Part shown: positions 1-42,678 of the stretch, piece by piece
How positions within the stretch are numbered: the stretch's first letter is position 1
Layout: each line of letters starts with the position of its first letter
NCBI GenBank assembly: GCA_946410085.1
Contig: CAMJZA010000027.1
Span: 1 to 42,678, forward strand
Origin: an uncultured Treponema sp.
GTDB lineage: Bacteria > Spirochaetota > Spirochaetia > Treponematales > Treponemataceae
Length of the DNA: 42,678 nucleotides
Reading direction: 5' to 3'
The notes under the pieces: model-generated
Seen by the model: only the letters and a program-made list of their open reading frames with translations
What the model was told of the DNA's origin: nothing
The model's database searches: none
Position numbers and translations under genes: made by a program

Positions 1-2
1 AC

Positions 3-545
3 TACCAGAGCATGCTGGACACGGATACCCTGCTGAAGGGCGAGGATTACGGAGGTCTTAAAGAGAGCATCATCATCTTCCTGTGCCGCTTTGACCCTTA
101 CAAAAAGGGAATTCCGTGGTATACTGTACGGCGGAAATGCGAAGAGGACGGGAGCGTGGAAGTAGGCGATGCTGCCACCGTGCATGTGCTGAACTGCCGG
201 GCGCATGCAAAAGTGCAGGATGAGTCCCTGCGGGCGTTCATGAAGTATGTCCAGACGGATGAGGCGGAATCTGAGTTTACGAGGAGGCTGCGGAAAATGG
301 TTGAAGCACAGAAACAGATTGAAGGGACGAAGAAGCTCTACTTCTCATGGAGCCTGCACGATTACGACGTGCGGAACGAGGGCATTGCCATCGGAGAGAG
401 ACGGGGTGAGAAGCGGGGCAAAAGAGAGAACCGTCTTGAGACTGCCCGGAACATGCTGGCGATGGGTCTGGGAACTCACGAGCAGATTGCCGGAGCAACC
501 GGCCTCTCCCTTGCGGAAGTGGAAGAGCTGGCCGCCCGCCGGTAA
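3..545 (+). CDS. Rpn family recombination-promoting nuclease / PD-(D/E)XK putative transposase, C-terminal part (cut by window edge)
   Basis: The reading frame is open from the left edge (YQSMLDTDTLLKG...) and the visible ATG at 12 is internal, so the N-terminal nuclease core lies outside the window. The phrase MLDTDTLLKGEDY followed by a hydrophobic strand ending IIIFLCRFDPY is typical of the Rpn/PDDEXK_2 family, whose members promote RecA-independent recombination or act as small nucleases. After a charged helical stretch (RRGEKRGKRE) the protein ends in a small helical tail, roughly the last 35 residues, with the motif LAMGLGTHEQIAGATGLSL. That tail is shared with the short gene at 3533-3781. 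A GC-rich stem-loop at 562-588 follows the stop. Treponemes often carry many copies of this family. Family assignment is confident; activity cannot be judged without the catalytic part. Confidence 0.8.
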   Translation, partial: YQSMLDTDTLLKGEDYGGLKESIIIFLCRFDPYKKGIPWYTVRRKCEEDGSVEVGDAATVHVLNCRAHAKVQDESLRAFMKYVQTDEAESEFTRRLRKMVEAQKQIEGTKKLYFSWSLHDYDVRNEGIAIGERRGEKRGKRENRLETARNMLAMGLGTHEQIAGATGLSLAEVEELAARR

Positions 546-641
546 GCTGTCCGCGGGACTACCCCGCACTTGCCCCGTTCATGCGGGGCGGGTTCAGTTC
601 CGTCGGGCCGTTCCGTCAAGGGCAAAGGGCCGCCTGCTTTC

Positions 642-710
642 CTAGAACCTGATGCCCATGCCGAGCGGGTACGGTTCCACAAACAGCAGGAACAGGGGGG
701 TAAGAAAGTG
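642..710 (-). pseudogene. C-terminal remnant of a probable beta-barrel outer-membrane protein
   Basis: Read on the minus strand, the frame ending at the TAG at 644-642 encodes FLLFVEPYPLGMGIRF and then stops. A terminal strand of alternating hydrophobic residues ending in Phe is the usual C-terminal signature of outer-membrane beta-barrel proteins. No matching upstream gene body is visible. The same DNA is occupied on the plus strand by the start region of the small gene at 708-899. I infer that a barrel gene was deleted down to its last strand. The call rests on a short stretch and is tentative. Confidence 0.35.
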
Positions 711-899
711 TGCAGGATTGTTGAAGAATACAGCGACGAGCGCGCCAAAGATGCAACGGCGAAAAGAAATCGTGAGATTGTGGAAAAACTACTGCGTGAC
801 GGGAGTTTCTCCTTAGAAAAGATTTCCAATATCGCCGATGTTCCGCTCGAGCAGGTCCGGCAGATGGCGGAAAAACTTGCCGAGCCGGTCTGCGGATAA
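708..899 (+). CDS. Small helical protein resembling an Rpn-family C-terminal tail
   Basis: A GTG start at 708 is preceded by a purine-rich AGGGGGG ribosome binding site about 6 nt upstream, which I prefer to the in-frame ATG at 570 because the residues before 708 look random. The 63-residue product begins with the CRIVEEYSDERA motif and contains a block (EKLLRDGSFSLEKISNIADV) laid out like the helix-turn-helix-like tail of Rpn nucleases: a helix, a short loop, then a VPLEQVRQMAEKL helix. No nuclease core precedes it. It is either a free-standing tail module or the leftover end of a deleted nuclease gene. No function is assigned. Confidence 0.5.
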   Translation: MCRIVEEYSDERAKDATAKRNREIVEKLLRDGSFSLEKISNIADVPLEQVRQMAEKLAEPVCG

Positions 900-945
900 G
901 GAGAAAGCACTGCAGGGCCAGCCCGCCATGGCAGGCACATGCCCG

Positions 946-3369
946 TCAGCGGCGGCCTGCGGCTTCTTCCATCAGTTCCTTCAGCTCGGCGGCATTGTCC
1001 GCGACGAGCGCTGCCGCAAAGTAGAGGGCCGTAACGGACTCCGTCGTAAGCCTGCCCATCGGCACGGCACCTTCGCGCCACACGTTTGAAGCCGTAGCAA
1101 AACCGCCCAGGTCAACGGCTTTTTCCTGCTGCGAACAGCAGTAAAAGGTAACCCCGTACTTCTTTCCCCGGGCAAGCAGGGGCCGCAGGGAATAGCTGCT
1201 GTCCCGCATGTCGCCCGTTCCCCGGCCGTAAAGCTCCAGAATTACCGTATCCACCCCGCTTTCCGCACCGATCCGGTCCGCAAGGCGGCTTCCCAGCAGG
1301 CCGGGAAAGAGCTTCACGACCTCAAGGCGGGCAGCCGCATCGTTCAGGAGGCTGGCCATCACGTCCTTATCCGGCAGGGGAACGGAGAGAAAGCTTTCGG
1401 AAATGACGCCGCCGGCCCCCTGCCCGCCGGCAGGATTCCAGACCGAGAAGGAATCGTCAGAGCCGCCGGTATACTTCAGATTGAGCGGCGAAAGGAGCCT
1501 GCCCTTGTAGGCGACAAAGACTCCGCCCTTTTCTTCCCGTGCCGTCCGCACGGCGAGCGCAAGACTTTCCTTCGCCTCGGAAGATTCCGAAGGAATCGCC
1601 GAAGATGCGGTCAGGACAATGGGAACTTTTGAAGCGGAAAAAAGCCAGTACAGGAGGGCTGCCGTATAGGGGAGCGTATCGGTTCCGTGGGTCACGACAA
1701 TGCCGGTTGCAAGGCCGCTCTGCAGGTGTTCGGCAATTTCGCCGATCAGGACCGCCCAGTCGGAGGGTTCGGTTTCCTCGCTCAGCATGGAGCGCACCTT
1801 GACCACGCGCACGGGAGTCTCCCCTTCGTCCGCAAGCAGGGATTCCACGAGGGCGCAGTCCCCGGCGGCAACGGTTCCGTCGGCGAGCTTTTCCGCACTG
1901 ATGGAACCGCCCATCGTCAGCACGTAGATGACGGAGATGCCCAGACTTTCCTTGATGATTTCCTTGACGCGGACGGCATCGGCCCGGCCGCCGCTTTCCT
2001 TCATCACGAGGCCCGTCAGGTATTCAAGGGGCGGCATTTCGCCCCGGCGCAGGGACGCGACGGACTTGGGCTTGGCGGCAAGCACCCGGTCAATAATCGG
2101 CTGCAGTTCCGCCCGGTCGGACAGAATGCTCATGCCCGGCTCCTGCAGCAGGGCATCCAGGTCACCGCCCGCATGGCAGATGTCGGCTATCAGCTTCTTT
2201 GCAATGAAGCTGTTTATCCGGCGGGAAGAAAGCAGGCTGATAATCCTCGCATAGTCTGCGCTTTCCAGCTTGCACTGCTTGATGGAAAGGGAATCCTTAT
2301 GCAGCGCCTTCATCAGCTCGCCTGCCATCCAGCGGGCGGCAAGCAGGGGTTCGGCACCGGCGCGGACAGCCTCTTCAAAGTAGTCTGCCCGGTCCTTTTC
2401 CCGGCAGATGAAGACAGAGCGCAGGCGGGAAAGGCCGTAGTCCTGCATGAGCCGCGCCCGGCGGGCTGCGGGAAGTTCCAGTCCCTTATCCTCCCGGGAG
2501 GAGTCCGCAGGAGCGTGCAGGAGGGGAACGGTCACGGCGGGACTGACGGCTTCAAAGCGGTCCTTCTGCTCCCGGTACTGGTGGAATGATTCGGTACAGG
2601 AAAGCTCTTCGTTCCAGAGGCGGCTTTCTGTCTGCAGCACGCTGCCGGAGGACATGAGGTCTTCTTCCCGCGAAAGCTCGCTGTTTATCGCCTTGCGCAC
2701 GAAGTTAAAGGAGTTCAGGTTCCGCAGCTTTACGTACTGGTCGGGCAGGGCGGGGTATTCGGCAAGGGCGACATAGGCGTTGGAACGGATGGAAGCCTCC
2801 CCCGCACCCGGTGAAACGAGCTTGAGGTAGGTGAGCAGGGTGTAGAGTTCTTCAAGAAAAATCTCTGCCTCCTCTCCCAGTTCAAAGCCGCAGCCCGTCC
2901 GGATCCGCATGGTCGGACAGCCGGCATAGGTCCAGTCGACGGTGGCCTTTTTGCCGCCCGCACGGGTGAGCCGGCCCCGGTCTTCTTCGACCCGAATCTC
3001 TTCTATATATATGTCCTTCGTCTTCTGGTGAAAGTCAATCGGCATGCTGCCGCCTTCAGCAACAAGGACGGAAAGGCCGGTAAAGGTCCGGTCGTCCGGC
3101 GGTTCGGGCAGCTTGCCCGTCAGGCGCTCCAGTGCCGCCTCGTCCAGCATCCTGCCGCCGGTCGCCCGCACGAACGAAGAAACCTTGTGCAGGACGGACG
3201 GCTGTACATGGACGGCAGAAAAGGAGACCGGCGAATTATTCTTGCGCAGGAACTCCTTTTTTGCAGAAAGGATGTCTTTGGGACCGCCGTCAGCGCTTTC
3301 GGCAATGAACACACCGGGCACGGCGGACAGCAGGACCCGGACCTCGAGATACACATAGGACTTGAACAT
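946..3369 (-). CDS. GatB-like tRNA amidotransferase subunit fused to an L-asparaginase/GatD-like domain
   Basis: This 807-residue protein has three parts. Residues 1-285 resemble the GatB/GatE cradle (kinase) domain: YLEVRV at 7-12, VEEDRGRL at 127-134, RNLNSF at 216-221, QTESRLW at 246-252. Residues 309-477 match the GatB/YqeY tRNA-binding tail (ADYFEEAV, LISDICHAGG-like helices, EYLTGLVMK). Residues 478-800 are an asparaginase fold, with MGGSI at 486-490, THGTDT at 560-565 and a C-terminal half aligning with type I/II asparaginases and GatD. In archaea GatD (asparaginase-like) supplies ammonia to GatE (GatB-like) to convert Glu-tRNA(Gln); here both halves are joined. The N-terminal domain lacks the usual FYPDLPKGYQIS segment, and several conserved kinase residues are changed. 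The first asparaginase Thr motif reads Ser, which may still act as nucleophile. Start ATG 3369 has AGGAAG 5-6 nt upstream. Domain calls are secure; the reaction is unknown. Confidence 0.85.
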   Translation of the reverse strand: MFKSYVYLEVRVLLSAVPGVFIAESADGGPKDILSAKKEFLRKNNSPVSFSAVHVQPSVLHKVSSFVRATGGRMLDEAALERLTGKLPEPPDDRTFTGLSVLVAEGGSMPIDFHQKTKDIYIEEIRVEEDRGRLTRAGGKKATVDWTYAGCPTMRIRTGCGFELGEEAEIFLEELYTLLTYLKLVSPGAGEASIRSNAYVALAEYPALPDQYVKLRNLNSFNFVRKAINSELSREEDLMSSGSVLQTESRLWNEELSCTESFHQYREQKDRFEAVSPAVTVPLLHAPADSSREDKGLELPAARRARLMQDYGLSRLRSVFICREKDRADYFEEAVRAGAEPLLAARWMAGELMKALHKDSLSIKQCKLESADYARIISLLSSRRINSFIAKKLIADICHAGGDLDALLQEPGMSILSDRAELQPIIDRVLAAKPKSVASLRRGEMPPLEYLTGLVMKESGGRADAVRVKEIIKESLGISVIYVLTMGGSISAEKLADGTVAAGDCALVESLLADEGETPVRVVKVRSMLSEETEPSDWAVLIGEIAEHLQSGLATGIVVTHGTDTLPYTAALLYWLFSASKVPIVLTASSAIPSESSEAKESLALAVRTAREEKGGVFVAYKGRLLSPLNLKYTGGSDDSFSVWNPAGGQGAGGVISESFLSVPLPDKDVMASLLNDAAARLEVVKLFPGLLGSRLADRIGAESGVDTVILELYGRGTGDMRDSSYSLRPLLARGKKYGVTFYCCSQQEKAVDLGGFATASNVWREGAVPMGRLTTESVTALYFAAALVADNAAELKELMEEAAGRR

Positions 3370-3387
3370 AGTAGCTTCCTACGGCCT

Positions 3388-3416
3388 ACTATAGCACAAA
3401 CGGAAATGCGGGTACA
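3388..3416 (-). promoter_or_regulatory. Possible promoter of the GatB-asparaginase fusion gene
   Basis: On the minus strand TGTACC and TATAGT are separated by 17 bp, and the predicted start point at about 3381 gives a 12-nt leader that carries the AGGAAG ribosome binding site. The -35 is weak (3 of 6). An inverted repeat TAGTAG/CTACTA at 3369-3391 overlaps the leader and start codon and could be a hairpin or operator. Confidence 0.35.
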
Positions 3417-3475
3417 GGGGCTGTCCCAAATGGACAAAAGAGGCAGTTCTCCACAGATAAATATATACAGCATGC

Positions 3476-3518
3476 GAGCTTGTGCGAAGCACAAGCTCGG
3501 GGAGTTCGCGTAGCGAAC
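3476..3518. repeat. Paired hairpins, REP-like intergenic element
   Basis: Two perfect inverted repeats stand side by side: GAGCTTGTG/CACAAGCTC with a 5-nt loop (3476-3498) and GTTCGC/GCGAAC with a 3-nt loop (3504-3518). They lie in the leader of the small gene at 3533. A second hairpin with the same GAGCTT/AAGCTC outer stem occurs at 37365-37386, which suggests a dispersed element. A further small palindrome TGTCC-N5-GGACA is at 3422-3436. Confidence 0.6.
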
Positions 3519-3532
3519 GGCAGGGAGGAATC

Positions 3533-3781
3533 ATGAGTGCAGATGCGATGCTGAGGTCTTTGAGCGATGACAGCTGGCGCTGGATAGAACAGGGGCGGAT
3601 AGAGGGGGCAGAGCGTGACAGGATAAGCAGTATCCATAGTGCCGAACGCCGGGGCAGACGCGAACAGGCCCTGACAGCCGCAAAAAACTTCCTTGCGATG
3701 AATATTTTAACTCACGAGCAGATTGCCCGGGGAGTAGGTCTTCCGCTGGAAGAGATAGAGAAACTGGCAGCTCAGATGTAG
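3533..3781 (+). CDS. Small protein with Rpn-type C-terminal helical tail
   Basis: The ATG at 3533 has a clear GGGAGGA ribosome binding site 6 nt upstream and is chosen over the in-frame ATG at 3482, which lies inside a hairpin. The 82-residue product has an unfamiliar N-terminal part (about 30 residues, acidic and Trp-containing) followed by a charged helix and the tail AAKNFLAMNILTHEQIARG. That tail aligns with the end of the Rpn nuclease at 3-545 (ARNMLAMGLGTHEQIAGAT). There is no nuclease core. It may be a free tail acting as a partner or modulator of Rpn proteins, or a decayed gene reopened with a new start. The good ribosome binding site argues it is translated. Confidence 0.6.
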   Translation: MSADAMLRSLSDDSWRWIEQGRIEGAERDRISSIHSAERRGRREQALTAAKNFLAMNILTHEQIARGVGLPLEEIEKLAAQM

Positions 3782-3825
3782 CTGGAACACAGCGGCTGCG
3801 CTGTCGGGAAGGCAGGGGACTGCCC

Positions 3826-3901
3826 TTACGGGGCCGGTGCGTTGCGGACAAGGCGGAAGCCGGAGCAGCAGTTCCGGTCGCTCGGGTTGCCGCAGAAGAA
3901 A
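3826..3901 (-). pseudogene. C-terminal remnant of a formylglycine-generating-enzyme/SUMF1-fold protein
   Basis: The minus-strand frame ending with TAA at 3828-3826 reads CGNPSDRNCCSGFRLVRN plus a short tail. NPSDRN...GFRLVR is the characteristic last strand of FGE-sulfatase/SUMF1-domain proteins, a C-type-lectin-like fold common in many copies in treponemes. Upstream the frame runs straight into the terminator at 3903-3940, so only about 25 codons remain. The asparagine-rich stretch found here in relatives reads N-C-C-S, consistent with a variable site. Function is lost. Confidence 0.55.
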
Positions 3902-3902
3902 C

Positions 3903-3940
3903 AAAAAAACCTCCCTCCGTCTGGAAAAAACGAAGGGAGG
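3903..3940 (-). terminator. Rho-independent terminator of the EIIA gene
   Basis: CCTCCCT-C-CGT and ACG-A-AGGGAGG form an 11-bp stem with one mismatch and a 9-nt loop (3910-3940). On the minus strand it is followed by seven T residues (3909-3903). It ends the transcript from 4499. Confidence 0.85.
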
Positions 3941-4052
3941 CAGAAGGAGAAAACGCAGGGAAGCTGTTCTGAACAGCAGGAAAACAGATTCCCTTGCTAT
4001 GGAAAATGTATATATACGTCGGATATCCCTGCGGACACCCGAACGATTCTAC

Positions 4053-4499
4053 CTATTCGGTCAGAATCCTGATGATCTCAGACTTGTCCGACGTGTCGAG
4101 GATCTGCGCGCGCTTGTCGGCGGACTTGAACAGGAGGCTGACTTCTGCAAGGAACTGCAGGTGCGGTCCCGTCTTGTTCACCGGAGAAAGAGTCATTATG
4201 AAGATACGGCAGGGATCCTGATCAAGGCTGTCAAAGTCAACGGGATTGTCAGAGATACCGATGCAGGCGACGAGGTCAGAAACCGTGTCGGTCTTGCCGT
4301 GAGGAATCGCGATGCCGTGCTTCATGCCCGTCGACATCTTGCGCTCACGGTCAAGGACGCACTCCTTTGCGGCGTCTTTGTCCGTCACCTTTCCTGCCTT
4401 TACGAGTACGTCAAGCAGTTCATCTATAATCTCTTCTTTCGTTGTTCCCTTCAAATGAAGTTCTACCGTTTCCGGCGTCAATACAGTTCGTAAGTCCAT
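4053..4499 (-). CDS. PTS EIIA-type (fructose/nitrogen-family) phosphocarrier protein
   Basis: The product (148 residues from ATG 4499) starts MDLRTVLTPETVELHL and has the GIAIPHGK motif whose His is the phosphorylation site of the mannitol/fructose EIIA and PtsN family. Length equals that of free-standing EIIA-Ntr proteins. No EIIB, EIIC or sugar genes are adjacent and the gene has its own promoter and terminator, so a regulatory PtsN-like role receiving phosphate from HPr is more likely than sugar transport. A longer form starting at 4535 is possible by frame, but its start codon overlaps a perfect -35 box and lacks a ribosome binding site. The chosen start is only about 1 nt from the predicted transcription start. 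Confidence 0.85.
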   Translation of the reverse strand: MDLRTVLTPETVELHLKGTTKEEIIDELLDVLVKAGKVTDKDAAKECVLDRERKMSTGMKHGIAIPHGKTDTVSDLVACIGISDNPVDFDSLDQDPCRIFIMTLSPVNKTGPHLQFLAEVSLLFKSADKRAQILDTSDKSEIIRILTE

Positions 4500-4506
4500 A
4501 ATTCCA

Positions 4507-4535
4507 ATTTTATGTTTAGAATGGGAAATTGTCAA
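4507..4535 (-). promoter_or_regulatory. Sigma70-type promoter of EIIA gene, near-leaderless
   Basis: TTGACA (4535-4530) and TAAAAT (4512-4507) are spaced by 17 bp. Counting 7 nt from the -10 box puts the start point at about 4500, one base before the ATG at 4499. Confidence 0.75.
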
Positions 4536-4583
4536 GGAAAAAAGAGCTTTTTAAGAATAAATCGTGCAATCGGGGATTCCCTC

Positions 4584-4612
4584 TTGTTCTTATGACAAAA
4601 CTGGGTTATCAT
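4584..4612 (+). promoter_or_regulatory. Possible promoter for the gene at 4680
   Basis: TTGTTC and TATCAT are spaced 17 bp apart, giving a leader of about 60 nt. The match is moderate and other AT-rich hexamers lie between here and 4680. Confidence 0.35.
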
Positions 4613-4679
4613 AGTTAAGGAAAGGACTGCAAACCGCCGATAAGAGAATAGAGTACTATTTTTACAGGACGTAACACGT

Positions 4680-6095
4680 ATGGGAAGTGCAGAAAACGAA
4701 GATATCAATGCCAGAATTATCAAGGCAGTTGAGGACAAGGCCTCGTGGTTTAACGGTACCGTCCTTCCGAAGGTACAGGAAGGCTACCGCAATCACCTGA
4801 TTTTTGTAAAAAACCTCACGAATGCACTCCAGCGCCGTTCCCTCATTACGCCGGATCCCTACAAGAACGACAAAAAGATTACCGACGTCAACACCATTGA
4901 CGAAAGTCCCTTCAACGATGCGGACCGGGCTACCCAGCTGGGCATCCGGCTCGGCCAGTACGAGAATATGGTCGATTTCATCTGCACCTATGTCAAATTC
5001 GCCGTTGAACAGCTCCCGACTGCAAAGATAAAGAAACTCGTTGACTTCAACGGATCCTTCTCATGGAACTCGCTGACCCCCAATTCGGCACGGCAGAACA
5101 CCAAGGCCCTCGGTTCCGCCCTGATGGAACTCAAGACCACGACCCAGGGCGGCGGTGTCGCAATGGGCATGCTGTTCGAAAGCATTACCAAGACGGCAAA
5201 GGATCTGGAAGAAATGTCGCGGGATCTGAAAGCCGTCGGCGCCTTCCAGAAAGAACGATACAAGGGTGAAATCCGCAAGGCAATCCTCACCAAGCTCAGT
5301 CCGGAAACGCGGGCAAATGCGGCTGCCCTGCTCGAAGAAATAAAGAAGCAGATGCCGACGGCACTGCCCCGCCGCCCCTTCTCGGCAGAAATCGTTGACG
5401 AGCTGGTCAAAGAGGAAAGCGCCCCGAACCGGGACGAACTGCGGAACAAGCTGCTCCAGCACCTGAAGGTGCAGGAAGCGAAAGTTGAAAAGGAAGAAGA
5501 GTCCGTCAACGTCCATGAGATCATCATGGGAGCGGTACTCGCCTTGGGTTCCATGACGGACCAGTACAACATCGTCATGGGCAAGGTCATCACCAACCAC
5601 GACATACTCGCCTCCGAAGACCGGGGCTTCAAGCAGAAGCTGGCAAACCTCTTCCGCCGCCTCTTCGGGCTGGCGGATCCGCCGGTGGAATACCAGGTGA
5701 TCATCAATAAGAAAGGTTCGGATGAAAAGATGAGGGAAACCATCAATTATAATTCCTTCATGGCAGCCTTCTCCAAGCGCATTAAGTTCTATACTTCGCT
5801 CAACAGCACGGACAGTCCGAACTACCAGAAAATGAATTCCCAGACGGACGATTTCGTCTTCAACTGGGTCAACAAGCAGATGACGGAAAACGGGAGACTA
5901 CAGGTTTTGCTCGGCGCACTGGACGAATACTTCAAGCAGAATACGTCCGGCGTGAACCGTGCAAAGATAAAGGGCATTAAGATGGAGCTGACGACGCTGA
6001 AAAATGCGCTCGTCAAGGTAAATCAGCTTCGCTCCGAATATGCCTCTTATGTCGAGGAGGCGGAGCAGATGAAGAAACTTGGAATAACGAAATGA
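4680..6095 (+). CDS. Conserved-looking helical protein of unknown function
   Basis: A 471-residue soluble protein without signal peptide or membrane segment; I do not recognise its family. It is rich in charged and amphipathic helices, with probable coiled-coil stretches near residues 255-285 (HLKVQEAKVEKEEES) and at the C-terminus (LTTLKNALVKVNQLRSEY). A proline-rich linker around residue 230 (PTALPRRPFSAE) suggests two helical domains. AGGA lies about 12 nt before the ATG. Its TGA overlaps the ATG of the next gene by 4 nt, so its synthesis is probably coupled to that of the secreted peptide-binding protein downstream. This is unusual because one product is cytoplasmic and the other exported. 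Confidence 0.7.
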   Translation: MGSAENEDINARIIKAVEDKASWFNGTVLPKVQEGYRNHLIFVKNLTNALQRRSLITPDPYKNDKKITDVNTIDESPFNDADRATQLGIRLGQYENMVDFICTYVKFAVEQLPTAKIKKLVDFNGSFSWNSLTPNSARQNTKALGSALMELKTTTQGGGVAMGMLFESITKTAKDLEEMSRDLKAVGAFQKERYKGEIRKAILTKLSPETRANAAALLEEIKKQMPTALPRRPFSAEIVDELVKEESAPNRDELRNKLLQHLKVQEAKVEKEEESVNVHEIIMGAVLALGSMTDQYNIVMGKVITNHDILASEDRGFKQKLANLFRRLFGLADPPVEYQVIINKKGSDEKMRETINYNSFMAAFSKRIKFYTSLNSTDSPNYQKMNSQTDDFVFNWVNKQMTENGRLQVLLGALDEYFKQNTSGVNRAKIKGIKMELTTLKNALVKVNQLRSEYASYVEEAEQMKKLGITK

Positions 6096-7750
6096 AATTG
6101 AACATTCACCGTACGTCCGGGGCAAAACTGCTTCCGGCGCTTGCCCTTGCGGCAGCCCTCACGGCAGTTCCGCCTGCGGCACAGGTCTTTACCCCGCAGC
6201 TGGGGGAAGAGACTGAAGGGATACCGGGCGTTGACATGTCCCTGCAGCGGAACATCGTCATGCTGACGATGGGACACACCTACGATTTGAATCCGCAGAC
6301 CGCAAGCTACACGTCCGAAGCACAGCTGCTTTCAGGCTTATACGAGGGCCTCTTTTCCTACAGTCCCACAACGCTGGAACCTCAGAACGCGCTCTGCTCG
6401 TCCTATAAGATTTCCCGGAACAAGAAGCGCTGGACCTTTACGATCATCGACGGCGCAAAATTCAGCAGCGGAGAAAAGATTACCGCCGACAGCTTCCGTG
6501 AGTCATGGCTGAACCTCCTTTCGACCCCGAACGCTCCCTACGCATCCCTCCTGGACTGCATTGAGGGCGCGCGGAACTACCGGCAGGGAAAGGGCACGCG
6601 GGATGAGGTAGGCATTACGGCACGGGACGAAAAGACCCTGGTCGTGCACCTTGAGGAACCGGCGGAGCACCTGCCGAAGATTCTCTGCCACCACGCATTC
6701 AGCGTCGTCAGCAAGAAGAAGGACTCCTACAGCGGCGCCTTCGCCCTCAAGTCATACGAAAAGGGCCGGATCGAACTGGTCAAGAACAAGAACTACCGGG
6801 AAGCGTCGAATATCCTCATTCCGGGCATTACGATCCTCCAGAGCGACGATCTTGACGAGAACGCCTTCCTGTACAACACGGGCAAGGTGGACTGGATTCC
6901 CGAAGGCAACGTCAATGCGGCAAAAATCATCAACCGCAATTCCATTAAGGTTGCGGGGGAGTTCGGTACCTACTATATCTTCTTTAAGCTGAACGGGAAA
7001 AAGTGGAATACCCGGGAAATACGGGAAGCCCTGCTCGAGGCGATTCCCTACGACAGCCTGCGCGAGGGCATTACCGTTCCGGCGACGACGCTCGTCTATC
7101 CCCTCACCGGCTACCCGGATGTTGCGGGCTTTGACGACTATGACAGCGACGACGCCGTCATGATGATGGCGAAGGCGCGCGAAAAGGCGGGCATTCCGGC
7201 AAAAGAAAAGATTACGGTAAAGTTCGGCATCATGGACTCGGACTTCATGAAGAACTTCGTGCAGATCCTGCAGAAGGCCTGGCAGCCGCTCGGCGTCGAA
7301 CTCGTCAGCGAAAGCAGGCCGTCGGAACAGTACAACGGGGCAATTTCCGGCTGGGATGCAGACCTCTTTGCCTATTCCTGGATCGGCGACTTTGCAGATC
7401 CCCTTGCCTTCCTGGAACTGTTCAGGAGCGACTCATCGCTCAACGTTGCCGGATACCGCAACGAAGCCTTTGACGGCCTGCTGCATCAGGCTTCCGTCGC
7501 AGACGACAGCAGCGAGCATTACAAGCTGCTCGCCCAGGCGGAATCAATGCTGCTCGATGACTGCGTAATCATTCCGGTCTACCATCCCGTGAGCCTGCAC
7601 ATCATCGATACGGACGTCATCGGCGGCTGGCAGACGAACGCAATGGACCTGCACCCCTTCAAATACTTCTACATCCGCCGCAAGGAGCAGTCGCTTCCCA
7701 ATCTGGTCGCCGCTCCTTCGGACAAAAAGGAACTGCTGACCGGCTACTAG
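6092..7750 (+). CDS. Extracytoplasmic oligopeptide-binding protein (OppA/SBP family 5)
   Basis: The product (552 residues) has a classical signal peptide (ALALAAALTAVPPAA) and no lipobox cysteine. The mature part follows the SBP_bac_5 pattern: GHTYDLNPQTASYTSEAQLL near the start, then LYEGLFSY, a KRWTFTIIDGAKFSSGE strand typical of OppA/DppA, and a C-terminal half with DLFAYSWIGDFADP. Such proteins capture peptides or related solutes for an ABC importer in the cell envelope. No permease or ATPase gene is nearby, so it must work with distant components or have another role. It overlaps the preceding gene by ATGA and ends convergently with the next gene, the stop codons overlapping at 7747-7750. 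Confidence 0.85.
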   Translation: MKLNIHRTSGAKLLPALALAAALTAVPPAAQVFTPQLGEETEGIPGVDMSLQRNIVMLTMGHTYDLNPQTASYTSEAQLLSGLYEGLFSYSPTTLEPQNALCSSYKISRNKKRWTFTIIDGAKFSSGEKITADSFRESWLNLLSTPNAPYASLLDCIEGARNYRQGKGTRDEVGITARDEKTLVVHLEEPAEHLPKILCHHAFSVVSKKKDSYSGAFALKSYEKGRIELVKNKNYREASNILIPGITILQSDDLDENAFLYNTGKVDWIPEGNVNAAKIINRNSIKVAGEFGTYYIFFKLNGKKWNTREIREALLEAIPYDSLREGITVPATTLVYPLTGYPDVAGFDDYDSDDAVMMMAKAREKAGIPAKEKITVKFGIMDSDFMKNFVQILQKAWQPLGVELVSESRPSEQYNGAISGWDADLFAYSWIGDFADPLAFLELFRSDSSLNVAGYRNEAFDGLLHQASVADDSSEHYKLLAQAESMLLDDCVIIPVYHPVSLHIIDTDVIGGWQTNAMDLHPFKYFYIRRKEQSLPNLVAAPSDKKELLTGY

Positions 7751-8316
7751 TCCGCAAGGAGTGCGGCTATCCGGCCGGCATTCTCTTCCTTCCCCGCCCG
7801 CCCCATGTCAACCGTCATGTCGGCGGTCCGGGCGTAGCGGGCGGTCCGTTCCGCATAAAATGCATGAAAGATTGACCGTATCTCAAGCAGGGAGCGGGGG
7901 CTCTTGTCCGCGATGTAGGCGGGCAGGTTTTCAAAGCCTCCTGCCGGCAGCTCGCGGGCTTCCCTGATAATCCGGTCTGCGGCGGCATCTTCAGGCGCAT
8001 TGAGGAACACGAAGCGTCCGAGCGGCCTGAGCGCAGCGAGCGCCGCTTCATTCGCGCAGATGCCGCCGCCCGTCGCGATGACCGCCCGCTCACCGGCTGC
8101 CGTGAGCCGGGCAGCGAGCTGCCGGCAGGCTTCCGCCTCGGCAGCCTGAAAGGCGCCCGGACCGCCGTCCCGGTAGAGTTCACGGGGACTCCTGCCCGTC
8201 TGTTCGCAGACAAGGTCGTCGGTATCATAGCACGGAATGCCGAATTTCTGCGCAAGCAGCCGGGCCTGCGTTGACTTGCCGCAGTGCTTTATTCCCATCA
8301 AGATAATACAGTTCAT
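7747..8316 (-). CDS. Shikimate kinase family protein
   Basis: The product (189 residues) has a P-loop GIKHCGKST, then DTDDL, then ATGGGI, the order and spacing of shikimate kinase, which phosphorylates shikimate with ATP in chorismate synthesis. The ATG at 8316 is chosen because AGAGGA lies 7-8 nt upstream; a GTG two codons earlier would sit against that site. Two points make the substrate uncertain. The FRxxE shikimate-binding motif reads FQAAE, so the usual Arg is Gln, and the RPLL lid motif reads PRSLL. No other aromatic-pathway gene is near; the gene follows the membrane pair 12362-8420 in the same direction. It is most likely AroK, but a related small-molecule kinase is possible. Confidence 0.75.
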   Translation of the reverse strand: MNCIILMGIKHCGKSTQARLLAQKFGIPCYDTDDLVCEQTGRSPRELYRDGGPGAFQAAEAEACRQLAARLTAAGERAVIATGGGICANEAALAALRPLGRFVFLNAPEDAAADRIIREARELPAGGFENLPAYIADKSPRSLLEIRSIFHAFYAERTARYARTADMTVDMGRAGKEENAGRIAALLAD

Positions 8317-8343
8317 GGTCACATCCTCTTTTTGTGTTTTGCG

Positions 8344-8376
8344 GGCCGGTTGCAGGTGATTCCTGCCGTACCGGCC
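8344..8376 (-). other. Stem-loop between the GDYXXLXY gene and the kinase gene
   Basis: GGCCGGT/ACCGGCC enclose an inner GCAGG/CCTGC stem. No T-run follows on the minus strand, so it is a weak terminator or a processing/stabilising hairpin rather than a strong stop. Confidence 0.5.
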
Positions 8377-8419
8377 GGAGCCGCACGCTGTACGGTCCGT
8401 TCACTGCCGTGCAGGCCGC

Positions 8420-9115
8420 TTACTGCTGCGCGAGCCTGCGGCGGCAATACTCTTCATACGCAATCCGCTCCTCCCCGTCCAGCACCGTCAGGTCCTTCTG
8501 AATGCAGCGGCCGTCCCGGGCGACATAGACCGTCAGGATGGGCTCGAGCGCATTGAAATCATCCCAGCGGATGCGGTCTGCATAGTGCGCGAAGTTTTCC
8601 TGCATATAATATTCGTCAAAGGCATAGGCTGCCCGCACCGAAAAACCGTCATCCGTGTCGTGCCACCAGCTGCATTTTGCTTCGATATAGATGTCCCCGC
8701 CGGTTTCACCGGTTTCACCGGCATCACCGCGCTCCCTGCTGCCCTCCCCGGCCTTTTGGGGAAAGGCGTTTTCGGGAATTTCCCGGCGGATCCCGCCGAC
8801 CGTCCACAGGCCGTCGGCGCCCTGTACCATGCGGCAATAGATTTTCTTTTTCCTGCTGCCGGTCAGGTTGTCCCGGCTTTCCGCATCCAGATTGCTTCCC
8901 TTCAGCTGGGACTCGGAAAGCGTGAGCTTCACGTAGCGGCCCTTAAAGGGACTGAAGGGGTCATTGGCACGGCAGGCAAGGGAAACGATTCTGCCGTGCT
9001 TTACGGCATAGTGCTTTACCCGCGCACTGTAGCCGAGCAGGGACAGGGCCGCGGCAAGCTGCAGGATGACGGCTGCGGAAAGCAGGCACATGCGGCCTTT
9101 ATGAGCGGTTGTCAT
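8420..9115 (-). CDS. GDYXXLXY-type membrane-anchored protein
   Basis: The product (231 residues) starts at ATG 9115, preceded by AAGGAGG at 6 nt inside the end of the upstream gene; the two overlap by 17 nt. One N-terminal membrane segment (MCLLSAAVILQLAAALSLLG) is followed by an extracytoplasmic domain with DPFSPFKGRYVKLTLS, a variant of the GDYxxLxY signature (here GRYVKLTL). The family is regularly found next to DUF2157/DUF4401 membrane proteins, as here, and its function is unknown. A low-complexity RERGDAGETGETGG insert lies mid-protein. The C-terminal CIQKDLTVLDGEERIAYEEY region is charged. Assignment to the family is fairly secure from motif plus context. Confidence 0.7.
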   Translation of the reverse strand: MTTAHKGRMCLLSAAVILQLAAALSLLGYSARVKHYAVKHGRIVSLACRANDPFSPFKGRYVKLTLSESQLKGSNLDAESRDNLTGSRKKKIYCRMVQGADGLWTVGGIRREIPENAFPQKAGEGSRERGDAGETGETGGDIYIEAKCSWWHDTDDGFSVRAAYAFDEYYMQENFAHYADRIRWDDFNALEPILTVYVARDGRCIQKDLTVLDGEERIAYEEYCRRRLAQQ

Positions 9116-12100
9116 GAATGTCCTCCTTTTCCGGCTTTGTCTCCGCCTCTTTCCTGCGGTCCATGCGGAGCAGCAGCAGGTTGAGCACAAGCATTGCAAT
9201 GCCCAGTACGATGAACAGTACGCCCTTCGCGACAAAGCCGTAGGAATCGCTGAAGAATTTGATGATGAGGGCGAGGGCTGCATAGGCGGCGCACGCGTTT
9301 GCCTTTGCAAGGCTGCCGTCCGTATAGGCTTCAAGAATATACCAGCCTGCCGTCAGGAAAATGAAGGCAAAGCTTATGTACGAAAGAACTCCGGCAATCC
9401 TTGTCGGCTGCAGGAACGCCGGTCCGCCGCTGCCTGCGGCAGGGGCGGATCCCGTCCCCGCGAAGCAGGCGGTACAAAGCAGGAGCAGGAAACAGACGGC
9501 AACAATGAGGGCATACAGGGCAAGCAGGAAGTTCCAGCGCCGCTTTACGGCCATTCCCCCGTGCAGGCAGGCACGGACCAGCCGGGCGGCAGGCAGGAGG
9601 CAGATCCCCGCATGCAGGACAAGGGTCAGCAGGAGCGGCAGAATTTGCTCAGCAGGCGGACAGTGCAGGTGGTAAAATCTCGGTGTCACAAAGGCAGACA
9701 CGTAGATAATCACGACGCACAGGACCTGCCCGAGCCTGCCTGCCGCACCCATCGAGGTTGCCGCCCGCACAGGCCCCTTCGCGGGGACGGCGGCAGGGCT
9801 GTCCGCTTCCGCAGAAACAGCCCGCAGCTCCCGCTCCCGGCTGTACAGGTACAGCGCCGCGCACAAGAGCACAAAGGGAGAGCAGAGGAAGAAAGTTTCC
9901 GTCACGCCGTACAGGCAGCAGATGCCCGCCGCAGCGAACAGGACTATATAGGGAAGCCAGCGGAAGCGGCCGTCCCTGCGGAAACGACCGTCACTGCGCC
10001 AGCGGATGAAGCCGTAGAGCCCGGCAAGCGCATAGAGATACAGGAAGGCTTCGGGGAAGTCAGTTTCCCTTCCCCGGTACAGGAAGCAGACGGCACAGAC
10101 GCCCGCCAGGGCAAGGAGGCCGTCAAGCAACTCGATCCATGCACGATTCCGGACACCGTTCCGTGCACCAGCCCCGGAATCATTCATCGAGCCATTCCCC
10201 GAAGCGTTCCCGGCTCCCGACCAGACGAGGAGGACAAGGGCGGCCAGTGCGATACAGGCATACGAAACGAGCTGAAAGGGAACCGCCTCACGGTCATAGA
10301 CGGCAAGGCACTGTCCTTCCCGGCAGAGGAAGAAGGCGGCGGCCATCCAGACCGCCAGACACATGCGGGTCAGGCAGCCGAGAGCCCCGGCTTCCTGCGG
10401 ACTGCTGCGGGTCCGGCGGCAGGCAGCCGCCAGGAACAGAAGCAGGAAGGCTGTTCCTGCAAGCACCGGATAGTTCAGCTGCAGGACAAAGCAGGCCGCC
10501 CAGAAGAAGTATGCGCAGACGGCAGCAAAGGGCAGCCAGTAGGCAAGGACGCCGGCGCCGCCACCCCCTGCCACGGGCTCCTGCCCGGGCTCCGGTTCCT
10601 GTCCGGTCGCGGTCCCCTGACCGCTTGGGAACAGCCGCTCGCGGCGGACGACATGGTACGCGCAGACACAGAGCAGGATGCAGAAGTAGGCCGTGCACAG
10701 CTGGTTCTTCCCCAAGGGAATGACAGCGCCCAGGATCGAACAGAGCATCACAGCGACAAGGCCGGCAATGACGTCAAAAGAGTCCTTCAGCTTCCGGGAA
10801 CGGACAAGCAGGGCGGCCGCAGCAAGCACATACGACCCATAGAGTGCGATGTGCAGGGGGAGTGCCTGCGGCCGGAACACACGGTACAGGGGGAAGGGCG
10901 GCGTCTGGAGACAGGCCGTTGCGAGCAGGAGCAGGCCGAAGCTACAGGTCCGCATGATGCCGCAGGGGCAGATGCCCGCTGCCGCAACGAGAAGCAGGAA
11001 TGCGGCAACGGCAAAGACCGGCAGGTCCAGCTGCACCAGGCAGGCGGCAAGGAAGAGGCAGCAGAACAGGAGCACGGCCTGCCTGCGCCTGCCGTACAGG
11101 GCATGAAGCACGAACAGCAGAGAAAGCAGGAAAACGATGCCTGTCGGCGCAAAATAGAGCGAGCGCTGAAGGGGCAGCGAAAGGCAGCCTGCTGCGGTAA
11201 AGAGGACGGCAACGCCAAGCGCACAGGCAGGATACACGAGCTGCCATTTTGACAGCTGCCGGTGAGCCGGGAAGGGAACAAACGGCCAGGCAAGGGCGGC
11301 GGCCGTCAGGCCAACAGCGAGCGCAGAATCGAGCAGCATACCGGTGACGGACCGTTCTGCCTTCACCTGCAGCCAGCCGATGCCGCACCAGAAGCCGTTA
11401 TGGGAAAGGACAAGCAGGAGCACGCACAGGCCCGTAAAGGCCAGGGCAGCAAGGCCCCGGAAGTCCCGTGACAGCGCATATTCCAGTGCAAACACGGCCA
11501 GGGAAACGGAACAGACAATCCAGAGGCCGGGAATGCTCTTTTCCAGCACGAAGCCCAGCATTGCCGCCGCAATGACAAGCATGGCATGGCTGCCAAGGCG
11601 GAAGCGCCGTGCAAAGGGACAGAGGGCTGCAAAGAGCAGGTAAAAGAGGGCCGGCTCACCCTCCCCCGTCGCGGCAACGACGGCATAGGCGGACGAAAGC
11701 AGGAGGGAGAGCACGAAGACGCTGACGGACCGCATGGCGTAGGCCAGCAGGATGGACGAGATGCTCCACACGAGCAGGAACGCCGCCGTATTCCCCGGCA
11801 GGCGGCACACCTGGGAAATGTAGGCGACCACGCCGCCAAAGAGGATGGCCCACAAAAGCGCCATGCCTTCCTGCCAGACCGGCTTTGCAAGGCGCTTTGC
11901 CGAAGAGTACACGATTATGCCGCCTGCCTGGACGGCAAGCAGGAGCACAAAGGCAGAAAGGGCCTTTGTCATGCGGGGAATGGCATACCAGTTGTAGGCA
12001 ATGAGCGAAATGACGCCGCTCGCAATCAGGATGGCGGCAATGACGCTGAGCAGGACGGGAATGCTCTTGACGCTGAATCCCTGAAAGAGCGGCGGCTTCT

Positions 12101-12362
12101 TTGCCCGTGCACTCCTCCGGTCCGTCTCCCCGTGCGGCGACGGCTCCCGGCCGCTTTTATCCGCGTTTCCCGCATGCACGGTTCCGCCGTCCGCCGGCTG
12201 CGGCGGAAGCTGTTCCGGCAGGACCGAAGCGGCAGGAGCGGGAGCTTCCGAAGCCTGCGCATAGTAGTCGGCGATGCGTCCCGCAGTTTCTTCCGTAATG
12301 ACCTGCTTTTGAGTCAGCGTTTTCAGTTCGTCCAAAAGCCAGAAAACATGGTAGCTGTCCAT
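9099..12362 (-). CDS. Very large DUF2157-type polytopic membrane protein
   Basis: The protein (1087 residues) opens with a short cytoplasmic helical domain (LLDELKTLTQKQVITEETA) typical of the DUF2157 N-terminus. An Ala/Pro-rich linker (EAPAPAASVLPEQLPPQ) and then well over twenty hydrophobic segments follow up to a basic C-terminal tail. It is larger than usual DUF2157 proteins, which suggests a fusion with a DUF4401-like second membrane unit. The next gene encodes the GDYXXLXY partner. Alanine, leucine, cysteine and aromatic content is very high, which also creates long spurious antisense frames. No ribosome binding site is obvious before ATG 12362. The biochemical role is unknown; an envelope-related complex is an inference. 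Confidence 0.75.
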   Translation of the reverse strand: MDSYHVFWLLDELKTLTQKQVITEETAGRIADYYAQASEAPAPAASVLPEQLPPQPADGGTVHAGNADKSGREPSPHGETDRRSARAKKPPLFQGFSVKSIPVLLSVIAAILIASGVISLIAYNWYAIPRMTKALSAFVLLLAVQAGGIIVYSSAKRLAKPVWQEGMALLWAILFGGVVAYISQVCRLPGNTAAFLLVWSISSILLAYAMRSVSVFVLSLLLSSAYAVVAATGEGEPALFYLLFAALCPFARRFRLGSHAMLVIAAAMLGFVLEKSIPGLWIVCSVSLAVFALEYALSRDFRGLAALAFTGLCVLLLVLSHNGFWCGIGWLQVKAERSVTGMLLDSALAVGLTAAALAWPFVPFPAHRQLSKWQLVYPACALGVAVLFTAAGCLSLPLQRSLYFAPTGIVFLLSLLFVLHALYGRRRQAVLLFCCLFLAACLVQLDLPVFAVAAFLLLVAAAGICPCGIMRTCSFGLLLLATACLQTPPFPLYRVFRPQALPLHIALYGSYVLAAAALLVRSRKLKDSFDVIAGLVAVMLCSILGAVIPLGKNQLCTAYFCILLCVCAYHVVRRERLFPSGQGTATGQEPEPGQEPVAGGGGAGVLAYWLPFAAVCAYFFWAACFVLQLNYPVLAGTAFLLLFLAAACRRTRSSPQEAGALGCLTRMCLAVWMAAAFFLCREGQCLAVYDREAVPFQLVSYACIALAALVLLVWSGAGNASGNGSMNDSGAGARNGVRNRAWIELLDGLLALAGVCAVCFLYRGRETDFPEAFLYLYALAGLYGFIRWRSDGRFRRDGRFRWLPYIVLFAAAGICCLYGVTETFFLCSPFVLLCAALYLYSRERELRAVSAEADSPAAVPAKGPVRAATSMGAAGRLGQVLCVVIIYVSAFVTPRFYHLHCPPAEQILPLLLTLVLHAGICLLPAARLVRACLHGGMAVKRRWNFLLALYALIVAVCFLLLLCTACFAGTGSAPAAGSGGPAFLQPTRIAGVLSYISFAFIFLTAGWYILEAYTDGSLAKANACAAYAALALIIKFFSDSYGFVAKGVLFIVLGIAMLVLNLLLLRMDRRKEAETKPEKEDIHDNRS

Positions 12363-12580
12363 ATCTAAAGAAAAAACGGAGGCCCCTGCCGGTAACAGGC
12401 AGCAGACGGAAAAGAGAGCACAGTCTGGAGCTGGCCCGGAGCAGTCTGGAGCAGGACCGAAAACAGAACCGGAAGAGCAGACATAAGAAAGTTCTTATCA
12501 TATAAACGGGCAGCTGCTGAAACCTTTTCTACCAAAGCTTTCTTTATATAAAGGAATACGATCCAAAGGAGTCGAAAGAA

Positions 12581-14227
12581 ATGAAACGCTTTTTTGTCTC
12601 TGTTGCCCTTGCCCTCTGCGCAGCGGGCCTGTTTGCCCTGGACGCACGGGATTTCCAGGCTTACGATAACAGCCTTTCCGCAAAGAAAGGCCTCCCGGAC
12701 TTGAAGCTGGTCCAAAGTGCCAGCCCCGCCTCCGGTGAATACGTCATGTTCATCAATGTCTACGACTGGGGGCCTGCCGTGGACAGGGTTATCCTCAACG
12801 TGGGAAAGAAAGTCAAGGAGTCCAAGCTGTCCGCATCGGCCTTCGACGTTGACATCGTCATTTCAACGTCCTCCGGCAAGGCGGACGACGGGAGGGGACT
12901 CATCAAGGGCAGCCGGAAGGTAACAAAGGCCTACCTGACCGACAAAAACGGCAGGGCGGGCGAAAAAGACAGCCAGTATGTCTGCCTGGAACTGGAGTCC
13001 GGCCCCGACATTTCCGCCTGCAATCCCTTCCTGCAGCTGCCCGTCACGGCAAAGTTCGATCAGGCCTACGGCATGCGGATCGAAAACGAAAAGCTCGGCA
13101 TTTCCATCATCAAGCGGACGGCCATCGTCAGCCCCGAGGCGGCGAAGTTCACGCTGTCGTCCTACACCTACGAAAACGGCGACGACGACATTGAACTCGG
13201 CTCCCTCTCCTGGCTGCCGGACAAAAAGGGCAAGAAGCCCCTGCTCGTCTGGCTGCACGGCACGGATGATTCCGCGGCGACGAACCCCTACATGCCCGTC
13301 CTGAGCTGCAAAAGCGCCCGGCTGGCAGGAGAGGACATCCAGAAGCATTTCCCGAACGGAGCGGCTGTCCTGATTCCCCAGTGCCCCGGCAGCTGGCTTG
13401 AGTCAAGCACGGTTGACAAGTACGGCTTCAGGATCTGGATTCCGGCAGAAATCGGCGAGACGATACACAAGATAACCGAACCGATCTGGCGCTTCATGCA
13501 CGACATTTTCTCCTCGTCCGAAGCGAACATGGACGACAGCCAGACGGCAAAAGCCTCCTATTACACCAAGGCGCTGAAGGCGATGATCGACGATTTCGTC
13601 AAGAAGAACCCCGACATCGACAAAGAGCGCATCTGCATCATGGGAGCAGGTTCCGGCGGCTACATGGCGCTCAACATGTGCGTCGAGTATCCCGACTTCT
13701 TTGCGGCGGCAGTTCCCGTTTCCGAAGAATACCCCGACAGCAAGCTGACCGATGCGGAAATTGCAAACCTGGCCCAGATGCCCCTCTGGTTCGTCTATGC
13801 AACGGAGGACAAGACTGTTGACAGTGCAGAATTCTCGGCGGCAACCGTGAAGCGGCTCAGGGAAGAAAAGCCTGCAGACCTGCGGCAGAGCGTCTACAAG
13901 GACATCAGCGTCAAGTCAGAGTCCGGCAGGAAGGAAACATACGATGCCCACGAATGCTGGATTCCCCTCTTCCGCGACGAATGCGCAGAAGGCAGGACCA
14001 GGCTGTTCGACTGGCTTGCAAAGCAGACGCTCGGCAGGCGCGATCTGCTCGACACCGGCAGGGATGCGGATTCCGATGCGGACGATGATGCTGACGTCTC
14101 CACCCCTGACGAGGACACGGGGTCCGGGTCCGGGTCCGGGCGGGACAAGGACAGGCGGAAGGACGAACCGAACCCGAAGGACGAGGACGGCTGGGGCATC
14201 ACCGACACCCCGCCGGTCATCCTGTAA
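12581..14227 (+). CDS. Secreted alpha/beta-hydrolase (esterase/PHB-depolymerase-like)
   Basis: The 548-residue product has a signal peptide (FFVSVALALCAAGLFA) and an N-terminal beta-rich domain (about 40-190). An alpha/beta-hydrolase domain follows with KPLLVWLHG at 219-227 (oxyanion side), the nucleophile elbow MGAGSGGYMAL at 354-364, acid candidates D410/D414, and DAHECW with H457. The elbow is unusual: relatives have GxSxGGY, but here the Ser position holds Gly357 with Ser358 next to it, so the enzyme is shifted to AxSxG or is inactive. The C-terminus (490-540) is a disordered acidic tail with a GSGSGSG repeat. AAAGGAG lies 8 nt before the ATG. The neighbouring secreted protease suggests export-related hydrolytic functions; the substrate is unknown. 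Confidence 0.75.
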   Translation: MKRFFVSVALALCAAGLFALDARDFQAYDNSLSAKKGLPDLKLVQSASPASGEYVMFINVYDWGPAVDRVILNVGKKVKESKLSASAFDVDIVISTSSGKADDGRGLIKGSRKVTKAYLTDKNGRAGEKDSQYVCLELESGPDISACNPFLQLPVTAKFDQAYGMRIENEKLGISIIKRTAIVSPEAAKFTLSSYTYENGDDDIELGSLSWLPDKKGKKPLLVWLHGTDDSAATNPYMPVLSCKSARLAGEDIQKHFPNGAAVLIPQCPGSWLESSTVDKYGFRIWIPAEIGETIHKITEPIWRFMHDIFSSSEANMDDSQTAKASYYTKALKAMIDDFVKKNPDIDKERICIMGAGSGGYMALNMCVEYPDFFAAAVPVSEEYPDSKLTDAEIANLAQMPLWFVYATEDKTVDSAEFSAATVKRLREEKPADLRQSVYKDISVKSESGRKETYDAHECWIPLFRDECAEGRTRLFDWLAKQTLGRRDLLDTGRDADSDADDDADVSTPDEDTGSGSGSGRDKDRRKDEPNPKDEDGWGITDTPPVIL

Positions 14228-14252
14228 GCCTCTCATCCTGTAAAGCGCCCCC

Positions 14253-14281
14253 TTGCACATCGGCGGATTCACGGATACAAT
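14253..14281 (+). promoter_or_regulatory. Sigma70-type promoter of the M30 metallopeptidase gene
   Basis: TTGCAC and TACAAT are spaced by 17 bp, giving a leader of about 60 nt. Near its end the 12-bp palindrome CCTGCCGGCAGG (14323-14334) overlaps the AGGAG ribosome binding site, which could fold and limit translation. Confidence 0.65.
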
Positions 14282-14348
14282 CATACCCGAAGTATAGACA
14301 TCAGAGAGAGCCGGCGGGACAGCCTGCCGGCAGGAGTGGTACAGGCAG

Positions 14349-16217
14349 ATGAAAAAGAGTCTTTTTATAGTTCCGGTTCTGGCAGCGGCGCTGATTTCCC
14401 AGGGATGTGTCAGCATTGACTTCGGCGACGGGTCCGGCGGCATGGGAGGCGGTTCTTCGGGAGGCATGGGCGGTACTTCTTCCGGCGGCTCAACATCGCA
14501 GGCAATAAACGAGGCTTCCTGGAATTATACGGCGTCCGCACCGGTCTACGAGCTTGCTTCTGATGTCGCAACGCTGCACATCAGCGGCGTTCCTTCCGGC
14601 AAATACATCTATATGACAAAGACAAATCCGACCGGTGCTGCAATTTCCGCAAACTACACGCAGACCGTCGCCTCGGCGGAAGGCCTTGCACTCGGTCAGG
14701 CGGAAGTCAGTTCCGGCTCAGGCGGCGGCTCCGGTTCCGGCAGCCTCATCAACATCCTGATCGGGGTCATCGGGGCAATTCTCGGCGGAACCTCCTACAC
14801 GAGCGCAACGGGCTTTGTTCCCCAGATGAAGTTCAACGCAGCCGTTCCCCTGATGGCGACAAACCTCTCCTACGGAACGTCCGTCAAGACAACGATGATT
14901 GACCGGTCAAACGAGCAGCTCAGGCTCGTTGCCAACAAGACGACCAAGGCGATTTACGTCGACAACGATGCTAACATCTCGACCTTCGCCAAAAAGGACG
15001 CAACCCTCCGCGCAGTCGGCAGATACTGCAACGTCTGGGTCATCGACGATTTCTATACCAAGGGCAAGGCTTCCGGAACCAGGGTCAACGCCTCGCTCTG
15101 CGAAACCTTCGCCGACAAGTTCGATGCCCTCTACGGCAAGGTGCGGGAATACTTCGGCGACGAGTCCGATGAAATCTACTATTACTACGCCAACGGTGAG
15201 TTTGAGACGGAAAAAATGAACCGCCTTTCCGACACGGGCATGTACGACGCCAGCCACAACAAGGTCAACATCGTCATCTACGACATCGGAGGCGATGCAA
15301 ACTCTTCGAGCGGCGGCGGAGTCGTCGGCTACTTCTACGCAAAGGACTACTTTCCCAACGGGACGGACATCCAGAAGCTGACCGGCAAGGGCTATCCCCA
15401 GTCTGAGCAGGTACTCAACTACTCCAACGAAGGCAAGTACTTCTACGTTGACGCAAAGTATGCGGTCAACGATACAACGATGGTCTACTCGACCCTCGCC
15501 CACGAGTTCCAGCACATGGTCCACTGGAACCAGAAGACGATGAAGCAGAACCTGGAGTCGGGCTCAGGCTTTAACGAGATGCTTTCCATGCTCTGCGAGG
15601 ACCTCGTGCAGTCCTTCCTGGGACTTGACGACGACGACAGTCCCAAGGCCCGCCTGCCCCTCTTTGAAAAATGCTATCCCGACGTAGGGCTTGAGTACCG
15701 GGATTCTTCTTCTTACCTTACCCTCCTCTCTTATGCAGACAACTACGCATTCGGTGCCTGGCTTGCACGGAACTTCGGCGGTGCACAGCTGGTCAGGGCG
15801 CTTTCTACCAATGCGTATGTCGATGCAAAGGCGATTGAGGCAGCGACGGGCAAGAGCATGGAGTACCTGCTCAAGTGGTACACGGTTTCCTGCATTGACC
15901 GGAACTCTGACCGGATCGGCCCCGGCCACTCATTCAACAAGGCGGCAGGAGAGCTTTCGGCGATAAACCTCTGGACCCTCGCCAAAACGCTGGATTCCAC
16001 CTACGCCGAAACGAACTCGTCCGGCTACTACAAGTTCAACGGTCCGGCGACCTTCGGCTACAACGCGAAATACAACCTGCGCCCCTACGGCATGACCCTG
16101 AACTACGTCGGCAGGACGACGGCTTCAAACGTCAGCATGAACTTCGGCAGCAGTTCCGTTGCATCGAACGAGCGGGTGTACATCGTTGTTTCCGACACGG
16201 CTCCCGCAACAAACTGA
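14349..16217 (+). CDS. M30 (hyicolysin)-like zinc metallopeptidase lipoprotein
   Basis: The 622-residue product has a lipoprotein signal ending LISQGC (lipidated Cys20), then a glycine/serine-rich spacer (25-50) as on surface lipoproteins. The catalytic domain contains the zincin helix HEFQH at 385-389 followed by MVHWNQK, and GFNEMLSMLCED downstream, whose Glu410 is a candidate third zinc ligand. This layout fits family M30. A second glycine/serine stretch with a hydrophobic patch (120-147) is unusual. The role is probably surface proteolysis of host, diet or microbial protein. A promoter at 14253-14281 precedes it and the small secreted gene at 16251 follows in the same unit. Confidence 0.8.
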   Translation: MKKSLFIVPVLAAALISQGCVSIDFGDGSGGMGGGSSGGMGGTSSGGSTSQAINEASWNYTASAPVYELASDVATLHISGVPSGKYIYMTKTNPTGAAISANYTQTVASAEGLALGQAEVSSGSGGGSGSGSLINILIGVIGAILGGTSYTSATGFVPQMKFNAAVPLMATNLSYGTSVKTTMIDRSNEQLRLVANKTTKAIYVDNDANISTFAKKDATLRAVGRYCNVWVIDDFYTKGKASGTRVNASLCETFADKFDALYGKVREYFGDESDEIYYYYANGEFETEKMNRLSDTGMYDASHNKVNIVIYDIGGDANSSSGGGVVGYFYAKDYFPNGTDIQKLTGKGYPQSEQVLNYSNEGKYFYVDAKYAVNDTTMVYSTLAHEFQHMVHWNQKTMKQNLESGSGFNEMLSMLCEDLVQSFLGLDDDDSPKARLPLFEKCYPDVGLEYRDSSSYLTLLSYADNYAFGAWLARNFGGAQLVRALSTNAYVDAKAIEAATGKSMEYLLKWYTVSCIDRNSDRIGPGHSFNKAAGELSAINLWTLAKTLDSTYAETNSSGYYKFNGPATFGYNAKYNLRPYGMTLNYVGRTTASNVSMNFGSSSVASNERVYIVVSDTAPATN

Positions 16218-16250
16218 GTGTCCGAGTGTTTAGCAGACTGGAGGTAAATC

Positions 16251-16601
16251 ATGAAGAGAACAACTGTATACGCACTTTTCGCGGCGGTGCTGTCGCTTTC
16301 GGCCCTGTCGCTTTCATTTTCCAGCCCGGTCCAGAACCTGCGGGGAGTCGTACGCTTTTACGGCAGCGTCCCCTTCAGCTACCCGGGATTTGAGACGGAA
16401 GACGGCAAGCGCTATACGCTGGAAGTGCCGTCCACCAATGACTTCACCCTGGACGACCTCAGCGCCCACACCGGGGAACTGATAGAGCTGACCGGAAAGA
16501 AGAAGGGAAAGCGGCTCGCCCCCTACTCCCTTCCCGACGGCCACATCATCGTCGAGTCCTACGAAATCCTGTCGCCGCTCGAAGAAACCCCCGCCGAATA
16601 A
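16251..16601 (+). CDS. Small secreted protein of unknown function
   Basis: The 116-residue product has a signal peptide (FAAVLSLSALSLSFSS) and a beta-rich mature part (NLRGVVRFYGSVPFSYPGF, then RYTLEVPS) that could form an OB-like barrel. A short charged GKKKGKR stretch sits mid-domain. GGAGG lies 7 nt before the ATG and only 33 nt separate it from the metallopeptidase gene, so the two are probably co-transcribed. It may be a small periplasmic partner of that lipoprotein; this is inferred from context only. Confidence 0.65.
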   Translation: MKRTTVYALFAAVLSLSALSLSFSSPVQNLRGVVRFYGSVPFSYPGFETEDGKRYTLEVPSTNDFTLDDLSAHTGELIELTGKKKGKRLAPYSLPDGHIIVESYEILSPLEETPAE

Positions 16602-16604
16602 GCC

Positions 16605-18704
16605 CTAGCAGAGTTCTATGCGGGCAGAAACAGCCTGTGCTGCACCGGCCCGCTCAAGGGCATCTACCGGAGCACAGTCCCCGGCCGTCACTAGCCAGCT
16701 CCCCGGCTCAAAGACGCCCTCCCCCTCATCATTGATGCGCTCAAAGGCGGAGGACGGCAGGCAGAACGTCAGCGTTTCCTGCCCGCCCGCCGCTATGCGG
16801 ATCCGCTTGAAATCCCTGAGCGAGCAGAGGGGCTCGCCCTCCTGCCTGTTTTCCCGGGATACATAGAGCTGCACGACTTCATCTGCATCCCGGCTTCCCG
16901 TATTGGCAACCGTAACGGCAACATCCACGCTTTCACCCGCACTGATTTTCTGTCGGGAAAGGTTCATGTCCGTAAAGCTGAACGTGGTATAGCTTAAACC
17001 GAATCCGAACGGATAGAGGGGCTTCTTTTCCTGATAACGGTAAGTCCGCCCCTTCATCGCATAATCCCCGAACGGGGGCAGGTCGGCAGTCGCCGCCGGG
17101 AACGTAACCGGCAGGTGACCGCCCGGAACGGCATCACCGAAGAGCACGTCGGCAAGTGCACTGCCGCCTTCTTCGCCCGGATACCAGGCATAGAGGATTG
17201 CGTCGGCAATGTCAGGCGGGAACGCGAGGGCGGAACCTGCCGTCAGCACGAGGACGACGGGCGTCCCCCGATCGTGAACGGCTCGCAGGTATTCCAGCTG
17301 CCAGGGCGGCAGCTCAATGGCGTCCCGGTCGCCTGCATGGGAGGCAATCGACTCTCCCTGCTCGCCTTCCATCGCATTGTCCAGGCCAAAGCAGGCAATG
17401 ACAACGTCGGCACTTTCTGCCTGACCGATCGTCCAGCCGTTCTGTATGTTCGGGCTGTACATCTGGCAGCCCTGAATGTAGTCAACGACAACGCCGGGCA
17501 TCTCCTGCGTCTTGGCGACAATGCCTTCCAGCAGGGTAACGAGGCGGGAGTTCAGGCCGTAATAATTCGCAAGCAGGGCGTTGATGTCCGCCGCCGCAGG
17601 TCCCATGACAAGCATCTTCTTGGGCTTCCGGCTCAGGGGCAGCAGGCTGTCCCTGTTCTTGAGCAGGACAAAGGATTTTTCCGCAACCCTGCGGGCCAGC
17701 GCCCGGTGTTCCGCCGTGTCCACATCCTTCCGGCCCAGATGCCCCCACTTCGTCTTTTCGGGGGCGGTAAACAGGTCCAGCTTGCAGCGGGTCATCAGCA
17801 GGCGGCGGACGGACTCGTCCACCTTCGCCTCGTCCAGCAGGCCGGTCTTCACTGCCTCAACGGCCGCAGGGAAGGTACAGCCGCAATTCAAGTCACAGCC
17901 GTTCCGTATCGCCAGTGCAGCGGACTCGGCGGGGGTCGCCGTCACCTTATGGGTCTCGTGGAAGTCCCGGACCGCCCAGCAGTCGCTCACGACATGCCCT
18001 TTAAAGCCCCATTTCTTGCGGAGCACGTCCTGCAGGAGGAACTGACTGCCGCAGCAGGGTTCGTCCAGCGTGCGGTTGTAGGCTCCCATAACGGATTCAA
18101 CCCCTGCATCGACGGCAGCCTTGAATGCCGGAAGGTATGTCTCCCAGAGGTCTTTTTTGCTGACAAGGGCGTTAAAGACGTGCCTGTCCTTTTCCGGCCC
18201 CGAATGAACGGCATAATGCTTGGCACAGGCGGCGACCTTGAGGTGGTCCGGGTCGTCTCCCTGCAGGCCCTGTATGAAGGCAGCCCCCATCCGCGCAGTC
18301 AGGCAAGGGTCCTCTCCGTAGGTCTCCATGCCGCGGCCCCAGCGGGGGTCCCGGAAGATATTGATGTTCGGCGTCCAGAAGGTGAGCCCGCAGTACTGAT
18401 CGCGGACTCCGGCCTTCACCGCCTCGTTGTATTTTGCCCGCGCTTCCGTCGCAATCGCATCTGCTTCTTCCTTCGCAAGCGCATCATCAAAGGTCGCGGC
18501 AAGGGCGATTGCCTGGGGAAAGACCGTCGCCGCACCGGCACGTCCAACCCCGTGCAGGCACTCGTTCCACCAGTTGTAGCGGGGGATTCCGACCCTATCA
18601 ACCGCCATGCTCGTGTGCAGCATGAGCGAAACCTTCTCTTCCAGCGACATGGCCTTAATCATCGCCTCTATGTCTTCCAGGCGTTCCTTTTCAAGCTCGG
18701 ACAT
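16605..18704 (-). CDS. Glycoside hydrolase family 3, beta-xylosidase/beta-glucosidase type
   Basis: The product (699 residues) lacks a signal peptide, so it acts on imported oligosaccharides. The N-terminal barrel includes NECLHGVGRAGAATVFPQ, RWGRGMETYGEDP, KHYAVHSGPEKDRH and the nucleophile motif SDCWAV (Asp at about residue 241). The C-terminal sandwich starts near KSFVLLKNRDSLLPL and ends with a fibronectin-III-like domain (GRTYRYQEKKPLYPFGFGLS). GRAG.ATVFPQ and SDCWAV are typical of the xylosidase-like GH3 branch. ATG 18704 is preceded by GGAGG at 6 nt and is preferred over the GTG one codon earlier. A strong terminator hairpin lies 4 nt before that ribosome binding site. With the GH43 enzyme and AraC regulator upstream it forms a xylo-oligosaccharide locus. 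Confidence 0.9.
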   Translation of the reverse strand: MSELEKERLEDIEAMIKAMSLEEKVSLMLHTSMAVDRVGIPRYNWWNECLHGVGRAGAATVFPQAIALAATFDDALAKEEADAIATEARAKYNEAVKAGVRDQYCGLTFWTPNINIFRDPRWGRGMETYGEDPCLTARMGAAFIQGLQGDDPDHLKVAACAKHYAVHSGPEKDRHVFNALVSKKDLWETYLPAFKAAVDAGVESVMGAYNRTLDEPCCGSQFLLQDVLRKKWGFKGHVVSDCWAVRDFHETHKVTATPAESAALAIRNGCDLNCGCTFPAAVEAVKTGLLDEAKVDESVRRLLMTRCKLDLFTAPEKTKWGHLGRKDVDTAEHRALARRVAEKSFVLLKNRDSLLPLSRKPKKMLVMGPAAADINALLANYYGLNSRLVTLLEGIVAKTQEMPGVVVDYIQGCQMYSPNIQNGWTIGQAESADVVIACFGLDNAMEGEQGESIASHAGDRDAIELPPWQLEYLRAVHDRGTPVVLVLTAGSALAFPPDIADAILYAWYPGEEGGSALADVLFGDAVPGGHLPVTFPAATADLPPFGDYAMKGRTYRYQEKKPLYPFGFGLSYTTFSFTDMNLSRQKISAGESVDVAVTVANTGSRDADEVVQLYVSRENRQEGEPLCSLRDFKRIRIAAGGQETLTFCLPSSAFERINDEGEGVFEPGSWLVTAGDCAPVDALERAGAAQAVSARIELC

Positions 18705-18719
18705 CACAAGCCTCCAAAT

Positions 18720-18745
18720 AAAAAAGGGGGCGTCTTTCCGCCCCC
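18720..18745 (-). terminator. Intrinsic terminator between GH43 and GH3 genes
   Basis: GGGGGCG/CGCCCCC with a 6-nt loop is followed on the minus strand by six T residues. It lies 4 nt upstream of the GH3 ribosome binding site, so it either ends most GH43 transcripts or acts as an attenuator. Further hairpins lie in the 139-nt gap, near 18763-18783 and 18815-18832. Confidence 0.85.
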
Positions 18746-18849
18746 GAATTACACTCTACTGACCCGGCCGCAAAAGCCGGCCACTTCTGCACCGGCTGCC
18801 GTCCATCCAGGTGAAAGCAGCTTCAGGCTGAAGCCAGCTCAGGCTACCA

Positions 18850-19821
18850 CTATTTCAGGCTGCCGTCAATCGGTACAATGCTGCCGTCCGGCCTGAACTC
18901 GAGCGAACAGAACTTCACGTTCCGCTTCTGGTTAATGCCGCCGGACCGCTCGCAGTCATGGTAGAACAGGTACCACTTGCCCTGGAACTCAAGGATGGAA
19001 TGGTGCGTCGTCCAGCCGAGAACCGGCGTCAGGAAGGCACCGCCATAGGTATAGGGGCCGTACACGTTCTTCGACGTTGCATAGCACAGCAGGTGGGTCG
19101 TTCCCGTCGAGTATGAGAAGTAATAGGTGTCGCCCCGCTTGAACAGCCAGGGATCCTCAAAATAGCGTCGGGTCTCATCGCCTCCCGTCAGGGGCTTTCC
19201 CTTCGAGTCAACGATGACAAGGTCGCGGGGCTCCTCTGCAAGCTCAGTCAGCGAATCCTTCATCAGGGCAATCTTGGGCGTACAGGCAGGCTCGCTGCCC
19301 TGGGGTTCCCGGTTCAGGGCATTCCAGGTATTGTTCCGGTACTGGTCAAGCTGACCGCCCCAGAGTCCGCCGAAGGTAAGGTAGTATTTCCCGTCCGCAT
19401 CGGGGAAAAGGCAGGGGTCAATGCTGTAGGTCCCCTGAATGTAGTCGGGTTCGGCCGTAAAGGGACCGGCAGGACCCTTTCCTTTCGCCATGCCGATGCG
19501 GAACATTCCCTGCTTGTCGCGGGCAGGAAATACAAAATAGTAGCTGCCGTCCTTTTCAACGCAGTCCGGCGCCCACAGCTGTTTTGAAGCCCAGGGCACG
19601 TCCTTCAGGGACAGGACGCAGCCGCAGTCCCGCGGCAGGGTCTCCGTGTCGGCCATCTCGTAGACATGATAATCAACCATGTCATACTGGTCTCCGTTAT
19701 CATTGCTCTCAACATCGATGTCTTCATCGTGGGAAGGATAGATATAGATCTTTCCATTAAACACATGGGCGGAAGGATCCGCCGTATACAAATCATTTAC
19801 CAACGGCTTTTTTTCAATCAT
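18850..19821 (-). CDS. Glycoside hydrolase family 43 (beta-xylosidase/alpha-arabinofuranosidase)
   Basis: The product (323 residues from ATG 19821) has the five-bladed propeller acidic triad in the expected order: Asp15 in TADPSAHV, Asp135 in SIDPCLF and Glu222 in YFEDPWLF. It has no signal peptide, so it acts inside the cell on imported xylo- or arabino-oligosaccharides. The start is chosen because CGGAGA lies 6 nt upstream; a start 13 codons earlier lacks a site and adds residues not seen in the family. It is placed between its likely regulator and the GH3 gene. Linkage specificity cannot be read from sequence alone. Confidence 0.88.
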   Translation of the reverse strand: MIEKKPLVNDLYTADPSAHVFNGKIYIYPSHDEDIDVESNDNGDQYDMVDYHVYEMADTETLPRDCGCVLSLKDVPWASKQLWAPDCVEKDGSYYFVFPARDKQGMFRIGMAKGKGPAGPFTAEPDYIQGTYSIDPCLFPDADGKYYLTFGGLWGGQLDQYRNNTWNALNREPQGSEPACTPKIALMKDSLTELAEEPRDLVIVDSKGKPLTGGDETRRYFEDPWLFKRGDTYYFSYSTGTTHLLCYATSKNVYGPYTYGGAFLTPVLGWTTHHSILEFQGKWYLFYHDCERSGGINQKRNVKFCSLEFRPDGSIVPIDGSLK

Positions 19822-19832
19822 ATTCGTCTCCG

Positions 19833-19904
19833 ATTCTGTATTCAGGGCGACCTGCACCATTCTGTGCGATTCTGTGCAATAGTCCGCACTATTTTATAGT
19901 ACCC
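19833..19904 (-). promoter_or_regulatory. Repeat-rich control region before the GH43 gene
   Basis: The region holds three ATTCTGT copies (19833, 19859, 19869; plus-strand reading), the last two as ATTCTGTGC exactly 10 bp apart. It also holds two overlapping palindromes, AATAGT-N4-ACTATT (19878-19893) and ACTAT-N3-ATAGT (19888-19900). TATAAA on the minus strand at about 19894-19899 is a good -10 but no consensus -35 precedes it, as expected for an activator-dependent promoter. The AraC protein encoded upstream is the likely ligand; this is inference. Confidence 0.4.
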
Positions 19905-19945
19905 AATGACAGGAAAAAAGAAATCAGCAAAATTACCTAGGATGT

Positions 19946-20968
19946 TCAGAAGCGGGGACTCGCGGAAGCAGCCGCAGCAATCCGGCTGTGTTCCAGAAAC
20001 TTTCTGGGAGGCATGCCGTATTTCCCCTCGAAGGATTTTGAAAAATGGCTCATATTTGAATATCCGGCCTGCAGGGCTACTTCAGAGACGATGGAATTCC
20101 CCTCGCGCAGGAGACGGGCAGCATATTCCAGCCGCTGATCCTGCACATAGGAATGGAGGGAACTGGCAAACAGGGAGCGGAAGAGCCTGTTCAGCTTGCT
20201 CACGCTCATACCCAGTTCCACCGCCACGGAATCCGTATCATAGCGTCCGGCAGGAAAGCGCTGTATCTTTTCCCGCAGCTGCTCCACCTTAGCAGCATCA
20301 TCTTTCGCCGGCAGGGAAAGGCGTTTTATCTCGCCGGTCTTATGGTATGCGATACCGTACAGGACGAGGGCAGTCAGCTCTATCATCTTGCCTTCGAGGT
20401 AAACCCCCTCATATTCCTTGAAACGGTCGGACGTGTCTATTTCCGACAGGACCCGGTACATTTCAGGCGTTATGAAGGTCTTCGTAACCTTAGTCAGGAA
20501 CTGCTCTTCAAGCGCCTGTATTTCCCTGTCGGGAAAATACTTTGAAAGGAGCTCCCTGAAAAAGGAAGTCGGCATCTGTATGCTTTTAAACTTGAAGCTC
20601 ACATCGGCCGAATACCGCATTGAAGTCCGGTAGTCATTATTCCTGAATACGCACACCTCCCCTTTTGCCATGTCAACCGGCTCTGCACCGGCATCACATG
20701 CGCCGGCACAGCGGTTCCGATGGACATGCCAGTGGATATCCTGACTCAGGTTAAACATGATCTGAACCTCATCCCGCCCGGCGTTATCTTTTTCCGCAGC
20801 AGAGACGTCCCGGGTAAACTGGATATTCCAGCTCCGGTATATGATATGTTCCCGCTCCTTCACGGCATCAATACCGATCTTTCCGTAATACTCGGGAAAC
20901 GCCATTTTTCCATTCAAAAAGACGTTCACAGACTTCCCTTCTATCAGGAGATTCTTCTTGACATCCAT
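19946..20968 (-). CDS. AraC-family transcriptional regulator
   Basis: The 340-residue product ends in a double helix-turn-helix of AraC type (about 235-330): VAVELGMSVSKLNRLFRSLF, then RLLREGNSIVSEVALQAGYS and MSHFSKSFEGKYGMPPRKF. The N-terminal 200 residues are an unspecialised sensor domain, with a Cys/His-rich patch HWHVHRNRCAGACDAG near residue 80. It lies directly upstream of the GH43 and GH3 genes in the same direction and probably activates them in response to a xylan-derived sugar. There is no Shine-Dalgarno site before the ATG; a consensus promoter ends 6 nt upstream, so the mRNA is predicted to be leaderless. Confidence 0.85.
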   Translation of the reverse strand: MDVKKNLLIEGKSVNVFLNGKMAFPEYYGKIGIDAVKEREHIIYRSWNIQFTRDVSAAEKDNAGRDEVQIMFNLSQDIHWHVHRNRCAGACDAGAEPVDMAKGEVCVFRNNDYRTSMRYSADVSFKFKSIQMPTSFFRELLSKYFPDREIQALEEQFLTKVTKTFITPEMYRVLSEIDTSDRFKEYEGVYLEGKMIELTALVLYGIAYHKTGEIKRLSLPAKDDAAKVEQLREKIQRFPAGRYDTDSVAVELGMSVSKLNRLFRSLFASSLHSYVQDQRLEYAARLLREGNSIVSEVALQAGYSNMSHFSKSFEGKYGMPPRKFLEHSRIAAAASASPRF

Positions 20969-20974
20969 AAAGCA

Positions 20975-21003
20975 ATCATAAATAACGCTGTTACAAATGT
21001 CAA
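20975..21003 (-). promoter_or_regulatory. Consensus sigma70 promoter of the araC-type gene, leaderless
   Basis: TTGACA (21003-20998) and TATGAT (20980-20975) have a 17-bp spacer. The start point falls on or next to the A of the ATG at 20968. Confidence 0.75.
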
Positions 21004-21036
21004 GAGTTACCTATGTATAACCAAGCCCGTTGTAAA

Positions 21037-21067
21037 CGCCGGATTTCCGTTTTACAGAAACCCGGCG
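21037..21067 (-). terminator. Terminator-like stem after the exporter operon
   Basis: CGCCGG.TTTC and GGAAA.CCGGCG form an 11-bp stem with one wobble and an 8-nt loop, followed on the minus strand by a short T-containing stretch. It follows the stop of the LolA-like gene at 21085. Confidence 0.6.
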
Positions 21068-21084
21068 ACGGAAAGCAATAGTCT

Positions 21085-21888
21085 TTATTTGACCTTTCCC
21101 TTTTCGATGGCAGAAACGGTGAACATATTGTCATCAACTGCCATGTTGTACTTGACGTTCCGCATCTCAAGCAGGGTCATGTGATCCGTCTTGACGTTCC
21201 GCATGAACATCTTTCCAACCGTCCAGATTCCGTCAATTTTCGTAATGTCGGAACAGCTTAGGACACGGGTCAAGGTATTCTGCTTGTCATAATACTCCCC
21301 CTTAACGGCCTTGTAGCTTTCCTTCGCGTACCAGATGACTCGGCGCTGGGTTTTCTCGCTTTTATCCTTTGCGATGGATTCAACCATCCAGCACGCCATG
21401 CCGTCAACAGAATCCTCCCCGAGCAAGGTGAACGTATCCTTCGTAAGGCCGCGATCTCCCATGTCTGCATAGGTAAAGTCAGTTCCCATGAAATCATCAT
21501 CCTTCCCGCTGCCGGAAATCCGGCGGACTTTCTTCATGGCAGGCATATACAGCCAGCTGTCGGAATCCTTTTTCGTACCGTCATCATTATCAGGGTAATC
21601 GTGTGAAAGGTACGATACGCCGGCAACATCCTTCGGCCTGGCAAATACAATGACCGACTTCTTCACATCCCCGTAATCTTTGGACCGCATGAAAATCTCC
21701 CGGATCCGGGTCTCTCCCTTCCTGTTCGTCAGCGTCATCGTAGCCGTGTAGGAGCTGGTTTCCCCCTTGTCCACCGCATCCGCCCGCCGTGCAATTTCAT
21801 AGCCCGTCAGCTCTTCCGCCGCACACAGGCTTCCCGCAGCAAGGAGCAGCGCTCCTGCCAGACCTTTTGCAAACTGTGAAAACTTCAT
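21085..21888 (-). CDS. LolA-like outer-membrane lipoprotein-sorting protein
   Basis: The 267-residue product has a signal peptide (GLAGALLLAAGSLCAAEE) and the typical start of this family (YEIARRADAVDKGETSSYTATMTL), with KDVAGVSYLSHDYPD and DSWLYMPAMKKVRRI following. Such periplasmic LolA-fold proteins are found beside MMPL/RND exporters, as here, and are thought to carry lipid or lipid-linked cargo between exporter and outer membrane. GGAGG lies 5-6 nt before the ATG. It is the second gene of a two-gene operon, 41 nt after the exporter. The cargo is unknown. Confidence 0.85.
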   Translation of the reverse strand: MKFSQFAKGLAGALLLAAGSLCAAEELTGYEIARRADAVDKGETSSYTATMTLTNRKGETRIREIFMRSKDYGDVKKSVIVFARPKDVAGVSYLSHDYPDNDDGTKKDSDSWLYMPAMKKVRRISGSGKDDDFMGTDFTYADMGDRGLTKDTFTLLGEDSVDGMACWMVESIAKDKSEKTQRRVIWYAKESYKAVKGEYYDKQNTLTRVLSCSDITKIDGIWTVGKMFMRNVKTDHMTLLEMRNVKYNMAVDDNMFTVSAIEKGKVK

Positions 21889-21929
21889 GATTTCCTCCTG
21901 TATATGATATGTTGCTGTGTTTCAGAATG

Positions 21930-24278
21930 CTATTTCTTCGCTTTTCCCAGGGGCCTGAACAGGTAGAGCAATGCGGGAGTCAGCGTATAGTCCGCAAGCA
22001 ATGCCGCACTCAGTCCGACAATCGAAAGAAGGCCAACCCTGAACATTGCCGTAATGGGGCTGAAGCAGTACATCAGGAACATGGCACACAGGATGACCGT
22101 CGTCGTTCCCATTGTCTTTCCGATTTCGCGGAATGTTTCCCTGATGGCAGCAGCATAATCCTTTCCGGCCTCCAGTTTCGCTTTTATATGGTTGGAAAAG
22201 TGAATGGTATCATCAACCGCAATTCCCAGAATCATCGGCATAATCATCATCGTCACTTCATCAAGCGCCATGCGGGCATATCCCATGACCGCACCAATCA
22301 GGAATACCGGGGCAAGGTTCGGAATCATCGCAATAAGTCCAGTCCGTATGCTGGCAAACACGATGATAAGCAGGATGGCAATCATCAGGAACGACGAACC
22401 GAATGACTTCAGCTCGCTTATAACGATAGTCGCATTCATGGCTGCATTCTGGGCAACCGTTCCAACAACAGAGACTTTCGCACCGGGGAAATAGCGGCGG
22501 GCAGCCTCCTCTGCACGGGTAATGTCCTCCACGATGATATTCGCGTTATAGTCGAATATCTCAACATGCACATGCGCCGCATTATAGCTTTCCGTCAGAT
22601 CATCATACAGGCTTGCACTGTCGGAAATCTCATAGAAGAACAAGAGCTGCGTCAGCATATCCCGGTCATCGGGAATGACATAATAGGCAGGATCATCCTC
22701 ATTGAGGACCCGGTACATCTCCTTGACCATCCGGGTAACGGACTTAACGCGGGGTTTTCCGTTGCTTATCTTCGTCATGCGGAGCTTTCCCAGTTCCCCT
22801 TCCAGGTTATCCATCGCCTTCATGACCGCAGGATCCTTAAAGGCATCAGGCTCGTCAAACTCTATCATCACGTCATAGCTGTACAAGGTGCCGAGGTTCG
22901 TCTCAAGCACTTCCTCTATCCGGTGTACAAACGGAACCTTGCTTCCCATGAACTTGAGGTAGTCCATATTCACTTCCATCTTCAGGAGGCCGGGAATGCA
23001 GGCCAGTATCACGATTGCTGAAATGACGGCAACAAAAGCGCTCTTCTGCACGATATGGCCGCCAAAGCGTTCAAACGCAAGGTCTGCCTTTGTCGCTCCG
23101 GTGCGCTCACGGTCAGTCACGACAGGCTCCGCATCCTTGCCGAAGCTCATGAAGATGGGAATAAGAATCACCACGTAGAGGTACACCATGAACACGACGC
23201 TGGCGGCAACCGCTCCAAGCCATACCATAGGACGGATGCAGGCAAACAGGAACGAAAGGAGGGATGCCATTGTCGTAATGACCGTAAAGAGGATGGGCCA
23301 GCCGGATTCCTCTACGGAACAGATGACGGACTCATAGCGTTTTCCCGTACGGCGGAAATGCAGCTTAAAGGCATTGATGTAGTGCAGTGCGTATCCGATG
23401 GAAAGGGCCATTCCCAGTAGAACGGGAAGGGACATCAGGTCGGAATCTGCCGGGATATTCAGCAGGCCGGTGAACCCCAAGACCGTACCGATGCCGAACA
23501 TCGTTGCCACAAAGGGAACAATGATGCCGCGGAAGGAACGGACGAATATGATGAGGCAGATAAGCATCGTCACAAAACCAAGCATGAGCCTGACGGCAAA
23601 ATCATGGCCGACCGTATCTGTTTTTTCAGCCGTCGTATAGGCGCTGCCGATAGGCTTCAGGCTCCACTCCCCGCTCTTGAACTCGTCGCTCATGATAACC
23701 TTTTGTGCTGCATGGCCGACCGTAAGGACATCCGTGCTTTCATCCTGAAAGGGCGTCAGCTTCAGGATAATCCAGGTTTCCTTCGCATCGTCCGAAACAA
23801 GGTTATTTACGATGGACTCCCTGCCCATAATAAAGGTCTTCTTTTCCGCAAGTTCCTCCGGGTCAGACGGAATGCCGTCCTCAAAGGGACTTTTTACCTC
23901 AAGACCTCCGTCAATCCCGATGGGAATCGTAACGGTCGTAAGGGACGTTACCTTATCTGCAAAGGGAACTTCCAGCTCAAGGCGTTCCCCCAACCGGTCT
24001 ATCATGGAAAGCACATCGGGAACAAACACATCATCCGCCTGCACAAGGACCATGACAAACTGGTCGTTTCCGAACAGGTCCTTATAGTGGTCAGAGTTTA
24101 CCTGGATTTCGCTTCCATTTACAATCCAGTCTTCATTATTGCTTTCCGAACGGAAATTCCTGAAGCCCGACAGGCAGACCAAGGTAACGGCAAGCAGACC
24201 GATAAGGAAAACCCAGCGGTACCTGATCTGAACCTCACCGACTTTTCGAAAGAACATATTGATTCGAGAGACTTTCAT
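21930..24278 (-). CDS. MMPL/RND-family exporter
   Basis: The product (782 residues from ATG 24278, with AGGAGG 4 nt upstream) has the two-fold RND layout. TM1 (WVFLIGLLAVTLVCL), a large periplasmic loop, five further helices, then a central cytoplasmic segment (DRERTGATKADLAFERFGG) separate the halves. The second half repeats TM, loop and helices, with RTGLIAMIPNLAPVFLIGAVMGY and GIAVDDTIHFSNH. The first half has SLPVLLGMALSIGYALHYINAF at the matching place. These exporters use the proton gradient to move lipids or hydrophobic compounds. The LolA-like protein encoded next is the expected periplasmic partner. The longer in-frame start at 24302 lacks a ribosome binding site. Confidence 0.88.
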   Translation of the reverse strand: MKVSRINMFFRKVGEVQIRYRWVFLIGLLAVTLVCLSGFRNFRSESNNEDWIVNGSEIQVNSDHYKDLFGNDQFVMVLVQADDVFVPDVLSMIDRLGERLELEVPFADKVTSLTTVTIPIGIDGGLEVKSPFEDGIPSDPEELAEKKTFIMGRESIVNNLVSDDAKETWIILKLTPFQDESTDVLTVGHAAQKVIMSDEFKSGEWSLKPIGSAYTTAEKTDTVGHDFAVRLMLGFVTMLICLIIFVRSFRGIIVPFVATMFGIGTVLGFTGLLNIPADSDLMSLPVLLGMALSIGYALHYINAFKLHFRRTGKRYESVICSVEESGWPILFTVITTMASLLSFLFACIRPMVWLGAVAASVVFMVYLYVVILIPIFMSFGKDAEPVVTDRERTGATKADLAFERFGGHIVQKSAFVAVISAIVILACIPGLLKMEVNMDYLKFMGSKVPFVHRIEEVLETNLGTLYSYDVMIEFDEPDAFKDPAVMKAMDNLEGELGKLRMTKISNGKPRVKSVTRMVKEMYRVLNEDDPAYYVIPDDRDMLTQLLFFYEISDSASLYDDLTESYNAAHVHVEIFDYNANIIVEDITRAEEAARRYFPGAKVSVVGTVAQNAAMNATIVISELKSFGSSFLMIAILLIIVFASIRTGLIAMIPNLAPVFLIGAVMGYARMALDEVTMMIMPMILGIAVDDTIHFSNHIKAKLEAGKDYAAAIRETFREIGKTMGTTTVILCAMFLMYCFSPITAMFRVGLLSIVGLSAALLADYTLTPALLYLFRPLGKAKK

Positions 24279-24306
24279 ACAACCTCCTGTAATGACATGC
24301 ATTGGT

Positions 24307-24322
24307 ATTAGCCAACACTAAT
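24307..24322. promoter_or_regulatory. Inverted repeat in the divergent region, possible operator
   Basis: ATTAG-N6-CTAAT lies about 30 bp upstream of the exporter start codon. TetR-like repressors often bind sites of this kind before such exporters, but no TetR gene is in the window. Confidence 0.35.
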
Positions 24323-24401
24323 TATTGTAATCATCTCTCTGCCTGTCCTCTACCAAAAGAAAACCAAGAATTAACAGTTTTCGCTCATTTTTGTCCGCGC
24401 C

Positions 24402-24430
24402 TTGCACAGGGGCCTGCTTTGTGCTAAGCT
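24402..24430 (+). promoter_or_regulatory. Promoter of the DUF1538 gene, near-leaderless
   Basis: TTGCAC and TAAGCT (with an extended TGC before it) have a 17-bp spacer. The -10 box ends 9 nt before ATG 24440, giving a leader of about 3 nt; there is no ribosome binding site. Confidence 0.6.
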
Positions 24431-24439
24431 GAATGCGGC

Positions 24440-25975
24440 ATGAACCTGTTCCTAAAGTTCAGGGAGACGGCGGCTTCCGTCCTTCCCATTACCGCAATCG
24501 TCACCCTCCTCTCCCTGACCTTCGCTCCCCTGGGGGCAGGCCTGACCGTCCGCTTCATACTGAGCGGCATCTTTGTCATCATCGGACTGACGCTCCTGCT
24601 CGCCGGTGTTGACCTGGGCATAACGCCGATCGGAGAGCGGAGCGGTGCCGCCCTGACGGCAAAGCGCAGCCTGCCCCTGCTCCTTTCGGTTTCGTTTGTC
24701 ATAGGCCTGCTCGTCACGATTGCCGAGCCGGACGTGCAGGTACTTGCCGCCCAGATACAGGGCGTTTCTCCCGCCGTCAACAAGTGGACCCTCGTCATAC
24801 TGATTGCCGTCGGCATCGGTCTTTTCATGGTACTGGGCCTTCTGCGCACCATCCTGTCCCTGCGCCTGAACGTTCTCCTCATCGCCTGCTACATCGTCCT
24901 ATTCATCCTCGCCTTCTGTGCTCCCGTGGAATTCCAGGGCGTCGCCTTTGACGCAGGAGGGGCAACGACAGGCCCCATGACGGTGCCCTTCATCATGGCA
25001 CTGGGCATCGGCGTCGCGTCCGTCCGGTCCAAGGGGCACGGCAGGAACGGCGGCGGCAATCAGGGGGACGAATCATTCGGCCTGACCGGCATTGCCTCCA
25101 TAGGCCCTGTCGCCGCCGTCTGCGTCTACGGCATCATCCTCTCACACACTCCCGCCGCCGCAGGAAGCGCAGCTGAAAATGCAGCGGTCGGCATTGTTGA
25201 TGCATCGTTTAACCCGAAGCTCTTTCTGGACCTGCTTCCCCACGTTACAAGGGAAGTCTGCCTCGCCCTCCTGCCGCTGATCCTCCTGTGCGCAGCATTC
25301 CAGCTCTTCCTGCTCAAAATGCCGCCCGCCCAGGTCCGCCGCATGCTCAAGGGACTCCTCTACAGCTTCATCGGTCTCGTGATTTTCCTTATCGGGACAA
25401 ACGGCGGCTTCATGCCCGCCGGTGAAAAACTCGGGCTTATCCTCGGCGGCTACGCTGCCGGCGGAAGCCGCGCCTACCTCCTGCTGCTCACCTTCACCGG
25501 CATGCTCTTCGGGGCCGTCGTCGTCTGCGCCGAACCGGCAGTCTGGGTCCTCACCGAACAGGTGGAACAGGTTTCCGGCGGCGTCATAAAGCGCAACCTC
25601 ATGCTCGCCGCCCTTTCCTGCGGTGTTGCCCTTTCCATCGGCCTGAGCATGCTCCGCATTCTGTACGGCTTCAGCCTCTGGTGGATCCTGATCCCCGGCT
25701 ATGCCCTCTCGCTGCTGCTCTCGCTTGCCTGCCCGCCACTGTTTGTGGGCATCGCATTCGACTCCGGGGGCGTCGCCTCCGGCCCCATGACAAGTACCTT
25801 TATCCTCTCCTTTACCCTCGGCGTTGCTGCGGCTTCCGGAAGGCAGGGAGGAGCAGAAATGGCGTTCGGGGTAATCGCCCTCGTTGCGATGACCCCGCTC
25901 ATAGCAATACAGCTGCTCGGCATCGTATTCAGGCACAAGAGCAGCAGAAAGAAAGGGGAGGCCGTAGCCGGATGA
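24440..25975 (+). CDS. DUF1538 integral membrane protein, internally duplicated
   Basis: The 511-residue protein has about twelve hydrophobic segments. Two halves repeat the same signatures: AEPDVQVLAAQI with FDAGGATTGPMTVPFIM in the first, and AEPAVWVLTEQV with FDSGGVASGPMTSTFIL in the second. The AEPxVxVL and FDxGGxxxGPM motifs sit where transporter re-entrant loops or substrate sites would be expected. DUF1538 proteins have no assigned substrate. The stop overlaps the start of a tandem PII-like gene by ATGA, implying translational coupling and a regulated complex. PII proteins classically control transporters such as AmtB, so a nucleotide- or second-messenger-gated transporter is a reasonable inference. 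Confidence 0.88.
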   Translation: MNLFLKFRETAASVLPITAIVTLLSLTFAPLGAGLTVRFILSGIFVIIGLTLLLAGVDLGITPIGERSGAALTAKRSLPLLLSVSFVIGLLVTIAEPDVQVLAAQIQGVSPAVNKWTLVILIAVGIGLFMVLGLLRTILSLRLNVLLIACYIVLFILAFCAPVEFQGVAFDAGGATTGPMTVPFIMALGIGVASVRSKGHGRNGGGNQGDESFGLTGIASIGPVAAVCVYGIILSHTPAAAGSAAENAAVGIVDASFNPKLFLDLLPHVTREVCLALLPLILLCAAFQLFLLKMPPAQVRRMLKGLLYSFIGLVIFLIGTNGGFMPAGEKLGLILGGYAAGGSRAYLLLLTFTGMLFGAVVVCAEPAVWVLTEQVEQVSGGVIKRNLMLAALSCGVALSIGLSMLRILYGFSLWWILIPGYALSLLLSLACPPLFVGIAFDSGGVASGPMTSTFILSFTLGVAAASGRQGGAEMAFGVIALVAMTPLIAIQLLGIVFRHKSSRKKGEAVAG

Positions 25976-26688
25976 GTGCATTCAAGCTGCTGTTCGTCAA
26001 CGTACCGCACGGAAAATCAGAGCTCGTTTCCAGGGCTGCCGTTCAGGCAGGCAGCTTCGGAGGAACCGTCGCACTGGGCAGGGGCATAAGCCCCAGCGCC
26101 CTGCTGTCTGCCCTCGGATTCGGGGACAGCACCCGGGACATCCTGATTATCCTGTCGGCGGGATGGGAATACCTGCCGATCTGTCAGGCAATAGAAGAAG
26201 CCTGCAGGCAGGAAAAGAAGGCCTTCGGCCAGCTGCTTGTACTCGATGCCGACGGCATGGCCAAAAGCGGCACCCCCTTCAGCACAGGGGAGACGGGAAA
26301 AACAGGAAGCACAGGAGGAGCAGACATGGAACAGAAAGCAACTATACCGGAACAGAACGGGGAAAAGGCGAGACAGGCTTCGCTGAGCCTGATTACGGTC
26401 GTGCTGAACAAGGGCTATGCCGATGACGCCATGGCGGCCGCACGCAAGGCAGGAGCCGGCGGCGGAACGGTGATAAACGCCCGGGGAACGGCACGGGAAG
26501 ACGATGCCAAGTTCTTCGGCGTACACATCGTTCCCGAGAAAGAAATGCTCATGATCGTGGTTCCGCAGGAAAAGCGCGATGCTGTCCTTGAGGCAGTACG
26601 AACCCTCCCCTGCCTGGCAGAACCTGGCAGCGGCATTGCATTCTCCGCCCCCGTCGAAAACTTCACGCAGCTCGGGAAAAGCAGCTGA
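25972..26688 (+). CDS. Tandem PII-like signalling protein
   Basis: The 238-residue protein contains two ferredoxin-like PII-type units. Unit 1 (about 1-92) runs KLLFVNVPHGKSELVS, GGTVALGRG and ends RQEKKAFGQLLVL. Unit 2 (about 138-232) runs LITVVLNKGYADDAM, GGGTVINARGTA, FFGVHIVPEKEMLMIVV, with KRDAVLEAV near its end. The linker (95-135) is Gly/Thr-rich. The GGTVxxxRG turn is the PII position preceding the T-loop; a canonical T-loop tyrosine is not evident. Canonical PII proteins are about 112-residue trimers, so a two-unit chain would pack differently. The start ATG overlaps the DUF1538 stop. Its likely role is sensing nucleotides and gating the DUF1538 protein; this is inferred from coupling and family. 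Confidence 0.8.
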   Translation: MSAFKLLFVNVPHGKSELVSRAAVQAGSFGGTVALGRGISPSALLSALGFGDSTRDILIILSAGWEYLPICQAIEEACRQEKKAFGQLLVLDADGMAKSGTPFSTGETGKTGSTGGADMEQKATIPEQNGEKARQASLSLITVVLNKGYADDAMAAARKAGAGGGTVINARGTAREDDAKFFGVHIVPEKEMLMIVVPQEKRDAVLEAVRTLPCLAEPGSGIAFSAPVENFTQLGKSS

Positions 26689-26690
26689 GT

Positions 26691-26797
26691 CCCGGGCTTG
26701 AGCCGGTATGATGGGCTTGGGCCGATGTGCCGCAGCGGGCAGCTGAACCCCGGCTTTGGTCGGCGCAGACAAGTTTTGCCGGCTCACAGGCCCCGGG
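26691..26797. repeat. Long-range inverted repeat between convergent genes
   Basis: The arms CCCGGG..TGAGCCGG (26691-26706) and CCGGCTCA..CCCGGG (26779-26797) can pair over 14 bases and enclose about 72 nt. They fill the gap between the PII-like gene and the TPR gene. There is no T-run; it may be a two-way transcription block. Confidence 0.5.
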
Positions 26798-26800
26798 CGG

Positions 26801-28630
26801 CTAGTTATTGATTATCTTATCCAGCTTCTTGCTCATCGCAAGGGCTTTCTTGTTGGTCGGATTGAGCGCAACGACCTGCTTGAGGTAGTACTGGGCCTTT
26901 TTCCAGTCCTGCTTGTTGTAGTACACCTCGTACAGGCGGGTCAGAGCGTCCGTATTGCGGGGATTCTGGGTCAGACTGGAACGGAGCTGGGCAACAACGG
27001 TCTTGTCGTCCGTATACAAAAAGCTCTGTTCGTAATACAGGAAGCTTTTGAGCGACGCGTCAGCATCGGCCATCAGGCTTGCTATCATGTCCTGGGCATC
27101 CGCCTTACGGCCGGTCGCCACAAGGACCTTGATGTAGGACTTCCGCGCTTCCGTGTCCGTCCGGTCCGTATTGTACAGGCGCGTCGCAAGGCTTGTCGCT
27201 TCATCAAATTTCCCGAGGGCGACACAGATGTCTATGTGGGTGTGCAGGAACCCGGCATCTCCAGCTGACAGGCCGCCTGAAAGGCCGGCTTTCGAAGCAG
27301 CCGCAGGAACGCCCGTTGGGCCGCCCGCCGGCAGGGTTTTCAGCAATCCCTGCTTCACGAAGGAACTGGAAAGCTGGTAGGCCTCTTCATAGCTGCCTTC
27401 CTTCGCAAGTTCCGCAATGCAGACCTGCACCGCTTCCCTGTTTGCTGCATCTTTCCTGAGCACCAGCCGGGCAAACTCGAGCGCCGTCTTTCCCGCCAGC
27501 TTCATATTGCCGTTTGAAGCAACCTTTGCCGCAGCAAGCTGAATTTCGCTGTCGTCGGGATAGGCAAGCAGGGCCTGTCCCAGGGTTTCCGCAGCAGAAG
27601 CATCGCTCTTGTTCCATTCGCTCTGCAGGCGGGCGCGGAGGAGGAAATACTGCTTTTCGCGGTTCCCGGCTCCGCCCCGTGAATAGGCGTCGAGCAGGGT
27701 CGAAGCCTTCACGTAATCCCCGCCGTCCATCGAACTTTCGGCACGGATCAGCACATACTTGTAGTTGCGGCTGTCGAGCATGAGGATCCGGGCAGCCAGA
27801 TCCCCCGCCTTTGCCATGTCGCCCTTAAAATAATAGGCATCACAGCAGAGTTCAAGCGCAGTCATGTTCTGCGGGTCTGTAGCAAGCAGCTTCTCGCCGA
27901 TTGCCAGCGCATCATCAAAGCGGGCAAGGGCGGTACACACCCGCATCTGAAGCCCCTGTATATCCCTGTTGGACGCATCGGCTGCCGCAGCCCTGCGCAG
28001 ATAGTCCAGGGCCTTTCCGTTCCTGCCCTGCCTGTTCAGCAGGACACCCATCAGGTAATTTGCTATCGTGGAATTGCTTTTCCGTGCAAGGAGCTTTTCG
28101 AGGGCAGCCTCGGCCGATCCGTAAAAGGCCGTCTCCTTCGGCGCAGAAAAGAGGCAGACACAGGGCAGCAGAGTCGCAATGAACTCACTGCTCAAGGGCT
28201 CATCGTAGATGCCGTTCCTGACGCTGAGAAGGACATTCGTATAATAATTGGACGTCTTGATTTCGGGCGCATCCCAGCTGACCCGGCTGGACGGCCAGCA
28301 GAATTCCGTAAGCAGGCTGCAGACCTGCAGGAGGACTTTCTCATTGTCGCTGTAGGATGACGGGTTGCTCCGGTGCAGGAGCCGGGAAGCTATCTCGATG
28401 GAACGCGGGGAGCCGTCTTCAAGCAATTCAAGGATACGGGGCTTTACATCGGAAAAAGAAGCGAAGTTCCGTGTCTTTACGGTCGCAGGAAGGGGAATGC
28501 TCGTTCCCTTGGGTTCTGCGGCCTTTTTTGCCGCATACGAACCGGCAAGGGGCAGGCTTGCGATACAGAGGAAAGCTGTGAGTCTTGCAAATCCTTTTGC
28601 ACAGGCAGCCTTACGGCGCCCGAACCTCAT
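26801..28630 (-). CDS. Secreted tetratricopeptide-repeat protein
   Basis: The product (about 609 residues) has a signal peptide (KGFARLTAFLCIASLPLAGSYAA) and consecutive TPR-type helix pairs over most of its length, for example ANYLMGVLLNRQGRNGKALDY, TALELCCDAYYFKGDMAKAG and ALTRLYEVYYNKQDWKKAQYY. It is probably a periplasmic scaffold for protein-protein contacts. A linker with PAGGPTGVPAAASKAGLSGG breaks the repeats at about residue 440. ATG 28630 (AGG 6 nt upstream) or 28636 are both possible starts just after the stop of the membrane protein gene at 28638. Its partner is unknown. Confidence 0.75.
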   Translation of the reverse strand: MRFGRRKAACAKGFARLTAFLCIASLPLAGSYAAKKAAEPKGTSIPLPATVKTRNFASFSDVKPRILELLEDGSPRSIEIASRLLHRSNPSSYSDNEKVLLQVCSLLTEFCWPSSRVSWDAPEIKTSNYYTNVLLSVRNGIYDEPLSSEFIATLLPCVCLFSAPKETAFYGSAEAALEKLLARKSNSTIANYLMGVLLNRQGRNGKALDYLRRAAAADASNRDIQGLQMRVCTALARFDDALAIGEKLLATDPQNMTALELCCDAYYFKGDMAKAGDLAARILMLDSRNYKYVLIRAESSMDGGDYVKASTLLDAYSRGGAGNREKQYFLLRARLQSEWNKSDASAAETLGQALLAYPDDSEIQLAAAKVASNGNMKLAGKTALEFARLVLRKDAANREAVQVCIAELAKEGSYEEAYQLSSSFVKQGLLKTLPAGGPTGVPAAASKAGLSGGLSAGDAGFLHTHIDICVALGKFDEATSLATRLYNTDRTDTEARKSYIKVLVATGRKADAQDMIASLMADADASLKSFLYYEQSFLYTDDKTVVAQLRSSLTQNPRNTDALTRLYEVYYNKQDWKKAQYYLKQVVALNPTNKKALAMSKKLDKIINN

Positions 28631-28637
28631 GTTCATC

Positions 28638-29264
28638 CTACTTTTCATCTCCGTCGACGAGCGAATCGTCTTCCATGTAGGGAAACGTCTTCGCGTTGAG
28701 CTGCTGCACAAAGAAGGTAACGACCAGAAATCCTCCCACCAGTATGAACAGCAGCGGCCAGCTCCGCGACACAAACATCCGGAAGGAAACCGGAATGACG
28801 TGCAGGGAAAACAGCAGGAACACAATGCCCAGAACCAGAATCGTAATTGCCGGAAACAGGTACACGGTCCGTATACGGCGCGCCCGGTACAGGCCGGCAG
28901 GAAACAGGGAAAGTGCCGCTGCTATCATTATTGTCGGCCACATTTTTGAAAAGCCGTACCGGAGAATTCCCGAATCCATCAGCAGCAGGACAATGCCCAT
29001 GAGGAGGAAAAAAAGGCCGAAGAAAAAGGACAGGCTGCTGCCGGTAAAGGCAAGGGAAATGAACAGGAGGATAATGCCCAGACCGAGTGCTATGACCGGC
29101 CGGAAGGCAAAAACCTTGTCGGAAGACTCCAGCCTGCCGACAAAGATGAACAGGCCAGCGAGGACAAGCAGCAGCCCAAGGGCGAGCAAAAATTTCGACT
29201 CCTTCCGGTATACCGTCTGCGGTAGCCTGAGCAAACCGCGGCGCTTTTCGCCGTCACCAGCCAT
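28638..29264 (-). CDS. LiaI/LiaF-transmembrane-like membrane protein
   Basis: The 208-residue protein has about six hydrophobic segments (for example LLALGLLLVLAGLFIFVG, SFFFGLFFLLMGIVLLLM, WPLLFILVGGFLVVTFFV) with small polar joins. The spacing of G-L-I-L-G repeats with a WP.L helix start recalls the LiaF-TM/DUF5668 family of envelope-stress membrane proteins. A basic N-terminus and an acidic C-terminus (EDDSLVDGDEK) are cytoplasmic. It is translationally close to the TPR gene that follows. Function is unknown; the family call is moderate. Confidence 0.6.
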   Translation of the reverse strand: MAGDGEKRRGLLRLPQTVYRKESKFLLALGLLLVLAGLFIFVGRLESSDKVFAFRPVIALGLGIILLFISLAFTGSSLSFFFGLFFLLMGIVLLLMDSGILRYGFSKMWPTIMIAAALSLFPAGLYRARRIRTVYLFPAITILVLGIVFLLFSLHVIPVSFRMFVSRSWPLLFILVGGFLVVTFFVQQLNAKTFPYMEDDSLVDGDEK

Positions 29265-29298
29265 ATTCAGAACACAACCCCGTATCTCTCACATTTCA

Positions 29299-29327
29299 AG
29301 TATATCCGAACAAAGGCTTCTTGCCAA
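29299..29327 (-). promoter_or_regulatory. Promoter of the membrane/TPR operon
   Basis: TTGGCA (29327-29322) and TATACT (29304-29299) have a 17-bp spacer; the leader is about 28 nt. Its -35 box overlaps the -35 box of the divergent promoter on the other strand. Confidence 0.6.
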
Positions 29328-29349
29328 TATCTGTATACTTTATTACAAT
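29321..29349 (+). promoter_or_regulatory. Promoter of the lipoprotein gene at 29358, near-leaderless
   Basis: TTGCCA and TACAAT have a 17-bp spacer and the -10 box ends 8 nt before the ATG, giving a leader of about 2 nt. There is no ribosome binding site (the sequence before the ATG is AAATAAAT). Confidence 0.7.
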
Positions 29350-29357
29350 AAATAAAT

Positions 29358-30500
29358 ATGCATACAGCTCAAAAGGTTACAGGAAGAGGCTGCAGAGTCC
29401 GCTGCAGGGCGCAGTGCTCCCACAGCCGCCGCGGATTCCGCCTGCCGGGACTGCCCGCAGTCCTTGCGCTCAGTGCCTGCCTTGCCGTCAGTCTTGCCGC
29501 CTGCCGGCAGCCGCTCAGCAGGGAGGAACTGGCACTCAGGAAAGCGAAAAAGACACAGGCGGAACTTGAAAAACTGCTCCAGACCGGAAATTTCAACGGC
29601 GACAGCCGCTGCGCCCTCGTCAAGCAGATTGCCCAGACGATGATGGCGGCAAAAGAATACAACGCCCTCATCATATTCCTGACCGACTGGGTCGAAAAGA
29701 ACCCCGACGACAGCTACAATGCCTACTGGCTCCTGATGACGGCAAACGCCTATCTGGAAAACGATGCGCGGCCCATCGCCCGCTACTACCTGGAACGCAT
29801 CATCAAGAACTACCCCGACCTGCTGGTACAGGGACAGTCGGTCCACTTCCTCTGCCTGCAAAACCTCATCCGCATCAGCGAGACGAGCGGGAACCGCATC
29901 ACCTACTACAACCAGCTCATTTCGCAGTTCCCCAACAACGTCAACATCACCGAAATCTACTACCGGCTCGCTCAGGAATACGAAAACGAAGGGGAATGGG
30001 ATCAGGCGCTCAAGACCTTTGCCCTCTTCCTGAACCGGGCGGACGCACAGAGCATCCAGATTCAGGGCAAGCCGAACGCATACGCAAGCGCAAAACAGTT
30101 AATCGACTTCAGCAACTCATCGAAGGACTGGACCTTTGCCAGCCTGGAAGAACTGCTTGCGGCCGTCAAGAAGGCAATAAACAAGTATGACTGGCGGTCT
30201 CTGGATAAGTTCAAGTCAAAGGTGAACTTCTTTGCCATGTCATGGCGGCAGGACGAGAGCGACGAGAACTCGCAGAACTCCTTTTCAATGCATTCCTACA
30301 TGCTGGGAAACAAGATACACTGCGCAGAAGGGCTGGATCCCAGTTCCACCCCGACCGAAGCCTATTTCAGGACCTGGGGATGGAGCAACCGCTACGTTAC
30401 GGTCTGGTACCTCTACTTCCGCAAGGTCAACTTCCCGTCTGACCCTTCCGTCCACGGCCGCTGGGAGTGGGCAGGCATATACTTCGGCGAAAAGCTGTAG
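29358..30500 (+). CDS. Tetratricopeptide-type lipoprotein of unknown function
   Basis: The 380-residue product has an unusually long signal region: a basic, cysteine-containing stretch of about 28 residues precedes LPAVLALSACLAVSLAAC, whose last Cys (residue 49) is the lipidation site. The mature part has helix pairs typical of TPR domains (MMAAKEYNALIIFLTDWVEK, NAYLENDARPIARYYLERII, YYRLAQEYENEGEWDQALK), then a C-terminal domain of about 110 residues rich in Trp and Tyr (YFRTWGWSNRYVTVWYLYF). It is probably exposed in the periplasm and binds another envelope component. Confidence 0.75.
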   Translation: MHTAQKVTGRGCRVRCRAQCSHSRRGFRLPGLPAVLALSACLAVSLAACRQPLSREELALRKAKKTQAELEKLLQTGNFNGDSRCALVKQIAQTMMAAKEYNALIIFLTDWVEKNPDDSYNAYWLLMTANAYLENDARPIARYYLERIIKNYPDLLVQGQSVHFLCLQNLIRISETSGNRITYYNQLISQFPNNVNITEIYYRLAQEYENEGEWDQALKTFALFLNRADAQSIQIQGKPNAYASAKQLIDFSNSSKDWTFASLEELLAAVKKAINKYDWRSLDKFKSKVNFFAMSWRQDESDENSQNSFSMHSYMLGNKIHCAEGLDPSSTPTEAYFRTWGWSNRYVTVWYLYFRKVNFPSDPSVHGRWEWAGIYFGEKL

Positions 30501-30527
30501 GGACAGCAGCGGCTTCAGGACACTGAC

Positions 30528-30603
30528 TGCCCGGGGCAAAACGTGCCCGGGGCGGCAAAACGCCCGCCTTACCGGGAGCACCGCCGTACCGGGAGTACCG
30601 CCT
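30528..30603. repeat. Short tandem repeats between convergent genes
   Basis: Two imperfect copies of TGCCCGGGGC(GGC)AAAACG (30528-30543, 30544-30562) are followed by two 17-bp copies of TACCGGGAGYACCGCC (30570-30586, 30587-30603). They lie in the 155-nt gap between the lipoprotein gene and proA. The GC-rich arms can form small hairpins. Confidence 0.6.
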
Positions 30604-30655
30604 GCCTTTGGGCGACAGCGGACCAGGACACCACCTGCTTCAGGGCAACCGCAGC

Positions 30656-31942
30656 CTAGCGCACCTGCCCGTCGCCGTCGATCAGGAACTTCGTCGTCGT
30701 CAGTGCCGTAATGCCCATGGGGCCGCGGGCATGAAGCTTCTGGGTGCTTATCCCGAGTTCCGCCCCGAAGCCGAACTCCCCGCCGTCAGTAAAGCGGGTG
30801 CTCGCATTAACGTACACGCAGGCCGCATCGATCCGGGACTGGAAATAGCGGGCATTCCGCCGGTTATTCGTTACGATGCACTCGGAATGCTTCGTATTGT
30901 GGGCATTGATGAAGTCAACGGCTTCCTCAACGGAACCGACGCATTTGACCGCCAGCACAAAGTCAAGGAACTCACAGCCGAAATCCTCTTTCCGGGCCCG
31001 GTCTATGCAGTCAGCTTCCTGATCGATAAAACCGTTCTTCCGCACGGCATCATAGAGAATCGGGTAGGAAACTTCATCGGCAAGCAGGCGCACCTGCCCT
31101 GCAAGGGAGCGGGCAAGCGCGGGCAGGAACTCCCCGGCAATCCGCTTGTTCACGACAAGGGTCTCTATGGCATTGCAGGCCCCGGGCCGCTGCATCTTGG
31201 CATTGCGGGTCAGGTTGACCGCCATGCTGAGGTCCGCATCATCATCGACATACAGGTGGCAGACCCCCGCTCCCGTCTCAATGACGGGAACCTTCGCGTT
31301 CTGCACGACCGTCTGAATGAGGCGGGCAGAACCGCGGGGCAGCAGCACGTCGATTTTCCCGACGGCAGCAAGCATCTGGGCGACATCCTCGTGCCCGCCG
31401 TCTTCGCAGAGGTAGAGGGCGTCGCGGATACCGTCGCTTCCCGCCTGCCCCAGACCGTGGACGATCGCGGAAACGATTGCCTTGTTTGAATTGAGGGCGG
31501 AAGACGAACCGCGCAGCAGGATTGCATTCCCGCTCTTATAGGCGAGCGCAAAGGCATCGACCGTTACGTTGGGCCGGGACTCGTAAATGATGCCGACAAC
31601 CCCCATCGGGACGCGGACCTGCCGTATCTGCATGCCTTTCGGAGCACGCCAGCCGGCCACTTCCTGTCCGATGGGGTCAGTCTGTTCAATGATAATGCTG
31701 ATGCTCTGGAGGATGGCAGTGAATTTCCGGTCATCGAGGGCGAGCCGCTCCACAAGGGCTTCAGATACGCCCGCCTCGCGCGCAGCTGCCACATCAGTCT
31801 CGTTTGCGGCAAGAATCAGGTCCTTGCTATTGCGCAGGGACTCATGGACGCACTCAAGCGCGTGGTTTTTCTGGATGGCCGTATGCACGGCAAGCCGGTC
31901 AGCAGCCTCCCTGAGTTTCTGGCATACAGCATCTATGTCCAT
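30656..31942 (-). CDS. proA: Glutamate-5-semialdehyde dehydrogenase (gamma-glutamyl phosphate reductase)
   Basis: The 428-residue protein has the family length and order of motifs: SRPNVTVDAFALAYKSGNA and LRGSSSALNSNKA (NADPH side), LLPRGSARLIQTVV, the catalytic Cys in GAGVCHLYVD, NAKMQRPGACNAIETLVV, and the end motif ARGPMGITALTTTKFLI. It reduces gamma-glutamyl phosphate to the semialdehyde in proline synthesis in the cytoplasm. AAGGAG lies 9 nt before the ATG and only 12 nt separate it from the upstream gene, so it is expressed from the promoter at 32507-32535. The usual partner proB is not in the window. Confidence 0.95.
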   Translation of the reverse strand: MDIDAVCQKLREAADRLAVHTAIQKNHALECVHESLRNSKDLILAANETDVAAAREAGVSEALVERLALDDRKFTAILQSISIIIEQTDPIGQEVAGWRAPKGMQIRQVRVPMGVVGIIYESRPNVTVDAFALAYKSGNAILLRGSSSALNSNKAIVSAIVHGLGQAGSDGIRDALYLCEDGGHEDVAQMLAAVGKIDVLLPRGSARLIQTVVQNAKVPVIETGAGVCHLYVDDDADLSMAVNLTRNAKMQRPGACNAIETLVVNKRIAGEFLPALARSLAGQVRLLADEVSYPILYDAVRKNGFIDQEADCIDRARKEDFGCEFLDFVLAVKCVGSVEEAVDFINAHNTKHSECIVTNNRRNARYFQSRIDAACVYVNASTRFTDGGEFGFGAELGISTQKLHARGPMGITALTTTKFLIDGDGQVR

Positions 31943-31954
31943 GCCGGCAGCTCC

Positions 31955-32497
31955 TTAGAAATTGGCGAGATAATACATGCCGAGGAGGATTGCAAGGCGC
32001 TTCTTGCCTTCGTTCCAGTCGGTATCACGGGGAAGGGATGCAACATACCACCAGAAGACGCCGAAGTCGGGGTCAATCCGCATTGCATATTCGTCAAAGG
32101 ACTTGTTTTTCGTCTGTGCACCGAACATCAGGTACACGACATCATCCACAATATTGAAAAAGAAAGGATAGGCATCTGCGTAGCCCTTGCCGTTCATGAA
32201 TTTGGTAAACTCTTCGAGCCGGTAGAGCACCTGGGCCTTGAGGTCGACATCGGACTTTTCCACCCATGTCTTTTCTATCAGCAGAACAAGATTGTTGTGG
32301 AAGCTCATCACCAGCTTCTCCTCGCCGTTCCCCTCTTTTCCGGCTATCGGCCTGAACGCCCCGCTGCCGCCGTCAAAACTGCGGGAAAGCTTTTCACCCG
32401 CATCTACCGCTGCAGCTTCATCTTCCGTAGCAAGAAGCGTACTCATTGCCTGAAGGGTTTCTTTATCAACAAACTGTTCTAACAAATCGCCGTTCAT
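31955..32497 (-). CDS. Protein of unknown function upstream of proA
   Basis: The 180-residue protein has no signal peptide or membrane segment. The N-terminal third is acidic (TLLATEDEAAAVDAGEK). The C-terminal part contains LLIEKTWVEKSDVDLKAQ, YADAYPFFFNIVDDVVYLMF and ends with a hydrophobic helix (AILLGMYYLANF). I do not recognise the family. It is first in the unit with proA and is read from a good promoter whose -10 box lies 9 nt before the ATG, without a ribosome binding site. A link to proline metabolism is only positional. Confidence 0.7.
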   Translation of the reverse strand: MNGDLLEQFVDKETLQAMSTLLATEDEAAAVDAGEKLSRSFDGGSGAFRPIAGKEGNGEEKLVMSFHNNLVLLIEKTWVEKSDVDLKAQVLYRLEEFTKFMNGKGYADAYPFFFNIVDDVVYLMFGAQTKNKSFDEYAMRIDPDFGVFWWYVASLPRDTDWNEGKKRLAILLGMYYLANF

Positions 32498-32506
32498 ATA
32501 TGCCGT

Positions 32507-32535
32507 ATTGTAAAAAATTGCATAGATTTATGCAA
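32507..32535 (-). promoter_or_regulatory. Promoter of the unknown gene and proA, near-leaderless
   Basis: TTGCAT (32535-32530) and TACAAT (32512-32507) have a 17-bp spacer. The predicted start at about 32500 leaves a 3-nt leader before ATG 32497. Confidence 0.7.
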
Positions 32536-32716
32536 GGGTGTCGGTTGGCTCCCGCGTCAGGAGAAACCGGCCATTTTTTAAAGTATCTCTTAAGGCTATA
32601 GGGAATTCCTCATATGGTAGTTCAAGACAAGCCGGTGTCCGTAACGATGCTCACGGGGGCTTTCCGATGTACCGCTGTGCCGGAACAGGACCGGTGGACG
32701 CCCCGGAGCAGGGCGG

Positions 32717-33232
32717 TTATTTCTGGAGGGGACTGCCGTCGGCACGGGTTACCCGGTCACCCACGGCAACTCCCTGCGCCGCAAAGAAGCCCTGCGGGAC
32801 TTCGAGGGCATAGCGGACGGACTTACTGCTCCGTATGCTTTCCAGACTGTAGGGGGTCATGTCCAGAATGTCGGTTATCTCGCCCCTGGAATCAATGTAT
32901 GCAATGGAAAGCGGGTGCGGCGTGTTCTTCATCCAGAAGCTCAGGACCTGGTCCTTTTCAAAGACAAAGAGCATACCCGTTCCATCGGGAATGTCCTTGC
33001 GCTCCATGAAGCCCCAGTTGCGCTCTTCGGCCTTTACCGCAAGCTCGGCGCGCACCGTCACCTGTTCTCCGTCCGGGCGCGTGATGCACAGTTCTTCCAC
33101 GGGCAGCCTGTATTTGCGGCCGTCGCAGGAAAGGAACGAAGGGAGGAAAAGCAGCATGCACAGGAGGGAAAACGACAGCCGCCTTCCCGCAGCAGGCAGG
33201 AAACGGCGGCTCAACACAGGACGGGAACTCAT
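32717..33232 (-). CDS. DUF192 family lipoprotein
   Basis: The 171-residue product has a signal peptide ending FLSC, which fits a lipobox, after a basic N-terminus (SRRFLPAAGRR). The mature domain is DUF192: VRAELAVKAEERNWGFMERK, GTGMLFVFEKDQVLSFWMKN and SIAYIDSRGEITDILDM are its standard blocks. The domain is a small beta barrel with unknown function that is normally exported. It follows the secreted protein at 33239-33955 by 6 nt and belongs to the murB-side operon. The 200-nt stretch before the next gene (32536-32716) holds GC-rich inverted repeats and no gene that I can support. Confidence 0.8.
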   Translation of the reverse strand: MSSRPVLSRRFLPAAGRRLSFSLLCMLLFLPSFLSCDGRKYRLPVEELCITRPDGEQVTVRAELAVKAEERNWGFMERKDIPDGTGMLFVFEKDQVLSFWMKNTPHPLSIAYIDSRGEITDILDMTPYSLESIRSSKSVRYALEVPQGFFAAQGVAVGDRVTRADGSPLQK

Positions 33233-33238
33233 TTCTGA

Positions 33239-33955
33239 CTAAATTCCCTGCAGGAACTGCTCGCGGTTCTGCTCGGCAACCGTCTCTTCCACGCCGGATT
33301 CCGCCTGAATCCTGTCGAACACGAGCTTGTCGGTATACTTGAGGCAGAGCGGACGTTCCAGGTCAACAATCATGCTGTCGGACACCCATTCCGCCTTATC
33401 GGGGTTCAGGGTCGTCGGCGCACCGTACTTTTCGCAGAGGGCGCTGAACACGGAATAATGGTCGAGCTTTTCCTGATTCAGGTTAATGCTCATCACATAG
33501 AGCTTGTCATCAACAAACTGGAACCAGCAGCGGTCCAGATAGGGATAGGGCGAATAGCGGGCCGCATCCGTCTCGATGAGCTTGTTGTTCTCGCCCGCAA
33601 GGAGGGAAACGTCGCGCTCGCCGCGGTAGCCGAAGCGCCTGTCGGCAAGCAGGGCCTGCTTGACGCTCTCAATATCCATGCCGATGGAAACATTCCCGAA
33701 GGAAGCCGGCGGTGCCTGCACGGAAGCGGTGGATTTGCCCGTTGCCGGATTAACGCCGCCCTTCTCGCGCGTCGCAATGTCGCCCTTCGTCGGACCGGAA
33801 ATCGTCACGGAAGCGGATCCCGCCCCGCCGGAAACCGTTCCGGTTATGGAGCTATCGTCCGTCGTTACGGACCCTGTCAGGCTGTTCTGTGCCCCCAAAG
33901 GCAGGAGCACGGCAGAGAGAAAAAGACCGCAGACGATAAAAGCACTTCGTTTCAT
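33239..33955 (-). CDS. Secreted protein of unknown function
   Basis: The 238-residue product has a signal peptide (FIVCGLFLSAVLLPLGAQ). A low-complexity Ser/Thr/Gly stretch (about 22-80: VTTDDSSITGTVSGGAGSA) is followed by a compact domain from residue 85 (FGNVSIGMDIESVKQALLAD, CWFQFVDDKLYVMSINL, EKYGAPTTLNPDKAEWVSD). The second part has the look of a small alpha/beta domain that tests a parameter against a threshold, but I do not recognise it. GGAGG is 12 nt and AGGAA 1 nt before the ATG. It lies between the regulator and the DUF192 gene in one unit. Confidence 0.65.
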   Translation of the reverse strand: MKRSAFIVCGLFLSAVLLPLGAQNSLTGSVTTDDSSITGTVSGGAGSASVTISGPTKGDIATREKGGVNPATGKSTASVQAPPASFGNVSIGMDIESVKQALLADRRFGYRGERDVSLLAGENNKLIETDAARYSPYPYLDRCWFQFVDDKLYVMSINLNQEKLDHYSVFSALCEKYGAPTTLNPDKAEWVSDSMIVDLERPLCLKYTDKLVFDRIQAESGVEETVAEQNREQFLQGI

Positions 33956-33990
33956 TTCCTGTTTGCCTCCGAGCCGGTACGGCTCAACCG

Positions 33991-35190
33991 TTACTGCTTG
34001 GCAGCCCTGCGGCTCATTGACTTGCGGTAGAAGGCCGCCTGTTTCAGCAGTTCTTCAACATCGGGCACCTGCAGCTTGCCGCCCTTGACCTTGATGTTCT
34101 GGTCGGAGAAGAGGGCATAAATCGCCTGCTTCTGCTGGGAAGCTTCAATACCGGACAGGTTGACCAGATCCTGCGGGGTAAAGTCAGTCTGGTAGGGAGC
34201 GCCCTTCTCAAAGGGAACCTTGCGCAGTTCCAGCTGCAGGGCAAGCATATCGATCATGCGCTCGCGGCTGTCCGTCAGCTGACCGTTCACCAGCTGGCGG
34301 TACATGGACCAGATGCGGTCCGCAAGCATCGTGGAAAGGCGTGAAATGAAGTCCGGCTGGCTCGTTACCATCATATTGAAGTTGGACGCATTGACGACCA
34401 TGACCTTGCAGTTACTGTGGGCAATTGCAGAAGCAGAGCGGGGCTTGCTGTCAAGCAGGGCCATCTCGCCGAACATATCGCCCTTCTTGAGCATCGCGAG
34501 GATGACTTCCTGATTGTCGACGACCTTCGTTATCTTGACCGTGCCGTCCTGAATGATGAACATGTCGGGACCGTACTGGCAGTCGGAGAAAATCATCGTA
34601 TCCACCGGATAGTTGCGGATAAGGTCAGGGGTGGACTCAAGGTACACCGGGTGTGCCTTGCCCTTGAGCCTGACGAGGGCCTTCTTCGCCGCCTCAACAT
34701 TCTCGCCTTCGGGAAGGCGCTTGAGGTACTGATAATAGGCGTAGGAAGCTATGTTCAGGCTGCCCTGATCGTTATAGTATTCCGCAATATTGAACAGCTC
34801 TTCGGGCGTGTCCGTCGCCGCTTTCTTGAGGGTAATCTTCGTCCTCGTATCGTTCAGGAGACGCATTTCACGGGCAAAATAGCGGATTATCTTCATCGCT
34901 ATTGCATTGTTGCTCCTGATAAGCTCAGGATACTGGTCATGGCGGATGACGATTGCCGTCACGTCCGTCAAGGCAGTAACCGTTTCGGTCTGGGAATGGC
35001 CCGACATACAGGGAATAACGCCCACAAAGTCTCCGGGGCCCAGGTTCTTTACCGTCGCACCCGGAACAGGCATCTCGTGGTAACACTTAACCTTACCGGT
35101 CTGAAGAATATAAAAGCGGTCGTTTGAATCCGTTCCTTCTACCAAGAGGTACGAGCCTGCCGTAAATTTAACAAAAGAAAGTTGAAGCAT
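33991..35190 (-). CDS. Regulator with two cyclic-nucleotide-binding domains and a Crp-like winged helix
   Basis: The 399-residue protein has cNMP domain 1 (about 1-120), a helical linker (130-185) and cNMP domain 2 (about 190-300). It ends in a region resembling the Crp wing-helix domain (DFTPQDLVNLSGIEASQQ, then QAIYALFSDQNIKVKGGK). Domain 2 has a complete phosphate-binding cassette (GDMFGEMALLDSKPRSASA); domain 1 has only a partial one (GDFVGVIPCMSGHSQTET), so it may bind no ligand. Crp-type proteins usually have one cNMP domain per chain and act as dimers; a double-domain chain may work as a pseudo-dimer. It is read from its own weak promoter after murB. A 7-4-7 inverted repeat at 35230-35247 overlaps that region and could be an autoregulatory site. 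Confidence 0.8.
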   Translation of the reverse strand: MLQLSFVKFTAGSYLLVEGTDSNDRFYILQTGKVKCYHEMPVPGATVKNLGPGDFVGVIPCMSGHSQTETVTALTDVTAIVIRHDQYPELIRSNNAIAMKIIRYFAREMRLLNDTRTKITLKKAATDTPEELFNIAEYYNDQGSLNIASYAYYQYLKRLPEGENVEAAKKALVRLKGKAHPVYLESTPDLIRNYPVDTMIFSDCQYGPDMFIIQDGTVKITKVVDNQEVILAMLKKGDMFGEMALLDSKPRSASAIAHSNCKVMVVNASNFNMMVTSQPDFISRLSTMLADRIWSMYRQLVNGQLTDSRERMIDMLALQLELRKVPFEKGAPYQTDFTPQDLVNLSGIEASQQKQAIYALFSDQNIKVKGGKLQVPDVEELLKQAAFYRKSMSRRAAKQ

Positions 35191-35229
35191 TTCCTATAAC
35201 CTACTCACCTATTTACCTTTTTCTTCTAT

Positions 35230-35247
35230 CGGTACAAATCTGTACCG
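35230..35247. promoter_or_regulatory. Perfect inverted repeat between murB and the cNMP regulator gene
   Basis: CGGTACA-N4-TGTACCG lies 3 nt downstream of the murB stop and about 40 nt before the regulator start. A weak TTGTAC-N16-TAAATA promoter overlaps one arm. It could be a murB hairpin terminator without a T-run or an operator. Confidence 0.45.
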
Positions 35248-35250
35248 TCC

Positions 35251-36225
35251 TTATACAAAAATAACCTCAGGTTCCAGCACAAAGCCCGTCCGTTCCCTGA
35301 CGGCCGCCTGCGCCCGTTCCACAAGGGCCCGGATGTCCCTTGCCCGCGCCGAACCGGTATTGATGATAAAGTTGCCGTGCCAGGGAGCAATCTGAGCCCC
35401 TCCGACCGCAAGCCCCTTTAAGCCCGCCTCATCGATCAGCTGTCCTGACGGCTTGCCGAAGCGCCTGTCATTCTTAAAGACACTGCCCGCACTCGGTGCG
35501 CGGAAGTGCCCCCGGGACTGCCGGTCCGCCACATAGCCCTCATTCTCCGTCCGTATCAGGCGTTCACCGGCGGCATCCTGCGCCAGTGCCTCGACGCAGA
35601 ACGTTACATCCAGAATGAGGGAGCGGAACGTCTGGAACGGAGACTCCTTATACGCCCACGTTCCCTGTACATTATGATACACTTTTACAAAGTTCGCAAG
35701 CGTAAAATCGGTGAAGTCCCGTTTTTCCTCCGAAAGCCCGTCCAGATCGACATAGGAAACGCCCTGTATCAGGTCTCCGGCGCTCACCCCGTAGCAGCGG
35801 GCGTTCATGAAAGCGGCCCCGCCCGCCGTTCCCGGCAGGCCCGCAAAGGACGAAAGGCCCTTGAGGCAGTGCGATGCGCAGAATGCCGTAATTGCATCGA
35901 ACTTTGCCCCCGCTCCGGCCGTCAGCAGGCCATCCGCATACGAAATCCCGTCCAGCCGCTCGAGCGAAATGACGAGCGCATCCAGGCCCTCGTCCCGCAC
36001 GATGATGTTGCTGCCCCCGCCCAGAATGAACAGCGGCAGGCCGGCCCGGCAGGCACAGGCAGCCGCATAGGCTGCGGAAGCCCCGTCAGCAGGAACGGCA
36101 AGGGCGGCGGCAGGGCCTCCGACCTGCATCGTCGTACGGGGGGCAAGCGGTTCCGCAAAAAGCATTTCGCCCGTATAGAGAGGAGATTCTGCGATACGCC
36201 GTGCAAGCGAGACGATTTCTTCCAT
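35251..36225 (-). CDS. murB: UDP-N-acetylmuramate dehydrogenase (UDP-N-acetylenolpyruvoylglucosamine reductase)
   Basis: The product (324 residues) has the FAD-binding start (APRTTMQVGGPAAALAVP), the LFILGGGSNIIVRDEG motif and LSSFAGLPGTAGGAAFMNARCYG. The catalytic Ser is in APSAGSVFKN and the catalytic Glu in the C-terminal LEPEVIFV. It makes UDP-MurNAc for peptidoglycan in the cytoplasm. ATG 36225 is chosen because it fits the family length; the in-frame ATG at 36252 lies inside the -10 box. The leader is about 21 nt. The divergent LysM gene encodes another cell-wall protein. Confidence 0.93.
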   Translation of the reverse strand: MEEIVSLARRIAESPLYTGEMLFAEPLAPRTTMQVGGPAAALAVPADGASAAYAAACACRAGLPLFILGGGSNIIVRDEGLDALVISLERLDGISYADGLLTAGAGAKFDAITAFCASHCLKGLSSFAGLPGTAGGAAFMNARCYGVSAGDLIQGVSYVDLDGLSEEKRDFTDFTLANFVKVYHNVQGTWAYKESPFQTFRSLILDVTFCVEALAQDAAGERLIRTENEGYVADRQSRGHFRAPSAGSVFKNDRRFGKPSGQLIDEAGLKGLAVGGAQIAPWHGNFIINTGSARARDIRALVERAQAAVRERTGFVLEPEVIFV

Positions 36226-36252
36226 AATTTGCGCAAGACACCCGAAACTCAT

Positions 36253-36281
36253 ATTATACCCGAACAGCCCCGAAAACGCAA
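36253..36281 (-). promoter_or_regulatory. Promoter of murB
   Basis: TTGCGT (36281-36276) and a perfect TATAAT (36258-36253) have a 17-bp spacer. Confidence 0.65.
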
Positions 36282-36393
36282 GGCAGATATCGGACGGCTG
36301 CATCTGCCGCCGGGCATGAACAGCTGACGCCGGGCATGGAAACGCCGCGGTCTCCCTGCCCGTGCAGGCGTCCCGGGAACGCCGCTCATTAAA

Positions 36394-36411
36394 ATCGGCA
36401 TTTACGCCGAT
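36394..36411. promoter_or_regulatory. Inverted repeat just upstream of the LysM gene
   Basis: ATCGGC-N6-GCCGAT is perfect and ends 12 nt before ATG 36424. It may be an operator or a leader hairpin; no convincing promoter was found next to it. Confidence 0.4.
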
Positions 36412-36423
36412 GATAGAAGCAGT

Positions 36424-37338
36424 ATGAAGTCCCTTGATTCCGGCACTATGAAAAAAGTAACAGTCGCGCTCCTCATGGCCCTTGCGGCAGGCATCCCCCT
36501 CATCGCTGCCCAGGCCTACACGGTCGAAAAAGGGGACACGCTCTATTCCATCAGCCGGAAGTACGGGGTTTCCGTTGCGGAACTCAGCAGGGCGAACAAC
36601 CTCAAGAACGACAACGTCATATTTGCGGGACAAAAGCTTTCCATACCGGAGACGGACACGGGGGCTGCAACGGCAGAAATCAGCTCCCGGCAGCGGGCAC
36701 AGGCAAAAAAAGAGGCAGAAACGCCCGCTCCGGCAAAAAGCGAACTGACGCGCAGCTACGATACCTACACCGTCCAGCGGGGCGACACCTTCTATAACAT
36801 CGCAAAGGTCAACGACATCTCCGTTGCGAGGCTCAAGGAGCTGAACGCAATAGACGACGAAAGCAGGCTGCGGGTCGGACAGAAGCTGAAAATCCCCGTC
36901 AGCTACATCAATACCGACAATGCAAGCCTTCCCGACCTTCCTTCCGCCGACCCGCGCAAATATTCCGAAAAGCTCGGGGACTCCAGCCTGACCTGGCCGG
37001 TGGAAAACCCGACCGTGACCTATACGCAGGGCAAGGTGAGCGGAGTTCACCTGACGGCAAAAGAAGGCGAGACCGTCAAATGCATCAGGGCAGGAATCGT
37101 CATGTACACCGGCAACTACCGGGGCTACGGGCAGGTTGTGTTCATCCAGACCAAGGCGGACTACATCTACGCCTATACGGGCCTCTCGGACATCTCAGTA
37201 CAGAAGGGAGACTACGTGGTATTCAGCGACAAGATAGGCGAGGCGGGCAAGGACAGCATCAAGGGTTCCCCCCAGATTTCACTGATGGTCTTCCTGAACT
37301 CAAAGCCGATCGATCCTGCTAAAGCTCCGAGAGGGTAA
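36424..37338 (+). CDS. Exported protein with two LysM domains and a degenerate M23/LytM domain
   Basis: The 304-residue product has a signal peptide (KKVTVALLMALAAGIPLIAAQA; a start at the internal Met9 is also possible). LysM domains lie at about 31-74 (YTVEKGDTLYSISRKYGVS) and 115-158 (YTVQRGDTFYNIAKVNDIS), separated by a charged linker. The C-terminal part (190-300) follows the M23 pattern (WPVENP, EGETVKCIRAGIVMYTG, GYGQVVFIQ, VQKGDYVVFSDKIGEAG, LNSKPIDP). The zinc ligands are lost: the HxxxD position reads GVHLTA, YAH reads YAY and HxHF reads QISL. Such inactive LytM domains, as in EnvC or NlpD, activate cell-wall amidases. It therefore probably binds peptidoglycan and regulates hydrolysis rather than cutting. 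Confidence 0.85.
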   Translation: MKSLDSGTMKKVTVALLMALAAGIPLIAAQAYTVEKGDTLYSISRKYGVSVAELSRANNLKNDNVIFAGQKLSIPETDTGAATAEISSRQRAQAKKEAETPAPAKSELTRSYDTYTVQRGDTFYNIAKVNDISVARLKELNAIDDESRLRVGQKLKIPVSYINTDNASLPDLPSADPRKYSEKLGDSSLTWPVENPTVTYTQGKVSGVHLTAKEGETVKCIRAGIVMYTGNYRGYGQVVFIQTKADYIYAYTGLSDISVQKGDYVVFSDKIGEAGKDSIKGSPQISLMVFLNSKPIDPAKAPRG

Positions 37339-37386
37339 TATCCTTCGGATATTGCCCTCTCAATGAGCTTCCCTGCCGGGAAGCTC
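37329..37386 (+). repeat. Paired hairpins overlapping the LysM gene stop codon
   Basis: A 15-bp stem with one wobble (37329-37343 with 37347-37361, loop TTC) includes the TAA stop, and a perfect GAGCTTCCC/GGGAAGCTC hairpin with TGCC loop (37365-37386) follows. There is no T-run. The second hairpin shares its GAGCTT/AAGCTC outer stem with the element at 3476-3498. A GC-rich stretch to 37457 adds weaker GGGCG/CGCCC pairing. Confidence 0.6.
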
Positions 37387-37457
37387 ACGCGCAATAAGCC
37401 GTCCGGCGGGCGCTCACGCAGCGGGCAGTTCCGCCCGGCACACACTGCGCGGCTAAA

Positions 37458-37883
37458 CTACTCCCACTTATCCACAACGAGGCAGAGGGCCTCATCATCG
37501 GTGAGCTTGAGCATCCGCAGGGTGCCGAAGAAAGTCGCATAGTTGCCCGAAGCCGGGAGGTCCGCCGGATACCGCATGCCCTCGCGGGGAACAAGGTTCA
37601 GCCCCGACGGGCAGCAGCCGGTCATGTCCCAGAGGACGACGGCATGAACCCGCCTGCCGTCAATCACGTCGCTCAGGAACTGCCCGTTTATCTTCACCGT
37701 CTTGCCCGCATACTTTTCCGGCGAAACCATCATGTCAAAGATGACGCCGGAGGCAACGTAATAATTTATCTTCGTAAAATCGTAGTCAAACTTCGCCGCA
37801 GCCGCCGGATTCTTGTCACGGGCAGCAAAGACTGCCGCGGCACAGACACAGGCAAGCAGCAGACAGATACCGAAGCGCTTCAT
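37458..37883 (-). CDS. Secreted CC-motif protein in a zinc-transport locus
   Basis: The product (141 residues from ATG 37883 with AGGAGG 6-8 nt upstream) has a signal peptide (FGICLLLACVCAAAVFA). The mature domain contains VIFDMMVSPEKYAGKTVKI, a small-barrel start, and the vicinal cysteines Cys90-Cys91 in DMTGCCPSGLNLV. I recall similar small exported proteins with a CC-x-x-G core beside zinc ABC transporter genes in clostridia, which fits its place directly after znuA. It may bind zinc or pass it to ZnuA; this is inference from context and the cysteine pair. The family match is from memory and has not been searched. Confidence 0.65.
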   Translation of the reverse strand: MKRFGICLLLACVCAAAVFAARDKNPAAAAKFDYDFTKINYYVASGVIFDMMVSPEKYAGKTVKINGQFLSDVIDGRRVHAVVLWDMTGCCPSGLNLVPREGMRYPADLPASGNYATFFGTLRMLKLTDDEALCLVVDKWE

Positions 37884-37917
37884 GGTCTTCCTCCTTTTCT
37901 TCTTTTTCCATTGCATT

Positions 37918-38916
37918 CTATTGCAGTGCCTTTTTCAGCACTTCAAGATTCGCCTTCATTGCAGAAAGATAGGTCCTCCCGCCCTTGAGCTCCCGTGCCG
38001 TCACCGACTGCAGGGAATCAAGTTCAAGAATCTCCAGATGCTTCCGCCGGGAATTGGAGATGACCGTCTTCGCAAGCTTCCGGTCACTCTTTTCGATTGT
38101 CAGCACGGCATTCAGCCCGAGCGCATCAAGCTTGTTCGCAAGGAAGGCTATCGTCTCAAAGCTCGCCTCCGACTCGGCACTGCAGCCGGCAAAGGCGGCA
38201 TAATACTTCAGGTTGTAATCCTCCGTCAGATAGCGGAAGGGAAAGCGGTCGCCGAAAAGCAACGTATCCCTGCCGGACGCAGCGACAGCCCTCGCATACT
38301 CGGCATCGAGGGCAGCAAGCTGCGCAACATAGGCTTCCGCATTTGCCCGGTACACACCTGCATTCGCAGGATCAAGCCGCTGTATCTTCCCGGAAATATA
38401 CTGCGTCAGCAGCATGGCATTCCTGAGCGACAGCCAGACATGCTCATCATACTCAACGTCTTCGTCATCGTCGTGGTGGTGGTGCCCGGTATGATCTCCA
38501 TGCGGCTCGTGCCCCTCATGCTCATCGTGGTGTTCCATGCCTTCGACGATTTCTTCCTCGCGCACCCGGTCACCCAGGACTTCCATCATATTCACGACGA
38601 TCATGTTCCTGTTCCGCGCCGTCTTAACGGCATCCGCGATCCAGGCTCCGCTCTCTCCGCCGACATGCACCAGCATGTCGCAGCCGGAAACCACCGCCAT
38701 ATCCCTGACCGACGGCTGGTAGCTGTGCAGGTCGGTGCCGTTGTTCTGAAGCAGGGTAACGGTAAACGATGACTTGTTTCCCAGAATGTTCATCACCCAG
38801 TCATATTCCGGGTAGCCCGCGCAGACAATCGACTTCCTTGCCGCGGCAAAGGCAGCGGCGGACAGCAGCATGAGGACGGCGCAGGCAAAGCCCCTGCGGT
38901 ATACGGTATGTTTCAT
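37918..38916 (-). CDS. znuA: Zinc ABC transporter substrate-binding protein
   Basis: The product (332 residues) starts at ATG 38916 with AGGAGG 7 nt upstream; ATGA overlaps the stop of the repressor gene. A signal peptide (CAVLMLLSAAAFAAA) is followed by the cluster A-1/ZnuA fold: His64 in TDLHSYQPS, a His-rich acidic loop at 129-148 (HHDEHEGHEPHGDHTGHHHH), and DEHVWLSLRNA with His159. The His-rich loop marks zinc rather than manganese binding proteins. It captures Zn(II) in the periplasm for a ZnuBC permease, whose genes are not in the window. It is co-transcribed with the Fur-type gene before it and probably with the CC-motif gene after it. Confidence 0.9.
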   Translation of the reverse strand: MKHTVYRRGFACAVLMLLSAAAFAAARKSIVCAGYPEYDWVMNILGNKSSFTVTLLQNNGTDLHSYQPSVRDMAVVSGCDMLVHVGGESGAWIADAVKTARNRNMIVVNMMEVLGDRVREEEIVEGMEHHDEHEGHEPHGDHTGHHHHDDDEDVEYDEHVWLSLRNAMLLTQYISGKIQRLDPANAGVYRANAEAYVAQLAALDAEYARAVAASGRDTLLFGDRFPFRYLTEDYNLKYYAAFAGCSAESEASFETIAFLANKLDALGLNAVLTIEKSDRKLAKTVISNSRRKHLEILELDSLQSVTARELKGGRTYLSAMKANLEVLKKALQ

Positions 38917-39353
38917 AGACAGCTGCCTCCTGACCCCTGCACCGCCCGGCCGCTGCACTTCCGGCAGATTCCGTTCAGCGATGACAGGCTCATGTTTATC
39001 TGAAGCCCCAGCGTTTCAGACAGGGAGCGCAGGTATTCTGCCGTCTTCGCATCAGACAGATGGATGACAGAACCGCACTTGCAGCACTGAAAATGGATAT
39101 GCTCGGCACAGTGATTTTCCCCGCCCGCCGACTCATAGACAAAGCCTTCGGAAACCGGAGACTTATGCTTGACGAGGCTGCCGCTTTCCGTCATTTTCTC
39201 AAGCTGCCGGTACACCGTCGTCTTGTTCACGGCGACACCATGCTCCTTCAGGAACGCAGACAGTTCACCGGCGGTAAAACCGCACGCTACCTTCGTCTGA
39301 ATGAACTGGGAAATGAAATCTGCCGTCTTCGTGTGATAGGACTTTTGCAACAC
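38913..39353 (-). CDS. Fur-family metal-dependent repressor, probably Zur
   Basis: The 146-residue protein has the Fur fold: a winged helix (about 5-70) with KTTVYRQLEKM as recognition helix, then a dimer domain with a metal-site cluster HCAEHIHFQC and paired cysteines C90-x-x-C93 and C130-x-x-C133 for a structural zinc. The start is GTG at 39353; a perfect promoter ends 8 nt upstream, so the mRNA has a leader of about 2 nt and no ribosome binding site. It overlaps znuA by ATGA. With a His-rich ZnuA as partner, a zinc-sensing Zur role is the best inference. The TTGCAA palindrome over its start suggests autorepression. Confidence 0.82.
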   Translation of the reverse strand: MLQKSYHTKTADFISQFIQTKVACGFTAGELSAFLKEHGVAVNKTTVYRQLEKMTESGSLVKHKSPVSEGFVYESAGGENHCAEHIHFQCCKCGSVIHLSDAKTAEYLRSLSETLGLQINMSLSSLNGICRKCSGRAVQGSGGSCL

Positions 39354-39361
39354 AGTTGCAA
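39345..39361. promoter_or_regulatory. Zur-like operator palindrome
   Basis: TTGCAA-N5-TTGCAA, a 17-bp dyad with self-complementary arms, covers the GTG start and touches the -10 box. Bound repressor would block both promoter clearance and the start site. Its position fits autoregulation of the Fur-type gene and znuA. Confidence 0.5.
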
Positions 39362-39390
39362 TTTATAGAGAAAAAACGCATCCCTGTCAA
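39362..39390 (-). promoter_or_regulatory. Consensus promoter of the Fur-type gene and znuA
   Basis: TTGACA (39390-39385) and TATAAA (39367-39362) have a 17-bp spacer; the leader is about 2 nt before GTG 39353. Confidence 0.75.
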
Positions 39391-39455
39391 GGGCCCCGAC
39401 GGCAGCGGCCCCAGCCCGACGGCAGCATCCTCGCCCCGGGTGCGGCAAAAAAGAC

Positions 39456-39484
39456 AAAAAAAGACCCGCCCATACAGACGGGTC
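39456..39484 (-). terminator. Rho-independent terminator after manA
   Basis: GACCCG/CGGGTC (39463-39468, 39479-39484) form the stem, and on the minus strand seven T residues follow (39462-39456). Confidence 0.8.
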
Positions 39485-39505
39485 CCTTTCGTCAGCCTCC
39501 GCAGC

Positions 39506-40312
39506 CTACGAGCGCCGTTCTGCCGCCGGCATGATCTTCATCAGGTGCAGGTCGCCGGACGCACTGACTTCCTCACCGGGCGCAAAGGCGAAGATATCCT
39601 CCGCCGCAGCCTTTTTGCCGTTGACCTTCCCCTCCCCGTCCAGCACGAAGAAAAGCACGTAATCGGAAGGGCGGGATTCGCCCTTCGCCGGCGGCAGAAG
39701 CGTACTGTAGCGGGATTCCACCGTTATCTCTTCGAGCAGGAAGTAGGGACAGGAGAACACGCCGGGAAACCTTGCAACGTCGCGGATCCCTTCGTTCTTT
39801 ATGCTCGCAATGCCCTTTTCGACATGGCATTCGCGGCCCCGCCCCCAGTCAAAGAGCCGGTAGGTGATGTCGCTGGACTGCTGAACTTCGAGCAGGCGCA
39901 GGCCGCCGCCGATTGCATGCACGGTTCCGGCAGGAATGTACACGAAGTCTCCGGCTTCGACCTTAACATAGCGCAGCAGGTCCGACATGGAATTCGTCTC
40001 TATCGCCCGGCGGATTTCGCTCGGCGAATAGATGCCGTTCATGCCGTACACAAGCTGGGCATCCTTGCCGGCAGACAGGACATACCAGCATTCCGTCTTG
40101 CCCCTGCACTGCTCGTAGAGCTGTGCAGTCGTATCGTCGGGATGAACCTGCACGCTCAGGGTGTCGTTCGCCTGAATCACCTTGACCAGCAGGGGATAGT
40201 CACCGCCGGCAAACTGTTCAAACTCCTTCTGGCAGCCGTTCGGATGGGTCGAAGCAATCCAGCGCTCATAGCCCCAGATCTTGTCTGCCTGTATTGCGTT
40301 CAGTTTCATCAT
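39506..40312 (-). CDS. manA: Mannose-6-phosphate isomerase, class I type
   Basis: The product (268 residues from ATG 40312, AAGGAG 6 nt upstream) is at the short end for class I isomerases, as in many bacteria. Zinc ligands are visible in LSVQVHPDD (Gln, His) and GDFVYIPAGTVHAI (His), with KTECWYVL supplying a Glu. It interconverts fructose-6-phosphate and mannose-6-phosphate in the cytoplasm. It is 10 nt after the nucleotidyltransferase gene and ends in a good terminator, so the pair forms an operon for sugar-nucleotide supply. A start 21 codons earlier would overlap the upstream gene and lacks a site. Confidence 0.92.
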   Translation of the reverse strand: MMKLNAIQADKIWGYERWIASTHPNGCQKEFEQFAGGDYPLLVKVIQANDTLSVQVHPDDTTAQLYEQCRGKTECWYVLSAGKDAQLVYGMNGIYSPSEIRRAIETNSMSDLLRYVKVEAGDFVYIPAGTVHAIGGGLRLLEVQQSSDITYRLFDWGRGRECHVEKGIASIKNEGIRDVARFPGVFSCPYFLLEEITVESRYSTLLPPAKGESRPSDYVLFFVLDGEGKVNGKKAAAEDIFAFAPGEEVSASGDLHLMKIMPAAERRS

Positions 40313-40322
40313 ACGCAGCTCC

Positions 40323-41231
40323 TTACTTTTCCCAGAGCTTTTCCGGGTAATAGCCGGAAGCAATCTTTGCGGCAAGCTCCGCCTTTACGATCTCGCGGTC
40401 CTCGGGATAGGTCATGCCGAACCACTTTTCACTGGACGTAAAGAACTTGATGCTGCCCTTCCCCGCCCTGATGATGTCGCTCGCCGCAACGGGAAGCAGG
40501 GCTTCGGTCTTGGGCTCGCCCAGGGAGGTCTTCTTGAAGTTGTCCCAGTAGGCATGGAATTCGGCAAAGGCGGACGTTCCGAACGCAAAGAGGTTCATGC
40601 TCACCCACTCCTTACCGGTCATCTGAATTTCCTTTCCGTTCAGCTCGCTGACGATGCCCCCGTCCTTATAGGAAATCTTCGTATTCTCGGTAATCGACTT
40701 GAGGTAGCCGTCCGCAACCTCGGCGACGCCCCGGCTCACCGAACCGCTCTTGCTCATCGTATTGCCGAGCACGTAGCCGACCATCGCATGCTCGGTGCTG
40801 CCTTCCGGCATGGCAGACAGGTAGTCCCCGAGCGTCTTGAACGCTTCCCGGCCGTAGTAATCATCGCTGTTGATGACGGCAAAGGGAGTCTGTATCTTTT
40901 CTTCCGCACAGAGGACCGCATGAATCGTTCCCCAGGGTTTCGTCCTCTGGGCCGCCTTCGCAAGCTCGTCCGCCGTCAGCAGGGAATCAAGGCCCTGAAA
41001 GACGTACTCCGCATCAAAATTGCGGGCAATGCGGTCAAAGAGCCGCTCACGGAAGTCCTTCTCTATGTCCTTCCTGATAACAAACACGACCTTGCCGAAT
41101 CCGCTCCGCGCGGCGTCAAAGGCCGAATAGTCCAGCAGGCACTCTCCGTGCAGGCCAACGGAGTCAATCTGCTTGACTCCCCCGTAGCGGCTGCCCATTC
41201 CGGCGGCCAGAACCAAAAGCGTTGGTTTCAT
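40323..41231 (-). CDS. Sugar-phosphate nucleotidyltransferase family protein
   Basis: The 302-residue protein has the nucleotide-binding signature LVLAAGMGSRYGGVKQID and VINSDDYYG (the acidic metal site), characteristic of NTP_transferase enzymes that join a sugar-1-phosphate to a nucleotide. A Gly-rich loop variant (GVKQIDSVG) differs from typical GlmU, RmlA or GalU enzymes. It sits directly upstream of manA with GGGAG 7 nt before the ATG, so a mannose-derived substrate is plausible, but the nucleotide and sugar cannot be read from the sequence. Confidence 0.8.
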   Translation of the reverse strand: MKPTLLVLAAGMGSRYGGVKQIDSVGLHGECLLDYSAFDAARSGFGKVVFVIRKDIEKDFRERLFDRIARNFDAEYVFQGLDSLLTADELAKAAQRTKPWGTIHAVLCAEEKIQTPFAVINSDDYYGREAFKTLGDYLSAMPEGSTEHAMVGYVLGNTMSKSGSVSRGVAEVADGYLKSITENTKISYKDGGIVSELNGKEIQMTGKEWVSMNLFAFGTSAFAEFHAYWDNFKKTSLGEPKTEALLPVAASDIIRAGKGSIKFFTSSEKWFGMTYPEDREIVKAELAAKIASGYYPEKLWEK

Positions 41232-41254
41232 CTCAAAACTCCCGTACTTCTTTA

Positions 41255-41285
41255 TTTTTCCGTATATTTTCCGTATTTTCCGTGA
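41255..41285. promoter_or_regulatory. Phased A/T-tracts upstream of the nucleotidyltransferase gene
   Basis: Three copies of TTTTCCGT (41256, 41267, 41276) lie 9-11 bp apart, so on the minus strand AAAA tracts recur about once per helical turn. This gives curved DNA or an UP-like element before the gene starting at 41231. No clear -35/-10 pair was found. Confidence 0.4.
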
Positions 41286-41332
41286 TCCGCATACCGGCAG
41301 TTCCCGCCGATATCCGGTTACCCGGCGGCAGC

Positions 41333-42034
41333 CTATGCGGTAATCGTCCGCAGGGCAAGCTCTATCATATCGGTAAAGGTCTTCTGCCGCTCTTCCGCGG
41401 TCGTTTCACCGCCGAGCAGGATGTGGTCGCTCACCGTCAGGACGGCAAGCGCCTTGCGGTGGAACTTGGACGCAAGCGTATACAGCTCGGCCGCTTCCAT
41501 CTCAATGCCCAGGACCCCGTAGTCGCCCCAGAGCTTCCAGTTTGCCTTGTCATCGTAGAAATTGTCGCTCGACACGCACAGGCCCACCTTGCGGGAAAGG
41601 CCCATCGCGCCCGCCTCGTCGTAGGCGGTCCTGAGCAGGTCAAAGTCCGCTGCGGGGGCAAAGTGCATGCCGTTGAAGCGCATCGTGTTGAGCGCACTGT
41701 CCGTACAGGCGGCCTCGGCAAGCAGGACTTCTCGCAGGGCAATGTCCTTCTGGATGGCCCCGCAGGTTCCCACCCGGATGGCCTTCTGCACGTTATAGAA
41801 GCGGAACAGTTCGTTCACGTAGATGGACAGGGAGGGCTGTCCCATTCCGGTCCCCTGCACGGAAACCTTCTTCCCGTTATAGGTCCCGGTAAAGCCGAAC
41901 ATCCCCCGGACCTCATTGTAGCACTTTGCGTCAGTCAGAAAATTCTCGGCGATGAACTTCGCCCTGAGCGGATCGCCGGGCAGCAGCACGGCCTCCGCAA
42001 TGGCCCCGTCCGGGGCATTGATATGCGTACTCAT
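41333..42034 (-). CDS. deoD: Purine-nucleoside phosphorylase, DeoD type
   Basis: The 233-residue protein has the hexameric PNP layout: MSTHINA at the start, [18 protein letters not shown] (phosphate loop), [35 protein letters not shown] (purine ribose contact) and TVSDHILLG with the catalytic Asp. It splits purine ribo- and deoxyribonucleosides with phosphate for salvage in the cytoplasm. The length and every main motif agree with the family. A perfect extended -10 box ends 6 nt before the ATG with no ribosome binding site, so a leaderless mRNA is predicted. The 101-nt gap to the next gene holds the phased tracts. Confidence 0.95.
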
Positions 42035-42040
42035 GCTTCA

Positions 42041-42049
42041 ATTATACCA
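42041..42049 (-). promoter_or_regulatory. Extended -10 promoter of deoD, leaderless
   Basis: TGGTATAAT on the minus strand is a perfect extended -10 element with no good -35. It ends 6 nt before the ATG at 42034. Confidence 0.65.
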
Positions 42050-42070
42050 CAGCTTTTCCCAAGGGGCTAG

Positions 42071-42285
42071 TGGAAAATTTCCCGAGGGAAAAACGCTGCC
42101 GTCCCGCAGAAAATCCCCGCGCCGGAGCTGTTCAGGCAGATAAAGCTGCTTGTGGACGGGAGCGACAACTGGGGGCAGCTGTGCCTTACCGGCTCACAAA
42201 GCTATTCGCTCATGCAGAATGTGTCCGAGTCGCTGGCCGGCAGGATAGGCATACTGGAACTTCAGGGACTTTCATTCGGCAGCTG
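42071..42285 (+). pseudogene. Fragment of an AAA_14/DUF4143 family ATPase
   Basis: After an in-frame stop at 42068-42070 the frame encodes PAPELFRQIKLLVDG, then LCLTGSQSYSLMQNVSESLA and GRIGILELQGLS. This is the sensor region of AAA_14 ATPases (usually LLTGSQxxxLMKGVSESLAGR). Neither the Walker A part nor the DUF4143 domain is present; after about 42285 the frame loses similarity and stops at 42324-42326. The break coincides with the IS3-type element on the other strand, so the gene was probably destroyed by insertion and deletion. Confidence 0.65.
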
Positions 42286-42316
42286 GACGACACCTCCTCC
42301 CGCATGCGCGCCTTGC

Positions 42317-42386
42317 CGTTTATGAGCCGGGAGTTCTCCTTCATGAACTCGACTTTGTCGCGAAGATCAGCGCCGCTTTTTTTAGG
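42317..42386 (-). pseudogene. Truncated start of IS3 orfB
   Basis: In the -1 frame after the A7G slippery stretch the product would continue SGADLRDKVEFMKENSRL, matching the usual first residues of OrfB (DKVEFIKEN). It then runs into unrelated sequence and stops near 42214. The DDE catalytic domain is absent. Confidence 0.6.
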
Positions 42387-42634
42387 ATCTCGTTCTCCAG
42401 CCTGAGCTTTGCGTTTTCCTTCCGCAGAGCTATCAGTTCCTTCTCGGCCTCCGTCCTGTTATCCTTTTCCTTTGACGAGCCGGTCCTGTTGATCCGGCTG
42501 ATCCATCTGTCCAAAGATGAAGGACTCAAATCGTATTCCTTCGCTATCTCTGCCCTTGGTTTTCCCGTGTTGTACAGGTCAACCATCTGTTTTTTGAACT
42601 CTTCTGTAGAACTTCTTCTCGGCCGCTTTTCCAT
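42341..42634 (-). CDS. IS3-family transposase OrfA
   Basis: The 97-residue protein has an N-terminal helix-turn-helix (EFKKQMVDLYNTGKPRAEIA, then LSPSSLDRWI) and a leucine-zipper-like helix (ELIALRKENAKLRLENEI) that pairs OrfA monomers. GGAGGA lies 5-6 nt before ATG 42634. Near its end an A7G stretch (ATCCTAAAAAAAGC) is the classical site of -1 frameshifting that makes the OrfAB transposase. OrfA alone normally binds the element ends and regulates transposition. Confidence 0.88.
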   Translation of the reverse strand: MEKRPRRSSTEEFKKQMVDLYNTGKPRAEIAKEYDLSPSSLDRWISRINRTGSSKEKDNRTEAEKELIALRKENAKLRLENEILKKAALIFATKSSS

Positions 42635-42678
42635 ATTTCCTCCATTATGCGACCCCCTATTTTTTTTGTCTAGTTCAG

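Follow-up and report, generated by a model that had tools for sequence, protein, structure and literature searches.

In spirochaetes, GatB-like amidotransferase subunits fused to an asparaginase-like domain exist in two forms, type I and type II. Type II includes the protein studied here, whose gene lies in a 42,678-nucleotide stretch of DNA from an uncultured Treponema sp. (contig CAMJZA010000027.1 of assembly GCA_946410085.1), referred to as the window. Judged by its residues, the ATP/magnesium pocket of the GatB half is lost in type II, the window protein included, and the latter looks like an enzyme-derived, noncatalytic sensor or regulator. Of the three roles offered in a preliminary description of this DNA (single-chain tRNA-dependent amidotransferase, tRNA-bound asparaginase, and regulator), it is the third that survives, as a role that we infer. 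The same description knew of no such fusion on record, and no GatB-asparaginase fusion was found described in the open-licence literature searched.

The fusion is a single 807-residue open reading frame, for which the preliminary description had given the correct coordinates and no strand; it is on the minus strand (Table 1). A possible ribosome-binding site, AGGAAG, lies at 3380 to 3375. Pfam, profile, and fold matches agree that a GatB-like region, a GatB/YqeY tail, and an asparaginase stand in one chain, as had been proposed, with residues 1 to 476 matching GatB domains and residues 481 to 801 matching the asparaginase family. The Pfam matches to GatB_N (residues 102 to 270, E 1.5e-19), GatB_Yqey (329 to 476, E 3.5e-35), and the Asparaginase N lobe (481 to 630, E 8.1e-25) were all above cut-offs, and that to Asparaginase_C (683 to 800) was weak (E 0.0024, 18.3 bits versus a cut-off of 34.6). 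However, the family asparaginase-half profile matched P. furiosus L-asparaginase along residues 4 to 319 of 327 (E 6.7e-38), which means that both lobes are present. The best NCBIfam matches were gatB models, yet at 212 bits against an equivalog cut-off of 338; the gatD model scored 72 bits (cut-off 324), and gatE models scored 28 (cut-off 319.6) and 52 bits (cut-off 456). An automatic name of either GatB or asparaginase could mislead. In the AlphaFold model of the window protein (mean pLDDT 77.6, pTM 0.58), which was the only one used for the structure search and, like the type I model, was shallow (13 to 14 sequences), residues 1 to 479 aligned with GatB over 432 residues (Z 33.4, rmsd 5.2) and residues 479 to 651 with an asparaginase N lobe over 169 residues (Z 22.6, rmsd 2.3). 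Against full-length asparaginases, Z was about 21 to 22 and rmsd 11 to 13, which makes the lobe packing in the model unreliable.

Table 1. Features of the fusion gene in the window, with residue counts in canonical GatBs and in the two fused forms
Feature	Position	Strand	Remarks
Type II GatB::asparaginase-like fusion gene	946..3369	(-)	807 codons + stop; ATG 3369-3367
GatB half: cradle, helical, YqeY-like tail	1942..3369	(-)	residues 1-476; PF02934, PF02637, GatB fold match
GatB_Yqey tail, expected tRNA contact	1942..2385	(-)	residues 329-476; PF02637 E 3.5e-35
Asparaginase-like half	967..1929	(-)	residues 481-801; PF00710 + profile vs PDB E 6.7e-38
Arg11 for Mg2+-ligand His	3337..3339	(-)	H 35/35 canonical, 25/25 type I; R 54/55 type II (1 gap)
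Arg126 for conserved His preceding EED	2992..2994	(-)	H 35/35 canonical, 25/25 type I; R 55/55 type II
Arg155 for Mg2+-ligand Glu	2905..2907	(-)	E 35/35 canonical, 25/25 type I; R 53/55 type II
Asn197 + Tyr199 for Asp + ATP-contacting Asn	2773..2781	(-)	D, N 35/35 canonical, 25/25 type I; type II N 54/55, Y45/H8/F2
Lys214 + Arg216 for Glu + Lys	2722..2730	(-)	E, K 35/35 canonical, 25/25 type I; type II K 55/55, R 53/55
Ser489 (codon TCC) at catalytic-Thr place, GGT to GGS	1903..1905	(-)	type I A24/S1; type II A44/T6/S4/V1
Thr563-Asp564, second asparaginase triad, kept	1678..1683	(-)	type I both 25/25; type II T50/55, D53/55
Lys632, second asparaginase triad, kept	1474..1476	(-)	type I K18/R6/X1; type II K50/R2/H2/gap 1

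In a profile search, the type II fusion is present in 89 of 390 Treponematales genomes (a hand count of matches spanning 730 or more of the 796 profile positions), which rules out a chance fusion or misassembly. Six more genomes had broken, split, or partial copies, and in 295 no type II copy was seen; in a first count, 9 of 59 genomes, the window's own among them, had copies that matched the query in full or for the most part. The genomes without a copy, together with a broken copy in G062, indicate that the type II gene is dispensable. This patchy presence, the broken copy and another that is split (G385), and the long branches of type II in the GatB-half tree would suit a functionless relic heading for loss. 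We nevertheless consider a relic most improbable, since 120 positions are near-invariant over 55 type II proteins from three families, the new pocket sequence is uniform, and the asparaginase-like half keeps a mean identity of 56%.

The proteins compared were the window protein and 54 other type II proteins, from three families of Treponematales, and type I proteins from 25 loci (24 outside Treponematales). These relatives are those among the matches listed, and fusions may also occur beyond the spirochaetes. A broken gene (L084) is excluded from the 55 type II proteins and from the 72 free-standing asparaginase homologues, and L287, with a partial asparaginase-half match and an X at the Lys position, is included in the 25 type I residue counts and excluded from the trees and the 24-row type I set. 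Some candidates were rejected. A similar-looking fusion in a betaproteobacterium (L122) is two neighboring genes, and the long open frame L286, one of 19 extra class candidates, is unfused. A fusion-like GatB open reading frame of 879 aa (L011/L310) has GatB domains only in Pfam; BLAST puts a gatA open reading frame over the same upstream stretch, which makes an open-frame artefact the probable cause of the extension.

The two forms have different settings. Type I lies between homologues of gatA and nondiscriminating (ND) aspS in 25 of 25 loci, and gatC was upstream on the same contig in 14 of the 15 type I genomes searched. The type I fused gene was the sole gatB match in 20 genomes of the 23 counted (5/5 in a set of 40 genomes chosen by hand, with no random draw, plus 15/18 located by another search), a second, unfused gatB being present in the other three (G756, G744, and G791). 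Within the hand-picked set, type I genomes outside Treponematales had AsnRS (5/5) and mostly GlnRS (4/5), and AsnA was present in 3 of 5 type I genomes checked. Type II coexists with ordinary gatB. For instance, a look for gatCAB elsewhere in the window's own genome found an ordinary gatB and a single gatC match, the latter on another contig, and BLAST (E 1e-20) found neither a gatA nor an ND-aspS homologue in the window.

The Mg-ATP pocket separates the two forms further. The pocket set (E, H, H, EE, E, D, N, E, K) was complete in 35 of 35 canonical GatBs and 25 of 25 type I proteins, whereas the window protein retains E9, E128, and E129 and fails at R11, R126, R155, N197, Y199, K214, and R216. 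A study of yeast GatB (PMC4027206) names three Mg2+ ligands, including H36 and E186, and has N230 contacting ATP. In our mapping, these three residues correspond to window residues 11, 155, and 199, and two of the three named Mg2+ ligands are Arg in the window protein (R11 and R155). Only nine positions are near-fixed in type II (at least 53 of 55) and different from a near-fixed type I state (at least 22 of 24). All nine fall within the GatB half, leaving the asparaginase-like half without any, and six of them are H11R, H126R, E155R, D197N, E214K, and K216R. The four zinc-site cysteines of the cradle are all missing from the window protein, whereas all 25 type I proteins, 34 of the 35 canonical ones, and about 35 of 55 in type II retain them; their absence from one canonical GatB and from part of type II means that some GatBs can dispense with them.

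These changes bear directly on the single-chain tRNA-dependent amidotransferase of the preliminary description. One chain does hold both domain types, and the GatB pocket is intact in the type I relatives. However, the proposal is contradicted by the Arg residues at two Mg2+ ligands and the other altered pocket residues (six replaced in 53 to 55 of the 55 type II proteins), by a nucleophile that is mostly Ala, by the lack of gatA and ND-aspS in the window, and by the presence, at other places in the genome, of both an ordinary gatB and a gatC. In addition, gatA adjoins type I, which makes GatA very likely the ammonia source there. We regard a single-chain amidotransferase as extremely improbable.

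Conservation has also moved, from the kinase half in type I to the asparaginase-like half in type II. By pairwise identity, the GatB half exceeded the asparaginase half in 99.6% of the 276 pairs within type I but in only 2.6% of the 1,485 within type II. Type II offers a clear natural example of a pseudoenzyme derived from a translation enzyme, with near-fixed changes centered on one active site and this shift spanning three families of one order.

In the asparaginase-like half, the catalytic Thr (GGT), found in every one of the 72 free-standing homologues examined, is replaced by Ala in 68 of the 80 fused proteins. With Ala (24) or Ser (1) at this place, the type I half is probably not a source of ammonia. 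By their titles, PDB entries of Thr-to-Ala or Thr-to-Val asparaginase mutants were solved with Asn bound (7c8x, 5dnc, and 6pa9), which means that the commonest change in the fusion family is the one used for substrate trapping. The second triad is kept in most members; five type II proteins have a changed T563 and two a changed D564. Types I and II share 41 near-invariant positions in this half, including S530, E531, G562, D564, and N630, which homology puts around the pocket. We take EcAII residues Thr12, Thr89, Asp90, and Lys162 to correspond to the fusion-family positions. An EcAII study (PMC6667453) treats Thr12 as a possible nucleophile, though a debated one, and Asp90-Lys162-Thr89 as a triad.

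The window protein might instead be an active asparaginase tethered to tRNA or the translation machinery, with Ser489 as the nucleophile and the Thr-Asp-Lys triad intact, and some trends bear on this. First, S489, T563, D564, and K632 are all in place, and Ser, as here, or Thr at the nucleophile place could restore activity. Second, 6 of the 55 type II proteins have Thr and 4 have Ser, and on a tree that includes all 55 the Thr-type members group together (2 changes compared to a shuffled mean of 5.8), which fits a function regained and kept and speaks to some extent for regained activity. Third, at least 4 changes are required to account for the Ser of 5 proteins, so that Ser comes and goes, and Ala prevails in both forms (24/25 and 44/55), with Val in one protein. 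Finally, a crude count finds no loop Tyr in 79 of 80 fused proteins, and none in 36 of 72 free-standing homologues either; this weak evidence was dropped. On balance, an active tethered enzyme appears unlikely. The tRNA-bound asparaginase of the preliminary description is weakened in the same way, by a nucleophile that is Ser in the window and Ala in most of type II, and is a weak possibility.

In the GatB-half tree (83 rows), type II was one clade (100/100), type II and seven type I rows split from all other rows at 98/95, and the ordinary gatB of the window's genome sat in a distant clade. In the asparaginase-half tree, the 43 fused rows were a single clade (SH-aLRT 100) on a long branch, apart from 22 free-standing rows, and type II had the same type I neighbors as in the GatB-half tree. 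Of the 55 type II rows, 24 entered the GatB-half tree and 19 this asparaginase-half tree; the asparaginase-half trees were built quickly, with SH-aLRT as their sole support measure, and long branches meet in the one that includes all 55. In these trees, type II is nested among type I, and descent from type I with loss of the kinase is highly probable. The asparaginase half lies outside the GatD clade; descent of the fused domain from archaeal GatD is unsupported, with the quick tree setting it apart from the GatD rows. Deep GatB-half branches were weak (29/8 and 59/84), which leaves the number of domain gains and losses uncertain. Close GatBs can differ in the domain, as do L321 and L189 (100/99) and the Breznakiellaceae GatBs and L083 (100/100). 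Such on-off presence fits a dispensable add-on, and in type I the domain is fused to a working GatB. Both points agree with a structural or oligomerization part, in which case type II would serve GatCAB or some different partner as decoy or assembly factor. We find this doubtful because a mere scaffold would not need the 41 shared near-invariant positions, pocket ones included.

The explanation that we prefer, a noncatalytic type II descended from a type I GatB, has as a whole about an even chance of being right. Its ancestor would be a spirochaetal GatB that gained a C-terminal asparaginase-like domain while working in an operon, gatC-gatA-gatB::asparaginase-like-aspS (nondiscriminating), encoding a tRNA-dependent asparagine-forming complex. 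In Treponematales, one fused copy would have lost gatA and aspS, and its Mg-ATP pocket would have been rewritten with mostly basic residues. The asparaginase-like half of type II, its pocket conserved and its nucleophile gone in most members, would probably bind a small amino acid, and the prospects of a noncatalytic, ligand-binding role are evenly balanced. Asn or Asp is the natural guess for the ligand but a tentative one, since many of the genomes have asparagine synthetases, the window's own has AsnA, AsnB, and AsnRS, and an asparagine role is not forced. The GatB half would serve as a scaffold, possibly gripping tRNA by its helical/YqeY tail; in a yeast GatFAB study (PMC4027206), the helical and YqeY domains are modeled on the tRNA D-loop. 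Type II would then report the state of the Asn/Asp or charged-tRNA pool to a partner. The sequences themselves show the fusion, its type I ancestry, the fixed pocket losses, the missing nucleophile of most members, and the shift in conservation, whereas amino acid binding, tRNA binding, and regulation are inferred.

A bolder version, which we consider speculative, is that spirochaetes made an asparagine receptor from an asparaginase by loss of the Thr and built it into type I GatB for feedback on tRNA-made Asn. Treponematales would have freed this receptor, disabled the kinase pocket through one uniform group of mostly basic replacements, and used it as a stand-alone amino-acid- or tRNA-responsive regulator. 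Type I does place a naturally disarmed asparaginase exactly where a feedback sensor would sit, in what is mostly the only GatB of its genome. To our knowledge, no feedback sensor is known inside a tRNA-dependent amidotransferase.

Comparison with known systems shows likenesses and differences. Both forms share the GatB_N plus GatB_Yqey architecture and fold of bacterial GatCAB GatB, and type I also its full pocket and a place between gatA and aspS. Unlike that GatB, both carry the additional C-terminal domain; type II has the rewritten pocket and, in part of the clade, no zinc cysteines, and the window gene has neither gatA nor aspS beside it. Compared to type I-like L-asparaginases (P. furiosus and P. 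horikoshii), both lobes are homologous and most fused proteins keep HGTDT and the Lys, but the catalytic Thr is replaced (mostly by Ala; by Ser in the window), the clade is separate and long-branched, and there is the fusion to GatB. Archaeal GatDE, in which GatD supplies ammonia, likewise pairs a GatB-type with an asparaginase-type protein. However, its chains are separate, GatD-type rows keep the Thr, and the gatD and gatE models score far under cut-off. The analogy with GatDE drawn in the preliminary description fails, as the fused domain is outside the GatD clade and the kinase-intact relatives have gatA beside them for ammonia. Finally, the type I operon resembles the Asn-transamidosome and tRNA-dependent Asn synthesis of Deinococcus and Thermus in having gatC, gatA, gatB, and an archaeal-type ND-AspRS; it differs in the asparaginase-like domain on GatB, and type II is out of the operon. 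AsnRS and GlnRS, which all and most, respectively, of the type I genomes above also have, are described for Deinococcus and Thermus alongside a second, archaeal-type AspRS (PMC4206432).

The flanking genes differ among loci. In 39 of 48 type II loci, the adjacent upstream gene is divergent and encodes an MGH1-like glycoside hydrolase, and such a gene is also divergently upstream of gatA in 5 of 6 wide-flank type I loci, L083 being without it. This shared position supports the descent of type II from type I. In the window, the shared type II neighborhood is gone. The locus of many type II relatives adjoins polyphosphate kinase (ppk1) and exopolyphosphatase (ppx) genes. From these neighbors and the new basic residues comes the idea that the type II pocket might bind polyphosphate or (p)ppGpp. 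BLAST found the MGH1-like neighbor in one further type II locus, L064.

The preliminary description of the window's gene as a GatB-asparaginase fusion in a single chain was borne out by domain profiles and modeling. First, Pfam placed GatB_N at residues 102-270, GatB_Yqey at 329-476, and the asparaginase N lobe at 481-630 (the C lobe was weak), each half lying where it had been claimed. Second, A2, a 21-sequence profile made from the C-terminal half of the family, matched nearly the full length of P. furiosus asparaginase (E 6.7e-38); GGA stood opposite GGT, and HGTDT opposite HGTDT. Third, in an AlphaFold model (pLDDT 77.6, pTM 0.58), residues 1-479 aligned with GatB (Z 33.4) and residues 479-651 with the asparaginase N lobe (Z 22.6, rmsd 2.3), the packing of the lobes being unreliable. 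No description of such a fusion was found in searches of open-licence papers; passages of a spirochaete signature-indel paper mention GatB for Brachyspiraceae only (PMC3726837).

Coordinates of the fusion gene, its neighbors in the window, and features at other loci
Feature	Record	Positions	Strand	Remark
Fusion ORF	window	3369-946	minus	807 residues
Short ORF	window	12-545
Short ORF	window	570-899
Short ORF	window	3482-3781
PTS EIIA type 2 protein	window	4053-4535	minus	0.7 kb from fusion gene
Type II gene, broken	L084 (G062)	about 8091-10461
Type II gene, split	L085 (G385)	8821-11150
ppk1, ppx/gppA, MGH1-like glycoside hydrolase	L027	3933-9010		conserved block beside type II fusion
gatA-like, gatB, asparaginase gene	L122 (Betaproteobacteria MAG, RFSW01000010.1)	4504-8383		consecutive, separate genes
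gatE-like gene	L195 (G435)	8338-10245		adjacent to gatD-like gene
gatD-like gene	L195 (G435)	10215-11627
Short single-lobe asparaginase-like protein	G576:C1	1834385-1834846

Fusions of type I, 24 of whose 25 loci lie outside Treponematales, have a canonical pocket in the GatB half and an operon setting, sharply unlike the window's kind (type II). In yeast GatB, Mg2+ is contacted by H36, E156, and E186, and ATP by E34, T189, N230, and S232 (PMC4027206); we mapped these positions to the window numbering by motif. The canonical residues E9, H11, H126, E128, E129, E155, D197, N199, E214, and K216 (window numbering) were invariant in 35/35 ordinary GatBs and 25/25 type I proteins. In the 55 type II proteins, E was kept at 128 and 129 (55 each) and mostly at 9 (E50/D4/Q1), whereas R stood at 11 (54, one gap), 126 (55), 155 (53), and 216 (53), N at 197 (54), K at 214 (55), and Y45/H8/F2 at 199. 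This means that, by the yeast mapping, Arg occupies two of the three Mg2+ ligand positions, and Tyr, His, or Phe occupies one ATP-contact position. Over the whole alignment, only nine near-fixed differences separate type II from type I (H11R, H126R, M134L, L144M, E155R, D197N, E214K, I215L, and K216R); every one falls within the GatB half, six in the pocket, and the asparaginase-like half has none. As judged from the alignment, the type II change is a switch at a single active site rather than overall decay. Since the canonical kinase pocket is absent, transamidation by the window protein is very unlikely, and the single-chain amidotransferase first suggested did not hold for it.

Conservation moved to the asparaginase-like half in type II. 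Mean pairwise identity in type I was 67% in the GatB half versus 50% in the asparaginase-like half, the former being ahead in 99.6% of 276 pairs, compared to 47% and 56% in type II, where the GatB half was ahead in only 2.6% of 1,485 pairs.

The nucleophile Thr of the asparaginase-like half was replaced in all type I proteins (Ala 24, Ser 1; n=25) and most type II proteins (Ala 44, Thr 6, Ser 4, Val 1; n=55), whereas free-standing homologues had GGT in 72/72 and HGTDT in 71/72. The Thr-Asp of HGTDT was kept in 25/25 type I proteins and largely in type II (T 50/55, D 53/55), and the triad Lys in most fused proteins. Some PDB entries are, by their titles, asparaginases in which this Thr was mutated to Ala or Val and which were solved with Asn bound. 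Together, these features suggest that the type I domain binds without cutting. Type I would most likely combine a working GatB, with gatA adjacent for ammonia, and this cut-dead, amino-acid-binding asparaginase in one GatCAB, the domain plausibly sensing Asn as its putative ligand. A quick tree built from the fused halves required six changes for Ala versus Thr/Ser; the six Thr proteins were clustered (two changes; shuffled mean 5.8), and the five Ser proteins needed four. Type II proteins with Thr or Ser may possibly have regained asparaginase activity, and the window protein, with Ser (codon TCC) at the nucleophile position, could be a tethered active asparaginase. We read the window protein as most likely a pseudoenzyme that binds an amino acid, carried on a scaffold that may bind tRNA; the missing pocket is read from sequence, and ligand, tRNA, and output are inferred. 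Short single-lobe asparaginase-like proteins (frames of roughly 160-230 aa) also occur in several Spirochaetia genomes, with a length like that of the atypical Rhodospirillum rubrum asparaginase structures among the structural matches.

The 25 type I loci include 18 from a class sweep that gave 19 further candidates, and L083 of G182, a Treponematales genome with both types. In 25/25, a gatA homologue lay just upstream of the fusion and an archaeal-type non-discriminating aspS homologue just downstream (families assigned on L083), and gatC was upstream on the same contig in 14/15 genomes searched. The fused gene was the only gatB match in 5/5 chosen type I genomes and 15/18 from the sweep; G756, G744, and G791 have an additional unfused gatB. 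Among 40 hand-picked genomes, AsnRS was over the cut-off in 39, GlnRS in 19 (only G298 in the window's family), and AsnA was present in 26; AsnB was over the cut-off in 21/59 (the 40 plus 19 more). Because GlnRS is scarce in the window's family, ordinary GatCAB probably makes the Gln-tRNA needed there. For the type I genomes among the 40, neither AsnA nor AsnB was over the cut-off in G576, G671, and G182, and AsnA was present in G635, G657, and G654. This pattern is consistent with asparagine made on tRNA, as in Deinococcus and Thermus (PMC4206432), a route that fits type I genomes and is not forced. The window's own genome has AsnA, AsnB, and AsnRS.

A bootstrapped IQ-TREE tree of the GatB half (83 rows) recovered type II as a single clade (100/100), which together with seven type I rows split from all others at 98/95; the own genome's ordinary gatB fell in a distant group. 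A quick asparaginase-half tree (SH-aLRT support) grouped all 43 fused rows into a single clade, set apart from the 22 free-standing rows by a branch of length 2.5, and placed the same type I rows next to type II. Several ordinary GatBs nest near type I: those of Breznakiellaceae, G182's family, join L083 (100/100), and L321 joins type I locus L189 (100/99). This looks like repeated domain loss; the tree does not separate gain from loss. Gene order agrees with the trees on descent. An MGH1-like glycoside hydrolase was the next, divergent upstream gene in 39/48 type II loci, and this glycoside hydrolase lay divergently upstream of gatA in 5/6 type I loci with wide flanks; ppx/gppA and ppk1 were present in 26 and 30 of 49 compared loci, and, among wide type I loci, ppx and ppk1 near L192 and ppx near L189. 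We read type II as the copy apparently left at the old site after loss of gatA and aspS. The ppk1-ppx/gppA-hydrolase block recurs in many Treponematales type II loci, and a link to polyphosphate or starvation signaling is possible. The window locus has lost the shared order. Its three short ORFs have by eye a common C-terminal tail (about HEQIA..GL.LEEVE.LA; no Pfam match); they may be what is left of a single family, and this might account for the missing order.

In its own genome, the fusion is the sole asparaginase-family gene found; only one more GatB-family gene was present, the ordinary gatB on contig C1 that turned up when gatCAB was sought elsewhere, as first proposed. Copies covering most or all of the query occurred in 9/59 genomes near the window's. 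By hand count, 89/390 Treponematales genomes have a type II copy (full copy, at least 730 of 796 profile positions), 6 more have broken, split, or partial copies, and the profile search found none in the remaining 295. Named carriers among the matches listed are Gracilinema caldarium, Breznakiella homolactica, and several Treponema MAGs. The broken copy in G062 and the split copy in G385 indicate that the gene can be lost. With the second half as query, 32 of 392 genomes of the phylum matched at E 1e-20 or better; 7 were outside Treponematales, with five fusions and two free-standing asparaginases (G675 and G435), and a named MAG record, L120, added a sixth such fusion. The L122 genes, with gatB and the asparaginase gene 1 base apart, may illustrate the first stage of a fusion of this kind. 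GatDE is generally regarded as archaeal; G435, from the same phylum, has an archaeal-type gatE-like/gatD-like pair, named by eye and from the asparaginase-half tree, besides ordinary gatB and gatC.

Follow-up and report, generated by a model that had tools for sequence, protein, structure and literature searches.

The only characterised pair of DUF1538 proteins is UmpAB of Halomonas zhaodongensis, a heterodimer that acts as an Na+(Li+,K+)/H+ antiporter with K0.5 values of 0.26 to 0.46 mM and an optimum at pH 9 (PMC5484666). Seven segments are predicted by the authors of that study for UmpA and for UmpB, both proteins are required for full salt tolerance, and the two together restored salt tolerance to E. 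coli from a construct that is described without any PII gene; the paper makes no mention of PII proteins (PMC5484666).

That DUF1538 proteins can be antiporters is already known, as is the role of PII proteins as regulators of transporters. To our knowledge, PII proteins gate only a few transporter families. The AmtB-GlnK complex is a trimer on a trimer. The SbtA-SbtB complex is also a trimer on a trimer, built with single-unit PII chains, and in both systems the T-loop of the PII protein enters the transporter from the cytoplasm, that of GlnK blocking the exit of AmtB (PMC8352866). PII-NG proteins are non-canonical, single-unit PII proteins encoded beside a proton-driven cation exporter, the RND pump CzcABC/CusA (PMC7726332).

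The window analysed here, a stretch of 42,678 nucleotides from a rumen-type Treponema, carries a DUF1538 gene (gene A) that adjoins a gene for a PII-like protein (gene B); both open reading frames were found where the earlier note had placed them. Gene A is of the same family as UmpAB, and the UmpA-then-UmpB order of that system matches the order of the two halves of gene A. However, UmpAB consists of two chains that are fused in gene A, the scores of gene A are far below the equivalog cut-offs, and a PII gene adjoins gene A, whereas the UmpAB paper is without a PII partner (PMC5484666). The pair is like AmtB-GlnK in that a transporter gene adjoins a PII gene, but DUF1538 is unrelated to Amt by sequence, and gene B has tandem fused units that lack Q39, Y51, K90, R101, and R103. 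Like SbtA-SbtB (PMC8352866), the pair is a two-gene unit of a probable cation-coupled, inverted-repeat transporter and a putative T-loop regulator of the PII-like type. In contrast to the trimers of SbtA-SbtB, the pair has transporter halves that are predicted to be antiparallel and a partner with one, two, or three PII units per chain, and we found nothing in sequence that relates SbtA to DUF1538. Like PII-NG, gene B is a non-canonical PII gene beside a probable proton-driven cation transporter, but the partner is a DUF1538 protein rather than an RND pump and the PII protein is not of the single-unit kind. A PG0541-type NCBIfam model matches the C-terminal unit of gene B below its cutoff.

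In the open-access literature, a scope that leaves out most subscription journals, we found no tie between DUF1538 and PII, nor any account of the series of PII units, of an antiparallel or dual-topology anatomy, or of the loss of canonical PII residues described below. Database records already annotate the adjoining genes as "DUF1538" and as "P-II family nitrogen regulator," and the adjacency is therefore visible there, though perhaps undiscussed.

The two genes and their products

The features of the locus are summarized in Table 1. The ATG of gene B lies within the stop of gene A, which confirms the ATGA overlap (25972-25975) described in the earlier note and the translational coupling of the two genes, and ten bases separate the GGGGAGG sequence from this ATG. 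Two genes on the - strand (window positions 21085-24302) are divergent from the pair. By eye only, one of them, encoding a 790-aa membrane protein, has the look of an RND/MMPL-type exporter, and the other, encoding a 267-aa protein, that of an outer-membrane lipoprotein-sorting protein.

Table 1. Positions of genes, domains, and motifs at the DUF1538-PII locus, numbered along the window
Feature	Position	Strand	Remarks
Gene A, DUF1538 membrane protein with fused UmpA-like and UmpB-like halves	24440..25975	+	511 aa
First DUF1538 half, residues 1-262	24440..25225	+	N-terminus predicted inside
AEPDVQVLAAQ motif, residues 95-105	24722..24754	+	Helix break (predicted helices 78-94 and 97-109)
FDAGGATTGPM motif, residues 170-184	24947..24991	+	Helix break (predicted helices 163-175 and 181-199)
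Second DUF1538 half, residues 263-511	25226..25972	+	Predicted opposite orientation, C-terminus inside
AEPAVWVL motif, second half, residues 364-371	25529..25552	+	
FDSGGVASGPM motif, second half, residues 440-450	25757..25789	+	
Likely ribosome-binding site of gene B, GGGGAGG	25955..25961	+	Read from sequence
Gene B, tandem PII-like protein	25972..26688	+	238 aa
N-terminal PII-like unit, residues 3-100	25978..26271	+	Profile comparison, AF2
Low-confidence linker between PII-like units, residues 101-136	26272..26379	+	AF2
C-terminal PII-like unit, residues 137-238	26380..26685	+	Conserved GGGTVINARGT, short T-loop ending PEKE

The Pfam DUF1538 model (PF07556) matches gene A in two stretches (410.7 bits against a gathering cut-off of 22.6, E 1.2e-123), one half of the protein is 33.5% identical to the other over 212 residues (blastp E 2e-26), and profile-profile alignment pairs the halves with 100% probability. 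The internal duplication proposed in the earlier note is thus borne out by all three comparisons, and the repeated motifs that it named are also present, as AEPDVQVL/AEPAVWVL and FDAGGATTGPM/FDSGGVASGPM. Among 76 aligned sequences, E96, P97, E365, P366, and D441 are invariant and D171 is nearly so. In NCBIfam, the UmpA model (NF041627) fits best in the first half (179.1 bits, E 9e-53, with an equivalog cut-off of 490) and the UmpB model (NF041628) in the second (137.2 bits, E 6e-40, with a cut-off of 500). As judged from these scores, gene A is a relative of UmpAB that falls below the equivalog cut-offs, and not UmpAB itself.

The AF2 model of gene A (pLDDT 93.7, pTM 0.92) has about seven membrane segments per half, two of which are broken, at the AEP and at the GG-TTGP or GG-ASGP motifs. 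The twelve helices counted in the earlier note have therefore given way to about 7 + 7 segments, several of them broken. A PDB sequence search with gene A, profile included, returned no match, and a Foldseek search with the model returned none under an E value of 0.001. The best VIA match of the model is CLC-7 (Z 5.5, rmsd 6.0 over 192), and NCX_Mj reaches a Z of 4.7; we rejected both as fold relatives of DUF1538, since Z values of this size are within chance for helical bundles. The want of a clear match among solved structures does not show that the modelled fold is new.

The orientation of the halves was approached from loop counts of Lys and Arg (K/R bias), with the loops defined on the window protein. 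In fused DUF1538 proteins the bias is +7.0 in the first half and -6.8 in the second, and when fused and split proteins are taken together the sign is positive in 153 of 153 first halves and negative in 152 of 153 second halves. Because the biases are opposite, the positive-inside rule suggests that the two halves are antiparallel in the membrane, and this charge distribution is the basis of the membrane orientation that we propose for gene A. In the nine stand-alone halves, the internal-loop bias is close to zero (-0.6), as is typical of dual-topology proteins, compared with +3.0 and -2.4 in the halves of split pairs. It is possible that stand-alone halves are dual-topology homodimers that behave like EmrE or Fluc, but this is only a lead, because there are only nine of them and their N-terminal tails move the total bias to +2.0.

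In gene B, the Pfam P-II model (PF00543) finds the C-terminal unit alone (residues 140-231, 30.6 bits against 25, E 4.6e-7). The N-terminal (N) and C-terminal (C) units, which are too diverged for blastp, align in hhalign with 99.9% probability over 98 columns. When a profile built from 63 tandem relatives was compared with solved PII chains, the N unit (profile positions 2-102) matched GlnB chains (3o8w, E 4e-6; 3t9z, E 5e-6), the best being A. fulgidus GlnB-1 (3o8w), and the best match of the C unit was 9p1x_H (E 3e-8). In its AF2 model (pLDDT 84, pTM 0.79), gene B folds into two ferredoxin-like units with a linker of low confidence between them. The C unit superimposes on the PII protein 1hwu with a Z of 10.9 (rmsd 1.6 A over 84 residues), and its fold matches include the SbtB structure 6mmo (Z 9.9). 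In a structure search with the whole chain as the query, matches span residues 119-238, and the AmtB-GlnK complex 2ns1 is among the PII structure matches of gene B. Structure prediction thus gives the C unit a PII fold, as the earlier note had anticipated, and its reading of two PII-like units in one chain holds on the Pfam match for the C unit, the profile matches for the N unit, and the AF2 model.

Pairing and architecture across genomes

A tandem PII gene lies just 3' of DUF1538 in 78 of 80 close relatives of gene A in genome contigs, and the other two end at a contig edge. For a wider comparison, we used a sample of Spirochaetota, a sample of the Lachnospiraceae phylum centred on that family, a desulfovibrio-centred sample, and plasmids, with systems made non-redundant at 95%. 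This gave 192 non-redundant DUF1538 systems, 2 of which were ended by a contig edge, leaving 190 that could be assessed. A PII-like gene is directly downstream in 189 of the 190, with a median overlap of 4 bases, which is a conserved adjacency of transporter and PII gene like that of the AmtB-GlnK and SbtA-SbtB units. In the sole exception (G420) the PII gene is present but on a separate contig (C36, C77; L252, L290). This split is either a rearrangement or an assembly error.

Co-occurrence gives the same picture. In Spirochaetota, 40 genomes have both DUF1538 and the PII subfamily, 1 has the PII gene only, and 157 have neither; that is, the subfamily is in 40 of 40 DUF1538 genomes and absent from 157 of the 158 others. 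In the Lachnospiraceae-phylum sample, 100 genomes have both, 1 has DUF1538 only, 1 has the PII gene only, and 197 have neither (100 of 101 DUF1538 genomes with the subfamily, 197 of 198 others without it). Excluded from these last counts were four borderline PII matches near E 5e-7, which we took as canonical PII; a weak, sub-cutoff DUF1538 match in genome G055 was also left out of the counts. Fisher tests on co-occurrence treat genomes as unrelated. DUF1538 itself is present in about one-fifth of the Spirochaetota and about one-third of the Lachnospiraceae-phylum genomes sampled. On alphaproteobacterial plasmids the gene order is DUF1538, DUF1538, single P-II. Based on adjacency and co-occurrence, the DUF1538-PII pairing is near-obligate across phyla. 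The earlier note had named, as a finding that would refute it, DUF1538 genes that usually lack PII partners; instead, the pairing is a dedicated one, and the coupling is stronger than had been guessed. No neighbouring gene recurs widely around the pair outside Treponema, so the pair looks self-contained.

Both partners vary in architecture. The transporter is a single half in 9 of the 192 systems, a split pair in 38, and a fused chain in about 140. Single halves, which are 231-265 aa long (L214-L219, L177, L191, and L223), have one PII unit in 9 of 9 cases. Split pairs have one PII unit (18), two separate PII genes (6), or one two-unit chain (14). Most fused transporters (117, plus a few variants) are partnered by a two-unit chain; 19 have a chain of about 370 aa, and 1 has two genes. 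A fused transporter with a complete PII gene was never seen with fewer than two PII units. The third segment of the chains of about 370 aa is also PII-like (98.9% against the C unit, compared with 0.45% for an unrelated-profile control). The DUF1538 proteins adjoining these three-unit chains, which are 364-392 aa long (L193-L210, L287, and L288), are mostly longer, at 495-734 aa. We considered whether each DUF1538 half goes with one PII unit and rejected this as a rule, since it is broken both by the split pairs, with one, 1 + 1, or two units, and by the long fused chains, with mostly three. Apparent DUF1538-PII gene fusions in L063, L066, and L090 were also rejected, as the long open reading frames are read in a different frame from DUF1538.

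These architectures bear on the suggestion in the earlier note that a two-unit PII protein matches a two-fold membrane protein and that a 1:1 complex is therefore conceivable. If the halves are antiparallel, as the K/R bias indicates, the argument from symmetry fails, because the pseudo-two-fold axis would then lie in the plane of the membrane and there would be no two equivalent docking sites on the cytoplasmic side. The one-unit and three-unit PII partners speak against the same argument; a 1:1 complex may still form.

Ligand site of the PII-like protein

The assembly to which the window belongs has one DUF1538 gene and three PII matches. Besides gene B, these are L004, a GlnB-like protein, and L003 (G000:C17), in which an ammonium channel and a canonical-looking PII domain form one chain. 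We compared the N, C, and single units of the DUF1538-linked subfamily with E. coli GlnK and with the other two PII units of this genome. Nearly all units of the subfamily, whether N, C, or single, carry other residues at Q39, Y51, and K90, and most do so at R101/R103; the K90 position is I, V, or L in almost all. T29, G35, G87, and G89 are retained in most units. The replaced residues belong to the effector and modification sites of the canonical nitrogen PII proteins GlnB and GlnK. On the alignment, the canonical ATP/2-oxoglutarate residues are lost in the DUF1538-linked PII subfamily. These residues are replaced while the same genome keeps an Amt-PII fusion and a GlnB, which points to a distinct ligand site in gene B.

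The T-loop is shorter as well, by about six residues. Its conservation in the C unit is 2.9 bits, against 2.0 to 2.2 for the second helix and the B-loop, and extends over the GGT strand that precedes it and the EKE that closes it; G172 and E189-K190-E191 are also strongly conserved. Because the canonical residues are lost while the T-loop is among the best conserved regions of the C unit, the subfamily reads as one with a changed ligand and a fixed target. As to the ligand, c-di-AMP is possible for gene B in the window's genome, because a diadenylate cyclase domain is encoded there. As a ligand for the whole family it looks unlikely: the alphaproteobacterial pairs, those of Methylocystis and Chelativorans, belong to a phylum from which two control genomes, E. 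coli and Caulobacter, were searched for diadenylate cyclase, and it was absent from both.

A proposed gated antiporter and its alternatives

Based on the UmpA and UmpB matches and the antiport activity of UmpAB, we propose with moderate confidence that gene A exchanges cations for protons, by analogy with one distant characterised relative. The substrate, which the earlier note had left unnamed, can thus be given a candidate, since the only characterised family member is an Na+(Li+,K+)/H+ antiporter (PMC5484666). We consider it probable, at about 0.6, that gene A is a cation/proton antiporter gated by gene B, a dedicated PII protein with a diverged ligand. According to this model, gene A would be a DUF1538/UmpAB secondary transporter moving Na+ and/or K+ against H+, made of two homologous seven-segment halves in opposite orientation, each with two broken helices that would carry the conserved acidic residues (E96/D171 and E365/D441). 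Gene B would be its dedicated cytoplasmic regulator, binding a small molecule in the clefts between units, and its short conserved T-loop would hold the transporter shut or release it, for which GlnK on AmtB and SbtB on SbtA are precedents. A regulatory rather than essential role for the PII protein fits the salt tolerance conferred by UmpA and UmpB without a described PII. The idea in the earlier note of a self-contained, regulated transporter is supported, as are its PII fold and its dedicated pairing, and the outcome of both refuting conditions that it named was in its favour. Physical docking of gene B on gene A is suggested by analogy, as adjacency alone is no proof of binding, and it is not obvious how the trimer-on-trimer precedents would apply to a transporter made from two halves.

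The neighbourhood of the pair in Treponema suggests a different substrate. In 40 Treponema loci (L007 to L067), luxS is upstream of the pair, mostly at 3-55 bp on the same strand, usually with pfs nearby and in many cases birA too, and these genes may form a methyl-cycle operon with the pair in this lineage only. DUF1538 might then move an organic metabolite of the methyl cycle (an AI-2 precursor, homocysteine, or an adenosyl compound), with the PII protein sensing an adenosyl metabolite. We regard this as unlikely, as the link to luxS is seen only in Treponema and is missing from the window (the luxS gene of this genome is on another contig), the clostridial, desulfovibrio-like, and proteobacterial pairs are without luxS, and the only family member that has been assayed is a cation antiporter (PMC5484666). 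One Treponema-family genome, G091, has a tandem PII gene directly behind luxS (L289:3953-4564, in the order birA-PII-luxS-pfs) and no DUF1538. Since this neighbourhood equals that of DUF1538 in many Treponema, only the transporter appears to have been lost from a locus that normally carries the pair, and the remaining PII protein may act alone or be a relic.

The retention of this gene beside luxS and birA would also be expected if the PII-like protein were a separate signalling protein, controlling transcription or an enzyme and merely cotranscribed with a transporter that it does not gate. Canonical PII proteins do have many non-transporter targets. However, in two phylum samples each of the two families almost never occurs without the other, and few regions of the C unit are more conserved than the T-loop; we regard this reading, too, as unlikely. 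The nearly obligate partnership and the loss of canonical ligand residues could instead mean that the antiporter needs the PII-like units for its assembly or stability, as a structural subunit that senses no ligand. This, too, is less likely than gating, and improbable in itself, as UmpA and UmpB alone restored the salt tolerance of E. coli (PMC5484666), and since T29, G35, and the B-loop glycines are mostly kept and G172 and E189-K190-E191 are strongly conserved, the site in gene B appears to have been changed rather than abandoned.

If the gated antiporter model is correct, a whole family of cation/proton antiporters would have a near-obligate PII partner, placing ion and pH homeostasis under PII control. 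DUF1538 gains a testable regulator that was missed by the only functional paper on the family (PMC5484666). More tentatively, DUF1538 may be a transporter architecture with no relative of solved structure that passed from dual-topology homodimers, by way of UmpA/UmpB heterodimers, to fused antiparallel chains, gated throughout by a new-ligand PII subfamily of its own. The chains of that subfamily would have grown from one unit to two and then to three, and the three-unit chain may be a covalent PII trimer. Such a system would link a metabolite or nucleotide to Na+/K+-proton exchange in many anaerobes. With one, two, or three PII units alongside half, split, or fused transporters, the family is a natural experiment in how symmetric partners become covalent.
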